NCBI RefSeq assembly: GCF_000417875.1
Contig: NW_006920876.1
Location: 536,678 to 600,677, forward strand
From: Pseudozyma flocculosa PF-1
Lineage: Eukaryota; Basidiomycota; Ustilaginomycetes; Ustilaginales; Ustilaginaceae
Reading direction: 5' to 3'
DNA: 64,000 nucleotides
The notes under the pieces: generated by a model
Database searches by the model: none
Seen by the model: only the letters and a program-made list of their open reading frames with translations
What the model was told of the DNA's origin: nothing
Translations under genes and position numbers: made by a program
Shown here: piece by piece, positions 1 through 64,000 of the stretch
How positions within the stretch are numbered: the stretch's first letter is position 1
Layout: each line of letters starts with the position of its first letter

Positions 1-6
1 TCCTTC

Positions 7-63
<57 letters not shown>

Positions 64-1037
64 ATGGTTGGGCTTTGTCCGCGATTGTCTCATACACCAC
101 GTCGTTTGCATTGTCGCGCCCGCCCTCCTTGCCTCGATGCTGGTCGGCCAGCTTTTCGGGTTTCCCTCGTCACCTGTCGCTGCACACGGGTTCGTCGTTT
201 CGCCCGCACATTCCCTTTGGTAGTCGTCGCGTTGCCCTGTTCGAGGTCGCTTGGGCGGGGAGGACCGAATGCGTCGACCCCGCCGGCGCGCACAATAGAA
301 ATCGGTCTCGCCGCTCTCTCGCCCTCTCGCTCGCTCTGTCGACCCTCTGTATCGTCAGTCTGTCTGCCTCGCCCTGCTTGTCGATAGCGTCGCGTAGCGC
401 CGAGTGCCGTGACGACACGACACGACACGACACGCCTAGATACGATCCCACGATGCTGCTAGGCTGGCTGGGTACATAACTGAACGAATGACGATCCGAC
501 ACGGGCTGTGCCGCATGGCTCGTGGGTCAGCGTCTGTAGGGCTGTGTCGGTAGAACGAGCCGGGAGGAGCGAGGTGGCGCCGCAGAGAGAGATGGGCTCA
601 GCGGCGTCGAGAGTGCGGGCGAGGCAAGGGGCGACTTTGTGTTGGATTTCCGATGGCCCGAGCGCGTTGGGCGGAGCGGAGAGCGACGTGGTGGAGCTGG
701 CCTGGCCGAGGCACGCGGCCAAGGCAACGCTGCCTCAGGCTCAGCCAGGGTCAGCCCACGCACACACGCCACGCCTCCTCGTCCACGCATACGACCACCA
801 CCACCGCCCGGCCTTCCTCCCAGCACACCCCGGCCTGAGCCGTCAATCGACTGGCTCTTGATCTTTACCGCTCGCCAATCGTCCTGCGGCAAACGGACCA
901 CCATCGCTTAGCCCTCATTCCCCCTCACCATGCACCTCTGCAAGCACTAGCGCACACCTTCGCCTCGCCCTCCTCCCTCGGTCACGCCTTTCAAACGCAG
1001 CCACGTCGGGTGGTCAGCTCGGATAAGTGGGGCAACT
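1..1037. other. 5' flank of the FYVE gene, no gene recognised
   Basis: This stretch starts inside a dinucleotide microsatellite and then runs through GC-rich sequence whose reading frames show no domain or recognisable motif. A short ACACG-type direct repeat lies near 410-435. It probably holds the promoter and 5' leader of the FYVE-domain gene that starts at 1038. No tRNA or other RNA gene was seen. Confidence 0.5.
11..59. repeat. (TC)n dinucleotide microsatellite
   Basis: About 24 uninterrupted TC units at the left edge of the window, preceded by a short pyrimidine run. Tracts like this are common in fungal promoters and intergenic DNA; no function can be read from it. Confidence 0.95.
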
Positions 1038-4000
1038 ATGTCGAGCCACTCAGCAGGCGACTCTGCCAACGGCGCGGGCGGCTCAGGCACCACCGCAGGC
1101 GATGCGGTCGCATCGGCCTCGCCGTCGTCGCTCAACTACGTCCCCTACCAGCGCAGATCCCACGCTCGCAACGCTTCCACCCTCTCCCAGGTCAGCGTCT
1201 CGTCGGCGCCAAGATCAGAAGCTCCCAAAGCAACCGGCACTTCTGGCACATCTCCTGCCGCTGTTCCACCTGTCGCCGCGCCCGCAGCATCCTCATCACC
1301 TGGGCCGCAGAACTCGACCAGCATAGCGAGACTTGGCACCATGGCAGCACCGACTCCGCCAGCGAGCCATACAGGCGGCTCGCAGCAGCATTCTTCGATA
1401 CCCCCTCGCGGCTTGCCAGTATCACCGGTGCCCAGCGGCCCTCGTTCGTCGAACCCTGCGCCGCCACTCGTCCGCATCGGATCAGGCGCGGCCGCACGCA
1501 ACCTTCCCGCCCCTCCTCCGCTGCGCAGCGCCTCGGCCCTGCGCAAGGAGACTCCAGCATCGCCCGACTCCCCGGCCGCATCCTCCAAAGTCGCCGGGAA
1601 ACAGCCGGAGAAACCTTCGCTCCCACGCCAGCCCAGCGCGGGGACAATCGCCCTCGGCCAAAGAAGAAGCAGCAATGCGTCCTCGGCTCCCAGCCCCGTC
1701 GACGTCGGTCAGCGGCAATCACCTGCCAGCCATGGGCGGTCGCCGTCCAGCGCCATGCTGAACTCTCCCAAGCCCGACCGAGATCCGCGCCTCAGCCATG
1801 CGCGCTTGGCGGGACCGCGCGCATCGACCAACCTGGAGACCAGCAGCGCCGGGTCATCGAGGTCCAGCCCGCTCAACAGCGGCGCCGCCACGCCGCGGCT
1901 TGGCTCCGGCAACATCAGCGTGCCCGCGCACGTTCACTCGTATGCAGCCCTGCTCGCTGCGCAGTCTAAGCTCGGACCCATACCCGTCCCACAGGGTGTG
2001 GCCATCGCCAACGTGGTGGGCCAGCATCAGCAGCAGAACGGCGAGGGCGGCCAAGGTGGCGCGAACGGCTTCAACCGCCTCGCCAACGGACGGTCTACTG
2101 CCTACCGTCCCGGTTTCCAGCCAAGGGGGGCGTATAGAGTGAGAACCGACGAGTTTGTCGAGGCCAGGCGCAAGAGGCGCAGCGAGGGCGAAATGGAGCA
2201 GCAGCGGATGGAGCGGCGATTGGCGAAAGTGAGTCTCAGAGTCTGGTCAGTCCGGACCACCAAGGCAAGGCACAGTTCCCGCGAGGCTGACCGCCCCGCT
2301 GGCCCTCCACGTCCCGATGGTCCTGCTTGCAGCTCATCACGATACACTTTGCGCCGCAAGAGGTCGACGAGCACGGCGAAAAGGGGCCCGCACTGCCGAG
2401 GCTCGACTTTGACCTGGGCGAGCTCCGGCGGGATCCAGGGTCCGTGCTGAAGCGGGGAGGCTCTGACCTCTGGAGCTCGCTGAGGGCGCGCACCCGGGGC
2501 GAGGACCTCGTCAAGCGAGCGGCCGAGCAGAGCATTGTCAACTGGCAGGACGATGCCGAGGTCAAGGCGTGTCCCATCTGCAGCACGGCCTTTAGCTTGA
2601 CGGTGCGCAAGCACCACTGCCGCCTCTGCGGCCGCGTCGTCTGCGCTTCGCCGCACCTGTCTCGGCCGGCGTGGCCCGAAGCGGTGGGAGCGCCGGGCGA
2701 TGCGACCCAGCCGATGCCGTTGGTAGAGCAGCGCAAGCAGCTCGAGAGGAAGTGCTCGTCGCTCATCGTCGCGGATCCGGTGACGGGCAAGATTGAGGAC
2801 GCGAGGGACGCCGCCGGCCTGGCGAAAGGCGCCGCCGACGGCAAGGCAGACCGCGCTGCGAGCGAAAAGGGCGTCCGCATCTGCCGCGACTGCAAGGATG
2901 TGATCCGGTGAGTGTGCGGTGCTCGCCGAGCCGTACCAAGGTCCACACAGAATGCTGACCCCCCGATCGCTTCTCCTCGATGTCGATCATCGCATCGCCA
3001 TCCCGACAGGAAGCGGCAGTACATGATCGACGATGGGACGGTGCCGGCCTACCTCAAGTTATACGAGGTGAGTCGGGTTCGCCGTTCTGCTGCGGTGCCG
3101 ACGATCGACTGACGAACCGTCCACGTCGGTCCGGGCATGCTCAGGCGTTGATGCAAGTGCAGAAGGACATCGAAGAGTCGCTGCCCGAGTTTCAAGAGAT
3201 GGTGCTGGGCCTGCAGTGAGTGTAATGCGCTCCGCTGCCTTCGCTTTCGTCCTGCAGCATGGCGGTGACTGATGACAAGTTTCCTATCCTCTCTCTCTCT
3301 CTGGCACCCGCAGAAAGCACGACCATACCGCGGCGCTCGGATCGTCGGCCAAGGCCAACATTGAGCTGCAGCGGGATGCGGCACAGGCGCGCAAGCAGCT
3401 GCTGGCCAACTTTGCCACCTACGACGAGCTGGCCAAGCGGATCCGCAAGCTGCCCGCCCCTGCGTCCGAGGGTGGTGGCGGCAGTAGCGATGCGGCGCAG
3501 GAGAGGGTCCAGCAGGCCATCTGGACCAAGGCCAACCTGTTCCTCCAGCAGAATGTGAGTCGGCGTCGGAAGCGGCTCGCGGTCGCGGAAGCATGGAAGG
3601 ACCCGGACCTGATCGACCGCCCATCCTTGGCCGGCACCAACAGATGCTCCCTCTTCGAAGCCTGCCCAAGCCCGGTTCCAAGAAGCCCAGTTCGACGGCA
3701 GGGTCCGATGAGGGCGCCGAGGCCAAGACCAAGGCCAAGAGGCCGACGGGCGGCCCGCCTCGGCGCGGAAACCAGGCCCGAGGCGGCTCGGTGAGCTCGA
3801 TGGCCTCGTTCCAAACCTGGCTGGGCGGCAAGGGGCGGCAGAGCAACGGTGGTGGTGGCGAGGCCATGACGCTGGCCGAGGCGTCGCGCTTGCAGGCCGA
3901 CGAACGATTCGACGAGGGCGACGACGACGACGACGACGACTACGGCGGAGACGACGACGATGGACCGGTGGATGTGGCTGCGCTCGAGGAGCAGCTGGGG

Positions 4001-4198
4001 GTGCTGCTGGAGCAGGAGCGGCTCGTGTCGGGCTACGTCGAGAGCGCCAGCCGCGCGCGCAAGTTTGACGACGCGCGCACGCTCAAGGCGAGCCACGACG
4101 ACCTGTGCCGCGAGATCTTGCGCATGCAGAGGAAGCTCGTCGTCAAGGGCCAGGGAAGGGCCGGTGCGGCGGCGGCGTCAGCGTCGGCGGCAGGGTAG
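1038..4198 (+). CDS. PEP7: FYVE zinc-finger endosomal protein, PEP7/VAC1 (Rabenosyn-5) type
   Basis: Six exons: 1038-2228, 2333-2907, 3010-3067, 3145-3215, 3314-3554, 3644-4198, all with GT-AG introns; 896 residues. Residues 1-400 are Ser/Pro/Ala-rich and look disordered. A FYVE finger spans about 468-587: the WxxD element (WQDD, 468), a CPIC pair (477/480), the PI3P-binding RKHHCRLCG signature (489-497) and a final CRDC pair, with a long insert between the third and fourth Cys pairs. A Rabenosyn-type coiled region follows, then an acidic Asp run and a C-terminal helix (LEEQLGVLLEQERL) resembling the Rab-binding tail. Family members bind PI3P and Rab5/Vps21 on endosomes and work with Vps45 and syntaxin in Golgi-to-endosome fusion. 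The family call is firm; equating it with yeast Pep7/Vac1 is inference. The start is the first ATG before the open first exon. Confidence 0.85.
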
Positions 4199-4830
4199 CA
4201 TGGGTACGAGGGCGGCGCGGTGCAGAGAAGCGAATGCGGAGCCAAGCGACGCGCCCATCATGATGCAATGATCGCAGACAGGAGCTGGAGAGGTGCCAGC
4301 CCACCCACGCCATGCGGCCCCACTTTTGATGATACGGCCCCGACCTCGTCGTCTACAACGCGCGTCCAGGCGCAGACGAGCGAGGGGCGTCGATGGCAGG
4401 CCGGCCTGGCCCTGTCGACGACGGCCAGCGCGACGGACGCGAAGCAGTCGAGGGGCCCAGCCAGCCAGTCAGAGTGAGTGGAGGTTGGGCCGACGGCGTC
4501 GGCTTGGCAAAGGGGGTCCCTGCATGGCCCGCTGGCCTGCGCCCGCCCCGCCGACTCAGGGGCCAACGACGGTCGCTGCCAGGCCGACTCCAGACCGGAC
4601 CCCACCGCTCGTCAGGTCGCCGCCCGCCGCGTGCAGCATCTTCTTGGTTGTCCACCACCCTCGCCTCGCCCCTCGCCCCGGACTCGCCATCAGGTATCGC
4701 GCCCATCTGCCCTCACTCCCCTGCCCTCTCTGCCTCATCTTGCTCACTCGTCTCGGACTGCTCAGACATCGATACCCCACAACGAGGCCGCCCCAGACCG
4801 TCCCCGCTCCATACCTTCTCGTCCGGCGAC
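4199..4830. other. Intergenic, promoter region of the SAC gene
   Basis: This 630-bp gap lies between the FYVE gene stop and the preferred SAC start. The SAC reading frame is open back to an ATG at 4393, so a longer N-terminus cannot be excluded, but the extension is low-complexity and matches no SAC feature. Confidence 0.5.
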
Positions 4831-7662
4831 ATGCCCGCCAGCTGGACAGCACCGCCATGGTCCGCCTCCATCCCAGTCCCAGAGCAGAAGCTAGGCCTGG
4901 TGGTCACCGCCGACGGCCTCTACGTCCTCCCGCGCACCCGCTCCCCCGCCGAGCTCAACCACGCCCACCGCTCGCATCACGGTCACGCCCACTCGGCCTC
5001 GACCCCCGCCACCACTGCCTCGGCCCCGCCGACCGACGTCCATAGCAAGGGCAGCAGTGCCGGCAGCAGCAGCAGTAGCAGCAGCAACAACAACAACAAC
5101 AGCAACAGCGGCAGCGGCAACAACAAGTTCAACCCTTTCAGCGCCGCAAAGCGCCTCACCAATGCCAGCCTGGGCCTACGTCTGGCCGCCAGCCCGTCGC
5201 CCTCGCCCTCGACATCGCACACCGCCTCGCCAGCCGTACAGACGAGCTCCTCGCCTCTTCCCGATGCAGTGCGAATAGGCTGGGGCAGGGAAGGAGGGCT
5301 GGACCGCGTCCCCTACTCGCAATGGAGCTCCCTCTTCGACGGGCAACGGGACGGCGCTCCAACCGCCGAGCCATCGACCAGGGCCGAGACCGAGTTCGAG
5401 GAACTGCTCGTCCACGGCATCGTCGGCCTCGAGCGCCTCTTCAACCGCGCCTACCTCTTTGTCGTCACCGGCCGCAAAGAGGCCGGCGAGATCGGACACC
5501 CGTCCCGCAAAGTCTTCTGCTGCTCTGGAGTCCTCGCCATCCCGCTCGACGAGGAAAAGGCCCGCGAGCTCATCAGAGCGCAGATCGCAAAGGAAAAGTC
5601 GCACAGCTCGTCGTCGGCGGCGGCGACGGCGGCGGCGGCTGCGGCTGCGGCCAAGGAGGGGCAGAAGGGGTCGAGCGGAGGCGATGACGACGACGACGAC
5701 GACGACGACGGGTCTACCGAGGACGACGAGAGCGATACGGAAGACGACGACGAGGACGTCATGGACGACGTCGAGACGCCTGCTGCCATCCCGCGCGAGC
5801 CGTTCTTCTCCGACCGACAGCTTGGGTCCGGCTCCGCGACGGTCCGCGCTCCCAAGTCGAGGCCGTGGTCCAATCGGGACAACGTGCGCACGTTTTCGCA
5901 GAGTCGGCTTGGGACAGTCGAGACGCACGAGCACGAGGCTGGCTCGGGCGAGACGGACGAAGTCGACCTGCCCACGTCGGACCCTCTTGCGGCAAAGGGC
6001 GAGAAAGGTGAGGCAGGCAACGAGGGCGAGGGCGACGACGCGCAGCAGGTGCAGCAAGACTCGGCGGCGGAAGCGGCGTTGTCGCCGGACGCCTCGCCAG
6101 ACGAGCAATGGCGGCAGGCGACGCGCATCGAGCTCGAAGAGAAAGTGGTCAAGGAGACGAGCAAGCACTTTGCGCGGGGCGAGTTCTGGTTCGCCTACAC
6201 GTTTGACCTAACCACGTCGATGCAGAAAAAGTACGACGCCCTCGCCGCCGCTCAACAGCAGCCGCAGCAGCGCAAGACGGCGGCGGCGGCGGCGGCGGCA
6301 TCGTCAGCCCATCGAGAGGCCGGGTCCGAGACGACGGCAACGGCAACGGCGACGGCAACGGCGACGGCGACGGCAACGCAGCGTCCGCTCATGGACGAGC
6401 CCCACGCCAACCTGGCGCTCTGGAGGAGGGTGGACCGCCGTTTCTGGCACAACGAGCACCTCTGCCGCGATCTCATCGCCGCCGGGCTCGACGCCTTTAT
6501 CCTACCACTCATGCAGGGCTACCTGCAGATCGTCCCGCTGCCCCTCGATTCGATCGCTGGCGACGATGCCGACGAACCAGCGGCCGTCGCGGGCGAAGCG
6601 TCTTCGTCGGCGATGGAGACTGAGACCGAGATGGAGACGGAAGTAGCGCCCGCCGCGACGCTGGTGGTCATCTCGCGACGGAGCAAGGAACGCGCCGGGC
6701 TGCGGTACCAGCGCCGAGGGATCAACGAAGCGGGCCAGGTGGCCAACTTTGTCGAGACCGAGCAGATTCTCTTCCTCGACCTCCATCCCGCCTCTCCTCC
6801 CTCGTCATCATCGTCGACGACGACGTCGAGCGCGATGGCGACGGAGGGTACGGCGCACCTCTTCTCCTTCTACCAGATCCGGGGCTCGATCCCGCTCTTC
6901 TGGTCCCAGTCGCCCTTTTCGCTCAAGCCGCCGCCGGTGCTCGAGCGCGCCCAGGCCGAGAATGACGAGGCGTGCCGCAGGCACTTTGACGTCCAGACGC
7001 GCCGGTACGGCAAGCTGGTCTGCGTCAACCTAGCCGAGCAGGGCGGCAAGGAGGGTGTCATCTCGAAGCGCTACCGCGAGACGGTGCAGCGCCTCGCCGC
7101 CTACGCCGACGAAGGCGAGCTCGACCGCGACGACGCCGTTGTGGCCGGGACGGGCCCTGCTGCGACCACCAAGATGGTCGGGTACCGCGACTTTGACTTC
7201 CACAAGGAGTGCGCCGGGATGAAGTTTGAAAACGTGAGTAGCACCGGGCGGTACTGGTGTCGTCGTCCCGGCGGTTGCAGTCCCACCAGCGTCATGCAGC
7301 TCACCTCGTCCTTCTCGCCTCCTCCCTCCCTCGCCCGCTCCATCACCCTCCCCGCGCGGACACAGGTGCAAAACCTCATCCGCGATACGGCATCGACGCT
7401 GAGCCACTTTTCCTTTTTCCACCTCTGCTCGCCCTCGCCCTCGCCCTCGTCGACGCGGGCCGGGGGCGCCCAACACGAGGTCCGATCGAGACAGAGGGGC
7501 ACGTTCCGCACGTCATGCCTCGACTGCCTGGACCGCACCAACGTCGTCCAGTCGGCTTTTGCCCGCGTCGTGCTCCAGGGCTGGCTCGATGGCGTCGGCA
7601 TCGGCGGTCAGGCATCGGCCTCTGAGTCCTCCTCCTCCGCCGGCGGCGAGGGGCCAAAGTGA
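4831..7662 (+). pseudogene. SAC-domain phosphoinositide phosphatase, 5' half of a broken gene
   Basis: Two exons (4831-7233 and 7366-7662) give 899 residues. The protein has a Sac2-like N-terminus with Ser/Asn, Asp and Ala runs. A SAC core follows: HGIVGLERLF, the Trp/Phe-rich block around RRVDRRFWHNEHL, RGSIPLFWSQ, FDVQTRRYG, and the catalytic CX5RT motif CLDCLDRT (catalytic Cys 852). SAC enzymes remove phosphates from phosphoinositides on membranes. The frame ends with TGA only 47 residues after the catalytic Cys. The last 100 or so residues of a normal SAC fold are missing here and lie on the opposite strand at about 9480-9270. The TGA falls inside a 10-bp word also present at 9795-9804. 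The intron (132 bp) is a multiple of three and open. Either this is a true gene break or the assembly flipped a segment. Family assignment is very sure; whether the locus works is not. Confidence 0.85.
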
Positions 7663-7667
7663 TCAGG
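7658..7667. repeat. 10-bp repeat at left breakpoint of the inverted SAC segment
   Basis: AGTGATCAGG occurs here and again in the same orientation at 9795-9804, flanking the segment that carries the 3' half of the SAC gene on the - strand. The core TGATCA is its own reverse complement, so it can serve as a junction for inversion. The TGA ending the 5' half lies within it (7660-7662). Confidence 0.8.
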
Positions 7668-7820
7668 GCCGATGTCCATGTCGGCTCCCACCTGTCTCGT
7701 CTCGTCTCGTCTCTATCGCCTCTACGGGCCCACCGCTCGATCTCATCCGAATGCAGTGCGCGGAGATCGGTGCCGCTCAGTCAGGCCGAGGCTGAGTTCG
7801 AGTGGCATGGACGCGCGTGC

Positions 7821-7866
7821 CAGGCAGGCGGGCAGGCGGGCAGGCGGGCAGGCAGGCAGGCAGGCA
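7821..7866. repeat. (GGCA/GGCG)n tetranucleotide repeat
   Basis: About 11 degenerate GGCA/GGCG units. It lies just past the stop codon of the - strand SAC fragment, so probably in its 3' untranslated region. Confidence 0.85.
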
Positions 7867-7985
7867 AAAAGCGGCGACATGGCGGGGGTATACGAGCGGC
7901 CCCGGCCCGATCTCTGCGCCTTGCACCTCAGGAGGCAGTCTTCGGGCCGGACACGCTAAGGCGTCGGTCGATGTTCGTCGGTCGA

Positions 7986-9794
7986 TCAGAGCCACAACCT
8001 CCGTTTGAGACCTTCGATGAGCGGACCCAGGTACCCGGCGTTGGCCTTGGCCGCTTCGAGGCTGTCGTCGCAGGAGCACGCGCGAGAAAAAGGGGCCGCA
8101 GCAGCGCACCGTACCGTCAGCGCCGCTCGTACCTGCACAGGGGGACCCGACTCGACTCGACGCGACGCGACGCGGTGCGACCGGCCAAGGCACCCACTCA
8201 CCTCTGGACGGTGCCGCTCTTGAGAAACTCCTCGTCATCCTCGCCGGTACACGCCCCGACGTCCTGGCAGCACCGGACGAGGAGGTCGACGATGCGCTTG
8301 ACAGTCTGCTTGCTCGTCGCTGTGCCGCCGTCGCTTTCCGTCGTGTCCTTTCGCGATCGGGCGCGACTCGGCGATGGCGACGACGCCGATGCGGACGGCA
8401 ACGGCACGTTGAGGTGGAAGCCGAAGCGCGATCCGACCGTCGGCGCCGCCTTGGGCGAGGCGCTCAAGTCGAGATCGTCCGAGATGGCACGGAAGGCGAG
8501 CAGCCGGCTCGTTCCCGCCGGCAGAGAGGCGGGGCTGGGCAGCTTGATCGACGTCGTCGAGTGCGCTCTGCGTTGCACGTCGGTGCGTGGGACGTGGAAG
8601 GACGTCGGGGGGTCAGGATCGGTTGCGAGACGGCGGCGGGCGGGACGACGAGGGCACTCACCGGCTCTCGTCGTTGAGGTAGGTGATGACAAAGCCCCAG
8701 TTGTCCTCGGGATGGTGGCCCTCGTTGGGGTTGATGATGTAGAGTCCTGTGGGGTCGGCGGGCAGATTAGCGGCTGGTCGTCAGCATCGTGGTCCTGACA
8801 GTCTGCACTGCTGTCCTCCCGGCGACAGACTCACCTTCCTTGATGCCGATGATGTCGCCGACCAGCACCTTTGTGAACTGCGAGAGCCGTTCGCCGCCAA
8901 AGTCGTAGCTGCACACGTAGAGGGCCTTGCGCGTCTGTATTCGTTGGCAAGAGGTGGGATGGGGTGAGTGAGGCGCCCATCCGCCAGGGCCCACATCAGC
9001 ATTCGGCCGAGGGCAGAGTGGCCTGCGCGTCGGGGAAACGAGGTTGGCCTAGTTCCCGACGACGACACTCACGAGCAGGACGACCTTTTCCTCGAGCTTC
9101 GCCGACTGGATCTGGTTTGGCTCGACGGGAGAGCAGAGCGTCCACCCTCCAACAAGCGTCTCGTCGTTGGGGATGACCTCGGCCTTGCAGCTCTCGATGG
9201 CGCTGGCGCGCACGCGCACGAGGCGCACCGCCTCGGAGGGGTCGCGCGAATCGAGATCATCGTAGTACCTCTCGAGCCCGGCGATGCCGATCGAGCCGTA
9301 GACAAAGTCGAGCACCGTCTGGCGGAAAAAGTCGGTGACGGCGCCCTGGACCATGCGGTACACGCTGTTGGTGGCGTCGTTGATCATGCCCATGAAGCTG
9401 CGCTTGCCGGTGCGCGTGAAGTCGACCTTGAGCGCGTCGGTGTTGGAGTAGCAGTGCGATATGGCGTTGGCGTTGTTGGCCCAGACGTCGTTGAAGGCGG
9501 CATCGAGCGCCTTTTCCGAGACGACGAAGCGCGGGCGGCGCTGGCGGGCGGGAGAAGTGACGGTGGTGGTGGGGCCCGACGGCGCTGCGGGTGCGACCTG
9601 CTCCTCGATGGCGGCTGTGGGCTGCGGCGGTGCCACGGATGCGGGTGCTACCGCCGTAGCGGCCTTGTCTGCGGTCATCGCGTCGAGGTGGCCAAGAGGG
9701 ATGGTCGAGGTGATGGTGGTAGCAGCAGCGACAGCGACGGAGGTGGCGGGGTGGGGACGCTCTTTGGGCGCTGTTGCCGCTGCAGCCCCTGAAG
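7986..9794 (-). pseudogene. SAC-domain C-terminus plus hSac2 domain, 3' half of the broken phosphatase gene
   Basis: Exons in transcript order: about 9794-9073, 8934-8835, 8746-8662, 8567-8202, 8061-7986, all with GTGAGT donors. The first exon contains the end of a SAC domain (FNDVWANNANAISHCY, ALKVDFTRTGKRS, DFFRQTVLDFVYG). The following exons give an hSac2/INPP5F-type domain (ALYVCSYDFGGERLSQF, DIIGIKEG, NWGFVITYLNDES) and a conserved tail ending RRLWL. There is no CX5RT catalytic motif, so the piece cannot be a phosphatase alone. It supplies exactly what the + strand half at 4831-7662 lacks. The first in-frame ATG is at 9678, inside a Pro/Ala/Thr linker, and the frame stays open back to the breakpoint. 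Either the 3' part of the gene was inverted in place or the assembly is wrong here; an independent functional gene is less likely. Confidence 0.85.
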
Positions 9795-9804
9795 AGTGAT
9801 CAGG
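9795..9804. repeat. 10-bp repeat at right breakpoint of the inverted SAC segment
   Basis: Second copy of AGTGATCAGG, same orientation as the copy at 7658-7667. The similarity extends weakly on both sides (AGAG/AAAG before, CCC/GCC after). Confidence 0.8.
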
Positions 9805-10156
9805 CCCTGCAGCAGCACAAGCAGCCCTCCACACCCATCTGGACCAACACCGCTCGAGGGCTTTCTTTGGCTGGCTGGCCTGGCTCGGCTCTGCGCTGCT
9901 CTGCTGGTTGTGTCTGTTTCGGCCTGGTCCGTTGCTCGCGGCTCTTCCGACCCTCGACAAGCTTCCCTTCAGCGATCCGCCTGCTCCCACAGGACGCATT
10001 ACTGCTGCTGCTGCCGCCGCTCGACATCAGCCCTTCAGCGACGCACGGCCCAAAGGCCGGCTGCATCGGGCGCAGCAAGCCAAGCGCGGCTTCTTCTTCC
10101 TCCGCTGCCCTCGACTCGACTCTGCGCGCAAACCACCGCCAGCCGCAGCGACCGCC
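9805..10156. other. 5' region of the TBC gene
   Basis: Pyrimidine-rich sequence ahead of the TBC-domain ATG. It probably carries that gene's promoter and leader. No coding feature or RNA gene was seen. Confidence 0.45.
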
Positions 10157-12113
10157 ATGGGCTCCGCCACCGTCGAAGAGTACATCGAACTGCTCAACGC
10201 GGAGCAGCACGTCGACCTCCAGAAGCTGCGCGACTATGCCCGCCACGGCACCCAGCCCGACGTGCGCGGAGAGGTGTGGCTCTACCTCCTCGGCGTCCTC
10301 TCCGACGACAAGGGCCAGGAGATGACCTCGGTCCGCAGCAAGTACCTCGAGTACGAGCAGATGGACAAGCACAGCCCCGCCCTCGAGAAGCGCATCCGCG
10401 CAGAGTGCTCGAGGTACTACCAGAAACGCCTGGCCGCTCGTCCGCCACCGGGGCGCAGCCTGATGCAGTCGAGTGAGTACGAGGGAGTGGTGTCGGCACG
10501 GCCCGTGTCTGACCTTCAGATCCACGCACGTCCTTTCCCCTCCTGCTCACACCTTGCCCTCTAACCCTCTGGCACCCCGAAACGATCGCAGGCCGTACCA
10601 TCGGATCCCGTCCGCCCGGCAGCACAGCCTCGGCCTCGTACTCGCGCCTGCACAGTGACGGCGCAGGCGTGGCCGTCGGCGGGGCGTCGACCAGCGGCTC
10701 GGCCAGCAATGCCATCGTCGTCAGCCTCGACCGCGGCCCCAACCGCGTCAACGACGGTCGCATCCACGCCCTCGGCGGCATCATTGGCGACAACGGCGTC
10801 ACCGCCGCCATGGATGCCGACGACCCCGAGGCAGTCGCGGCCGCAGAGCTCAAACGCTTCGGTCGCAGCGTCGAGAACGTCATCTGCGCCTACCTCAACC
10901 GCTACAGCCACCCTTCGCGCCACACCCGCGAACAGAGCCGCGGCCACGGCCTCGGCCCCCATCACACAAGTCTGGACCGCTACGGCAACTCGTCGACGAG
11001 CTCGTCGATACAGGGCCACAGCTCCGACGTTGACGACCCGGGCCTCTCGCAGGCGCATCCGTCGCGGTCAGATGGCGTGTCGGCGCTCGAGTCGGCGGTC
11101 GACGCCACAAGCTCAGAGGACGGGTCAATATCGCGGCAGCATTCGGCCCATGTGCACCATCACAACCACCACCAGCAGTCACAGCAGCACCTGCACAGAG
11201 AACGCGAGGGGCCGGGCTCGAGGTCGCGCTCGAGGGCGCCCTCGACCGGCCAGACGCTCGAGGGGTCGCTCAAGGCCCGCATGCCACGCGAGTACGAGTG
11301 GATGCCTCAGATCGAGACGACAAGAGACGACGGCACCAACGCCGGGCCCGGCAGCGGCCTTGCTGGCGGCGGGAGCCGTGGTGGTGGTGCTGCGGGGACG
11401 CCACGCGAGTTCCACCCGGCGCTCGTCTACCTCTGCGCGCCGTTCGTCAAGTGCATCCGGGTCGAGGCGGGCATGTACTTTGCCTTTGAGAGGCTCATGA
11501 CCATGATGGCCGAGTACAACGCGCGCAAGCCGCTGCCGCTGCAGGTGGCCACCTTTCTCACCCTCTTCCGCACCACGCTGCCCGAGCTGCACTCGTACTT
11601 CGAAGAGGAGGAGGTCGACATCATCAGCGTCGCCACAAACTGGCTGCAGCACCTGCTGGCCGGCGAGCTGCGCATCGAGGATCTGATGCGGCTGTGGGGT
11701 GAGTGCGGCGGTCCCTCGCCCGTCGAAGGCACGCGCGCTGACCGCTCGACTTTGCGTCTGCCCCGGCCTCCTCGGCTCGCTGCTGCAGACACCTACTTTG
11801 CGGTCGCCGATCCGATCGACCTCCATCTCTACGTCTGCATCGCCATCCTCACCAACTGCAAGGACTCGCTCGAGGAGCTCGACCGGTCAGAGACGAGAAG
11901 CATGCTCTACAGCCTTCCGCCGCAGGACATCGATCGGGTGCGTGAGCGATGCGGTTCTCCGTGCGCGTCGTTGGATCTCGCTGACCGTCGCGATCCCCCC
12001 GCTGGCGCGACCGATGCTCTTCGCAGGTCGTCAACGAGGCGATCAACATACGTCTGAGCCATCAGCAGGCGTTGAGGGAGCAGGAGGAGGAGACCGAGGA
12101 GGCGGACGTCTGA
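10157..12113 (+). CDS. TBC-domain protein (Rab GTPase-activating-like)
   Basis: Four exons: 10157-10472, 10592-11698, 11789-11937, 12027-12113; 552 residues. The N-terminus carries the TBC entry motif VRGEVWLYLLGVL. A long Ser/Gly/His-rich disordered insert follows (about residues 105-400). The second part of the fold continues with FHPALVYLCAPFVKC, the Phe-rich helix AGMYFAFERLM, FEEEEVDIISVATNWLQHLL and LRIEDLMRLWD, ending with an acidic tail. TBC proteins stimulate GTP hydrolysis by Rab GTPases in vesicle traffic. The Gln-finger motif (YxQG) expected in this fold is not visible where the insert sits, and the arginine-finger motif is degenerate (IRAECSR), so catalysis may be lost or atypical. 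The neighbours (FYVE and SAC genes) fit an endosomal role; that link is inference. Confidence 0.8.
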
Positions 12114-15100
12114 GACCAGGGCAGGCAGCCCGACAGGGCCGCTGCTCTCGGCCGGCTGAGATGCGCTTCCGTAGCCCACCGGCGTCACGCCAGCGCTGTC
12201 TGCGTGAAAAGAACCCCCAAAATGGCGAGGAATTCTCCCCTACCTTCAGCCATCGATCGAGGTCTTGCCCGATTGCCGCTGTCGTAACACGGCACACAGG
12301 GTAAGGGCTCGTGGCCCGGCCGGCGCCCGCTACGTCCGCCACGAATCTTGAATACGATCAGATTGACGGCATGCTCCATCGATGCGAGGACATGTCACCC
12401 GACGGGTTCCCACGCAGACAACCCCGGAATCGACCGCGGAACATCCCTGCTGCCTTGTCAGCGCGATCCTGCCGCTGCGCTCGCCGCTGGCAACGGGACA
12501 ACAGAGAGAGCGCACGATGATAGCGATGCACAGCGGACGAGCAGGCAGACGCCTCTGATCAGCCAAAGGCCCACGACAAGATCTTCGCATGCGGAGCCGT
12601 CGACGACCTTACCCATCGTCCATCATATCGGTAATCGCCTTCGCTCGATGCCGAGTGCACGACAGGTACGACGCTGATCGTGAGGACGAGCACGATGACA
12701 GGATCACGCTTTCTGACTGAGCGACCCCTATCCACTCACTTATCACGCAGATGCGAGCCGCTGTTGATCTCGGTCACGAAGCAGGAAGGATCGACCGATG
12801 ATCCGCAGATCCTCGCCAGGCCTTCACATGCCATTTGCAGGCGGCTGGCGGCGATGGCGGAGGACAAGCCCATCGCTAGAACCCTCGTCGCTTTTCGGCT
12901 CCGTCGATGCGGCGACAGCTGCGGGCCTCACACGTACGAGAAATGCTCAATTTCCTCTCCGCGGCTGCGCCTGTCTCATACGGGGACCAGGTAGGGCCCC
13001 CTCGAAGTTGAGCCGTCATTTCGAGGGTGCGTCTCATCTTCCTGCGACGATCGACCGACCCCCCGCCGGCCACCTTACTCTCCTCCCCGTCTCCATCTCG
13101 CCAGTCGCCACCCTCTTCTTCCAGTAACCTGCAGTGAGGCGGTCCCAGCGGGCAGCGAGCAAACGCCGAAAGCCTCGAGCCTCTCCGCGTGGGGGATGGG
13201 TCGGCCGACTTCTCTCCGCCAGCACCCTCGATCAACTGGATCGTCTGCTCGGCATCCGCCTGTCCGAGATCGACGTTGACCGCCGCTCTACGGACCGTGA
13301 GACCTCGACGTGAATCAGGGTGGCGAACGTGAGTTGACCCGCCTTGCCTTGCCCTGCCTGCCTGCCGTGACATCCTCGCACCTAGCGGTACAGCCTGGCC
13401 CGCCACGCGCCACGCAGCACGCTGGGTCAGACACCATTTGCCGCCGCGTAGAGTGTAGTTCGCCGAAACGAGGGCCCCACATCTAGCTTGCTTGTCCCTC
13501 GACTGGAACGGCATCCGAGCCAAGCCAATGCCAGGCATGCTTGCAGGTCCAGACAAAGGAGACCAGCTTCGCTCGGCAGTTATCCTCGACCATACTGTGG
13601 CGCGCCGATGCGGGCATGTCGGTTTGGCCGGTTCCTAGCCTGGCATATCGATGAGTGGCGCTGGATTGCCGGATGAAAGAGGGCCGACAAGGTGCGAGCA
13701 CATCGGTATCCACCCACCCTCGGTCAGCTCCGACGAGCGAAGGCGAGCTGGTCGTGAGAGGTTTTCAGGGCAGGACGATGGCAAGGAGGCGCGGGGTCAA
13801 AGAGGCTCCCTCCGCGCGTCGAGCCGGCAGGCCTCAGGCATGGACGGGACCGGTCGCCGTCCTTCCCGCGCGCCCTGCGCAGTCTCTTTCGAGGGTGGCC
13901 TTGCTTCCCACCGCGAGCGGACCGAGCCAGCGACGGAGGATCCGACGATCACACAGAAGAGGGGGGAGCCGTGAACGAGATCCAGACGAAAAGATCAGCG
14001 GCGGGCTGATAATCAGACATTCCAGCTCCGCGGCCAGTCAGGCATGGCAGTCTTGGAGAGTGCACCCTGAAACGTCGTGGGAAGGTCATTCACGCTCTCG
14101 TCGAGCCCTCGTGATCGCGGCCGGCTCCGGTAGCGTGCGTGCTGAGATGGATTCTACCGTATTTACTTAGGTACCCGGGCAGCGCAACTGATGGCGAGGC
14201 TGGACTGCTCTGGACCGAAGCGACGATCGCTGCTCGCCCCTATCGAGGCCGATGGGACGAGGCAACGGCTCCCACCAGTCCCCGGAAACCGAGCCCCTAT
14301 CCTACCTAGTGCCGGTGCGTCTCGCTGTTTGGGCTCATCGCGGATCAAGTAGCAGGTTCTTGGCGGCGTGTCGGCTGTACGCCCATCGGGAAGGCCAAAG
14401 CTCACCTACTCACACGATGGCTGCGCCGTGATAGAGGGGTTGGGTAGGGTAGATGGTGAGCCAGCGGACAGGCCAGGAACGAGGGCACATGCCGGCGTCG
14501 GGAAAATCCTCGGCGCGAAGATCTTTGACCCACCCTCGGCTCCTCTTCTTCGACGGGGGTGTTGGCCCCCCTGCCTGCCTTTGCCGCCGCTCTCCCGCCT
14601 GCTTCCGTGACTGCTGCAGATGAAGAGGCGGGGGGTTGCGTGTCCCCAAGGCAGGGTCCGGAAATTTGCCGGCAGAGACGCTCCAGGCCAGAGGCTCTTC
14701 GGGGGGTGATCACCGCTCGGGGCGCCGATGCCACATGGGGGAGCGGCCACCCTCGAATTCTGTGCGCTGCTTGACAGCCGTCCCCTCGAATTCTTCCTGC
14801 CTGCGCCTGCTACCTACCTGCCTGTCCCCCGAAGCTTGCTTGCCCGAGACTACTGCCGACGCCGGATCGTCGGTCGATCCGCGACACTTGGCTGCGCCTG
14901 TCCCCTCGTTTCGGGAGGGCCTGTTCCTGCCTGCGCCGCTCTCTGCTGGCGACCGGGCTTCTTCTGGCCACGACACCTGCCTACCGCCGCCCAAAATGGG
15001 GGATCCGGCGCTCTTGGCGGCCAAAACTTTGAGCTACTCGCAGCACGCCCCGGGCGATCCACCGTACATCCCGTAGCAGCTGTCGCTGCATGGACGATGG

Positions 15101-15240
15101 GCACCTGGGAATGCTATAAGAAGCGTGACGACCGGACGCCAATTCATCTCCATTCATCCTCATCAGCCCACTCTCCTCCCTACCCACCGATCCCCCCTCT
15201 CCCTACACCGGACCACCTTCTTTCCTTCCTCTTCCTCGCA
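12114..15240. other. 3.1-kb gene-poor region
   Basis: The frames here are short, carry no recognisable domain and do not join across plausible GT-AG introns. Composition is more balanced than in the coding blocks. I see no tRNA, transposase frame or long terminal repeat. The right end must hold the promoter of the secreted protein gene at 15241. A non-coding RNA cannot be excluded by eye. Confidence 0.5.
15115..15120 (+). promoter_or_regulatory. Candidate TATA box of the secreted DPBB gene
   Basis: TATAAG lies 121 bp before the ATG, followed by a pyrimidine-rich leader. This arrangement is typical of a strongly expressed fungal gene. The element is short, so the call rests on position and context. 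Confidence 0.45.
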
Positions 15241-16128
15241 ATGATCGCTGCCAACCTCCTCACTCTGGCCGTCGCCGCCGCCGGCGCCGTTGCCGCTCCC
15301 CTCCAGAAGCGCGCCTACTCGGGCACCGCCACCTACTACGCCGCTGGTCTCGGCGCTTGCGGTGGCACCAACAGCGGCAGCGACTTCATTGTTGCCCTCA
15401 ACGCTCCCACCTGGGGCACCTCGGACGGCCAGCGCAGCTCGCACTGCGACCAGCAGGTTGTCATCACCAACAACAAGAACGGCAACACCCAGACCGCCAC
15501 CGTCGTCGACCTCTGCCCCGGCTGCGGCTACGGCTCGCTCGACATGTCGACCGGCCTCTTTGCCGCGCTCAACAACGGCAACATGGACGACGGCGTCTTC
15601 CCCATCACCTGGCACTGGGCCGGCGAGAGCGCCCCCGCCCCCGCCCCCGCTCAGGAGAAGCCCAAGCCCAAGCCCACCCCCAAGGAGACCAAGACCAAGG
15701 AGGTCGCCTCGGCCACCCCCACCCAGCGTGAGGCCAAGCCCACCCACAGCGCCTCGTCGACCTCGGCTGCCGCGCAGCCCCAGGCCACTGGCTCGGCCAC
15801 CACCGTCGTCACCACCCCCGAGCGCTGGTCCAAGGTCGACAACACCTGCAACTTCACCGCTGACGAGAAGACCCTCGGCGTCGCCATCGGCCCTTCGGCC
15901 CTGCTGAGCAAGGACGACCTCTGGAAGGCCTGCGGCAAGTGGATCCAGATCGAGAACAACCAGAACGGCAAGTCGCTCAGCGTCCAGGTCGTCAGCTACC
16001 TGCCCGAGGCCGAGTCGACCTTCCTCGCCATCGCCGACGGCTACACCTGGCTCTCCAACGTCTACGGCGACTACGTCGAGCCCATCAAGTCGCTCACCTG
16101 GGGCTTCATCGACGGCCAGGACATCTAA
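15241..16128 (+). CDS. Secreted protein with two expansin/RlpA-like double-psi beta-barrel modules
   Basis: Intronless, 295 residues. A signal peptide (residues 1-19, Ala/Leu-rich) is followed by a dibasic KR at 23-24 suited to Kex2 cleavage. Module 1 (about 26-125) has the RlpA/expansin pattern: GTATYY, a Cys-rich core, and VVDLCPGCGYGSLDMS with the Asp that caps the barrel. A Pro/Lys then Ser/Thr linker (about 135-195), probably O-glycosylated, leads to module 2 (about 200-293: CNFTADEKTLGVAIGP, WIQIENNQNGKSLSVQV). This looks like a second barrel that has lost the DLCPGC block. Related fungal proteins are extracellular, cell-wall-associated or protease-inhibitor-like. Codon use is strongly biased to C-ending codons, suggesting high expression. 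The fold call is good; substrate and role are unknown. Confidence 0.8.
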   Translation: MIAANLLTLAVAAAGAVAAPLQKRAYSGTATYYAAGLGACGGTNSGSDFIVALNAPTWGTSDGQRSSHCDQQVVITNNKNGNTQTATVVDLCPGCGYGSLDMSTGLFAALNNGNMDDGVFPITWHWAGESAPAPAPAQEKPKPKPTPKETKTKEVASATPTQREAKPTHSASSTSAAAQPQATGSATTVVTTPERWSKVDNTCNFTADEKTLGVAIGPSALLSKDDLWKACGKWIQIENNQNGKSLSVQVVSYLPEAESTFLAIADGYTWLSNVYGDYVEPIKSLTWGFIDGQDI

Positions 16129-17535
16129 GCGGACCGCGCTCCTCGTCAGCCGCTCCCCCGTGACCGCCCCCCTTTCTCCCCCTCCGCAAAAAGCAACATA
16201 GACAACGGGCTCGAGCCCGGTCGCTCGATGCCGCCATCCGTTCCTTGACCGACCGACGAGGGCGCAACGCGGTGCCAGCCACCCCGGAGCCCACCCTCGC
16301 GCTGTATTCCTATTCTACCCACCAAGCCACCTCAGAGTGCAGGACGCGCCGCCCCCTCGCGGAGACGCTGGCCGCCCCTCTCGCCTTCATAAGCTCGCCG
16401 ATGCTTTGGGCCCTCTTCTCCACCCTTCTTTCCACCTTGTTCAAGACGGGGCCCATTCTTACGTGTATACGAGCTCCCCCTTCTTCCCACACCCTTCGTT
16501 TCGCTCTCCTGTTCCTCGTCTTACGGGCTTTTCAGATATCCCCTCTCCCCGCCCTCTTCTTCCGCTTCCATCTGGGAGCCATGCAGCATAGATAGATAGT
16601 CACCACGCTCGTCAGATCGGCCCTCGCCTGCCGTCGTTCCCTCTTTAGGTGCGACGCGGGAGTAGACGGCGCCACGACAGCCAAATGAAAAGCAAGGCGT
16701 AAAGCCTCAGTCCACCAAACTCGCCATCACGTTTGATGATCGTGCCGCTGTGAGATGCCAGTACCAGCCATTCTGCGGCTGCCCTTTCCCAATGGGCCAG
16801 CAGCCAGCCAGAGGAGCTCGCCCCTTTCGGTACCGGATCGCCTCCGCAGCGGACCGTGCCTGGCACCACTGACAGGCATCTTCTTCAAGCGTCTTGTCGG
16901 CTGCCGGCCGCCTTTGCTTCTCGAAGAGGGGCGTAACGTCTGGCATGGGCGGTCGGCGGCAGAGCAGGCTCGACCGGCTGACTACCCTTGACGACCCGCT
17001 CGTGAGCCAGCCGCTGCTGGGGTCGGTAAGCTGTCCGGCTCGCGGGAAGCCTCGGGACCGGTGACAGGGAGCGGCGCTGACGGAAGCCGGCAGCGTGATT
17101 GGCCCGCCACGCCCGACGCCCGTTTGTCCTGTGATAGGCGTGGCGGATTAGAAATCGGCGGGTGGCATTTCAAGTTTTGTATTCGATCCCGCGACGCCTT
17201 TCTGCTGTCAGCCGGTTGGGCGGCGCTGGGCCGGCCGGGTTGCCCTCGACTCGACTCGGACTCGACGCCTTTTTGCGCGGGCGACCCTTCTTTCCCCGCA
17301 TGGCCCCCTCCTGGTGGCACTTCCGGCCTCGGTCTTCCTCGCTCTCGCCACCTCACTTCCTTCACCGACCCCCTCTCCTCTGTATCATAACGAGGCCCTC
17401 CGTCCGTAGCTCCCTTTTACCATCGCCAACAAGCTCGCGCCACACTAAGCAGCCACGCAGCTCCTTCCCCACCCGCGCCAACGCCACATCGATCGCTGCC
17501 TGGCCACCGCCTCGACGGACCGACGACTCGCAAGC
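16129..17535. other. Intergenic, no gene recognised
   Basis: A 1.4-kb stretch between the secreted protein gene and the ETF-QO gene. The reading frames are short and featureless. The last 250 bp are pyrimidine-rich and probably form the ETF-QO promoter and leader. Confidence 0.5.
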
Positions 17536-19497
17536 ATGCTGGCATCAAGGGCCGCCACCGCCACTCCGGCACGCCTCGTCTCCGCCGTCCGCCACGCTCT
17601 ACCTCGCGGGGCGCCTTCCTCTTCCACAGCAGCAGCTACGAGGTCGCTGTCGAGCTACACACGGACGGCGCTGCCGGGATCCACCTCTTTTGCAGCACGT
17701 CCGACCCCCAACATCGCCTCGCGAGGCTTCAAGAGCTCCCCGCTGTCTCGGAGAGCCGTGCCCGCTGACGAGGTCGACGAACCGTTCGACCTCGCCAAGG
17801 TCGAGCGCGTCGCCGATGAGGCCGATGTCGTGATTGTCGGTGGCGGGCCCTCGGGCCTCAGCGCCGCCATCAAGATTAAGCAGCTGGCCGAGCAGAGGGG
17901 CGAGGAGATCCGCGTCGTCGTGCTCGAAAAGGGCCCCGAGGTGGGCAACCACATCCTCTCGGGTGCCGTCATCGAGCCCCGGGCCCTCGAGGAGCTCTTC
18001 CCGGACTGGAAGGAGATGGGCGCGCCGCTCAACCAGCCGGCGCTGCAGGACCAGATGCGCTTCCTCACGCCGACGGGCTCGTTCCCGATGCCCCACCCGC
18101 CACAGATGTCCAACAAGGGCAACTACATTGTGTCGCTGTCGCGCGTCACTGCGTGGCTCGGCGAGCAGGCCGAGGCCGCCGGCGTCGAGATCTACCCCGG
18201 CTTCGCGGCGTCGTCGCCCATCTGGGAGACGGACGCGAGCGGCAAGAAGATCGGGCTCAAGGGCGTCGTGACCAACGAGATCGGCCTCAACAAGGAGCGC
18301 CAGCCCAAGGACAGCTTCGAGCCCGGAATGGAGTTCCACGCGCCCATCACCCTGTTTGCCGAGGGCGCCCACGGCTCCATGACGCAGAAGATGATCCGCG
18401 AGCTCGGCCTGCGCGACGCCGTCGGTGCCGACCCGCAGACGTACGGCCTCGGCGTCAAGGAGGTGTGGCGGGTCAAGCCCGAGAAGCACCAGGCGGGCCT
18501 CGTCACCCACACCATGGGCTGGCCGCTCGACACCAAGACGTACGGCGGCTCGTGGACGTACCACATGGAGGACAACATGGTCTCGATCGGCCTCGTCGTC
18601 GGCCTCGACTACCAGAACCCACACCTCAGCCCGTTCCGCGAGTTCCAGCGGATGAAGCACCACCCCTTTTTCAAGGATCTGCTCGAGGGTGGCGAGTGCC
18701 TCGCCTATGGCGCGCGCACGCTCAACGAGGGCGGCTACCAGTCGATCCCCAAGGTCCACTTCCCCGGCGGTGCGCTGCTGGGCTGCGCCGCCGGCTTCCT
18801 CAATGTGCCCAAGATCAAGGGCACGCACAACGCCATGAAGAGCGGCATCCTGGCCGCCGAGGCCGTCGTCGACGCGCTGGCCAAGCGCACCGAGTCGGGC
18901 TCCTCGGACCAGATCGACCTGGCCGAGTACAAGGCCAAGCTCGACGACAGCTACGTCATGAAGGAGCTGTACGAGGTGCGCAACATCCGCCCCAGCTTCC
19001 ACAACCCGCTCGGGCTCTGGGGCGGCATCGCCTACTCGGGCGTCGACTCGCTGCTGCTCAAGGGCCGCACGCCCTGGACCTTCCGCCACGTCGGCGAGGA
19101 CCACGCCCAGACCAAGCCGGCGTCGCAGTGCGAGCCGATCGAGTACCCCAAGCCGGACGGCAAGCTGTCGTTTGACATCCTCACATCCGTCTCGCGCACG
19201 GGCACCAACCACGCCGAGGACCAGCCGGTGCACCTCGTCGTCAAGGAGGGCGACTACAAGGGCCACGTCGAGCGCAACGTCGGCGTCTACGACGGTCCCC
19301 TCGGCCGCGCCTGCCCCGCCGGCGTGTACGAGTACGTCGACGCCGACGAGGGCGGAGAGCACGCCCTCGGCAAGAAGCTCGTCATCAACTCGCAGAACTG
19401 CATCCACTGCTACACCTGCAGCATCAAGACGCCCGATCAGAGCATCCGCTGGGACGTGCCCGAGGGCGGAGGCGGCCCCAAGTACTCGATGACCTGA
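17536..19497 (+). CDS. CIR2: Electron transfer flavoprotein-ubiquinone oxidoreductase, mitochondrial
   Basis: Intronless, 653 residues. The Arg/Ser/Ala-rich first 75 residues are a mitochondrial presequence. A Rossmann FAD-binding motif (VVIVGGGPSGLSAAI, about residues 97-111) follows, with the family blocks EVGNHILSGAVIEP, AEGAHGSMTQ, YGLGVKEVW, GGSWTYHMED and GCAAGFLNVPKIKGTHNAM. The C-terminus binds one 4Fe-4S cluster: CPAGVYEY, then CIHCYTCSIKTP (Cys at about 621, 624 and 627). The enzyme passes electrons from reduced ETF to ubiquinone on the matrix face of the inner membrane, linking fatty-acid and amino-acid breakdown to respiration. Length and all motifs agree with the family. The ATG at 17536 is the natural start because it begins the presequence. 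Confidence 0.97.
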   Translation: MLASRAATATPARLVSAVRHALPRGAPSSSTAAATRSLSSYTRTALPGSTSFAARPTPNIASRGFKSSPLSRRAVPADEVDEPFDLAKVERVADEADVVIVGGGPSGLSAAIKIKQLAEQRGEEIRVVVLEKGPEVGNHILSGAVIEPRALEELFPDWKEMGAPLNQPALQDQMRFLTPTGSFPMPHPPQMSNKGNYIVSLSRVTAWLGEQAEAAGVEIYPGFAASSPIWETDASGKKIGLKGVVTNEIGLNKERQPKDSFEPGMEFHAPITLFAEGAHGSMTQKMIRELGLRDAVGADPQTYGLGVKEVWRVKPEKHQAGLVTHTMGWPLDTKTYGGSWTYHMEDNMVSIGLVVGLDYQNPHLSPFREFQRMKHHPFFKDLLEGGECLAYGARTLNEGGYQSIPKVHFPGGALLGCAAGFLNVPKIKGTHNAMKSGILAAEAVVDALAKRTESGSSDQIDLAEYKAKLDDSYVMKELYEVRNIRPSFHNPLGLWGGIAYSGVDSLLLKGRTPWTFRHVGEDHAQTKPASQCEPIEYPKPDGKLSFDILTSVSRTGTNHAEDQPVHLVVKEGDYKGHVERNVGVYDGPLGRACPAGVYEYVDADEGGEHALGKKLVINSQNCIHCYTCSIKTPDQSIRWDVPEGGGGPKYSMT

Positions 19498-19963
19498 TCC
19501 GTCGTCGCTGTACCTTTGCTCGCCCCACTGAGTGGCTTTCCAGACCTTGGCAGTCCCGCCTGTAGGCATCCCCAGCCCCAGCCCCAGCCCCTGCATCCGT
19601 ACCCGCCTTTCTCTCCTTGCCATCGATCCAGAGCAATACAGAGCATTTCCAGCACCGCCTCCGTCAGCGAAGGTCGCCGCCGAGCACGCAGGCAACGTCT
19701 CGTCTCCGGGCAGGCCCGGCCGCGTCTGGCTCGCTTGCAGCTTTCGCTCCAGCCAGCCAGTCAGCCCGATCGACCGAGCAGAGCAGAGCAGAGCAGAGCA
19801 GAGCAGGGCAGGGCAGACCGCGTCCGCGCTCGCACCACTCGAGAGGGGCAAGACTGCGTTGCTGGTCAGCCTTCGTCCTCGCAGGCAAGCCTCTGCTGCA
19901 GGCAAGAGAGCGAACATACACATTATTTTATATGTGCAACAATCTTCAGCCTTTGCATAAGCA
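19498..19963. other. Intergenic between ETF-QO and the tRNA genes
   Basis: 3' flank of the ETF-QO gene. It contains a pentanucleotide repeat near 19776-19816 and an AT-rich patch just upstream of the first tRNA. No gene was seen. Confidence 0.5.
19776..19816. repeat. (GAGCA)n pentanucleotide repeat
   Basis: About eight units of GAGCA, the last ones changed to GGGCA. It is a simple repeat in non-coding DNA. Confidence 0.85.
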
Positions 19964-20068
19964 GCCTCCTTAGCTCAGTGGTAGAGCGCGTCACTAGTAT
20001 TCTTGAACCGCCTCTGTGCGTTCGGGATGGCCATGACGAGGTCAGTCGTTCAAATCGGCTAGGAGGCA
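19964..20068 (+). tRNA. tRNA-Thr (anticodon AGT) with a 33-nt intron
   Basis: The acceptor arms GCCTCCT (19964-19970) and AGGAGGC (20061-20067) pair fully, with discriminator A at 20068. D-arm GCTC/GAGC, anticodon stem CGTCA/TGACG, loop CT-AGT-A with anticodon at 19996-19998, variable loop of five, T-arm AGTCG/CGGCT with loop TTCAAAT. The intron (20000-20032) lies one base 3' of the anticodon, the standard nuclear position, and leaves a 72-nt tRNA. A T5 run follows at once. The intron would need the tRNA splicing endonuclease and the TRL1 ligase encoded at 30.7-34.1 kb. Confidence 0.93.
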
Positions 20069-20072
20069 GTCC

Positions 20073-20077
20073 TTTTT
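20073..20077 (+). terminator. Pol III T5 terminator of tRNA-Thr
   Basis: Five T residues starting five bases after the discriminator base of tRNA-Thr, the usual RNA polymerase III stop signal. Confidence 0.8.
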
Positions 20078-20286
20078 CATCGGTTCGACGCGGAACTATC
20101 TTGCCTGGCGAGGCTGTCGGCGTCAAACCCTCAGATCCGATGGATTTCATTAAGCCTGGCCCGCACCTTCGACACCTTATCTTTTTTGGGTCTGGGCAAG
20201 AGGGCGAGCGAGGGGAAAAGTGGCTGCGCACCAAGGCAAGCGCAGCACCTATACGGGTACAAAATTCGGCCGTCATGACATCATCG

Positions 20287-20380
20287 GCGTCTGTCGTATA
20301 ATGGTTATTATCTCTGCCTTCCATCATCGGCAGCAGCTATGTGTTAGCAGAGGACGCGAGTTCGATTCTCGCCAGACGCA
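20287..20380 (+). tRNA. tRNA-Gly (anticodon TCC) with a 22-nt intron
   Basis: Acceptor GCGTCTG (20287-20293) pairs with CAGACGC (20373-20379), discriminator A. Anticodon stem TCTGC/GCAGA, loop CT-TCC-A, anticodon at 20320-20322, T-arm GCGAG/CTCGC with loop TTCGATT. The intron (20324-20345) lies one base after the anticodon and leaves a 72-nt tRNA. A T6 run follows. It sits about 220 bp from tRNA-Thr on the same strand; each has its own terminator, so they are probably transcribed separately. Confidence 0.93.
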
Positions 20381-20382
20381 AC

Positions 20383-20388
20383 TTTTTT
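20383..20388 (+). terminator. Pol III T6 terminator of tRNA-Gly
   Basis: Six T residues two bases after the discriminator base of tRNA-Gly, a strong RNA polymerase III stop. Confidence 0.85.
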
Positions 20389-21541
20389 GACTTCGGGGGA
20401 GCAGAAAATGGACGGGCACCGCGGGGCCACAGGTCGATGCCGACGGAGATCTGATCTGGGACGTGAATGGCGGACATGGAAAATCAAGACGCCGTGGCCG
20501 CGTCATGGCCTGCGGGAACTGCCATTCACGGCCTGCCCCCCCGCGTGGAGCCGACCGAGATGGGATGGGATCGGCAGTCGCCGGGTGGAGCCGAACCGAG
20601 GCCGAGGGCGGGCAGTGAGCAGACACGGTGGTATGTACAGTACAGCACGGTACGGTAGAGCCGATAGAGCAAGGCGGAGCGAGCCGGGGGACGCTCTGAC
20701 GTGGAGAGAAGCAAGGCGGCCCGGCCCTGCCGGCGGTGAGGATAGCCGGTTGTGGGGTAACGCCCAGCTAGGGCGGGTGTCGTGTCTCGCCTGGCCTGCC
20801 TGGCCTTGACATGCCAACCTAGCCTACTCCTAGGCTGCCGGCTACGCCTACACGAACGACGCGTAGCAGTTCCGGGAATCTCCGGCGAGCTTTCAACGCC
20901 GATAGGTGTCCCGGGGATCCTGCTCAGCGCCTGGACCGTGAACGCGATCCCAGGGGCGATGCGAGACTCGGCCCGGGCATGGACGAGAATGACTGTGCCA
21001 TGCTGGAGCGGCTCGTCATCACCGCTCGGACGGTCGGGAGGATCGCGGCCCGGTACAGGTACGATAGAAGGCTGAAAGCGTAGACCTACTCGGCCGGTGC
21101 CTGGCTAGAAACGGTACCACCTTGCTGATCTTTGCCGTCTCGCACCGGACAGACATGTCCGGAAGCACGGCTGCTCTGGGCAACGCTGACGACGATGCAT
21201 GCTGCTGGCGCTGAGCTCTGCTTGCGGTCGAAAATAGCACATACGCCCATTGCATGCAATCGCTCGCCGGCCAACCTCCGTGCTGGCCTGACGTGGGGTC
21301 ATGGGAGGAGGCGTCGGCGCGGCCCTTCCCCCCACGTACAGTCGGGCTGTACCTACCGTGGGCAGCCTGCCTTCCTAGCCCAGCCTCATCTTGTGTCGAC
21401 GGCGGCATGATTCCATGAGACGCACAAACGCACGGGGTCCCCGCTGTGCGTCCCTCCGTCCCTCCCCTGGCCCGCCGTCCGTCTGTCGTCTGGCGATCTA
21501 AGCGAGCGAGCGGGTTCTGTAGATCTCCAGTCGATTAGGCT

Positions 21542-21590
<49 letters not shown>

Positions 21591-24185
21591 AGCAAGCAAG
21601 CAAGCAAGCAAGCAAAGAAGCCGGTCGGCGTCCTGTAGCTTCTTTCAGAGGCACTCGCGTCGTTCTTGGATCTCTGCCAGCTACCGCCTGTCGCCTGTCC
21701 ATCCCGTACCGGCAGAGAAGTCCACGTACCTCACACGCCAGAGGCCTCTGGGTCGTAGGTACACGTACACGTACCGCCAGCGATGAGGGGCAGGAGCGAC
21801 GGCCGGCGCCGTCGACGACGCACGAGCCGGTGGCGGAGTCGCAAAAGAGAGGAGCGCCTCGAGACGCGCACGCCTGAGGTCAGCATGCCGCAACCCTCTT
21901 GCGTCGCCGAGCTAGGCCGGACGTATGGCCTTCTCCGGATCACCGCCAGGCTCGCTCTACAGCACGGCAGGACCGCACCAGACATACAGACAGCTAGGCC
22001 AGCTCTTCCCAGGTTGCCGTGCTCTGGACGTGTTGCGCCAACACAGCCTCGGCGAAGCAGGCTAGGCTAGGCTAGGCCAGGCTAGGGCGAGGGTGGGTCG
22101 TGGAGCCGGCCCGGGGACCGAGCGAGCGAGGCTGCGCCGAGACCGCTGCGCCGCGCTTGCCTCTCCCCGCCACGCCCTGCCTGCGCGTGGGTTGGACACC
22201 GGTTCCCGACCCCAGGGACTGAAATTTTGTTGGGGCCAGCGCGCAGGCGCACCGAGCCAAGACAGAAGCAAGATGAGAACGTACAGGCAGGCAGGACGAG
22301 GTGCGCAGAGCGAGCGCGCCGTCGCAGCATCACTACGGCAAGAGGCCGGGCGGTGTTCTCCCTCTCTGTCCCTCCATTGATTGCCTTTCTCTTTTGTTCT
22401 GCTGCGGAGAAAGAGACAGGGGCAAGCCAAGGTCAGGCGTCTGGGCCAGCTTCGATCCGCCCCCGCCATCGCCATCGCCATTGCCATTGCCCACCGCCTC
22501 GACGGGCGCAGATGGCAGAGAGAGTGTGCCATGCTCTGCCACGCCTTGCTCTGGCCGGCCAGCTGGGCGACCGACCAGGCCGAGGTAGACTGGCGCTGGA
22601 ATTGCCGCGGCACGGCGAGGTCATGTCGACGCTTGTTCCTGATGATGCTGCTTGCGAGCTTCTTTCTGCAGAGAGCAGCGAGTTGGGCGCCGAGCGGATC
22701 CCGCCTGCCCGCGCCGGTCTTGCATACCGCCTTGGGTGCTACGCAGGGTGGGCGTGCGTCGTGATGGCTTGCGGCCACGCACCGTTGGGGCGGCTTTGCT
22801 TGAGCCTGGCCCCCCGCGACGACCGCCCCCAGCGCCCGCCATCAGGGCAACGAGCCATGGATTGACGGGCAAACGGCGTCTACCGACGTGGCATCGCCCG
22901 GTTCTCGTCGTCAAGCAGCCAGCAGGCCAGCGAAATTGGCCAAGAAGGGGGCCGGGATGGGCCGAAAGGGGCGACGGAGTCCTGCCGAACGGGCGGCGCG
23001 ACCAGAGGCGGGCGGGCGCTGAGCTCAAATTCGAGTCCAGCGAGCGCAGGCTGGCTGGCGGGGCGGTGACCGGCAGGCAGGCACGCCCACTCAGCCCTGC
23101 CTCCAGGTAGCAGCCTGCCCGGCCTGCGCCCCCCCATTCCTCCCTCTCTCGGCTTCAGCCATCGCAGCGATCTTCGCGACGACCGCTCCTGCCTTGGCTG
23201 CCTGCTTGCTCGTTTCCTCGTTCCTCGTCTCCTCGACCTCGTATCGTCGTGCCTGCCTCCATCGACCTCGACAGTCCGCCGGGCCCTTACCGGTGTCGCC
23301 TCACTGACCGGCCGCGGATCCACCCGGCCCCCGCGCTTGCAGCCACGCTTTCCCGAATCTTGAATCCGCCTTTCCGCCATGGCGTAGCCCCTGGACCCAG
23401 CTTCGGCATCCTCGTCTACTACCAGAGTAGTCTACCCCGCTCGACCCTCCCGGGCCACCCGCCTTCAGGCCAACAACACCTAGCGTGTTCCCTTCCGACC
23501 ACCAGCCATTCAACCTCTGCACCGATATCGGCCAGCCATCATCATCGCCGCCGACCCTCGCGCACAGCCGCGCACTTTCGTCAGCCAAGCCCAGGCGCCC
23601 ATCTCGCACTGCGCCGGCGGTAAACCGCGCGCTCCTTGTTATCGCCGACAGACACAAGAGTCGATCCTAGCCTATCGCGCCTCTTTGCTTGGCTCGCCCG
23701 CCCCGCCCTGCCTCGCTTTGATTGTTCCGGTCCCTGCATCAATCGGTGCTCTGCCTCATCGACAATCGACAGCGCCGCATCGTATGCGATCGTCAAGCAG
23801 ACGTTTGCTCCAGTCGCCACCTCCGATACCAGACAACGCCTGCGGCATACCTACGCTCGACCGCAGACTGTGAGTCATCGCAAACTTCTCGCCCGCGGCG
23901 CAAGAGTACCACCCCGGCATCATCAGCCTCGACACTTCCGGCCCTTCCTTGTCTCCGTTCCCTCGCCTTCTTGCAGCGCGATCCGGTCCGTTGACCTTGC
24001 TTGCTCCTCGACACTCGCAACCTGACCACCGCGGTCCCTCCTGTCCTATCTCCACCTCACACCAGCACCTAGCCAACGTCCTCGCCCTCGCCACCTGCTG
24101 AAGGCAACGGCGACCCCTCTCCGCCGCCCCCGCACAGAAGGCCAACATCGAACTGCGGACCTCGACGCGGGCATCTCCGGCCCAG
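20389..24185. other. 3.8-kb gene-poor region upstream of the Ecl1-type gene
   Basis: Open frames are short and featureless. The sequence holds an (AGCA)n microsatellite (21543-21615), a short GGCTA-type repeat near 22056-22085, and pyrimidine-rich DNA from about 23.1 kb on that is probably promoter and long leader of the gene at 24186. I saw no tRNA, transposon coding frame or long repeat. Confidence 0.5.
21543..21615. repeat. (GCAA)n tetranucleotide microsatellite
   Basis: About 18 units of GCAA/AGCA, interrupted by one extra A near 21591. It is a simple repeat without spacers. Confidence 0.93.
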
Positions 24186-27100
24186 ATGCCAGCCGTCGCA
24201 CCTTCGGGCCACCAGCGGCCTCCAGGGGCAGACCGGTCAAACAAGCTCAAACCCCTGCCACCTCCGACCGCGCGCGACGACGAAGACGAGACCACAACCG
24301 ACGACGACAGCAGCGATGAAGACGCCGCCCTCGAGATGGACGGCCAGGAGCTGTGGACTCAGAACTACTGCGCCACCTGCGACTGCCTCATCGAACCGGG
24401 TGAGGGTCTGGCCGGGGCGGGCGCGGCCGAAGCAGCGCCGACCCCGCACACCAGCCTCAAGAGCCGATCGGGCACGATAAAGGCTCGCGGCCCGGACGGC
24501 GGCTCGGACGTCGCGCAGCAGCAGAATCCGCATGGGCCGAACGCCGCATCAAAGGGCGCCGCCGCCACCTCCAACACCAGCAGCAACGGCAACAAAGGAG
24601 CCGACCTGAAGCGCACCAACTCGGCGGGCCGCTTGCATGCGCGCGGCCCCAACGGCCCACTCGGACCGCACAAGCGCACCGGCAGCGCGGGTAGCCGTCT
24701 GAATGCGCTGAGCGAGCTGCGTCCCACCACCAAGCTCCACCCGACCCAGGACGACGTCAAGGGCAAGGGCAAGGCTTCGTCGGGCCAGGAAGCTAAAGGC
24801 CCCGGCCGCCGCAGTCCAGCAATCAGCCGGAGGGGATCCTCGGCCAGCGTCAAGTCTCTCAACCACAGCGGCAGCGGGCCCAGCTCCACCAAGTCGGACG
24901 ATGGCACCGGCAGCGGCCCGGTCAAGCCAAAGTCTCGCGGCTTCCTCGGCGGTCTGACGCCCGCAGCGCTCAAGCAGCAACAGGCCGAGATGGCGGAAAA
25001 GAAGCGCGCACCGACACAGCTCTACTGCTCCGAGCGCTGCCGCGCAATCGACCAGAACCGCTCCACGGGCCTGGGCGAACTGACCCAGTACCTCTCGCAA
25101 CCCCTGCAGCCAGTCGCACCGGCCGCCGCGTGGGTGAGCGGCGGTGGCTGGGTCGTCGGACCGGCGGCCTCGCAGTGGCCCCGGTCGACGAGCCTCAGCT
25201 CCGTCTCGATACCCTATGTCACCGGGACGCCCGAGAGCGAGTGCATGTGCGCCGACTGCCTCGACAAGTGCGCCGACGGCGGCAGCGCCGGCGGAGCCAC
25301 CGTTCCCAGCGGCGCCAGCGACACGACGGAAAGCTCGGGCGGCTACATCTACGGTCGGCCTGCCACCCGTCAGAAGATGAGGACCGCGAGCGGTCGCATC
25401 GTGACGCCTCTCAACCTTCACCCGCCGGGCAGCTCCCCAACCGTCGACAGCTACTTCCCCGCGGTCCCCGGCCACCCGTCGCATGCCAAGCGCGATTCGA
25501 CCTCCAGCCTGCGATCGAGGCCGGGCGACGGCGCAGGCCACGACGCCGACCGACACCGCTCGAACCCGGTACCCTCTGCTGCCGCCACCGTCCGCCCTCC
25601 TCCCCGTACGGCCTCCACTGGCCCCGTTGGCAGCGCCAGCACCGCCGATACCGAAAGCTCCGGCAGCCACGTCAGCCTATGGGAGCCCAAGCTGCGCCGC
25701 CCGTCCGAGGCGACCGGGTCCGGCACCATCAAGCGGACCAGTCCTTCGCGCAGGCCAGTCCGCGCCCACGGCAGCGAGTCTTTGAACTCGGGACGGACCA
25801 CCGTCACCGCGACGCCCGCAATCACGCCGCGGCAGTCGATGATGTCGCAGCAGCCGCTCGCCCCTCTGTCATCGGATCGACACCCATCCGGCGTCGACGC
25901 GCAGGTGATGCCGGTGCCGACGGTAACGCACAGCGCCGGACATCGCACGGAGCTCAGCTCGGGCGGCGCGGCAACACGTAACAGCCGCGCGCAGTCGACC
26001 TCGACGGCGAGTGCGTCGGCCGCCAGCTTTGCCACCAGCCCGCTCAACCTTCTTCGCGGCAGCAGCGTCCACCAGCATGCGGCTCCGTCGGTCGATGTCT
26101 GGAACGAGCATGTCGGCAGCCCGCCCTCCGCCCTCGCCGGAGGTGTCGCCGCGACCCATGCCTCCCTCCTGTCGAGGAGCTTGGCCAGCAGCGAGAACAC
26201 GCTGCCTGGTTCCAGCAGCATCACCGTATCGGGTCAGAAGGATGACGCGCGCCAGCGCCACCAATCCGGCCAATCCTCGCACGCCGCAGCCGCATCAGAC
26301 AAGCGGGCCACCACGGCCAACATCGACATCGCTCAGGGTATGGGCAGGACGTCGTCGCGGGATGCCGAGGGCCGCCGGAATGGCGGAGAGGGCAGATCCA
26401 TGAACGAACTGAGCCTCGCCGTCGGCAGTCTCAAGCTGGCGCAGACGCGCGCGCACCAGCGCCACGCCTCGACCAGCCTCTACGATGACCACCCGCCGAA
26501 ACATTCCCGGCGGCTCTCGCTCTTCGGACCGGTCACGGCGACGGCCGAACGTCGCCCTTCGACGGGTACATCGGGCTCCAACAGCGGCTGGTTCCGCTCC
26601 ATCTCGTCGGCCTGGGCCACTCTTCGTGGCGCACCCGCCGAGCTTGACCGGATGGGTGACCTCGAGAGCGGCCGCGGAGGAGACGACGGCGTCCAGGAAG
26701 CCGGATCCGTCGAGCATGCGGTCATGGATCAGGGCTCCAGGGCTCGAACAGGGCCAGCCTCGTCGTCGCGCTCGACGGTGCAGTTCCGCGAGCCCGCTGC
26801 GCCACTGCGGCGAGGCACGAGCTCGCAGGGCTCCTCGCGAACACCGGCTGAGGCCTCTTCCTCGCTGCCAGAGCACAAGGAGCGGCCCGATGCCACGCCA
26901 ACACAGAGCCTGGTGGCCAAGCCGACCATCCGCCGCGGCCGAGTCCCAGCCTTTGTCAAGGAGATCGGCCACGGCGAGATTCCCGGCGATGCGACAGACA
27001 ACTTCGGTGTCCAAGGGAGCTCCTACAGGAGCGCCACGGACACTGCCATCGGCGCCAGCCCCGAGTCTCGCAGCCGCGAGGGAAGCCTGTCGCGTGTGGC

Positions 27101-28454
27101 CACCGCCGCCGACGAGGAAAAGGCTCGCCGGCGGCAAGAGCGAAAGGAGGCCAGCCGGCAGCGACGGTCGCGGGACATCCACGTGCTGCCCCCTTTGCTG
27201 GCGCCCATCAGCCGCAACAGCAGCAGCACCAACCTGCTCTACGGCAATGCGCCGCACAGCGCTCGCGGCACCAGCCATGGTCGACCGCGAACGCACAGCA
27301 CCACGCCGCAGATGGTGGTCGGCAGCGCGGGCTCCAACGTCGTCCAGCACGTCGCGGTGCCGCCCCACCGCTCCACCACGCCAGGCTTTGTCGGCCACTC
27401 GAACGGCCCACCTTCCCCGGCGGCCATGATGAGGAGCCCGTTCCAGGGCGCCTTCCCTCCCATTGTCGGGGCCGACGGCCGCACGATCGTCAGCCCGTCT
27501 CGACCTGGCAGCGCGGCGGGCTACTACAGCACCGGCACCTCGCCCCGGGCGAAGGGCCTGGGCTGGGGTGCAATGACCTCGATCGCTGCAGCGCCCCTGT
27601 CGGCTCAGCTGCCTGGCACCGGTGGTCACCACCATCCCCAGCACCACCACAGCACGTCGATCGGCTATGGCCACGCTGCCGCCGTCGCTTCCCGTGCCAC
27701 CCAGCACGCCGCCCATCGCCACTCTCACCACGCCGGCCACGGCCACGGCCACGGTCATCATCAAGTCTCGCACGGCGCCCACGGCGCTCAACGAGGAGCC
27801 CATCCGGTCCGTCACAACACGAGTCTGCAGCTGGGCACGCTGGGCATGCTGGGAGCCCACCCTCACGGGCACGCGCCCGTGGTCGGACGGCACTCGACGA
27901 TGCCGCATCTCATCAAGCGGAGCCCCACGCCGAGCGTGCCCGAGGACGGCGGCGAGATGACTTCGCAGGACCTGACCAGCGGCGACTTTATTCCGCGCCC
28001 CAACAGCGCCATGACGCAGGCTCAGCGCAGCCGTGCGGCCATGATGCCGCCGCCGCGATCGCGCAGCTCGATGGGCGTCGACTCGGCGGTCGGCCACCGC
28101 CAGAGCGCCGCCGCCAGCGTCCAGCAGCATGCCCACGAGGTAGCCGGCGACGCCAGCGGCGGCCTGGGTCCGGCCCACGCCGTTGCACAGCCCGAGCGTC
28201 CCGCGTCGAGCCAGAACACCTGGAGCTACGAGGCGCTCCCCGGGCTCAAGACGTACCCGGTGCTTCAGCTGCCGAACCGCGAGACGCACGACGTCTATGA
28301 CCAGGGCTGGGGCCTTGACTCTGGCGGCCTGGCCAAGCACCTGACGGGCCGAGCGCAGCGCGAGGACAGCGAGGGCGCGCCGATTGACGGCCAGGCCGAT
28401 GGCGGTCCCGCGCCTCCGCAGCATCGCAAGAAGCTTTTCTACTTTGACGCTTGA
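24186..28454 (+). CDS. Very long protein with a split Ecl1-type Cys motif (lifespan regulatory factor family)
   Basis: A single exon of 1422 residues. The N-terminus is acidic, then YCATCDCLIEPGEG (Cys 62, 65, 67) appears. About 215 disordered residues later comes QLYCSERCRAIDQ (Cys 281, 285). The two halves together resemble the CxxC...YCSxxCR pattern of the small Ecl1/2/3 proteins of fission yeast, which bind zinc and act in nutrient-starvation and lifespan responses. A further Cys cluster, CMCADCLDKC, lies at 353-362. The rest is Ser/Gly/Ala/Arg-rich, with a His-rich block (about residues 1140-1210, many HxH and GHGHGH units) that could bind metal, and a short conserved-looking C-terminus (YEALPGLKTYPVLQLP, KKLFYFDA). 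The ATG precedes an open frame with no upstream alternative needed. The family link rests on the Cys pattern only. Confidence 0.7.
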   Translation: MPAVAPSGHQRPPGADRSNKLKPLPPPTARDDEDETTTDDDSSDEDAALEMDGQELWTQNYCATCDCLIEPGEGLAGAGAAEAAPTPHTSLKSRSGTIKARGPDGGSDVAQQQNPHGPNAASKGAAATSNTSSNGNKGADLKRTNSAGRLHARGPNGPLGPHKRTGSAGSRLNALSELRPTTKLHPTQDDVKGKGKASSGQEAKGPGRRSPAISRRGSSASVKSLNHSGSGPSSTKSDDGTGSGPVKPKSRGFLGGLTPAALKQQQAEMAEKKRAPTQLYCSERCRAIDQNRSTGLGELTQYLSQPLQPVAPAAAWVSGGGWVVGPAASQWPRSTSLSSVSIPYVTGTPESECMCADCLDKCADGGSAGGATVPSGASDTTESSGGYIYGRPATRQKMRTASGRIVTPLNLHPPGSSPTVDSYFPAVPGHPSHAKRDSTSSLRSRPGDGAGHDADRHRSNPVPSAAATVRPPPRTASTGPVGSASTADTESSGSHVSLWEPKLRRPSEATGSGTIKRTSPSRRPVRAHGSESLNSGRTTVTATPAITPRQSMMSQQPLAPLSSDRHPSGVDAQVMPVPTVTHSAGHRTELSSGGAATRNSRAQSTSTASASAASFATSPLNLLRGSSVHQHAAPSVDVWNEHVGSPPSALAGGVAATHASLLSRSLASSENTLPGSSSITVSGQKDDARQRHQSGQSSHAAAASDKRATTANIDIAQGMGRTSSRDAEGRRNGGEGRSMNELSLAVGSLKLAQTRAHQRHASTSLYDDHPPKHSRRLSLFGPVTATAERRPSTGTSGSNSGWFRSISSAWATLRGAPAELDRMGDLESGRGGDDGVQEAGSVEHAVMDQGSRARTGPASSSRSTVQFREPAAPLRRGTSSQGSSRTPAEASSSLPEHKERPDATPTQSLVAKPTIRRGRVPAFVKEIGHGEIPGDATDNFGVQGSSYRSATDTAIGASPESRSREGSLSRVATAADEEKARRRQERKEASRQRRSRDIHVLPPLLAPISRNSSSTNLLYGNAPHSARGTSHGRPRTHSTTPQMVVGSAGSNVVQHVAVPPHRSTTPGFVGHSNGPPSPAAMMRSPFQGAFPPIVGADGRTIVSPSRPGSAAGYYSTGTSPRAKGLGWGAMTSIAAAPLSAQLPGTGGHHHPQHHHSTSIGYGHAAAVASRATQHAAHRHSHHAGHGHGHGHHQVSHGAHGAQRGAHPVRHNTSLQLGTLGMLGAHPHGHAPVVGRHSTMPHLIKRSPTPSVPEDGGEMTSQDLTSGDFIPRPNSAMTQAQRSRAAMMPPPRSRSSMGVDSAVGHRQSAAASVQQHAHEVAGDASGGLGPAHAVAQPERPASSQNTWSYEALPGLKTYPVLQLPNRETHDVYDQGWGLDSGGLAKHLTGRAQREDSEGAPIDGQADGGPAPPQHRKKLFYFDA

Positions 28455-29355
28455 TCCGTATACGGGTGGCGATCCCCGCTCTCTCGCCGTCGACATCGCC
28501 GCTCCACGGCGCTCGCCTGGTCCGTCGAACCCAGGCGCCTTGTCTGCTTTTTTGGGTCCTCTTGGTCCGTCTCTCCTTTCCTGTCCCGCTTCTCAGCTCT
28601 CGCCCTCGCCCTCGCAACCTCTTCCCCCTCTCTCCTGTCATTGGCTTTCTTCAAGGGTTCCTCCGTCTCCTGGTCCGCTCCCCTCCCTCTGGCTCTGTCA
28701 CGCGTGGCCGCTGCGCCTCGACTCTGGCGGATACCTGTTCCTCCCTCGCATCCCTGTCGCTTTCCCCCCCCCCCCCCTGCCTGCTGTCACCCTCGGTCTT
28801 GGCCTGTTCCCCCCTCCGTCCTCGTCCGACATGGCGATGCGCGCCCCTCTTTGGGTGGCCCGCCGTGTTGATCCCTTCATCCCGTGTACTTTTATCTTCA
28901 ATTGATCCTGCATGGTTCCCCCGCTGTCCGCCTTCTTATCTGGTCTGTTGGGAGCTCCAGGTGGTGTGCCGTCGCGTGTGTTTCGGCCGCCAGAGTCACG
29001 CTGCACTTTTGGCCCTGTGGCCAGGGCGTGGCGCGGCGGGTCGATGTCGCCGCGGCCAGTCCAGGCCGGGCGGTGAGGCGGCAGCTCGCTGAGCGGTGTG
29101 TTGGCCCCTGCCACCCTCCTCCACCTGCCGATGTGCAAGCCAGGTGAAAAGGGCGCGCCGGGCGGAAAAAGCAGCGAGGCGATGTCAGTCAGGGTGCCGT
29201 CAGAGGGCCACGGCCAGCGTCAGGGCCAGGCACACCTCGGTCGCCTCGCCTCCGCCCCCTCCTCCTTTCTCCACCACCACCACCACCAACAACGCCGCCG
29301 CCGCCCATCCACCCACTCGGCGTCCATCTATCCGCACCCACTTCTACCTGCAGCC
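28455..29355. other. Intergenic with a poly-C run
   Basis: A pyrimidine-rich 900-bp gap between two + strand genes, including a C13 run near 28766-28779. The right end should hold the promoter of the carrier-like gene. The frame of that gene is open back to about 29098, but the ATG at 29356 begins the first recognisable helix. Confidence 0.5.
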
Positions 29356-30489
29356 ATGTCTGTCATCGCCGCCGTCGGCCTCCAGGTGGCCACCTCGGCG
29401 CTCGTCACCTACCCCTACGAGGTGACCGAGGTGACGTACAAGGCAAACTACCAGCCCCTCCCCAACTCGCCCGCCGCCCTCTCGGCGCCCGGCAGCGTGC
29501 GCCTGACCAGCCTCTACTCGACCTTGAAGCACCACCTCTTGTCGTCGCCCCAGGGCGCATTCGAGCTGCTGCGCGGCGCCGTCCCTTCATTCCTCTACTC
29601 GGTCGCCTACGTCTCCCTCTTCCCCGCTTACGCCTCCCTCTTCAACGCCGTCCTGCCCACGCCCACCCTCGGTGCACCCACCGGCGTCGTATGGAGGGAC
29701 GCTCTGCCGTTTGAGGCCCACCGCGCCCTCGCCACCTCGACCTGGCGCGTCGTCCTCCAGCCCCTCACCTCGCTCCTCTACCGCACCCTCCTTGCCCCCG
29801 GCTGCCGCGAGCTGGCACCCATCTTCCCCTCGGTCTCGGCCCTCTGGAACGCATCCACCCGCACCACCTCGGCCCACCACGTCGACACCTCGTCTTCGTC
29901 GTCGTCGCGCGCCGCCACAGAGGCAAAGCAGCGGGTCAACGAGGCCAGCGACCGCGTCGCCCAGTCTGGCGTCGCATCCCTCTTCCTCCCCTCGGTCTCG
30001 CTCCTCGAATTCGGTCACGGCATCCTCTCGGCGGCCGCCAACCTCGTCGTCGCACAGGCCGGCCTCCCCATCCTCTCCTACGCCGCCCCGCAGCACTTCC
30101 CCCCCTCGCCGCGCGGATTCGGGTTTGACGTCCTCAACGCTGCCCTCTGGGCCCTCGGCGGCGTCGCCCTCCGCCTCTCGGCCATGGCCTTCAGGACCGT
30201 CTCGATCCGCCTCTCGGTTCAGGACACGGCCACCCCGGCGGCATCGGACGTGGAGGCCTCATCTGCCTCGGCCGGCACCGGCGACAAGGGCGCCAGCAAG
30301 ATTGTCCTGCGACCCAAGAGGTACACGGGCATCCCCGACGCCTTTGCCTCGATCGTCCGCGAGGAAGGTCTCGGCGCCCTCTTTAGGGGCTGGGTCGTGG
30401 CCCTCATGCTCGACGTCGTCGCCGTGTCGTCGACCATGGCCATGGCAGCCGCCAGCCTGCCGCAGATGACCGAGGGTCCCTCGTTCTGA
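29356..30489 (+). CDS. Divergent mitochondrial carrier-like membrane protein
   Basis: Intronless, 377 residues. The clearest feature is a carrier-repeat-like segment near the C-terminus, GIPDAFASIVREEGLGALFRGW, followed by a hydrophobic helix. That is the usual second half of a mitochondrial carrier repeat. The N-terminus (ALVTYPYEVTEV) recalls a degenerate PxExx signature in the first helix, and several other hydrophobic stretches are spread through the protein. The canonical PxDxx[KR] signatures of transporting carriers are not seen in three copies, so this may be a non-transporting relative such as the Ugo1/SLC25A46 type of the outer membrane; I cannot decide. The 3' end is 217 bp from the end of the convergent TRL1 gene. 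Confidence 0.5.
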   Translation: MSVIAAVGLQVATSALVTYPYEVTEVTYKANYQPLPNSPAALSAPGSVRLTSLYSTLKHHLLSSPQGAFELLRGAVPSFLYSVAYVSLFPAYASLFNAVLPTPTLGAPTGVVWRDALPFEAHRALATSTWRVVLQPLTSLLYRTLLAPGCRELAPIFPSVSALWNASTRTTSAHHVDTSSSSSSRAATEAKQRVNEASDRVAQSGVASLFLPSVSLLEFGHGILSAAANLVVAQAGLPILSYAAPQHFPPSPRGFGFDVLNAALWALGGVALRLSAMAFRTVSIRLSVQDTATPAASDVEASSASAGTGDKGASKIVLRPKRYTGIPDAFASIVREEGLGALFRGWVVALMLDVVAVSSTMAMAAASLPQMTEGPSF

Positions 30490-30706
30490 GCCCGCAGCAG
30501 TGCGCGCGCCCCTTCGCGTGCGTCGCAGCAGGCCATCCACCCACACGCTCCCTCCCTCTGTGCATGAGACCTTGGCCTCTCTGGATTGTGGTCAACTTCG
30601 GCGTCCTTGCTCGGATGCTCGCCCTTCTACATTACGCTACGCTACGCTACCCAGCGACATGCCTTCCAACACAACCCTCATCTGCCCTCCGCGCCCACGG
30701 CTCGAC

Positions 30707-33700
30707 TCAGTGGTTCATGCCCTGCAGCCGGCCCTTTGCCCTCACGCCCGTGCCCCCTTGGCCAATCGGGATCTGGAAGACGCCCTGCTTGCCATCCTCG
30801 GCCTCCATCAGCGCCCGATTGGCCTCGACGGGTCGGATATCCTGCGCCGCCGTACCGACCGTGACGTGCGGGCGCCACCGTCCCTGACCCTGCCCGCCAC
30901 GGCCGCCCTGGACCGCCTCGAAGTCGGGCACCGAGGCCGACGAGACGTCGCGAACCGACAGCGCCATGACGCGGCCGTCCCAGATGAGTCGGTCGAGCAC
31001 CATGTCGAACTCGACGACGTCGTTCGAGGGTCGGCAGAGGTCCGCGTACCGCTCCCACCGTGCTGTGGCGCCGGCGACGTCTTCGGCCTGCTTGGCCGGC
31101 GCGTCTTTTGTCTCGGCGGCCTCGGGGTTGGTGATGCTTTGAGACTCCTGCTCCTTTGCCACGGCGGCCGAGTGCACCAAGGTAATGTGCGGGCGGAGCG
31201 TGATGCGCTTCTCCTGCCGCAGCTGGTGGAAAAACTCGCGGCCGCTCGCTATCGCCTCGGACGATGCATCGCTGCTTTGCCCTTCGTCGAAGAGCTTGCC
31301 GAGCACAGCGTGAAGGTCAAGCTCGACGGCGATGCCATAGTACCGCACCTTGACGCCACCGCCGCCGCCGCTGCCGGCCTTGGCCACCGCTCCCGCTTCC
31401 GCTTCCGCTCCGCCGGTGCCCTCGACGGCGTCCTTGTCGCCGGCACCGCCGGCGCTCTTCTTTTCAGACTTTGTCTCGCGCTTGACCGCCGGCTTGTACT
31501 CGACCGCCTTGGCCAGTGCGGCCTCGATGCGCGCGTCGTCGGGCATCGGCAGGCCCAGCATGGGGCAGAGGCCCTTGACGATGCGGCGCAGCGACGCCTC
31601 GAGCCCCTCGTCGACGCCGAGCCAGATGGTCTCGTCGAACTTGNNNNNNNNNNNNNNNNNNNNNNNNNNNNNNNNNNNNNNNNNNNNNNNNNNNNNNNNN
31701 NNNNNNNNNNNNNNNNNNNNNNNNNNNNNNNNNNNNCGTCGCCGAATCCCTCGGACCCCTCGCCGCCCAGGGTGCTGCCGTAGGGCTGCAGCTGCTCGAG
31801 GAAGCGCCACAGCACCGTCTCGTGGTCGCGCGTCCCCGCCGCGCCCGTCGTGTCGGCGCGCAACGTTTGGTGGTTGTCGCCGCGCGCCAGGATGCGGTCG
31901 GAGCAGATGCGGTGCAGCGCATTGAGCGGCAGCGCATCCAGCTGCCACGCCACGGCCACTGTGCGGATGCGCGGGATGGCGGGCGGAGCGGCCGATGCCT
32001 CGTCCTCGCCGCCGCCCTTGCCCTTTTTCTTCTTCGACGGCGGCTTGACGACCTGGTTAGGATCGCTGCGCTTCTGCATCAGCTCAATGAGCTCGTCGCG
32101 CTGCTGGAAGAGGTGGTTGTTCTTGTCGGCAAAGACGACGTCGTGCGCCTGGAGCTCCTTGTCGACGCTGGCGAGGAAGCCCTTCTTGCCCTTGAAGTCG
32201 TCGCTCTGCACGTGCGCGAACCCGAACAGCTCCGACAGCGCCACGGCGAGCACCGTCTTGCCGCAGCCGGGCACGGCGATGGGCGTGATGAGCGTCTTGG
32301 TAAACGGCCGCGTGTCCTCTGCCGCTGCTGCTTCGACGGCCGCCCCGTTGCTCCCGTCGCCCCCGCCCCCGCCCAGCGCGGCGAGCTTCTGCTGCCCCTC
32401 TGCCGCCTTGAGGTAGTCAAGGAACGTGTTGCGCAGCGCGATGATGCCCTTGCCCTCGCCGAACGTGGCAAACAGGTCCGGCCGCGCCTTTACGCCGTTG
32501 GCGCCGTACAGCCGGTCGTAGCACCACTGGATGAAGATGAGCGTCTCGGGCCGCTTGGACCTCGCCTGCGGCGGTTCCGGCGGCGCGATGCCCGCCTGGA
32601 TGGCCGCTGCCCGCTGCTTGGCCTCGGCTTCGCGCTTCTCGCGCTCGAGCTTCTTCTTCTCCCTCTTGAGCTGGCTCTTGCTCACCTTGGCCTCGCCGGT
32701 GTCGGCGTCGGCGTCGGCGTCGGCTGCTGCAGAGGACGTCGCCTCGGTGGTGGCCGGTTCGGCGGGGGAGGAGATGGGCTCGTCGACGGTGGCCGGCCCT
32801 GTTGCACCCGGGATGGTGTTTGCGCCGCTCCCGCCCCCACCGCGGGCGTGGACCGTCTTCTCCCACGCTGCCTTCTGCGAGAGCATCTTGCGCGTCAGCT
32901 CGCGCCAGTCGCGGTACATGAGGTAGGGCTCGTCGAACTTGACCTTGTAGAACCACGTCTGGCCCGGCGCGTACGGAGGCGACACGGGCGCGCGCGTCGA
33001 GCCCGCCGAGCTCGATTCGGCCTCGGTGGACGCGCCGCCCGACGACTGGCCGGCCGGGTCGGTGGACGGCATGCGGGTGCGGATGACGAAGCCCTCGATC
33101 GGCTCGCCCTCCCAGGATCCGGACATGCCGATGCGATCCGTCAGCTCGTGGAGCTCGGCGAGCGAGGCGACCTCGATGTAGCGCGTGGGGATAAAGCCCC
33201 ACTCCCGCGCAAAGGCGTCGACCTCGTCCATGGGCCGCGTGCGGAACGTGGCCGAGTTGGCATTGAGGCCGTGGAGGTGCAGTCCCGACTTCTCCGCCGG
33301 GTACTCGAGCACGTGCTCTTCGAAGCTGTCGTCGCACAGCTCAAAGACGGCCGTCTCGTTGCGCTGCCACAGCTCGCGGGCGAGCTGCTCGCGCGTCTTT
33401 GCGGCGCGGGCGAGGTGGACGTCGAGCCACTCCTCGCCCTTTTGGGCGTGGGTGACGGCGACGCCGTCGAGGGCGCCGGTCGAGTGCTTTGACGTGACGA
33501 CGAGCTGGTGATCGGACAGGGCGGCGATGAAGATGATGCAGCCGTTTTCCTTGAAGGTGAGGATATAGGGCGGGACGGTGTAGGCACGGATGGCCTCTGG
33601 CCTTGTCCAGGGCATCTCTGCCAGGTTGAAGAACTTGTCGTAGCCGCGCACGGCCACCCTGTGCTGGACGCTGCCATCGCGGGTGAGGAGCCTCTCGGTA

Positions 33701-34110
33701 AAGAGGCCGCGAGCGAGGGTGGGCAGGTCGGAGCCCGTTGTGCTGCTCTTGCGGTAGGCGAACTCGCTCGTCTTCCACGAGAGGAGGTGGTGCTGCTCGT
33801 CGCGCGGGCCCTGTACGCGGTGTCCGGTGGAGCGGATCAAGGGTTTGGGCCTCTTCCTGGCGGCGTCGAGGGCCTCTACGAGGCGGGTGGCCGAAGCGAC
33901 CTCGGCGGCCTTGCTGGCGTTGCCCCCCATGTGCTGCGAGGTCCCTGTGGGGCGCTGGGAGCTGTCGTTGCAGTCGCCGTCGTCGTAGTCGTCGTCGTCG
34001 TCGAGAGAGAGGCAGGCAAAGGCCGAGGACGGCGAGTTGGGCACCTTTGGCACGGGCTCGCCCAGCTCGTCGGCGGAGTCGGGTGGTGCGTGCGTGGCCG
34101 CCGCCTGCAT
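30707..34110 (-). CDS. TRL1: Fungal tRNA ligase, three-domain, interrupted by an assembly gap
   Basis: One exon read from ATG 34110 to TGA 30707, broken by 93 N. The N-terminal nucleotidyltransferase domain has the ligase motif FKENGCIIF with adenylated Lys 187, plus TSKHSTG and later FVIRTRMP. A Lys/Glu-rich linker leads to the polynucleotide kinase domain, with P-loop VPGCGKT near residue 615. The C-terminal cyclic phosphodiesterase domain shows two HxT motifs (PHITLVHS and PHVTVG). The enzyme heals and seals tRNA exons after intron removal and, in fungi, joins HAC1-type mRNA in the unfolded protein response. The two flanks of the gap are in different frames, so the true missing length is not 93 bp, or it hides an intron. 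Residues between the kinase and phosphodiesterase domains are lost in the gap. Identity is certain. Confidence 0.95.
31644..31736. other. Assembly gap of 93 N inside TRL1
   Basis: A run of 93 unknown bases. Upstream coding (in gene direction) ends near GGEGSEGFGD and resumes near KFDETIWLGV in another frame, so the gap size is nominal. Confidence 0.99.
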
Positions 34111-34625
34111 TTCGGATCGGGTTCCGCCGCGGCGAAGAGGGGTGTCGAATGCGTGTGTGCGATGACGATCGGATGGCAAAGGCGACGATGGTCGTCGGTA
34201 GTGGCAGCAGGTGCTAAGTTAGAGCGGGTGAGAGGGTGGGTGAGTGAGCGAGCGAGGCCCACCAGACGACCCCGTTCTGGATTTTGCCTCGTAAAAATCG
34301 CCGTCATTTTGGGCGCAGCTGGCCAGGCCCACCCGCGCCTTTCCTCCACCTCTTGCTTCGTTCGGCGCCACGCTGCGCTGTTGCTTTCTTCTTTCTGGCC
34401 GGGCTGCCTCTGTCCGGCAGTCATCCGAAACGCGGGTCTCGGGCAGCGGGCCGCTCCCAGGCTCACGGCCCCGCCGACCTCTCGGAATGGCCGGCCAAAT
34501 TGCGGGGCTGGAGCGGCTGCTCCGATGGCGGCGGCACCCTTCTACGCCCACCCACCCGCACCTCCCCATATCACCACCACCCGTCGTCCCTCTCTGCGCC
34601 GCTCGCACATACACCCTGGCCCAGC
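34111..34625. promoter_or_regulatory. Divergent promoter region of TRL1 and prefoldin subunit 6
   Basis: 515 bp separate the two outward-facing start codons. The right part contains pyrimidine-rich leader sequence. No individual factor site could be assigned. Confidence 0.5.
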
Positions 34626-35425
34626 ATGGAGGCAATCGTCGCAGAGTTCCAAAAGCTCCAGAACAGTGAGCACGCCGCGTCCACGGCTCACCAGCACGCT
34701 CGCAGGCAGACCCGCACGGGCGCTGATCCAACTCTCTCTCTCTCCCTCTCTCTCGGCCCGCTCCCTCGTCGACCCAACAGCATTCCAGACCACGGTCGAG
34801 GCAAGGCAGCGGCTCGACTCGCAGCTGTCAGAGAACCTCCAAGTGAAAAAGGTGAGCCCCTGCGCGCGCTCGAATGCCATTGCTGTCGAACTCGCCGGCT
34901 GAGTTGCATGGACGCGGCATCTCGTCGCTGCTCTCACCTCGCCGTCCACAGGAGTTCGACTCGCTATCGTCGTCAAACCAGATCTACAAGCTCATTGGTC
35001 CTGTGCTGGTCAAGCAGGACCAGACAGAGGCAAAGAGCAACGTCGACAAGCGCATCGAGTTTATCAAGTCCGAAATGTGAGCCCCGGCCGTGCCCAGGAA
35101 GATGTTTGAGGCGTCCAGAGAGCCCAGCTGACTCCCCTACCGCTGGCATCTTCCTGATCGATTATCTCCTCGCTCGCCACAGCGAGCGGGTCGAGAAGCA
35201 GCTGCAGGACCTCAACGACAAGATGGAGAAGAAGAAGGTCGAGGTGCGTGTCCCGACGCTGCTCGCGACTCAGGCCGCGAGTGTTTGCCCCGCTGACCCC
35301 GTCCCTTTGCTCTCCGTCCGTCCCCCTCGACTACACCGCCTCCTTCTCCGCCTTCTCAGATCGTTGCACTGCAGACGAAAGCACAAGAAGCCCAGGCTGG
35401 CTCCGGTCCTGCGATTGCGGCATAG
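34626..35425 (+). CDS. YKE2: Prefoldin subunit 6 (beta-type, Yke2/Gim1)
   Basis: Five small exons: 34626-34665, 34781-34851, 34952-35076, 35183-35243, 35360-35425; 120 residues. The sequence shows a beta-type prefoldin: an N-terminal helix (AIVAEFQKLQN, RQRLDSQLSENLQVKKEF), the central hairpin NQIYKLIGPVLVKQDQTEA, and a C-terminal coiled coil (RIEFIKSEIERVEKQLQDLNDKMEKKK). Prefoldin is a cytosolic hexamer that passes unfolded actin and tubulin to the CCT chaperonin. Length matches the family. It diverges from TRL1 on the left. Confidence 0.95.
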
Positions 35426-36237
35426 GTCCGGTCGGAGACGTCGCTGAGCGAGCAAATGCAGAAGATCGCCCACTGAAAACGCCCGGTCTGAATTGCAGGC
35501 CATGACTGTGGAGCTCGACGCCTGCCAGAGGTGGCAGGGAAAAGGGAGGAGCGCCTGGTCGTTACGACGATGGCAAGCTCATAGAGAGAGAGAGAGAGTC
35601 TTCGAGTGTGACTATAGCGAGAGAGCCCTCTGTGGCAGCGGAGGCAGCGCATGTAACTAGACGCAGATGCGCGGAAGTCGGGTGTGCGCCTTGCTTGAGC
35701 CAAAAAATGGCGGCGCGCCAGGTGTTGGTCCCTGGCTGGCTGGCCCCGCTGCGGAGCCAGGGCCAGCACGGCGCGGCATGCGTGGCCCGTGGGTCCGCCA
35801 GGACAGGCCAGGCCAGGCCAGCCCAGCCAAGACACTTCCGCAGGACCCTAGCCTGGCTCGGACCGCTCAATAACTGTGGCCAGGACGGCGTTTTCCACCC
35901 CACCACCACCACCATCATCACCCCCCGCCAACGCCGCCACAGCCTCTACCACTGCACTCTAGTCTCTTGCAACATCACGAGAGTGCTACCGCTCGACTCA
36001 GCGCACCCCGCCGCTTCTGCGCCCACCATTTGCCTGCTCAGCTCCACCGGGCTGGACCTGTCGACTGGCCCTCGAGCATCACACCCGCACGCTTCTAGAC
36101 TCACCGAGGCTTCACGAAGGTGAGGCTCAACGGCAACACCGCCATTGCCCGACGTAAATATTCCCCCACTCGCTCTCAACATCGTCAGCCCTGCCCGCGT
36201 GCTGCGAAGCTTTGCCACTTGGCTCCAGTGACTGAGG
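35426..36237. other. Intergenic, no gene recognised
   Basis: About 810 bp between the prefoldin and RING genes. It contains a short (AG)n run near 35583-35600 and a promoter-like pyrimidine tract near 35900. No supported coding exon was found. Confidence 0.5.
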
Positions 36238-38636
36238 ATGGAGGCGCCGACGACGAGCCGTGCCGCCGACAGGAAGAAGAGGTCGAGGTCGGCCTTCAAA
36301 GACGACGAAGGCGGGGAGGCAGAGCAGCAGCACCAGGAGAGTCTCGCAGCGGATTCGGGGTCCGCCGCTGCCAAGTCCGCGGCTCGCGACGACGATGGCC
36401 TGCCAGCAGTCACTCGTCAACGTTCGGCCTCTTCAGACAGGCCTGCGAGGAAGAACAAGAAGAGGAAGGCGAATGGTGAGTAGGGAACGACTCTGAACCC
36501 GCGAGCCGATGTGCCGGGAGACCAGCGATACTGACTTTCTCTTCTCGATGCACCGCATTCATGCACTGCAGTCGGAGCAGAGGTGATCGACGTCAGTCCA
36601 GAAGCGACACCGATGGCCGATGGCGCTGCTGAAGCAGAGGTTGAGCAGACCGCAGAAGCTGGCCCGTCCTCCTCATCACAAACCGCCAGCGACGCCAGAG
36701 ACGACGGACTCGCTGGCGACAAGGGAAAGACAAAGGCGCCGGGCGCCGTGGCAGAGGAGGGTCCGGATACCGAGCAAGCATCGACGCAACCTGCGGCAGC
36801 ATCGCCCTCTGCAGCGGCAGCAGCAGTGACCGCTTCGATCTCGACGGGCGATCCCCAGGAGCTGCAGCACGAGGTTGAGCGACTGCGAAAGGAGCTCTCG
36901 ACCAAGAACGAGCTCATCGAGACGCAGCGCTCGACCATCAAACACATCTATCACCAGTGCACCTGCACCATTTGCCTCGAGCTCGTGTGGAGACCCTTCA
37001 TGTGAGTTTTTGCGTCGGCTGGCATTTGCACCTTGATCCTCTTGTCATCGACATCTGGAGCTCACCTGCTCTGTCTCACTCTCGTCTGGCACCTCACCTC
37101 CCGCGCAGACTGGCGCCGTGCGGCCACACCTTCTGCGTCGTCTGCCTGATGTCGTGGTTCACCAAGCCGCTCGACAAGGAAGGCGACCTGCCGCCGGGCC
37201 TCAATGCCGAGGAGCGAGCAAGAGAGGAGCAGCGACGGACGCAGAGGCGCAAAAAGACCTGCCCGGCGTGCAGGACGGAGCTGGCGTGCCCGCCGGTCGA
37301 GATCTGGCTGGTCAAGGGCATGCTGGAGAAGCTCGACTCGGCAGCCAGGACCGTCGGCACCTCGGACTGCGGCCTGCCGGACGACACGCTGAGCTCGCTC
37401 GAGATCGCAAAGGCGAGGGGCGAGGATCTGCCCGCCGGGCCCAAGCTGTGGGAGGACATCTTCGACGGGCGTGGACCGAGAAGGATCCTCTACGACGAGG
37501 GCGATGGCGTCAGGCGGTGCGGAGAGTGCGCCAGTGAGATCTGGGAGGGTGTGTGCTCCAACCCGGACTGGTGAGTTTGTGCATCTGACACGGCGGGTCG
37601 GCCTCGAGCATGTCAGGCAGTCGCTGAACCTCGACAACCTTTCCCCTCTTCCGACTCCCTTCCGACTCTCTGCTGACAGCGGCATCGAGTACTCGGACAT
37701 GTCCGACGACGAGTACGGCTCAGACCTCTTGCTGCCCTCGGACGACATCCACGGCCACTTTGGCGGCTACTACGGCGGCGAAGCCAACGGCCGCCGCCAC
37801 CGCTCGCCGGGGTCCGACGGCTCGCGGTCCCGGGACAGCCAGTTCAGCGACAGCGAGGATGACATGCGCTCCTTTATCGAGGACGACCTCGACGAGGACG
37901 GCAGGAGGCACGCCGACGACGGCGATGACGACGACGAGGAAGATGATGGGTTCATCGACGGTCCCAGGCGGATCTACAGGCAGGCCGAGGCGATCGAGAT
38001 CTCGGACGACGAGGACGAGGACGACGCCAGCACGGATACGGACGACGACGGGGCCGGCAGAAGACGGCGGCGACGACGATTCCGGAGCGAGAGCACGATG
38101 ACGGGCTCATCGCGTGGCAGTGGACGCGAGGACGCTGCCGATGATGCCATCGAAGTGAGCTCGAACAGCGACGTCAGTCACGGATACGACGACGACGAAG
38201 ACGGGGCGCACGACCACCTGAGGGGACGTAGGGGGCGCGGTGCCGCCGGCGGGAGGCTCATGGACAGTGACGAGGAGTCGAGTGGGGGCGAAAGCCGCCG
38301 CAGCGACCACGATCGCGCGGAGAACGACGATGATGGCGACGAAGACATGGTATGTGCCTCTTTTCCGTTGCGATACCGCTCGACAAGCCAAGCTCAAACC
38401 TCGACACACACTGACGCCTCTGTCTCATCCTGCCTCCTTGCCTGAAGTCGTCGATCCAGGGCGGCAGCTTTGCCGGCTCCGATCGAGGCGAAGGAAGCTT
38501 CGAGACCGCCGACGGTTCTCACAGCAGCGGCAGCGGCGGCAGCAGCGATGGCGACAGCGACGGCGACGGCGAGAGACGCTCCGCCAGGACGGGCGGGAGC
38601 CGTCGCATCATCGACAGCGACGACGACGACTACTAG
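36238..38636 (+). CDS. RING-finger protein with acidic Ser/Asp-rich C-terminus, putative E3 ubiquitin ligase
   Basis: Five exons: 36238-36475, 36572-37001, 37109-37570, 37680-38349, 38448-38636; 662 residues. The N-terminus is basic then Ala/Glu/Ser-rich and disordered. A short coiled coil (LQHEVERLRKELSTKNELIETQR) precedes a C3HC4 RING: CTIC (211/214), CGHTFCVVC (227-235) and CPAC (274/277), with an unusually long 38-residue loop before the last pair. A second Cys group, RRCGECASEIWEGVCSNPDWC, follows, as in CHFR-like ligases. The last 330 residues alternate acidic runs with Arg and Ser, including DSDDE-type motifs, and end DSDDDDY. RING proteins recruit E2 enzymes. No FHA domain is seen, so it is not a full CHFR orthologue. 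Substrate unknown; a nuclear site is a guess from the charge pattern. Confidence 0.82.
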
Positions 38637-39133
38637 CTCCGTCCGCGATTGATCCATGCCACGCCGAGCACGCAGCTTTCTGTCAGCACCGCCCGCTCTT
38701 TGCCCGTCGACAACGCTCGATGCACCCTCGACGCGCCAACCCGATGCCACTGGGTCTCGAGCTGCGTCGACATATTTGTAACAACACTCAGCAAGCCAAC
38801 AAGGCAGCCAGGCAGGCAGCCCGACCCCTGATCACAGCGCCCTTCGCCATTCGTGTACGAGTCATCGCGAGCTCGTCAGAGTCGCTCTGCATGCAACATT
38901 GCTGCCTTCGCGAAGGTGAGACCAGGAGGCAGTGACTGCGGGGATTGCGGTGGTAGTACAAAGAGGGGGAGGCGGAGTGTCCATGCCGGTTCATCTACGA
39001 GCAGCGGGGTTTTGGTGGGGGAGCTGGCGGACAGGGTAGGGAGGGGCAGGGGCAAGGGGACTAGGGCGAGCGAGGAACCGACCTCGGCCACTGCGGGCGC
39101 GTGCACAGGATGCGCGGCCCCATGGCCGGCCGC
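38637..39133. other. Convergent 3' ends of RING gene and arginase
   Basis: This 497-bp tail-to-tail spacer should contain both 3' untranslated regions and poly(A) sites. No gene is visible. Confidence 0.5.
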
Positions 39134-40233
39134 CTAGAGGAGCGTCTCGCCCATGGCGGCGCGGACGAGGGAGCAGCCGACGGCGATGGTCTGCTGAGCG
39201 TCCCTGTCCTCGAGGAGTGACGGGTTGACCTCCATAAGATCGACGGCGACGAGGCAGCCCGTCTCGTAGAGGGCCTCGCAGATGTAGTGGCCCTCGCGGA
39301 AGGTGAGTCCGCCGCGGACCGGGGTGCCCGTCGAGGGGGCGACGGTGGGGTCGAGGGCGTCGACGTCAAACGACAGGTGGACGGGACGGTCGCGGCGGCT
39401 CGAGTTGCCGTTGACGTGGTCGAGGGCCATTTCGACGACCTTGCCGATGCCGTACTTGTCGACGTGGTGCATGCTGAACGCCTTGATGTTGTTGTCGCGC
39501 AGGATCTTGCGCTCGCCCGCATCAATGTCGCGGAGGCCGATGTAGACGAGGCTGTCGGACCGAAGCAGCGGCTTGGCGGGCACCCACGAGTTGAACGGCT
39601 CGACGTCGGTCCCCGGCAGGCCGAGGAGGAACGAGACGGGGCAGCCGTGCAGGTTGCCCGTCTCGGTCGTCTCTGGCGTGTTGATGTCGGCGTGGGCGTC
39701 GATCCAGATCAGCGCCGCGTCCGAGTGGACGCGCAGCGATCCAGACACGGTGCCGAGCGCGAGGCTGTGGTCGCCGCCGAGGGTGAGGGGCAGGTGGCCG
39801 GCGCGGGCGTGCTTCTCGACGGTATCCGCCACCGCCTTGGTGACGGCCGAGACGAGGCGGGGCTGCTTCATGACGCCGATGTCGGCATCGCTGGTGATTG
39901 TCTTTCCGATCTCTTCAAACTTCTGATGCCCGTTGAACTCGACCTTCCACCCGAGCTCCTCGAGCTGCTTGGGCAGGCCGGCCGAGACGAGGGCGTGCGG
40001 GCCCGTGTCGACGCCGGTGCGGCGCTGTTCGAGGGCGAGGCGGGAGGGGCAGGTCGTGGAGCGAGAGGGTCAGTCCACCGAGATCGTCTCCCAGACTGCT
40101 CGCCATAGACGCTCTCTCCCACACCACTGTCCCCATCTCTATGCGCAGCAGTGCCTCGTCTCTCACTCACCTGACCGCCGCTAAAGGGGCAACCGACGAT
40201 GGCCACCGTCTTTTCCTTAAGGAAGCGTCCCAT
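39134..40233 (-). CDS. CAR1: Arginase
   Basis: Two exons: 40233-40171 and 40024-39134; 317 residues. Ureohydrolase motifs with the Mn2+ ligands are all present: GGDHSLALG (His 107), IWIDAHADINT (Asp 130, His 132, Asp 134) and SFDVDALDPT, followed by GLTFREG. The start has the typical IVGCPFSGGQ strand. The enzyme hydrolyses arginine to ornithine and urea in the cytosol, the first step of arginine use as nitrogen source. The intron splits just after the GGQ turn. The 905 bp between this start and SUB2 is a shared divergent promoter. No mitochondrial presequence is seen. Confidence 0.97.
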
Positions 40234-41138
40234 GGTGATACTGTGGCGAATGGCAGCGGACTCGTTGCTGGTCGGATAGAGTGGCGACGGAAGGGATGAG
40301 CCTGGATCGAAAGACGGCGAGTGGGGCAGCGATGGTGGTGGTGGTGGTGGGCGGCGGAGACAAGTGACGACGCTGGCAGGCTTTAAGAAGAAGGGCCGGG
40401 CCAGCCGATAAGACGACTTTTCGGCGGCGAGACGTGCGCAGGAGCAGGACCCAGCGCCAAGGTGGCCGGGGATCGTCAGGGTCGAGGGGGAAGGACGGCG
40501 GGCAACTAGACCGCGAATCAGGCCGGCAAATGGCCCACATGCTCCACACGCCCTGCTCCAGCCCTTCCTCGCTCGGCGTCCAAGCCGCCCATCCTTTGCT
40601 CTGTGAGAGGACCTCCCGTAGCCCCGAGCCCACGCGATTGTGCGCCAAGAGGGAAGAGCTACATAGATAGGCCACCAATGGCAACATGCCGCGGGTGGCG
40701 CTGCTTGCACGCCGACGGCCTGGCCCGGGCTCAGTAGTCGGGGTCGACGGCGGCGGCGCGGCGCATACCTGACCGGCCCATGCCGGCTCGGGACCATCCG
40801 AATTTATCGGGCCGCTTCATCCATCGGGAGGGCCTGGTCAGGCCCCGCGGCTTTCGCACGAGATTTCCCCCCCCGGCCTCGATCACTCCAGCATCGCGTC
40901 TCGCGAAGCCCCCAGAGGCCGGGGCGCGCAGATGTCGGTCGCCCGCCCGTCCCACACAACGGCAGCCCATCCACAGAGAGGCACCCTGCAGCTGCGTCTG
41001 CTTTTGACATCTCGACTTGCTTGCTTGCCACCACCACCAACATCGACTCGGCCCTCTTCGACGTTCATCAGCCGACACTTCTCAGCTCCACGACTTTCAG
41101 TGCTACCCCTTGTTTCACCGACCCATACACATCCCACC
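40234..41138. promoter_or_regulatory. Divergent promoter region of arginase and SUB2
   Basis: 905 bp between two outward-facing starts. No individual element is assigned. A poly-C run sits at 40867-40875. Confidence 0.45.
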
Positions 41139-43507
41139 ATGGACAACGAGGAGTAAGTCATCGCCGCACGCTCCTCCACCACGGACTGGCCCTTGCCAAG
41201 CCGCCGCTCTCCGCTTCGACCCCTGGCCTCGCTCCGGCTCCATCCGTCGGATCAAGCTCCTTCGGCTGCCCCTCGCTGCTGCTGCCGTTGCTGCCGTTGC
41301 TGTCGGCCGCTACCGCCCAGCACCTCGCCTCGAACGAAGATGCTGCTCCTGTCGGCTCATATCCGTCAAGCAACGCGCGCAAGCTCGCCCCGCCGCTCCG
41401 CCCCGACGACGATCTCGGGCCCCTTCGATCCAGGCTAGGCTATAGAAACACCCCACTGACCCTTGAACACCTCCCAACCTCCGCCGTAAACGCGATCCCT
41501 TCCGGCTTGATCCTCGCCATCGCCCTCTTTTCGCCAGTCTTATCGACTACGAGGAGGAGGTCGCCGTTGCCCCGACCACGGCCACCAACGGTGCCGCTGC
41601 CACCGGCGCCGACGCCGCCACCGCCGATGCGGAAAAGGACAAAAAGGCAAGCATCTTTTCTTCTCAGCTTCCATCCACGCGTCCCGTCCGCTCCATCGCG
41701 TCGCTGCGACGGTCCGACCCGGCATCGCTTTCGGCAACGATCCGTGTCGAGCGGAGCGGCCCGACCCGCTGCGCGCTGGAACGCGACGCGGCGCCGGATG
41801 CACAAGCCGATTTCGCACTTCGCCCATGAAACGACGCCTCGCCCTCGTCGCACACCTTACTCATCCCCTCATTCGCTCCCCGACTTCGCCCGCCCACGAT
41901 CCGCGAACCACCTTCGGCCGTTGCAGGGTTCCTACGTCGGAATCCACTCGACGGGTTTCCGTGACTTCTTGCTCAAGCCCGAGCTGCTCCGTGCCATCAG
42001 CGACCTTGGTTTCGAGCACCCTTCCGAAGGTGAGTGTCGGAAGACTGGGCCGGAGCACGACGCTCGACGCGTTATCCGCCGCCGCGATGGCGTCGGCAAT
42101 AGATGCCGGCCGTACCTTCAGCACCATCATCCCTGCTCACCATCGCTCGCGCGTCTGTGCTTTGCTCATTCTTGCGCTCCGCGCCGCCCACAGTCCAGCA
42201 AGAATGCATTCCCCAGTCGATCCTGGGCATGGATGTCCTCTGCCAGGCCAAGTCCGGTATGGGCAAGACAGCCGTCTTTGTCCTGGCCACGCTCCAGCAG
42301 ATTGAGCCCGTCGATGGCGAGGTCTCGGTGCTGGTCCTCTGCCACACCCGTGAGCTGGCCTACCAGATCCGCAACGAGTACGCCCGCTTCACCAAGTACA
42401 TGCCCGACGTCCGCACCGCCGTCATCTACGGCGGCACCCCGGTCGCCGAGAACCAGGCCCTGCTCAAGGACAAGGCAAAGTGCCCGCACATTATCGTCGG
42501 CACGCCCGGACGATTGAACGCCCTCGTCCGCGACAAGTCGCTCAAGGTCAGCGGCGTCAAGCACTTTGTCATTGACGAGTGCGACAAGATCATCGAGCAG
42601 ATGGGTACGTGCTGCCGTGCGCTGCGCTCAGGCTGAGCGCTCACTTCGCCGGAGGGGCTTCCCAGTCTAAACCACCTCTCCTTTCTGCTTTATTTTGTCC
42701 TTATCCACAGACATGCGACGAGACGTTCAGGACATCTTCCGGTCGACGCCGCACCACAAGCAGGTGATGATGTTCTCGGCCACCCTGTCCAAGGAGGTCC
42801 GACCCACTTGCAAGAAGTTCATGCAGAACGTGAGTTCCCCCTCGTTGCTCCCGCGTTGCTCCCAGCGTGGCCCTCCGCTGAAGCCTGACTTTGGGCACGG
42901 GTACTGACGCGCATCACGTCGCTGGCATCTCGTCGTGACCCTCCCCCTCCCACACCTGCAGCCGCTCGAGATCTACGTCGACGACGAGACCAAGCTGACG
43001 CTGCACGGCCTGCAGCAGCACTACGTGCAGCTCGAGGAGTCGGCCAAGAACCGCAAGCTCAACGACCTGCTCGACTCGCTCGAGTTCAACCAGGTCATTA
43101 TTTTCGTCAAGTCGATTGCGCGGGCCAACGAGCTCGACAAGCTGCTGCGGGAGTGCAACTTCCCCTCGATTTGCATCCACGGCGGCCTGGCGCAGGACGA
43201 GCGCATCAACCGCTACCAGCAGTTCAAGAACTTTGAGAAGCGCATCCTCGTCTCGACCGACATCTTTGGCCGAGGCATCGACGTCGAGCGGGTCAATGTG
43301 TCGATTTCCTACGACACGCCCGCCGACGCCGACTCGTACCTCCACCGTGTCGGACGTGCGGGCCGTTTCGGCACAAAGGGCCTGGCCATCATGTTTGTCT
43401 CGAGCGAGGCCGACAGCGAGGTGCTCAAGCAGATCCAGAGCCGGTTCGAGGTCGCCGTGCCCGAGCTGCCCGACACCATCGAGGCCAGCTCCTACATGAA
43501 CGCCTGA
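41139..43507 (+). CDS. SUB2: DECD-box RNA helicase SUB2/UAP56
   Basis: Six exons: 41139-41152, 41538-41646, 41927-42029, 42194-42604, 42711-42829, 42962-43507; 433 residues. Start MDNEEDLIDYEEE, then the Q-motif region ([29 protein letters not shown]), Walker A AKSGMGKT (94-101), [10 protein letters not shown], the diagnostic DECD box (203-206), SAT (MMFSATL), and motif [18 protein letters not shown]2 is a spliceosome and TREX component acting in branch-site recognition and mRNA export. The first coding exon is only 14 nt, and the first two introns are long for this genome (385 and 280 nt). The second begins with GC (AAG/GCAAGC), a GC-AG intron. Identity is certain; exon 2/3 junction relies on that GC donor. 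Confidence 0.96.
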
Positions 43508-44154
43508 TCCCCCCCGCTCCCTCCCTCTGCCTCGTCCATTCCTGTTGTAGTATGCCACATATCGCCACCCGCCCGCCCACCTCTTTCCCACCCTTTCATC
43601 CTACGATTCTCTCTTCTTGGTCCCCAGAAAAAAAACAAGAACATGCCGCCGTGCTGCCGTGCCTATCCTGAATCTCGCTTGCTTGTCCCGCCTTGGCCTC
43701 GTCCAAGGTCCTCTGCCAGCGTTGCCCATCCTGGCCCGTGTCCGCTGCCCCATTCTTTCAACGACGACCTCTCCCAAAAGCAGCCTCGACCATCACATCG
43801 CTTGCGCCGCCTGCCCCCGCGTCCTATTAAGACCGAGTCCCGCTTCCAAGGCCCAATCAGACACCGGCCACCGCCCGGCCGGGCAAGGAGCGCGGCGTAG
43901 AAGATGGGTCGCGCGTGCCAGCCACCGTCCCTCCAAGCGCGGAACTCGGGGAGCATCGCTTGGCATTTTTTTTGGGTGGGCGTGCGGGTCCAGGCCCGGC
44001 CAGGCCCAGCCAGCCGGAGGAGCACCCTTGCATGCGAAGCTTCTCAACGCCGGTGCCACTTCGACCACCACCTCCTCGTCCCCACCCCCCAGGACCCGCT
44101 CTTGTACCCTCCCTCACTCAGGCCGCCTCGTACTCTGACCTATCGCTAGAGAAG
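43508..44154. other. Intergenic, no gene recognised
   Basis: 3' flank of SUB2 and promoter of the methyltransferase gene. An A7 run occurs near 43627 and a T8 run near 43967. No coding exon is supported. Confidence 0.5.
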
Positions 44155-45285
44155 ATGTCGAGTCTCGAGGCAACGGACAACGAGCAGTTTTCGACGCGCG
44201 ATTACTGGGATCGGCGGTATACCGACCTCAAGGAGGGCGAGGATACGTTTGATTGGTTCAAGACGGTACGTCCTCGTCGGCCCCTGTCCCTCCACCTCTC
44301 CATCATTGCTGCGCCGGAAGGAAACGAAGGTTGAGCTGATCTCCTGGCTCGTTTGCCTGCTGTGCGCGCGTCGGTTTGAACAGTACGATGACCTCAAGTG
44401 AGTTGGAGGAACCCGCAGAGACGAGGGAGAAGGGTGGTGAGGCCATTGACCGACTGGGTAACCTGCCACCTCCCAACCTTGACGGTAGACCGATCTTTGA
44501 CGAGCTGATCCCTTCCAAGGAAGCGCGGATCTTGATGCTGGGATGCGGGAATAGCAGTGAGTCCTTGGCCTCCCCTCCTGAACGGACTCCAGTGGATCCA
44601 TGACACAGTCGCACCAACCCTGCTTTCCTTCCTCGCCTCCCCCTCGCTTCACCGCCCTCAGCACTGAGCGGCGACATGTACGCATCAGGGTACGAGAGGA
44701 TAACGAACCTCGACTACTCGGCGCCCCTAATCGAGAGCATGAAGCGCAAACACGATGCGCGCGGACAGACACGCATGAAGTGGCTCGTCATGGACGTCAC
44801 ACAGATGACGAGCGACGACAACCCCGCAGCGCTCTGCTCCACCCACGAGCACGACGAGGAGGAGAAGGAGGGAAGGGGAAAGGGGGAGGGGACGTGGGAT
44901 GTGGCCATCGACAAGGGCACCATGGACGCCTTTATGGCGGAAAAGGGGAGCGTTTGGGACCCCAGTCCGCGCGTACGCGCCTTGGTCAAGGGCGAAGTCG
45001 ACGGTGTACTCAGGTAACGTACCCTTCCCTCCTTCCTCTTCGATCCCTCCTGCTCCTCGACCCCTCGTCTCTAACCCGATCTCGTCCCTTCCCCCTGCCC
45101 CGCCCCCGCCCCCGCATCTTTGTAGACTGCTCAAACCAGGCGGTCTCTTCATCTACCTCACCTTCGGACAACCCCACTTCCGCCGCCCGCTCCTCGAACG
45201 GCCAGACGAGTGGGACATCGAGGTCAAGACGATTGGCGACATGTTTCATTACTACCTCTACGTCTGTCGGAAGCGGAGCGTCTAG
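44155..45285 (+). CDS. Class I methyltransferase, METTL13/EEF1AKMT4 (eEF1A-lysine) type
   Basis: Five exons: 44155-44265, 44384-44397, 44489-44556, 44662-45013, 45126-45285; 234 residues. The family start DYWDRRY...FDWFKTYDDLKPIFDELIP leads to SAM-binding motif I, ILMLGCGNS (56-64), then the acidic motif II NLDYS, motif DVAIDKGTMDAF, and the late motif LLKPGGLFIYLTFGQPHFR. A Glu/Lys-rich loop is inserted before WDVAIDKGT. Relatives methylate lysines of translation elongation factor eEF1A; the substrate here is inference. Exon 2 is a 14-nt micro-exon that encodes the start of DDLK; splicing it in restores a continuous family alignment. Confidence 0.85.
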
Positions 45286-45389
45286 GCCGCCCCCGGCTCC
45301 GCCATCTATCTGCTCGTCGCGGGGAGCGACGACGCGCATAATACCAGTCACAGTCCGGCCTAGGTTGCCAAGACCCCGGCGATCATCAT

Positions 45390-48300
45390 CTACCGTGTCG
45401 ACGAGCCGCTACCGCCGCTCCCACCACCACCGCCGCCGGCCCGCTTGCGGATCTCGGTGGCAATGGCGGTGACGACGCGGTTCTCGGCGTGCGAGCGTGT
45501 CCTCGTCACTCGGCTCGCGCGCGGGCTCTTCCAGTCGCGGTCCTGCCGGCTCTTGGCCAGCTGCTTGACCTTTTCCCGCGCCATCTGGTGCGACGCCTCG
45601 GCGTTGGGCAGCAGCGACAGCGCAGTCGGTCGGACCAGCCCCGACGAGCCCGAGTTGCTCCGTCGGATCGTGATTGAGCCCTTGCCGCTGTCGACGGCAG
45701 AGGCCGTCGTCGTCGCAGTCTTCGTGTTTGTCGTTGTTGTCGTCGCCGGCGTGGGTCGTGTGTCGATGACGCGGCCGACGTTCTGAGTGCTGCGGCCCGA
45801 AGCTGTGCTGGCGCTGGTGCTGTCGTCGTATCGGGGGGCGAGGAACGAGGTCGAGGTGCGCTTCTCCCGGATCGAGCGGCTAGCGGCTTGCAGGTCGGCG
45901 GCCGAGATGCTAGGCTTTCGGTTGAGAGTTGTGGCACGCTGAGTCGGCGGCGACGAGGTCCGGGGCTTCGCGCTCACTCCGTCGACCTTCTGCCGCTGCT
46001 GCTGTGGCTGCTCTGACGGCGGCGGCGGCGGCGGCGATGGCGGCGATGGCGGCTGATCAATCGAGACGGGAGCGGCCGACTGCGCCGCCATTTGCATCTC
46101 CTTGCCACCGCCAGACATCTCTACTGGCGAGCTGGCACGACCTCCAAACTGCCGGATGGGCGTGTGTCGGCGCGCCTTGGCCTTCTTGAGAGCTGGAATG
46201 CGCGAAGCCGAGCTCGACGTTGATCCTCGGCTGGCGTCGCCGGTGGTTGCAGCGGATGCCGCCATCGACTTCATTGCCGATGCTGCCGCGGCCTTGCCTG
46301 CAGAGGCATCGCTCGTCGACGCCGAGGTGGAACCAGGCGAGGCGCCGAGTCCAAAAAAGCTGCCGCTCATCCGCGACAAGAGGCGTGTGGTGCGAGCGAC
46401 CACGCTGGGCGTCGACGTGGTGCCGTCAGAACCCTGGTCTGTCTTTGCGGGCGTCTGCACCTGCCTGGGCAACGCCGTCGCGTCGGTGGGAGCGGCGGCA
46501 GCTGGCTCGTTCGAGGAGGCCACTCCAACGCCGGCTTCCTGGGCCTTGCTTGTCCTTGCTGAGAGCTGCTGCAAGGACGGGTAGAGACCATCTCGCTTTG
46601 CCTGCTCCTGCACCCTTTTGAGCGCCGGCATCGGCGTGCTGTGCATTCCGAGTCGGTAGGGCGTCCCGAACGAGACCCGCCCAGCGCGGCGACCTTCCTT
46701 TGGCCTCAGCCCCGTCGCTGAGCTGTTCGCTTGGCCCCTCATATCGCCATGTCCGTCGCGGCTGGCCTGGATGCGGGTCGTCATGCCGGTGAGCGACCAG
46801 TCGAGGTCCTCGGTGGCGATGGAGTCGTTGCCATTGCCGTTGCCGCCGTTGCCGGCACGACCCAAGCCGAGCGCGAGGAGAGGGGCGTTGCTGCTCAGGT
46901 CACCTCGGGCGGACTGGTCGAGCAGCGAGACGTGCTCGGCCGTCACCCTGCCAGGATGCTTGGACTCGAGCTTGCGGAGGTACTTGCGCTGCAGCGCCGG
47001 TATGCGGAAGCGGATCTTGGAACTGGTGCGCATCAACGGCAGGTGCAGCAAGGGGGAGCGATCGCGTCTGCGTTAGCCTTGAACGACTCCGTGTCACGGC
47101 AGTGGCGACCACGACGATGCATGCAAGCCACTCACCTCGCCCATTCAGCCCTTCTGTCGTTCTCGGCGACTCCACGCTGGTCGAGGAAGTCGCCAGCAAG
47201 CTCATGAGCATCGACCGAGAGCAGCGCCTGGATCTGCAGCGCAACCTTGTCGACATCGACAATCTGCGTGTGAGAGACATCCTCGATGCCGCTCCTCGAC
47301 AGATCAGCCCTGAGGATGGCCCTGGCGCTCGCCTTGACGCGCGCAGCGAAGAACTTGTCGAGGCTGACCCAATCGCTCCTGCCCCAGACGGTCGGCTCGA
47401 CCTGCGCTACCATCGATCGATCGCTGGCCGTAGGGACCTGAACAGTCTCTCGAACGACTGACGCAGGTTCGGGTCGGAAGCCGCCGGGAAGGAAGGGCGT
47501 GGCCGGCGAAGCGATCGTGGCAGCCGCCTTGGCGCCGCTCATCGGCGTACGCAGTTGAGTGGCCTCATCCTCGGGCGCAAGTAGCCCTCGCACACTGAAA
47601 CCATCGTCGCTGCTGGCCTCGGTGTGGGCGTCTTGACGTGCGATGTTGATCTCGGCGTCCATGAGGATCTGCGGCAGCGTGAGGCTCCCGGCGTCGACGT
47701 ATGATGCCGAGACGTCTGACCTGTCCGCGCGGCCACTCTTCTGACCGGCGGCGATCCTCTCGGCTTCCTGCAGGATGCGAACGACCTGCTGCACCTTGAG
47801 CCTCTCCTGGGGATCCATGTCGTCGGGCAAATGGGCGCCATGCCTCGACGATGGTTCTCCAAGAGCCTCTCCTCGCAACGCTTCGCCTTCCTCATCGCCC
47901 TGGATCCAGCCCTCGTCGACGTACTGGTGATAGAGCTTGAGGATGGCCGTGGCTCGAGCGGCGGCATGCGGGTCCAGGCTGGAGATCTCGACGATGGGCG
48001 TGGTCGTCTGCTGCGAAAGTCGCAGGAAGCGGCTGTACGCCGAGGCTGAAGAGGCGTCGACGCTCATCGAGGCGTTTGCGCCAAACGAACGAGCCCGCAT
48101 CGATCGGGACGCATCGGCCGCTGCTCGGACGTCGTCCTGGTGAATAAGCTGGAGCGTGTGGATCGGCAGAGATCGGTCCTCGTCCTTGCCCTGTGAGACG
48201 GCCCGCTGCTTGCCGTGAAGAATGCTGGACCCGTCCGCCGTGACGATGTCGAGAATCTCGAAGCCATCGGACGAGCTTTGGCTTTCGTGATCGTCGATGG

Positions 48301-51169
48301 GTAGCTCCGGAGTGCGGTCGCGCGTGCTGCTGCCGGCCAGGATCTCGACTTCCTCGGCATCCGCCGAGTCGAGCCGAGCCGCCATCTCGTCGCTGCTGTC
48401 GACGTCCTCGTCGATCCTTGAGCTGTCGGCCTCTGAAGACTGATTGCCGGTCGTGCCGCTGCGCCCGCTTTCATCGCTGTCCTGACCAAGGGCCCCTGCA
48501 CTCCGCGAATCCTGCTCCCGCCCGTCATCGTCGTTGTTGTTGTTGTCGTCGTCGTCATTGTCGCTGCCGCCGTCCTCCCTCTCCTCTTCTTCATTGCCTC
48601 CGCTTTGGATGCGAGCATCCTGGTCTCGATTGTAGGCTTGCCCAACGAACTCCATGTCGCTGTCCCTATCGCGTTCGCCGGCACCGTAGACGGCGTTGTT
48701 CGTCTCGTCACGGCTGTAGTCCGCCATCGTCCGGGGCGTGCTGGCATCTCCTTCACCTTCACCGGCACGCGCTCCCTCGGCGCCAGAGAGGCTGCCGCTA
48801 GCGTCGGAGTCATCGCCTTGTTCGATGGCGACGTCATCTGCGACCTCTGGCGCTGCAGCTAAGCTCTCATCCGCAGCGGCGCGGTCGACGTCCAGGTATC
48901 CCCCGGCGCTGGACTCGTCAGAGCTGAGCGGACCATCGTCGTGGAACTGGCCAAATATGACGTCTTCGTGGCCAGGATCATGAGCCGATGTTGGCAACTC
49001 ATGCGAGGTCTCTGCAGACGATCCGTCCGCTTCGCGCTCCAGGCTCACGTCAAAGGACGTCTCTGGTGCATCATCGAGGCGAGGGTCGCCTGCGTCGAAC
49101 GAGGTCGTCGCCGGGTGGCTACTCTGTTGTGGCGTATCTGTGACGCCGTCGATCTCGATTTGGTTGCCCGCTGACGGTGTAGCAGCCACAGAGCTCGGAA
49201 GAGGGATCTCGGCGGGCAGCTTCGAGGCCATCCTTGCTCCGGGCAAAGGCGTCGACGTCAGCATCTGAGCGGAAGAGGTCGTTTTCGGGCGGGACGCGTT
49301 GGTCTGCGAGATGCGGCTGGCGTCTTCAAAGACCAAAGGCTCGTAGTCGTTGTAGCCATCGTCCTCGTCGTCATCCTCGCCGGAATCGCCGCCCTCCTCC
49401 AGGCCCTCTGGGATGGCGAAGGTCGAGTCGTGCAGCTGACCGTGCTTCTGCGAGGCCCGGATGCCGCTCGCCGTCACGCTCGGAGAGGCGAAGCCGCTGC
49501 GTCCGTAGGAGACCGACGCGTTATAGCGTGCAGAGAAGTCCGGCTCGGGACCGACGAGGAGGAGCGGGTCCTCGCTAGGGCTGTCGGGCATGGCCGGATG
49601 TTCGCTGATGTACTCGCCGACGTTGGAGGGCGGGGCCGAGATCCTCCGTGATCTGCCAGTCTTGGTCTTGATACGGAGGTTGGACGTGGACGCTGACGAA
49701 GACGCCCGCCTTCGAGCGGGCCCAGGCTGTTTCTTCCGCGAAATGGTGCTCGTGGACGACTGGGAAGACGATGACTTGATGCTCTGGCTCGACAAATCGG
49801 CCGCGCTGTTATCAGCGGCGGCGGGAGGTGCTACGTTGGCCAAGGGTCTCGATGAGGATCGGCTCCTCGCTCTGCCGGCGGGAGTCGAAAGGCTCTCTTG
49901 CGATTCGGGCTTCGGCGTCTTGCTCTTTGCGCGCGCAGAGCCCTGCCTCTGCCGCTGCGGCGGCTCAGGCTGCTGGATGTAAATGGTCCTGACCGGACTA
50001 TTCGCGATGCGGTCCCAGCCCTTTTCGCGCGCTTCACGGAGGAAAGAAGCCTCGGGGCCGTTGCGCCTGGTGACCCTGACGATCTCGACGTCGGAGTCGC
50101 CGTCCTCGTCGTCCTCCTCTAGCGCAGTCGATGGGTCGTCACGGTAGGCGGCGCCGGACACGATCCGACCCTTACCCTTTCCCTTGGATTTGGCGTTGGC
50201 TGCGCGACCCGAAGACGGCGGTAGCCTTGTGGCACCAGCGATCAAGGCAGAGGCCTGAACAGGATCGAGCCGGGAAGCATTGGCCAGGGGCTCGTCCGAG
50301 TCGAGTTCCGAGTCAGACTGAGCGTTGATGCTGCCGCTGGCGACACCGGGTACGAGCTGCGAAGTCCTCGTGTTCTTGCGGGCCCGCGGGTTGGGCGAGT
50401 TCTTAAAGATGGATTCGGCTTGGAGAGAGGTGCTGTGGTCGCGCATGCGGGCCATGACGGGCGTCTCGACCAGGTCTCTGGTCCTCTTGTTGTGCGGGCT
50501 GGCGGCTCTCCTCGGTCGTGCAGGAGTCGAGGTGAGGGTCCCTGGAGTGAGGCTGTGGGACGAAGGGGGCTGGACCATGCGTTTGTGCGGAGACTGCGTG
50601 CGTGATCTCGGCTTGAGAGGGGTGGGTGAGGTCGGGTGGGGCGGCCGGTGTTCCGACTGGTCGAGCTGGGACGAGGAGAGCGCCGACATGCCGGATGCCG
50701 GAGGCGTCATGAGGCCGCCCTCTGCCTCGATGGCGGCGTTGGGTGCGGATGCGGAGGGAGAAGGACGCGCGGAAATGGAGCGGGAGCGGGATCGCGAAAC
50801 GCGACCTGGATCGTGCGGCACCACGACGCTGACTTGTGTTCCACGCGTGTTGTGCTTGGCCGCAGACGCTGCGTGCAAGGAGGACGCAGCGTCGCGTCGC
50901 TGGTTGCTGGCCGCAAGCGGATGGAGCGCCTGCCGCGTTGGCGCCCGGCTGCCCGTGGGATGCGAGGGCAGGGGGGATAAGGCTGATATGTCTGGGAGGT
51001 GGATGTCGTAGAGCTGGGCCGAGGTGGGCAGCGGCGAGAGTCCGCCCGACTGGAGCATGGATGCGCTGATGTAGGCGGAAGCGTCGTGGGCCGGAGTGGC
51101 GTTTTCGTCGTTGCGCAAGCGCTCGAGGCCCGCAAGAGCCTTTGCGGATCGCTGCGCCGCGTGAGCCAT
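45390..51169 (-). CDS. Very long disordered protein of unknown function
   Basis: Two exons: 51169-47136 and 47067-45390 (68-nt intron); 1903 residues. Most of it is Ser/Ala/Arg/Asp-rich and disordered, with acidic blocks near the centre and Arg/Ser-Pro-rich ends. The N-terminal part has SP/TP-rich basic stretches (for example KRTRDLVETPVMARM). A folded-looking module lies on both sides of the intron: TAILKLYHQYVDEGWIQ, LTLPQILMDAEINIARQ, WGRSDWVSLDKFF, ILRADLSRSGIEDV, and then IRFRIPALQRKYLRKLE. I do not recognise this family. The composition suggests a nuclear or chromosome-associated protein, but that is a guess. The start is the first ATG in frame; the frame is open a little further upstream without an ATG. 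Its 3' end is 104 bp from the end of the methyltransferase gene. Confidence 0.7.
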
Positions 51170-52882
51170 CTTTGGGGTGCCGAGACGGAGGGCAGCCGCT
51201 GGCTCCACGGTGGAGGGACGGCTGCGCGAAGCACGGCCGGTGCTATGATGGTGGTGGCGGTGGTGTGATTGCGGCGAGATCGGTTGGCGTTGGCGATGGT
51301 GGTGGCGGTGGTGTGATTGCGGCGAGATCGCTTGGCGTTGGCGATGGTGGTGGTGCTGGTGGTGGTGGTGGTTTGTCGGGTGCTGCTGCTGTTGTCGGTG
51401 ATTTGGTGGTGACGGCGATGGTGGTCGTGGCGGTGGTTCTGGATGGTGGTCAGAAGTGGAGCGTGGCCAGCTAGTTGGAAGACTTCATGTTGCGCGATGA
51501 GGCGACGAGGATGCTGCGCATACGTGGGGCAACGATGGTCCACAGGTGAGAGAGGTGAGGCGGACAAGGACCGAGGCACCGAGATGGCCCGCGTGCCACC
51601 ACCGCCTCTCTTGTGTGGGTGAACCCTATTTGCTGTCCGCCCCGCCCCGCCTCGCCTGTTGGTCTCTGCCAAAAGGCGTCACCGGCCCCTCTCCTGTGGC
51701 ACCGCATCCGCACATCAGAGGCCAGGCCCGACCCAGCTAGCGCAGCCAGCCCAGCCCAAAAAAGGCAACGCGCAGCCCGCGAGCCCATCACGTGCCGCGC
51801 AACCTGGCCGACTGACCCATCGCCGACTTCCGCCCTCTTATCGCAGCAGCCGCAGCCGCACCCAACCAGGCAATGCGGTCGAGCGTCTCATCATCGGGAT
51901 CAAGGACAACGAGGCATGCCTGTCCCCGGGTACATGCCTGACTAACAAGAGCCTGGCTGCGATAGAGGGCGAGGTGTCCGTCCCGGCGGCCGGGCTGGGG
52001 AATGCTCTGCAACAGCACGACGAGGCAAACCAAGCATGTTGCTCAGGCAGCCGATCCGGTGGCCCGCCGATGACGACCTGACGTCTGTGGATCGGTCGCA
52101 GCTGCCCGATACCTTTGTCGATAAGCTCGACTCGCGCGGGTGGAGGCATGGCCCGGACCCGAAAATGTCGAAAATGGCAAGGCCGCGGTCTGCCCTGCGG
52201 CAAGGCAGCCAGGCGAGCGAGCGAGCGGCCGGCGTGGGAATTTTCTCACCAGAGCGTGATCGACAGAGTGACGGGCACAGGCTGGCACGGGGCTGGCAGG
52301 GCTGGCAGGGCAGGCCCACCCAACCGCTGCGAGAGCCCTCGACGCTGGCGGGGCCGGCAGGCAACACGGCCGCAGGACCCGCGCTTGCCAGCGTCCGGCG
52401 GTGGTGCGCCAGGCAGACCGGTCAAGGCTCGAGCGCCTACACCACCTCTCCTCCTTCCGATCCATCAACTCTTTCCACCCCCATCAAGAAGTAAGCATCG
52501 CCGCCCCACCCCAACCCCTACGCCCTACCCTGCCTTCGCCACGCCGACCCGACACAGCGGAGCCATGCCCGCGGCAATATTCTTGACGACACACGCTCCA
52601 GCAGCTGCCAGAGCATCGACGACCTTTCTTGCGGTGCCACGACAGGGCTCCAAATGTCATTCGCGTCTTCGGTGACCGAAAGGCGGAGAAGACACGGTCA
52701 TGAGATAACGGATCCTCTGTCTGGCGCCAATGGAGGTCGCTGATCTGTCGTCCGGATCGTCGCTGAGGGCAGGCCCGCTGAGGCGACGGGCGAACCCCAC
52801 TCCGCCTCGACATCAGACCAGATCCGATCTGACCTCGTATCTGCTCCGACTCTTCATCTTGTCCATCTACAGCTATACAAGA
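51170..52882. other. Divergent spacer between the large disordered-protein gene and RPS26
   Basis: 1.7 kb with no recognisable gene. It contains a 48-bp tandem duplication near 51247-51342 next to the large gene and, on the right, the presumed RPS26 promoter with a pyrimidine-rich leader just before the ATG. Confidence 0.5.
51247..51342. repeat. 48-bp tandem duplication
   Basis: Two 48-bp copies (51247-51294 and 51295-51342) differ at one base. A decayed third copy (GGTGGT-rich) follows. It lies just upstream of the ATG of the large - strand gene, probably in its leader. The period is a multiple of three. Confidence 0.9.
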
Positions 52883-53907
52883 TGACCAAGAAGAGGAGAA
52901 ACGGCGGGTAAGTGTTCCATCTCTCGCTGCGGAACAGGAACAGCAGTCAGCCAGCCAGCCAGCCAGTCAGCCGCCTTCAGCGAGTGGCGAGTGACCTCTG
53001 CTACGCAAGACAGCACCAACGAACTGCTACGTCGATGGTCGCCCTGCTCCGATCAGCGTTCGCTCTCTCGATCAACCTCGACATCGATACCCTCGACTTT
53101 GGGCCGGCTCCTCTTCACCTGTCATCCCGCCTTGTCCGACCTGCTCGAAGTTAAATCCGGCTCCGCAGCTAGCCATTCGTTGGCCGCATGTCTACGACGA
53201 CATGCTCGGATCTGGCCTTCTCGACTTCACGAAGACGCTGCTGAATTGCCGATCTGTCGATAACGGGCGGACTCGTTCGCGATCTACGACGCCTTCGACC
53301 GCGTCGACTAGCGACTGGCTGATTGCTGCTGCTGCTGCTGTCCGCTGCGATCACAACATATCCATCCCCTGCCCGCTCATCTCTGACGCTCCTACGCTTC
53401 CGCACCGCACTCTACACCTGACTTCCCTGACCACAGCCGCAACAAGCACGGACGTGGCCACGTCGCCTTTGTGCGCTGCTCCAACTGCTCGCGTGCCGTC
53501 CCCAAGGACAAGGCCATCAAGCGATTCACCGTCCGCAACATTGTTGAGGCCGCCGCTGTCCGTGACCTGTCCGAGGCCTCGGTCTACCAGGGTGAGTTGC
53601 TGCCGGTTGTCGAGTTCCATCGATGCCAGCGCAGAGGAGGAGTTGCGATCTGACCACTCCCTGGACGTTGCTCTCCCTTGCCTGGCCTTCTCCTCGACCC
53701 TCTGCAGAGTACGTCCTCCCCAAGCTCTACATCAAGATCGCATACTGCGTCTCGTGCGCCATCCACGCCCACGTCGTCCGTGTCCGATCGCGTGAGGGCC
53801 GCAGGAACCGTGCCCCGCCGCCGCGCGTCCGCTACAACAAGGACGGCAAGAAGGTCAACCCGGCCGTCGCCCAGGTCCAGGGCGCCGGTGCCGCTGCCCG
53901 CTCCTAA
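52883..53907 (+). CDS. RPS26: 40S ribosomal protein S26 (eS26)
   Basis: Three exons: 52883-52908, 53437-53591, 53708-53907; 126 residues. Start [18 protein letters not shown], a zinc-binding site from CSNC (23/26) and CVSC (74/77), then the basic tail [17 protein letters not shown] and an Ala/Gly-rich end. eS26 lies at the mRNA exit channel of the small ribosomal subunit. The 528-nt first intron after nine codons is typical of ribosomal protein genes. Length and motifs match the family throughout. Confidence 0.98.
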
Positions 53908-54221
53908 GCCGCTCCCGCTCGCTTGTAGTAAATCCTGAACGCACCTAAGCACCTACGCACGCACACACCCAAAAATGCAATCTTGCAGCCTCGCGAGGTC
54001 GCCATGCCTTGACAAAGCACGATGGGCCAATCAGCTCGTGCTGCCCGTGTATCTCCTCGGCGTCTGTTCGCGATGTCCCTCTCGTCCCACCGCTCGCTGG
54101 CGGAGGCAGCTGACTGCGATCGACGTGCTGGCCCGAAGGCTCAGTGAGTCACACTGACAATTCCCGGTCCTGAGAGGATTCAGATGGCTACGGATTGCTG
54201 TGCTGGAACCTGCCTCCCTGC
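53908..54221. other. Convergent 3' ends of RPS26 and the membrane-protein gene
   Basis: A 314-bp spacer with no gene visible; it should contain both poly(A) sites. Confidence 0.45.
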
Positions 54222-55169
54222 CTACCAAGGCGTTGATGGGCCGGCCATCGAGGTGAGCATGTCAACGCTGGCTCTGGTCGCCTGACGAGTCTGGTCGTGA
54301 AGAAAGGCGAGGGTGTGTCTGAAGCGCACGACGACGTAGGCGTGCAGCGCGAGGGCGAGGATCCACGCGGTGCAGATGGCGAGCAGGCCGAAGCCGTACG
54401 CGTCCTTCCACTCGACCCTCGCCCCGCGCGCATCCCAGTCTTGAGGCGTCGTGGGATCGGTAAAGGTGAGGGTGGCGAGGAAGACGGCCGCGGCGCTGCA
54501 GATGATCTCCGTGTAGCCCAGCAGGTAGTAGGCCAGGTCTCGACCTCCCCCTCCCTCCCCTGCTGCCGAGGAGGGAGAGGGGAACGCGGTAAAGCTGTGC
54601 GAAGACAGGGCGGACTGGATCTTGAGGTCCGACACCGCCGGCGCCGTCGTCATCGTCGTTGGTCGTCTCGTCGTGCCCTCGTACTTGCTCCTCGCGGCAT
54701 CGTAGCGCGAGACACCGACGTTGGGGGGATGCGAGGATGTGGCGACAGGCGGGAGGGTGGGGAGCGAGGAGACGGCGACGGTAGCAGTGACCTTGTGGCA
54801 ACTGACGCTCCCCGTCAGACCCGTGAGGGTGGTCAGGGCGCCGCGGAAGTAGACGGTCCAGCTCGCATCGATCCAGCGTAGGCGTGGGACGACGAGGAGG
54901 ACCAGGATGGCGATCAGGCAGAATACACCGCCGACGTGTCCCACGAGGAGGATGAGCGCCTTGGACGTCGCGCCGATATCGGCACCGGCACCCGCTTCGT
55001 TGCCTTCGACAATTGTCGCGCCTGCCGTATCGGCTCTCGGGCGCGTCCTCGCCCCGCTGAAACTCTGCTTGCGCTGTGGGATAGACGGTCCGCCGCGTCC
55101 GTCTTGATCGCCCGTATCGAAGTCTGTCGAGAGCCGAGTGTAGTGTCGAATGGCTAGGGGTCCGGGCAT
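54222..55169 (-). CDS. Predicted membrane protein with about three transmembrane segments
   Basis: Intronless, 315 residues. The first 65 residues are polar. Hydrophobic segments are seen at about 70-94 (ALILLVGHVGGVFCLIAILV), 222-245 (YYLLGYTEIICSAAAVFLA) and 263-285 (YGFGLLAICTAWILALALHA). A long Ser/Thr-rich loop lies between the first two, and the C-terminus is short and polar. The arrangement loosely recalls fungal plasma-membrane proteins of the SUR7/PalI kind, but I see no signature that proves it. The frame is open upstream to about 55562 without recognisable sequence, so the ATG at 55169 is preferred. Confidence 0.6.
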   Translation of the reverse strand: MPGPLAIRHYTRLSTDFDTGDQDGRGGPSIPQRKQSFSGARTRPRADTAGATIVEGNEAGAGADIGATSKALILLVGHVGGVFCLIAILVLLVVPRLRWIDASWTVYFRGALTTLTGLTGSVSCHKVTATVAVSSLPTLPPVATSSHPPNVGVSRYDAARSKYEGTTRRPTTMTTAPAVSDLKIQSALSSHSFTAFPSPSSAAGEGGGGRDLAYYLLGYTEIICSAAAVFLATLTFTDPTTPQDWDARGARVEWKDAYGFGLLAICTAWILALALHAYVVVRFRHTLAFLHDQTRQATRASVDMLTSMAGPSTPW

Positions 55170-55678
55170 TCTCCTGTCGCTTCTCGAGAGCTGCAGCAGA
55201 CAGCGTGGCGGCGCGAGGGGCGGCAAGAGGGTGTGCGTGTGCGCGACAACGGAGATGGGGCTGGCCAAGGTGCGCGACAAATAAGGCGGCGGCGAGTGGT
55301 GGGAAGGAGTCAAGGAGGTGCTGGAAGGACGATGTCTTCGATCCTCCCCCCAACGTCTGTAGTGAAGGGCCAGCCATCCATACTCAAGGATACCGCTCGA
55401 CGGCGGTGGCAAAGCTCGTGGTCGTCGAATGGAACCTCGCTCAACGTTTGTCCAGGCTCCGCTCCGCCCGCGCTCAGCGTGGCGGAGCGCGAATCTCGAC
55501 GGGGCTGCGCGCCTACTGACTTTTTGCCTCGGCCAGGGCCTGCCAGACGTCGTCTCGCACACGCAAGCGCCACCTTCGCTCTCTGCACTGCACCCGCCCC
55601 CTCAGCTCTCAAAAGCATCTTTGCAATTCCTCGAGGACAACCGGGATACTATGGCGGCGAGCTGCAGCCAGCGGCGCC
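55170..55678. other. Spacer between CFT1 end and the membrane-protein start
   Basis: About 500 bp holding the 3' flank of CFT1 and the promoter of the membrane-protein gene, both on the - strand. No extra gene is supported. Confidence 0.5.
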
Positions 55679-58600
55679 CTACATGCTCTCGAAGCCAGCG
55701 CGCAGCTTGACAAGGTCGAGCAGGATGAGGTCCGCCCTCTTTGCCTCGCGCTTCCGTCTTCGCTGCTCGTCCCTCTCCTGCCGCCTGCGCTCGACCTCTT
55801 CGTCATCTGCGTCGCCCATTCCCTCGTCTCCAGCCTCTGCATCGGCGTCGTGCGGCTCGTCCAGCCCATTGAACAGGCCAGACAGCGTACCGACCGCCTC
55901 GAGCATCTTGGGACGCGGCAGCGACGCGAATACCGAGACCAGCCGGCCGTCGAGGATCCCTTTGACCAGCGGTCGCGACACAGAGTCGTTTCGCACGGCT
56001 CTGTGGTGGGTAGAGGGAAGCCAGAAGGCGAGGCGATGCGATCAGTTGTGTGCTCGGATGCGAGGACTGCCATCGACTTGCCCAGTCGACTCACCGGAAT
56101 CCCCTCGGGTTGAGCGCGGCAAAGTGCCGCACCGTTCGCACCAGCTGGCCCTGCAGCAGCTGCAGGCGCTTAACAACCGCCTCGTCGACGGCACACAGCG
56201 TCTCGATGGAGCCGTTGTTCATCGCTGCAGAGCAAGGCGGAACATGGAATTCGACAGTGCGTCAGCCGAGCCGGTCTCCAAGGTCCAAACTGAGCACAAC
56301 GCGGCCAGGGCCACTCACCATAGATGACCTTTGAGCGCACCGACTCGGCGCCGCGCCGCTCGTGCCTCGACAGCCACCGTCCCTTGACCGTGTAGCTGGC
56401 CACGGCCTCGGACGCAGCCGACTGGAACTCGGTCTTGAGCAGCAGCCTCTGCCCGCCCATGCTGCTCGCCACCATGGGCGCGTACTCAAACATCCGGTAC
56501 ACGCCCTCTTTGCCGCCCAGCGCACCGCCCCCCGCCGCGCTCGTCGAGACGAGCGAGAGCCGGTCCCGGTTGACGACAAAGTTGCCCGTTGTCGCGTACT
56601 GCTCGACGTGATCCTTGCCCAGGACGACAAACTTGTACGGATCCTCCTGGAAACCGACGAACCACAGGCTCTTCTTCATGTCGCTGAGCAGAATGAAGTT
56701 TTTGAGCACCCGGATTGACGTCACGTAGAAGGCCAGGTCCATGAAGGCGATCGAGATGAGCCACTCTTCCTTTTCCAGTGCGCGGACGTAGAGCTGCAGT
56801 GGCAGGGGCGCAAGAATGGGAAAGACCGCCTCGTCAGTATCCGCTGCTGCGTGGTCGATGAAGCGAGTGCTCTACGCAGCGCGGTCGGCGGCGCAAGTCC
56901 TCACCTTCTGCCCCGAGGTCGAGATGATGAAGCCGTTGATGTCGGCAATGGCCGTGACGGGCGCCTTGGAGTCGTCCTTGCACAGCAGCTTGAGCCGGAA
57001 GCGGCTGGTGGGATCGGCTGCATCCGGCACCACCTCGATGATGTCGAACAAATAGGTCTGCCCGACAGGGCGACGTGGTTTGGGGCGATGGAGCCGTTAT
57101 CAGCCCTGCTCCACGCGCTGGGCCGATCTGGAAGACAGGAGGGCACTCACCGATCCCTTCGCCGCACGGTCTTCCCCTTGGTAGACGGTCGTGCCGGCCG
57201 CGATAAACTTCTTGCGCCCGCCCGGCACGCTCGGCGAATCGAGTGTGACGAGTTCGAGACAGACGACCGTCTCGTTGGCCTCAAACTCCCACCTATGAGC
57301 ACGTGCAAACCCGATAAAGGTCAGCATCGGTCTTCCAGCCATTGCGCCGGCGCCTGCTGCGGCACTCACCCATGGACCGGCTCGTTCTTGTCCTCGTCCG
57401 TGAAGAGCTCCAAAGCGCCGTGCTGCGAGTATGTGGGCGTCTTGTCGTCTGGCGCAGGGCGGTGCGTCGACATGCGGAGGAAAACACCTCAGAGTCAGCC
57501 GGACAGCGACCAGGAGCGCCGCGCGGAGAGGTCGAAGCCACTCACCTGCGGGGTTCGTGACCGGCTCGTTGTCCTCGTCATACAGGACAAACTGCTGCTC
57601 GTTGACGGACGCAGCCACGATGCAGCGCGTGGCGTCGTGCGAGACGACCTTCGTGTAAGATCTCCCTGTCTCGAAGGTCTGGTAGGTCCAATCTCCTCCA
57701 AGGCTCCGGCCACGATCGAACTCGGAGATGTAAACCTGAGAAATGGCGCAACACTCGAGGTCAGTGGTTCGCTGACATCAGATGGTAACGGCGAGCTTCG
57801 GCGGCATACTCACTGATCCGTCGACGCAAGCGGCGTGGTCGTTGCCGCCGTCCAGACCGAGCCAGCACAGGTCGTCCGGAGCGGAGCTGGCGTCGCAGTC
57901 GACCAGCTGGAGGCCGTCCTTGCGAGAGCTGCAGAGCCAGCTGGTCGAAGATGTGTTGCCGCCGCCGAGCACCGCCACTGCATCCTGCTGGCCGCTCCGC
58001 CAGCCGAAAGGCTTCAAGGCGGGGCCGTCCTGGTTGCCGCGGCCGGTGCCATTGGCGTAGGCCGACCTGTCGCGAGTCGGCCGCGACGAGGCCGAGAGGA
58101 CACGGGAGAAGACCTTGTTGAAGCCAAGGGAGAGCAGATCCGATTCATCGCCGACTTTGGCCGTCGAGCTCTGTCCGCGGTCGTGGTAGCGGTTCGCCTC
58201 GTAGGCCAGCAGGAGGTTGTTGCCGGTGACGACGACGATGTGCGCCACATCATCAAGATGGCAGAGCCGGGCTTCAAGGACCGGCACCGCCTGCTCCGGT
58301 GTCAGGCGATAGGGCCGCTCGACGTCCAAGTCGAGCCGATCGGCGAGCGCCGGCAGTCCGAAAGACCTCCACCGCAGCCTCAGATCTGGCAAAGAGTAGA
58401 TCTCGCAGACGGCTTCGGTATCGAGCACGAACAGATACGCGTTTGCGGGCGTAGCGGAGGACGTGTCTGTCGTGGGGTTCGCCGCAGGTCCGGAGGTACG
58501 AGCCTCACCGTCCGGCTTCGAAGACTGCACTGCGTGCGCCTCGCCCATGTCGTCGTCGTCGTCGTCGCCGTAGTCTATCTCGTCGGCGTCATCCTGCGGC

Positions 58601-61349
58601 TGCGACTTTGGCTTCTTGGCGCTGGTCGCGGCAGGGGCGGAGTCTTTCGCGGATCCCTTGGTCGAGATCCCGTTCGGAACAGCACTCCCAATCTCGGTCA
58701 TCGGCGTCAAGCACCCGTATCTGTCGCGGAAGACGTTGATGCAGGCGCCATGCTTTCCCTGCAGCAGGAGTCGAGTCGAGCCATTCGTCAGCAAAGATAT
58801 CCGCGTGGCAGCATCCAGCTGTGCTCAATATCAGTCTCGTGCTCACCTCGAGTTCAGCAGGCAACGCCAGTGGACTAAACTGACGGGCGTCGTCATCATA
58901 CGCGAACAGGCGGAAGGAGCCATCCGACAGTTGCACAGAGGCGTACTCGTCCTCGTCGATGCTTCCGGTGACGACATCTGCCTCGTCGATTGCCACCGTC
59001 TGCACATCAGAGCCATCTGATAAGGCCGCATTCCCGGACGAGTCGGAATCAGCATCTGTCCCGTTGCGGTCGCGGCTTCTTCAGCCGCCGACTCACCTGC
59101 TTCGAGGACATGCAGCCCGGACGCTGTGATCCTCGCCCAGCGTGCGCCGGCACCGCGGAGCGGACCGGCGGCGAGCGTGCGCCCGGGAAGTTCTCGGAGA
59201 TCGACGCTGCTGCCGTCGCGATCGAGCTGGACGAGCTCGGAAACGTCCTCGTCTTCGGCGCTGCAGAGAAGGCTTGCTCGTCGGTCTTGAGCAGACACAG
59301 CGGCATCCTGCAGCATCCCGACGCTCCAGATGCTCTCCGATGGCCTCGTGTCCAAGCGCCGCTTCTTCCGCGGCGCCAAGGTCGACTCAAAGTAGGTCAA
59401 CCCAGCTCCAGTGCCGAAGCCGGTGCACGCAACAATCTGCTTGCGGCTACCAGAGCTCTCGCCATCGTCGAAAGCCGCCTGCCTGGTTGACAGATGCAGG
59501 ATGGGGCCGTGGGCGGCGAGGCTGTCGATAGGCGTCAGCCGCAACACCTGCTTGAAGGCGGCGCTCGAGGAAGACACCTCGGCCTTGGCGTCGAGCTTGC
59601 CAGAGTCGCCGTAGAGGTCTAGGGGCCGACGTCGTTGATGAGAGGTTGGCGAGCGGGTCGGGGAGGTGGTCAGCTCGCAGTTCACACCGCGTCAGCCGGT
59701 TCCGTCCGGCTCTCGAAGCAGGCAGCTTACCATCGTCCAGATCGAGGTCCATCTCGTCTGCGGCCTTGTCGTGCTCCTCGTCCTTGACACCAGCCTCGGC
59801 TTCGCCCCTGTCGATGCGCTTGTTGGCTTTGGCACAGCGGAAGAGGGTGGATTCCCCGACCATCGACGCGTTGAACAGGAAAGGCTGTTCTGTGGGCAGC
59901 ACGAGGGACACGCTCGGCGCCGCTGCCTGCACGTTGACCTCGTCGTCTCCTCCCTCGGTCGTCGATGGAGCAGTGATCCTCTCGAGCCTGATGCCTCCGA
60001 CGCTCCTACCGTCCATGAGGCAGGAAAACTTGCAGAACGTGCCGTCTCGGAGAGTGAGGATGCCCTCGGTCGCGTCGACAAAGACGAGCTGGGATCCATG
60101 CAGGTCGATCACGCCCTCGACCTCGCACGTCGACTCGGCCGCCGTCGCGCCCGACATGAGCGGCGCCCAGTCGTTGATGGCCGTCGCCACCGCCCTGCCG
60201 CTCTGGTCGACGTGGAGGATGGACGAGGTGCCGACCACCATGACGCCGCCTAGCTTTGCGGGGCAAGAGACGAGGTAGAGGCAATCGTAGGGGAGGTCGG
60301 TGCTTGTGGTCAGGATGGGGTGGACAGTTTGCAGACCTGCATCGCCGTCGACTCCTCCACCGACGCCAGCCACCTGTCCGGCCATCGACGCGGTGAGATC
60401 CAGCGTGAAGATGTAGACGGTGTGGGTGTCCTTGGTCAGCTTGAGTCGGCTGTCAGCGTCGACCGGTGGCAGGCAGGGCGGGACAGGTAAGGGGTGTCAG
60501 CCAGGTCCATTGTTCGCGCGATGACTGCTGCCTCGACATGGCTGATCGAGAGCGCACTTACCCAGTCCACGTCCGCGGCTGCTCAAAGAGGATCGCGACG
60601 GTGGGCTTCTGAAATCCGGGCAGGAAGCAGAAGTCCTTTACGTCTCTGATCTTTGCGTCGACCTCTTGGAAGGCGAGGACAAACGAGGGCGAGTAGGGGA
60701 GGGTCTCGATGGGGTCGACGTCGACGCCGTCGGTGCCCTGATCGATGTCGTAGAAGTCGAGGTCGGACATGTCCTGGTAAAAGGGGAGCACCGCGATGGC
60801 GTCCTGGGGCAGCAGCAGGGCTGCACAGCGCGACGCCGGGTCGACGGCGAGGGTCTGGTTGAAGGTCGAGGGTAATCCCTGCGAGAGCTGTGGTGCCCTC
60901 TCGTAGGTGTGGATCGAGACAGTTTCCAGATCGCTGGTGCGGTCCGACCACTCGAGCAGGGCCAGCTTTGCGTCCTTGAACGAGACGAGCAGCCTCTGGC
61001 GACCGTCGGCCTCGGTCTCGGGCGTCGAGACCGACTGCAGCCCGGTGATGCTGCCAAAGATGCGGTGCTCGCGGACGAGAAAGAGGCGGGCACCGTCTGC
61101 GTCTTGGAGGGCAGCATCGGACGACGCCGACGGGGTCTGCTGGCGCACGTCGTAGATCCGCAGCAGGTCATCTCTGGCGGTCACGAGCTGGCAGAGCGGC
61201 TGGCCGCGGTGGGCCAGCCATGGCTTGATGGCAGCGGCGGCAGCGGCAGCGGCACCGGACCGAGCCGGTAGCGGCGAGGATAGCGCGAGGCAAACGGCGT
61301 GGGAGATGCCGCTGGGCGGAAGCTGCTGCGAGTGAAACGCGCTCGTCAT
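55679..61349 (-). CDS. CFT1: CFT1/CPSF160, large subunit of the cleavage and polyadenylation factor
   Basis: Twelve exons in transcript order: 61349-60562, 60449-59731, 59618-59097, 59016-58847, 58818-57814, 57735-57546, 57448-57370, 57292-57151, 57057-56905, 56793-56319, 56224-56095, 56000-55679; 1564 residues. N-terminal family blocks: LLRIYDV, LLVSFKDAKLALLEW, CAALLLPQDAIAVLPF, and FQKPTVAILFEQPRTWTGRL. C-terminal blocks: ANETVVCLELVTLDS, FIAAGTTVYQGED, GRITDITYLFDIIEVVP-like region, APVTAIADINGFIISTSGQKLYV, MKKSLWFVGFQEDPYKFVVLGKD, LQLLQGQLVRTVRHFAALNPRGFR. CFT1 is a beta-propeller scaffold that helps recognise the poly(A) signal in pre-mRNA 3'-end processing. Asp-rich and Arg/Glu-rich low-complexity inserts are lineage-specific. 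Confidence 0.95.
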
Positions 61350-62202
61350 GGTCAGGCGTCGGATGGGCCGCGCTCGGTTGGCTTCGTGCTCGGCGAGCCA
61401 GACAAAGGTCGGATGGGCCGGACCAGGTCTGGTCTAGCGTGTCGGCAGCCCCGTCGAGGCTGTCACCCTGGGTCCTGGCGCTTGCCCTCGTGGTCTTGCA
61501 GCGACAGCCGCGGCCAGTAGTCTGCTCTATTCTGTCCGGGGAGAAGTTGAGGAGCCAAGGAGCAGGAGAGCGGACGCCATCAACCGCACCCTGGAGTGAA
61601 GATTGACGGATGTTCGAGGTGAGGGCCAAAGGGTCAATCTGGTGCTGATGGCGATGGCAATGGCAGTGACGATGGCGATGGCGATGGCGATGGCGATGGC
61701 GATGGCGATGGCGATGGCGATGGCGATGGCGATGGCGATGGCGATGGCGATGGCGATGGCGATGGCGGAGATGGTGACCGAGTCTAGGGCCAGGGAGCAG
61801 ACGAGGGTCGGGGAAGAAGCCAAGGTGTTGGTTGGTCGGATCGCCCGGGTCCCATCTCGGCAGTCGGAAGCAGAAGTCACGGAGGGGCGTCAGTGCGCTC
61901 CAGCAGGCAGCGGCGGCGGCGGCAAGCAGCGGCAGCGCCGGCCAGGTTTTCTTCGCGTGGTCGCCCTCTCTTCTTTTGGTCGGTCGCGAGCCGGGACGGA
62001 AACTCCACAACCCCACCTTTGGCCTCTCTGCCGCTCGCCTTCCTTCCCTGCCTGTCACTCGTCTCATCGTCGCCTCGCCTCGATCAAGCTCGCCACCCTC
62101 TACGACTCTGGCCCAACCAGACATCAACCGTGGTCGCACACTCGATCATCGAGCTGTGGGTCCAACGAGTCCATCTTTGCGCCCCGCGCCCTGCGATCCG
62201 AC
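61350..62202. promoter_or_regulatory. Divergent promoter region of CFT1 and the WW-domain gene
   Basis: About 850 bp between two outward-facing starts, dominated by a hexanucleotide repeat at 61671-61767. The WW gene's frame is open through this whole stretch (see that entry), but it has no conserved sequence. Confidence 0.5.
61671..61767. repeat. (GCGATG)n hexanucleotide repeat
   Basis: About 16 perfect units of GCGATG in the divergent promoter between CFT1 and the WW gene. The period is a multiple of three, so it reads as Met-Ala repeats in one frame and Ile-Ala on the other strand. Confidence 0.95.
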
Positions 62203-64000
62203 ATGTTCGCCGACGACGAGGCCATCGACTACGGCGACGACGACGTCCAGCTCGTCCAGCAGCAAGAGCAGCCGCAAAAGCCGGCTACTGCAGACGATGC
62301 GGCACAGATCGCCAATGCGCACGACAACGGCGCACACGATGCCGCAACAGCTGCTGCCACCAACGACACCGGCAGCATCACCGAGGCCGACGATCCGACC
62401 CTGCCCCCTGGCTGGAAGGCTATCCAGTCCAGGTCGGCGGGCGGCGAGTGCTACTACTACAACAGCACCACCGGAGAGAGCACCTGGGACAAGCCCACCC
62501 AGCCTGCCTATGACCTGGCGCCCTCAGAGGCATCGTCAGCAATAGCAGCCTCATCGGCGCAGGACCCTGGTCACCAAGCACCACTTCAGCACGCTGCGAC
62601 CGAAGCCACCGTCGAGCTTCATGATGAGGCGAGGGACGTCGAAAACAACGCCGCCCTACAGACGGGTCAGAATGGTGACGCTCCTCCGCACGCAGGGGCG
62701 CACCATTCCGCGCCCGTCGACCAGCAGCACGCAGCTGGACAAGCAGCGCAGGCAGAGCCGGTGCTGGACAGCAGCACACGAGCCCCCTCAGCAGCGGCCG
62801 ACGTGGCTGACGACAGCTTGAGGGCACCGTCGCGCTGGGAGGACGAGCGCACCGAGGACCAAGGGTCGAACCAACCACCCCATCACAGTGAGCATCCTCC
62901 GGCCGGTATCCCGCGTTGCCGCCCCTACTCGGCCAAGCGCTGCCATTCTCAGGTAGCACGGCGACTGCTTGAAGGCGACTCGCGGCAGTATCATCGCCTT
63001 CGGAACCAGCGATACCGCAGCTCGCGGCTTGCTGTTGCGACGCTTAGCTCGACGCCATCATCGCTGCCGCTCGGCGGCGCGATCAGCTGATCGCTAGTCA
63101 TCGCGAGTCGGGCGGCAACCGCTGTCTTCGGTCTGGATTGTGCCATCCGCGCAGGCTGGAGCGCGGAACCTCGCTCGTTTCGCGAAAGCGCAGCCTGGCG
63201 CGTTCGGCTCCGCGCTCCAGCAGTCTGCTAGCACCCTTTGGCGCAGGCGGTCCACTCGGAGCAACAATACTCACACCACCCTCGACTCGGTACCGGCCCT
63301 CGTCTGCACTTTCAAACGCACCAGAACGACGCAGAGATGCGCGCAGGGAAGAGCGAGAGCGTGCGCCGCAAGGCATCACAATCCGAGGCAGCGCAGCTTC
63401 GGCTGCCTCGGCCAACGCCTCCCAGGACCGCGCCGCAAGGCTCGAGACGCGCACAGGCGATGTCGCCAAGACGCCCACTGGACCCAAGTCGATGCTCACT
63501 GGCGGCGCAGAGCCAGACATGTGGCCGCCTCCGGGCAAACGGCGACGCAGAGCGAGCGAAGAACGGGCGCTGCAGCCGCAGGGCGACGCTGGCTGGAGAT
63601 CCAGGGGCGTCGACCGCTCCACGAGGGACGAATCAGCCGAAGCCGGGCCAGCTGGTACCGCGGTGCGTAACGGGGCTGAGGCTCGGCCCTCTCCGGCAGC
63701 TACGGTCCTCGTCGCGCACGTCCCGCTGAACCTCGCCTCTTTTCCTCGATCCTTTGTTGAGCAGGCCGAGGTCGAGCGACCGCATGCCAACGACACAGTC
63801 GCAGCCGCCTACGCGTCCAGAAACAAGGCTAGAGCCCGTGCTTCGACGCCTCCGGACGGTCCGCCGCCGTCCGCATGGCCAACTGCGGAATACGGCGGCG
63901 AGCGCGGTGGCCCCGGTGGCGGCCGCCGACGTGGCGCGCGCCCGCTGAGACCTCCGCGACCGCCGTCGCCGGACTGCTACCGACCGGCCGAAGAAGCCGC
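62203..64000 (+). CDS. WW-domain protein, runs off the right edge
   Basis: Exon 1 is 62203-62887 and starts MFADDEAIDYGDDD. It has one WW domain (LPPGWKAIQSRSAGG..YYYNSTTGESTWDKP) with both signature Trp residues at about residues 70 and 93, then an Ala/Gln/His-rich linker. A GTGAGC donor follows. A long open frame on the + strand from about 63232 to the window end (PFGAGGPLGA, WPPPGKRRRRASEE, an RGGPGGGRRRG stretch, DCYRPAEEA) fits in phase through an acceptor TAG at 63229-63231, giving a 344-nt intron. That junction is tentative. WW domains bind Pro-rich ligands; the Arg/Gly-rich tail suggests an RNA-related role, but I cannot name the gene. The frame is also open upstream to about 61603 through the GCGATG repeat; the ATG at 62203 is preferred because the sequence becomes protein-like there. 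Confidence 0.65.

Follow-up and report, generated by a model that had tools for sequence, protein, structure and literature searches.

A SAC phosphoinositide phosphatase gene of Pseudozyma flocculosa divided inside its catalytic domain by an ancient, probably inversion-type fission

Introduction

How does one phosphatase come to be encoded by two converging genes, and do the two products still act as one enzyme? The question is raised by a locus of Pseudozyma flocculosa PF-1, located in a 64,000-nucleotide stretch of contig NW_006920876.1 (hereafter the window, in whose positions all coordinates are given). A preliminary description of the window had placed the beginning of a SAC phosphatase on the + strand and its missing end on the − strand, and had explained the arrangement by an inversion or by an assembly error. 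We find well-supported evidence that a gene for a SAC+hSac2 phosphatase has undergone fission. The reading we favor, to which a probability of roughly 0.6 is given, is that the fission is ancient and probably of the inversion type, and that its products re-associate as a two-chain phosphatase.

Structure of the locus

The N half of the SAC phosphatase lies on the + strand (4831-7662), begins at ATG 4831 and encodes 899 aa. Its Syja_N domain exceeds the Pfam threshold (E = 5.7e-74; score 249.6 bits, cut-off 27), and its stop codon, TGA at 7660-7662, closes a stretch of 48 residues counted from the first residue of CLDCLDRTN. The C half lies on the − strand, begins at ATG 9678 and is encoded by five exons (9678-7986), all four introns of which have a GTGAGT donor and a CAG acceptor. 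The 410-aa model is identical to the deposited protein PFL1_02864 (100% identity across 410 aa), contains an hSac2 domain (Pfam E = 9.4e-29; score 99.8 bits, cut-off 26) and lacks the CX5R motif. Thus, the SAC N-terminus with catalytic motif and early stop, and the five-exon SAC remainder with hSac2 and no catalytic motif, are both as first described. The features are as follows.

4831..7233, + strand: N-half exon 1, SAC (Syja_N) domain
7234..7365, + strand: N-half intron of 132 nt, in-frame and stop-free, GTGAGT...CACAG, predicted from sequence and splice-site match only
7366..7662, + strand: N-half exon 2, holding the catalytic motif and the stop
7516..7542, + strand: CLDCLDRTN, the catalytic CX5R(T) motif, kept in 21 of the 22 smut N halves examined
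7663..7985: 3' interval common to the convergent genes, 323 bp between stop codons
7986..8061, − strand: C-half exon 5, terminal residues ...GPLIEGLKRRLWL, then stop
8202..8567, − strand: C-half exon 4
8662..8746, − strand: C-half exon 3 (hSac2)
8835..8934, − strand: C-half exon 2 (hSac2)
9073..9678, − strand: C-half exon 1, with its own ATG, the N-terminal AVAP extension, the remaining SAC catalytic domain and the hSac2 start
9403..9483, − strand: post-break SAC signature WANNANAISHCYSNTDALKVDFTRTGK
10157..11937 as far as modelled, + strand: PFL1_02865, a divergent neighbor encoding a TBC/GYP1-like Rab-GAP, with an intron at 10473-10591

No single polypeptide here carries a complete SAC catalytic domain, which is interrupted in the loop that follows the P-loop helix, and hSac2 is not C-terminal in the SAC N-half protein, being encoded by the separate C-half gene. 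When the fused protein of Violaceomyces (P0013) was compared with the genome, its residues 1-427 and 425-510 matched the + strand at the locus, and residues 501-659, 653-691 and 688-717 matched the − strand of the same locus. Elsewhere in the genome it matches two further SAC genes, C1 and C5, each with one match on a single strand that spans the point equivalent to the break. The PF12456 search of the genome produced two matches, both at the split locus. Neither search found a composite SAC+hSac2 copy in the genome, and both separate elements are present.

The opposite strands of the halves point to an inversion-type event, as had been proposed; exact breakpoints at 7660 and 9802, however, were not confirmed. 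The comparison gave two further 10-mers as good as the 10-base identity at these positions (E = 0.21), and among the longest 25 of the 550 inverted pairs in 4001-12500 none connects the proposed breakpoints, the longest (41 nt, 76%) lying away from them. TGATCA palindromes were rejected as precise breakpoints on these same grounds, and given that TGATCA occurs seven times in the window. There is no clear remnant of either half in 7663..7985. Outside the known exons, low-stringency tblastn of 4001-10160 yielded only weak matches (best E = 2.8e-4, 26% identity), with no clear remnants of a duplicated gene around either half.

The start of PFL1_02865 and the C-half start codon are 478 bp apart. 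The TBC gene and the fused SAC gene are on contigs of the same size in Tilletiaria, and perhaps also in assembly 829055. Given that the lengths of the TBC and SAC contigs differ in the other smuts under comparison (T. frezii, Testicularia, Kalmanozyma, S. graminicola, S. reilianum, P. hubeiensis and U. trichophora) and also in the fused Violaceomyces and Ceraceosorus, this synteny is not general.

Split and fused relatives

Relatives were compared as proteins, and the strand orientation of the halves was read from DNA in P. flocculosa alone. The two-protein state, with the break at the same protein position, is found in separately sequenced genomes of Ustilaginales and Urocystidales (Thecaphora), whereas in Violaceomycetales, the sister order, and in more distant fungi the protein is single and fused. 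Among the 120 N-half matches listed, 88 have both domains on one protein, including Violaceomyces, Ceraceosorus, Tilletiaria, Tilletia and mushrooms. The fused homologues bear out the claim that both parts come from one ancestral polypeptide, in the order given. The halves are provided with a stop or a start of their own, at a near-constant position across the examined relatives.

The 11 non-smut single-domain rows among these 120 matches are truncated models. P0021, P0023, P0024, P0025, P0027, P0033, P0038, P0065, P0086, P0087 and P0094 were rejected as splits: they are without PF12456, yet their sequences reach the post-break block or extend into it. In Geosiphon, 000091 and 000090 (P0086/P0151) have consecutive locus tags, but the N model extends to DFTRTGK, so consecutive tags alone are weak evidence. 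The C-half count excludes P0138, P0143 and P0150 (catalytic motif present), P0149 (WANNGD type) and P0151 (the Geosiphon protein). All 19 C halves long enough to reach the post-break signature keep it, and 17 of these 19 bear the AVAP-containing N-terminal extension.

The halves are linked in four of the six named relatives having both, where locus tags show adjacency, not strand; the other two fall outside the linkage test (S. reilianum, whose rows come from different strains, and Melanopsichium, with no contig listed). Among the matches listed, there is no named C half for P. hubeiensis, Moesziomyces, U. trichophora or S. graminicola, and no named N half for Kalmanozyma or Ustilago sp. UG-2017a.

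The break position shared by Ustilaginales and Thecaphora does not bear out a recent loss, a switchable locus or a polymorphism. That the assembly is wrong, or that an intact gene was recently broken in this strain, was among the options first offered and is scarcely credible, since the same two proteins, split in the same place, occur in other, separately sequenced smut genera. Moreover, the longest inverted pair is not at the proposed breakpoints, and two contigs are given for the deposited C-half protein. The case named beforehand as refuting the initial interpretation, halves that are normally separate genes, does hold within the smut clade, but Violaceomyces and distant fungi have the fused form.

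Constraint, phylogeny and fold

Within the split set, comparison of the C half with the N half gave no relaxation of the C half, and its most constrained stretch is the SAC catalytic tail, not hSac2 alone. The N and C trees and distances are parallel in this set, although the pairwise correlation counts related pairs repeatedly. P. flocculosa is nested within the split clade with Thecaphora. Distances to 13 outgroups are about 30% (N) and about 16% (C) greater for the split lineages than for the fused Violaceomyces. The C/N ratio is 0.95 across 119 split-versus-fused pairs, which exceeds the ratio in either set alone, and the grouping of all fused proteins has a support of 100 in the N tree and 58 in the C tree. 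When the fused Violaceomyces protein is modelled as a single chain, the break maps to a loop between two helices of a Sac1 fold in the predicted structure. Since conservation persists in both halves, the phosphatase has probably not been turned off.

Alternative explanations

The halves may have no joint function, the N half being a truncated pseudo-phosphatase or acting alone, and the C half being an independent hSac2/PH-like lipid-binding or dimerizing protein. Separate genes are free to diverge, hSac2 without SAC occurs in vertebrates as Mover and TPRG (according to an excerpt of PMC6856015), and the AVAP extension is widespread among the C halves. This explanation is unlikely, given that the strongest C-half constraint includes the SAC catalytic tail, that nearly all N halves have the full CX5R motif, that the two trees are parallel, and that the halves are linked wherever the linkage test could be applied.

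The route to the split may also have differed. A same-strand split in the smut ancestor, through a new stop and start, could have preceded a later inversion of the C half, confined to P. flocculosa itself or to the lineage it belongs to; this is compatible with orientation being known only in this species and with tags that show adjacency, not strand. We consider this unlikely, as a single event covers all data and P. flocculosa is nested among split lineages. If the whole gene had instead been duplicated tail to tail and the copies had then undergone complementary losses, as reportedly happened in the Drosophila monkey-king family, the end state would be identical. This route is rather improbable, because tblastn of 4001-10160 gave no clear trace of a missing half, although old remnants would have decayed. 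The monkey-king family is cited for domain depletion in the excerpted text of PMC2557144.

Finally, trans-splicing could join the two pre-mRNAs into one full-length phosphatase message; the halves adjoin on opposite strands, and the DNA holds nothing that speaks against it. Each half, however, has its own near-constant stop or start in the examined relatives, which makes this very improbable. We know of no such trans-splicing mechanism in smuts.

Discussion

Under the favored reading of an ancient fission, a single SAC+hSac2 (Sac2/INPP5F-like) phosphatase gene would have been broken in the loop following the catalytic P-loop helix, in the ancestor shared by Ustilaginales and Urocystidales, once Violaceomycetales had branched off. 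The simplest route would be a small inversion that turned the 3' half onto the other strand, next to the 5' half, and we infer inversion as the mechanism; each piece would then have acquired a stop or a start, and neither would have been lost. Given that the enzyme was cut inside its active part and the pieces were kept as separate genes, the proteins probably must meet to work. The halves would associate non-covalently into one SAC fold, to which the N half would contribute the Sac N-terminal subdomain and the CX5R P-loop, and the C half the remaining catalytic domain and the hSac2 domain; the predicted pair presumably retains phosphoinositide phosphatase activity.

A more tentative proposal, which we place somewhat short of even odds, is that Ustilaginales and Urocystidales have an obligate two-subunit phosphoinositide phosphatase, with one active-site fold built from two independently transcribed chains. 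The AVAP-bearing extension with which the C half begins might have arisen at fission as an element for docking or control, and cross-regulation of the convergent genes might operate via their common 3' interval.

The fused Basidiomycota SAC+hSac2 proteins (Sac2/INPP5F-like; Violaceomyces palustris P0013, Ceraceosorus P0029) have the same domains in the same order, but as one polypeptide, whereas P. flocculosa has two genes. Identity to P0013 is 59% over its residues 1-427 and 78% over 501-659, and the WANNANAISHCYSNTDALKV block is common to P. flocculosa and Violaceomyces. The halves of the relatives, and the fused model too, align to consecutive parts of the SAC fold of yeast Sac1 (PDB 3lwt, 4tu3, 8c81). 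The listed yeast chains are single SAC proteins, and P. flocculosa has C1 and C5 as its other, single-strand SAC genes. In comparison with human Sac2/INPP5F, whose hSac2 domain is known (PDB 4xuu), in smuts hSac2 and the SAC-domain tail form a separate protein.

Gene fissions in fungi, with two elements in one clade and a composite in others, were reportedly also treated by Leonard and Richards in 2012. Among the matches listed, literature titles and abstract openings contained no description of the smut split, although that work could list it. Gene fission is usually pictured as cutting between domains, whereas the smut cut lies inside a catalytic domain, just past the active-site motif, and yet both parts were kept across two fungal orders. 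As far as its excerpted text goes, the 12-species survey of fungal gene fissions by Durrens et al. 2008 (PMC2557144) likewise presents two element genes in one clade and a composite elsewhere, unlike the smut case in that the latter breaks inside a catalytic domain and leaves its pieces on opposite strands. In that survey, the excerpted part of the species table has Cryptococcus neoformans under Basidiomycota, and "Ustilago" is absent from the main text.

Smut SAC annotations such as "related to SAC1" thus denote half an enzyme. The locus offers a testable case of an enzyme surviving breakage by rearrangement, and a natural split-phosphatase pair of this kind may serve as a split reporter or switch.

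Two genes at the locus

The locus is an ancient, conserved gene fission, in which the parts of one ancestral SAC phosphatase are encoded by two genes:

4831-7233 and 7366-7662, + strand: exons of the N half; 899 aa, Syja_N (SacI homology) domain, E 5.7e-74, motif CLDCLDRTN
9678-7986, - strand: C half in five exons; 410 aa, remainder of the SAC domain and hSac2, E 9.4e-29

The stop codon of the N half is at 7660-7662; counted from the initial C of CLDCLDRTN, the protein ends 48 residues on. The two genes converge, their stop codons 323 bp apart. The C-half introns have GTGAGT donors and CAG acceptors, and PFL1_02864 of P. flocculosa PF-1 is identical to the C half over 410 aa, which assigns the window to this yeast or a closely similar strain; no deposited PF-1 protein matching the N half was present among the 120 best of 954 N-half matches. 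The N-half intron (7234-7365, 132 nt) is in frame and stop-free, and if retained it would lengthen the protein by 44 residues ahead of CLDCLDRTN. A TBC/GYP1-like gene (10157-11937) lies divergent to the C half, and 478 bp separate its start from the ATG of the C half.

When all 33 contigs of the genome (23.0 Mb) were searched with P0013, the fused protein of Violaceomyces palustris, its N part matched the + strand at about 5761-7239 and 7363-7635 of the window, and its C part the - strand at about 9061-9534 plus two short exons. The remaining matches are two other SAC genes, on contigs C1 and C5, each a single-strand match spanning the point that corresponds to the break; both hSac2 matches in the genome are at the present locus. 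The gene models and this search confirm the preliminary description in that two parts of a SAC gene lie on opposite strands.

The halves in related species

The broken or switchable gene proposed in that description gives way to another reading, as the same split is common to Ustilaginales and Thecaphora, with both halves conserved. PF02383 (Syja_N) stands alone in 19 of the best 20 N-half matches, the exception being the fused P0013; these 20 include split N halves of Thecaphora frezii, Pseudozyma hubeiensis, Moesziomyces antarcticus, M. aphidis, Ustilago trichophora, U. loliicola, U. tritici, Testicularia cyperi, Sporisorium graminicola and S. reilianum. Three more, namely that of the window, P0048 (labelled Cichorium) and P0026 (Melanopsichium), bring the number of N halves examined from 19 to 22. 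CLDCLDRTN is present in 21, with the protein end 33-48 residues from its first residue; the model of P0026, the only one without the motif, ends ahead of it. The control, 11 other PF02383-only proteins among 120 listed of 954 matches, extends past the break: ten reach WANNGD and one, labelled partial, ends just short of it. Since these sequences continue to or near WANNGD, the models belong to genes of the fused type and are truncated.

From the C-half match list, 26 of 30 proteins with only PF12456 (hSac2) were examined, leaving out P0143 and P0150 (with catalytic motif), P0149 (WANNGD type) and P0151 (Geosiphon). DFTRTGK is reached by 19, all of which start with Met and contain WANNANAISHCYSNTDALKV; the start Met is 67-88 residues ahead of DFTRTGK in 16, and three have longer predicted N termini. 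AVAP occurs in the N terminus of 17 of the 19, the string being absent from T. frezii (P0122) and P0140. In the window, the AVAP-bearing N-terminal extension runs from 9678 to about 9520 (-), and no such extension is seen in the linker of the fused Violaceomyces protein. The other seven begin downstream of DFTRTGK and are uninformative on the break; at least one of them, P0146, apparently shares a contig with P0023, a fused-type N model.

Six named relatives have both halves among the matches listed. Linkage was readable in four of them; for S. reilianum the two rows belong to different strains, and Melanopsichium has no listed contig. N and C locus tags are consecutive in T. frezii (008290/008291), U. 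tritici (002529/002528) and U. loliicola (001531/001532), and in Testicularia and three further cases the two halves apparently share a contig, so that the halves are neighbours, or at least linked. The pieces thus stay together in relatives where linkage is readable. Among the matches listed, P. hubeiensis, Moesziomyces, U. trichophora and S. graminicola have the N half only, and Kalmanozyma and Ustilago sp. UG-2017a the C half only. P0048 and P0148 (Cichorium endivia, L1887_56518/56517, also consecutive) resemble a smut-type N half and C half, and are probably fungal contamination of the chicory assembly.

Timing and origin of the split

The split state of Thecaphora and Ustilaginales, and the fused state of Violaceomyces and five other genera, are accounted for by a single fission in the common ancestor of Ustilaginales and Urocystidales. 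In the NCBI taxonomy Thecaphora belongs to Urocystidales, Violaceomyces to Violaceomycetales, and both P. flocculosa and Testicularia to Ustilaginales. The other fused genera in the N-half match list are Ceraceosorus, Tilletiaria, Jaminaea, Microstroma and Tilletia, which we take to be Exobasidiomycetes. The motif after the break is altered (WANNAN versus WANNGD, ALKVD versus ALKGD), and since fused Violaceomyces already has this form, the change predates the fission; the WANNGD type occurs in 87 of 88 fetched proteins (of 248) with both motifs, the remaining one being P0013. Yeast Sac1 likewise differs at these positions (WADNAD, ALKTD), so the alteration need not imply lost activity.

An origin by inversion is favoured, because the halves lie on opposite strands here and SAC and TBC are apparently on one contig in fused Tilletiaria; that the convergent pair arose by duplication and degeneration is less likely. 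Convergence is known from P. flocculosa alone, since the locus tags of the relatives carry no strand, and among the split species compared TBC adjoins a SAC half only in P. flocculosa. An inversion that came later, in the P. flocculosa lineage, is less likely.

Constraint on the halves

Trees were built from 485 N and 302 C columns for 7 split and 18 fused species. The split species branch identically in both; in the fused part several nodes differ, some weakly supported. The window species (Ustilaginaceae in NCBI) groups with T. frezii (Urocystidales) against all others, with support of 100 in both trees, in conflict with its NCBI placement. The mean C/N distance ratio is 0.754 for 21 split pairs, 0.826 for 78 fused Ustilaginomycotina pairs and 0.95 for 119 split-versus-fused pairs excluding Violaceomyces, and the N-C distance correlations, over non-independent pairs, are 0.977 (split), 0.585 (fused) and 0.854 (split versus fused). 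Mean distances to 13 outgroups are 1.616 (N) and 1.504 (C) for the split species, and 1.239 (N) and 1.294 (C) for Violaceomyces. The split lineages show some acceleration, N more than C, and no collapse.

Sac2 is reported to dimerise, and deletion of hSac2 to prevent dimerisation (PMC6856015). The most economical account of the conservation of both parts is that the N and C proteins would re-associate into one phosphatase, which hSac2 could assist.
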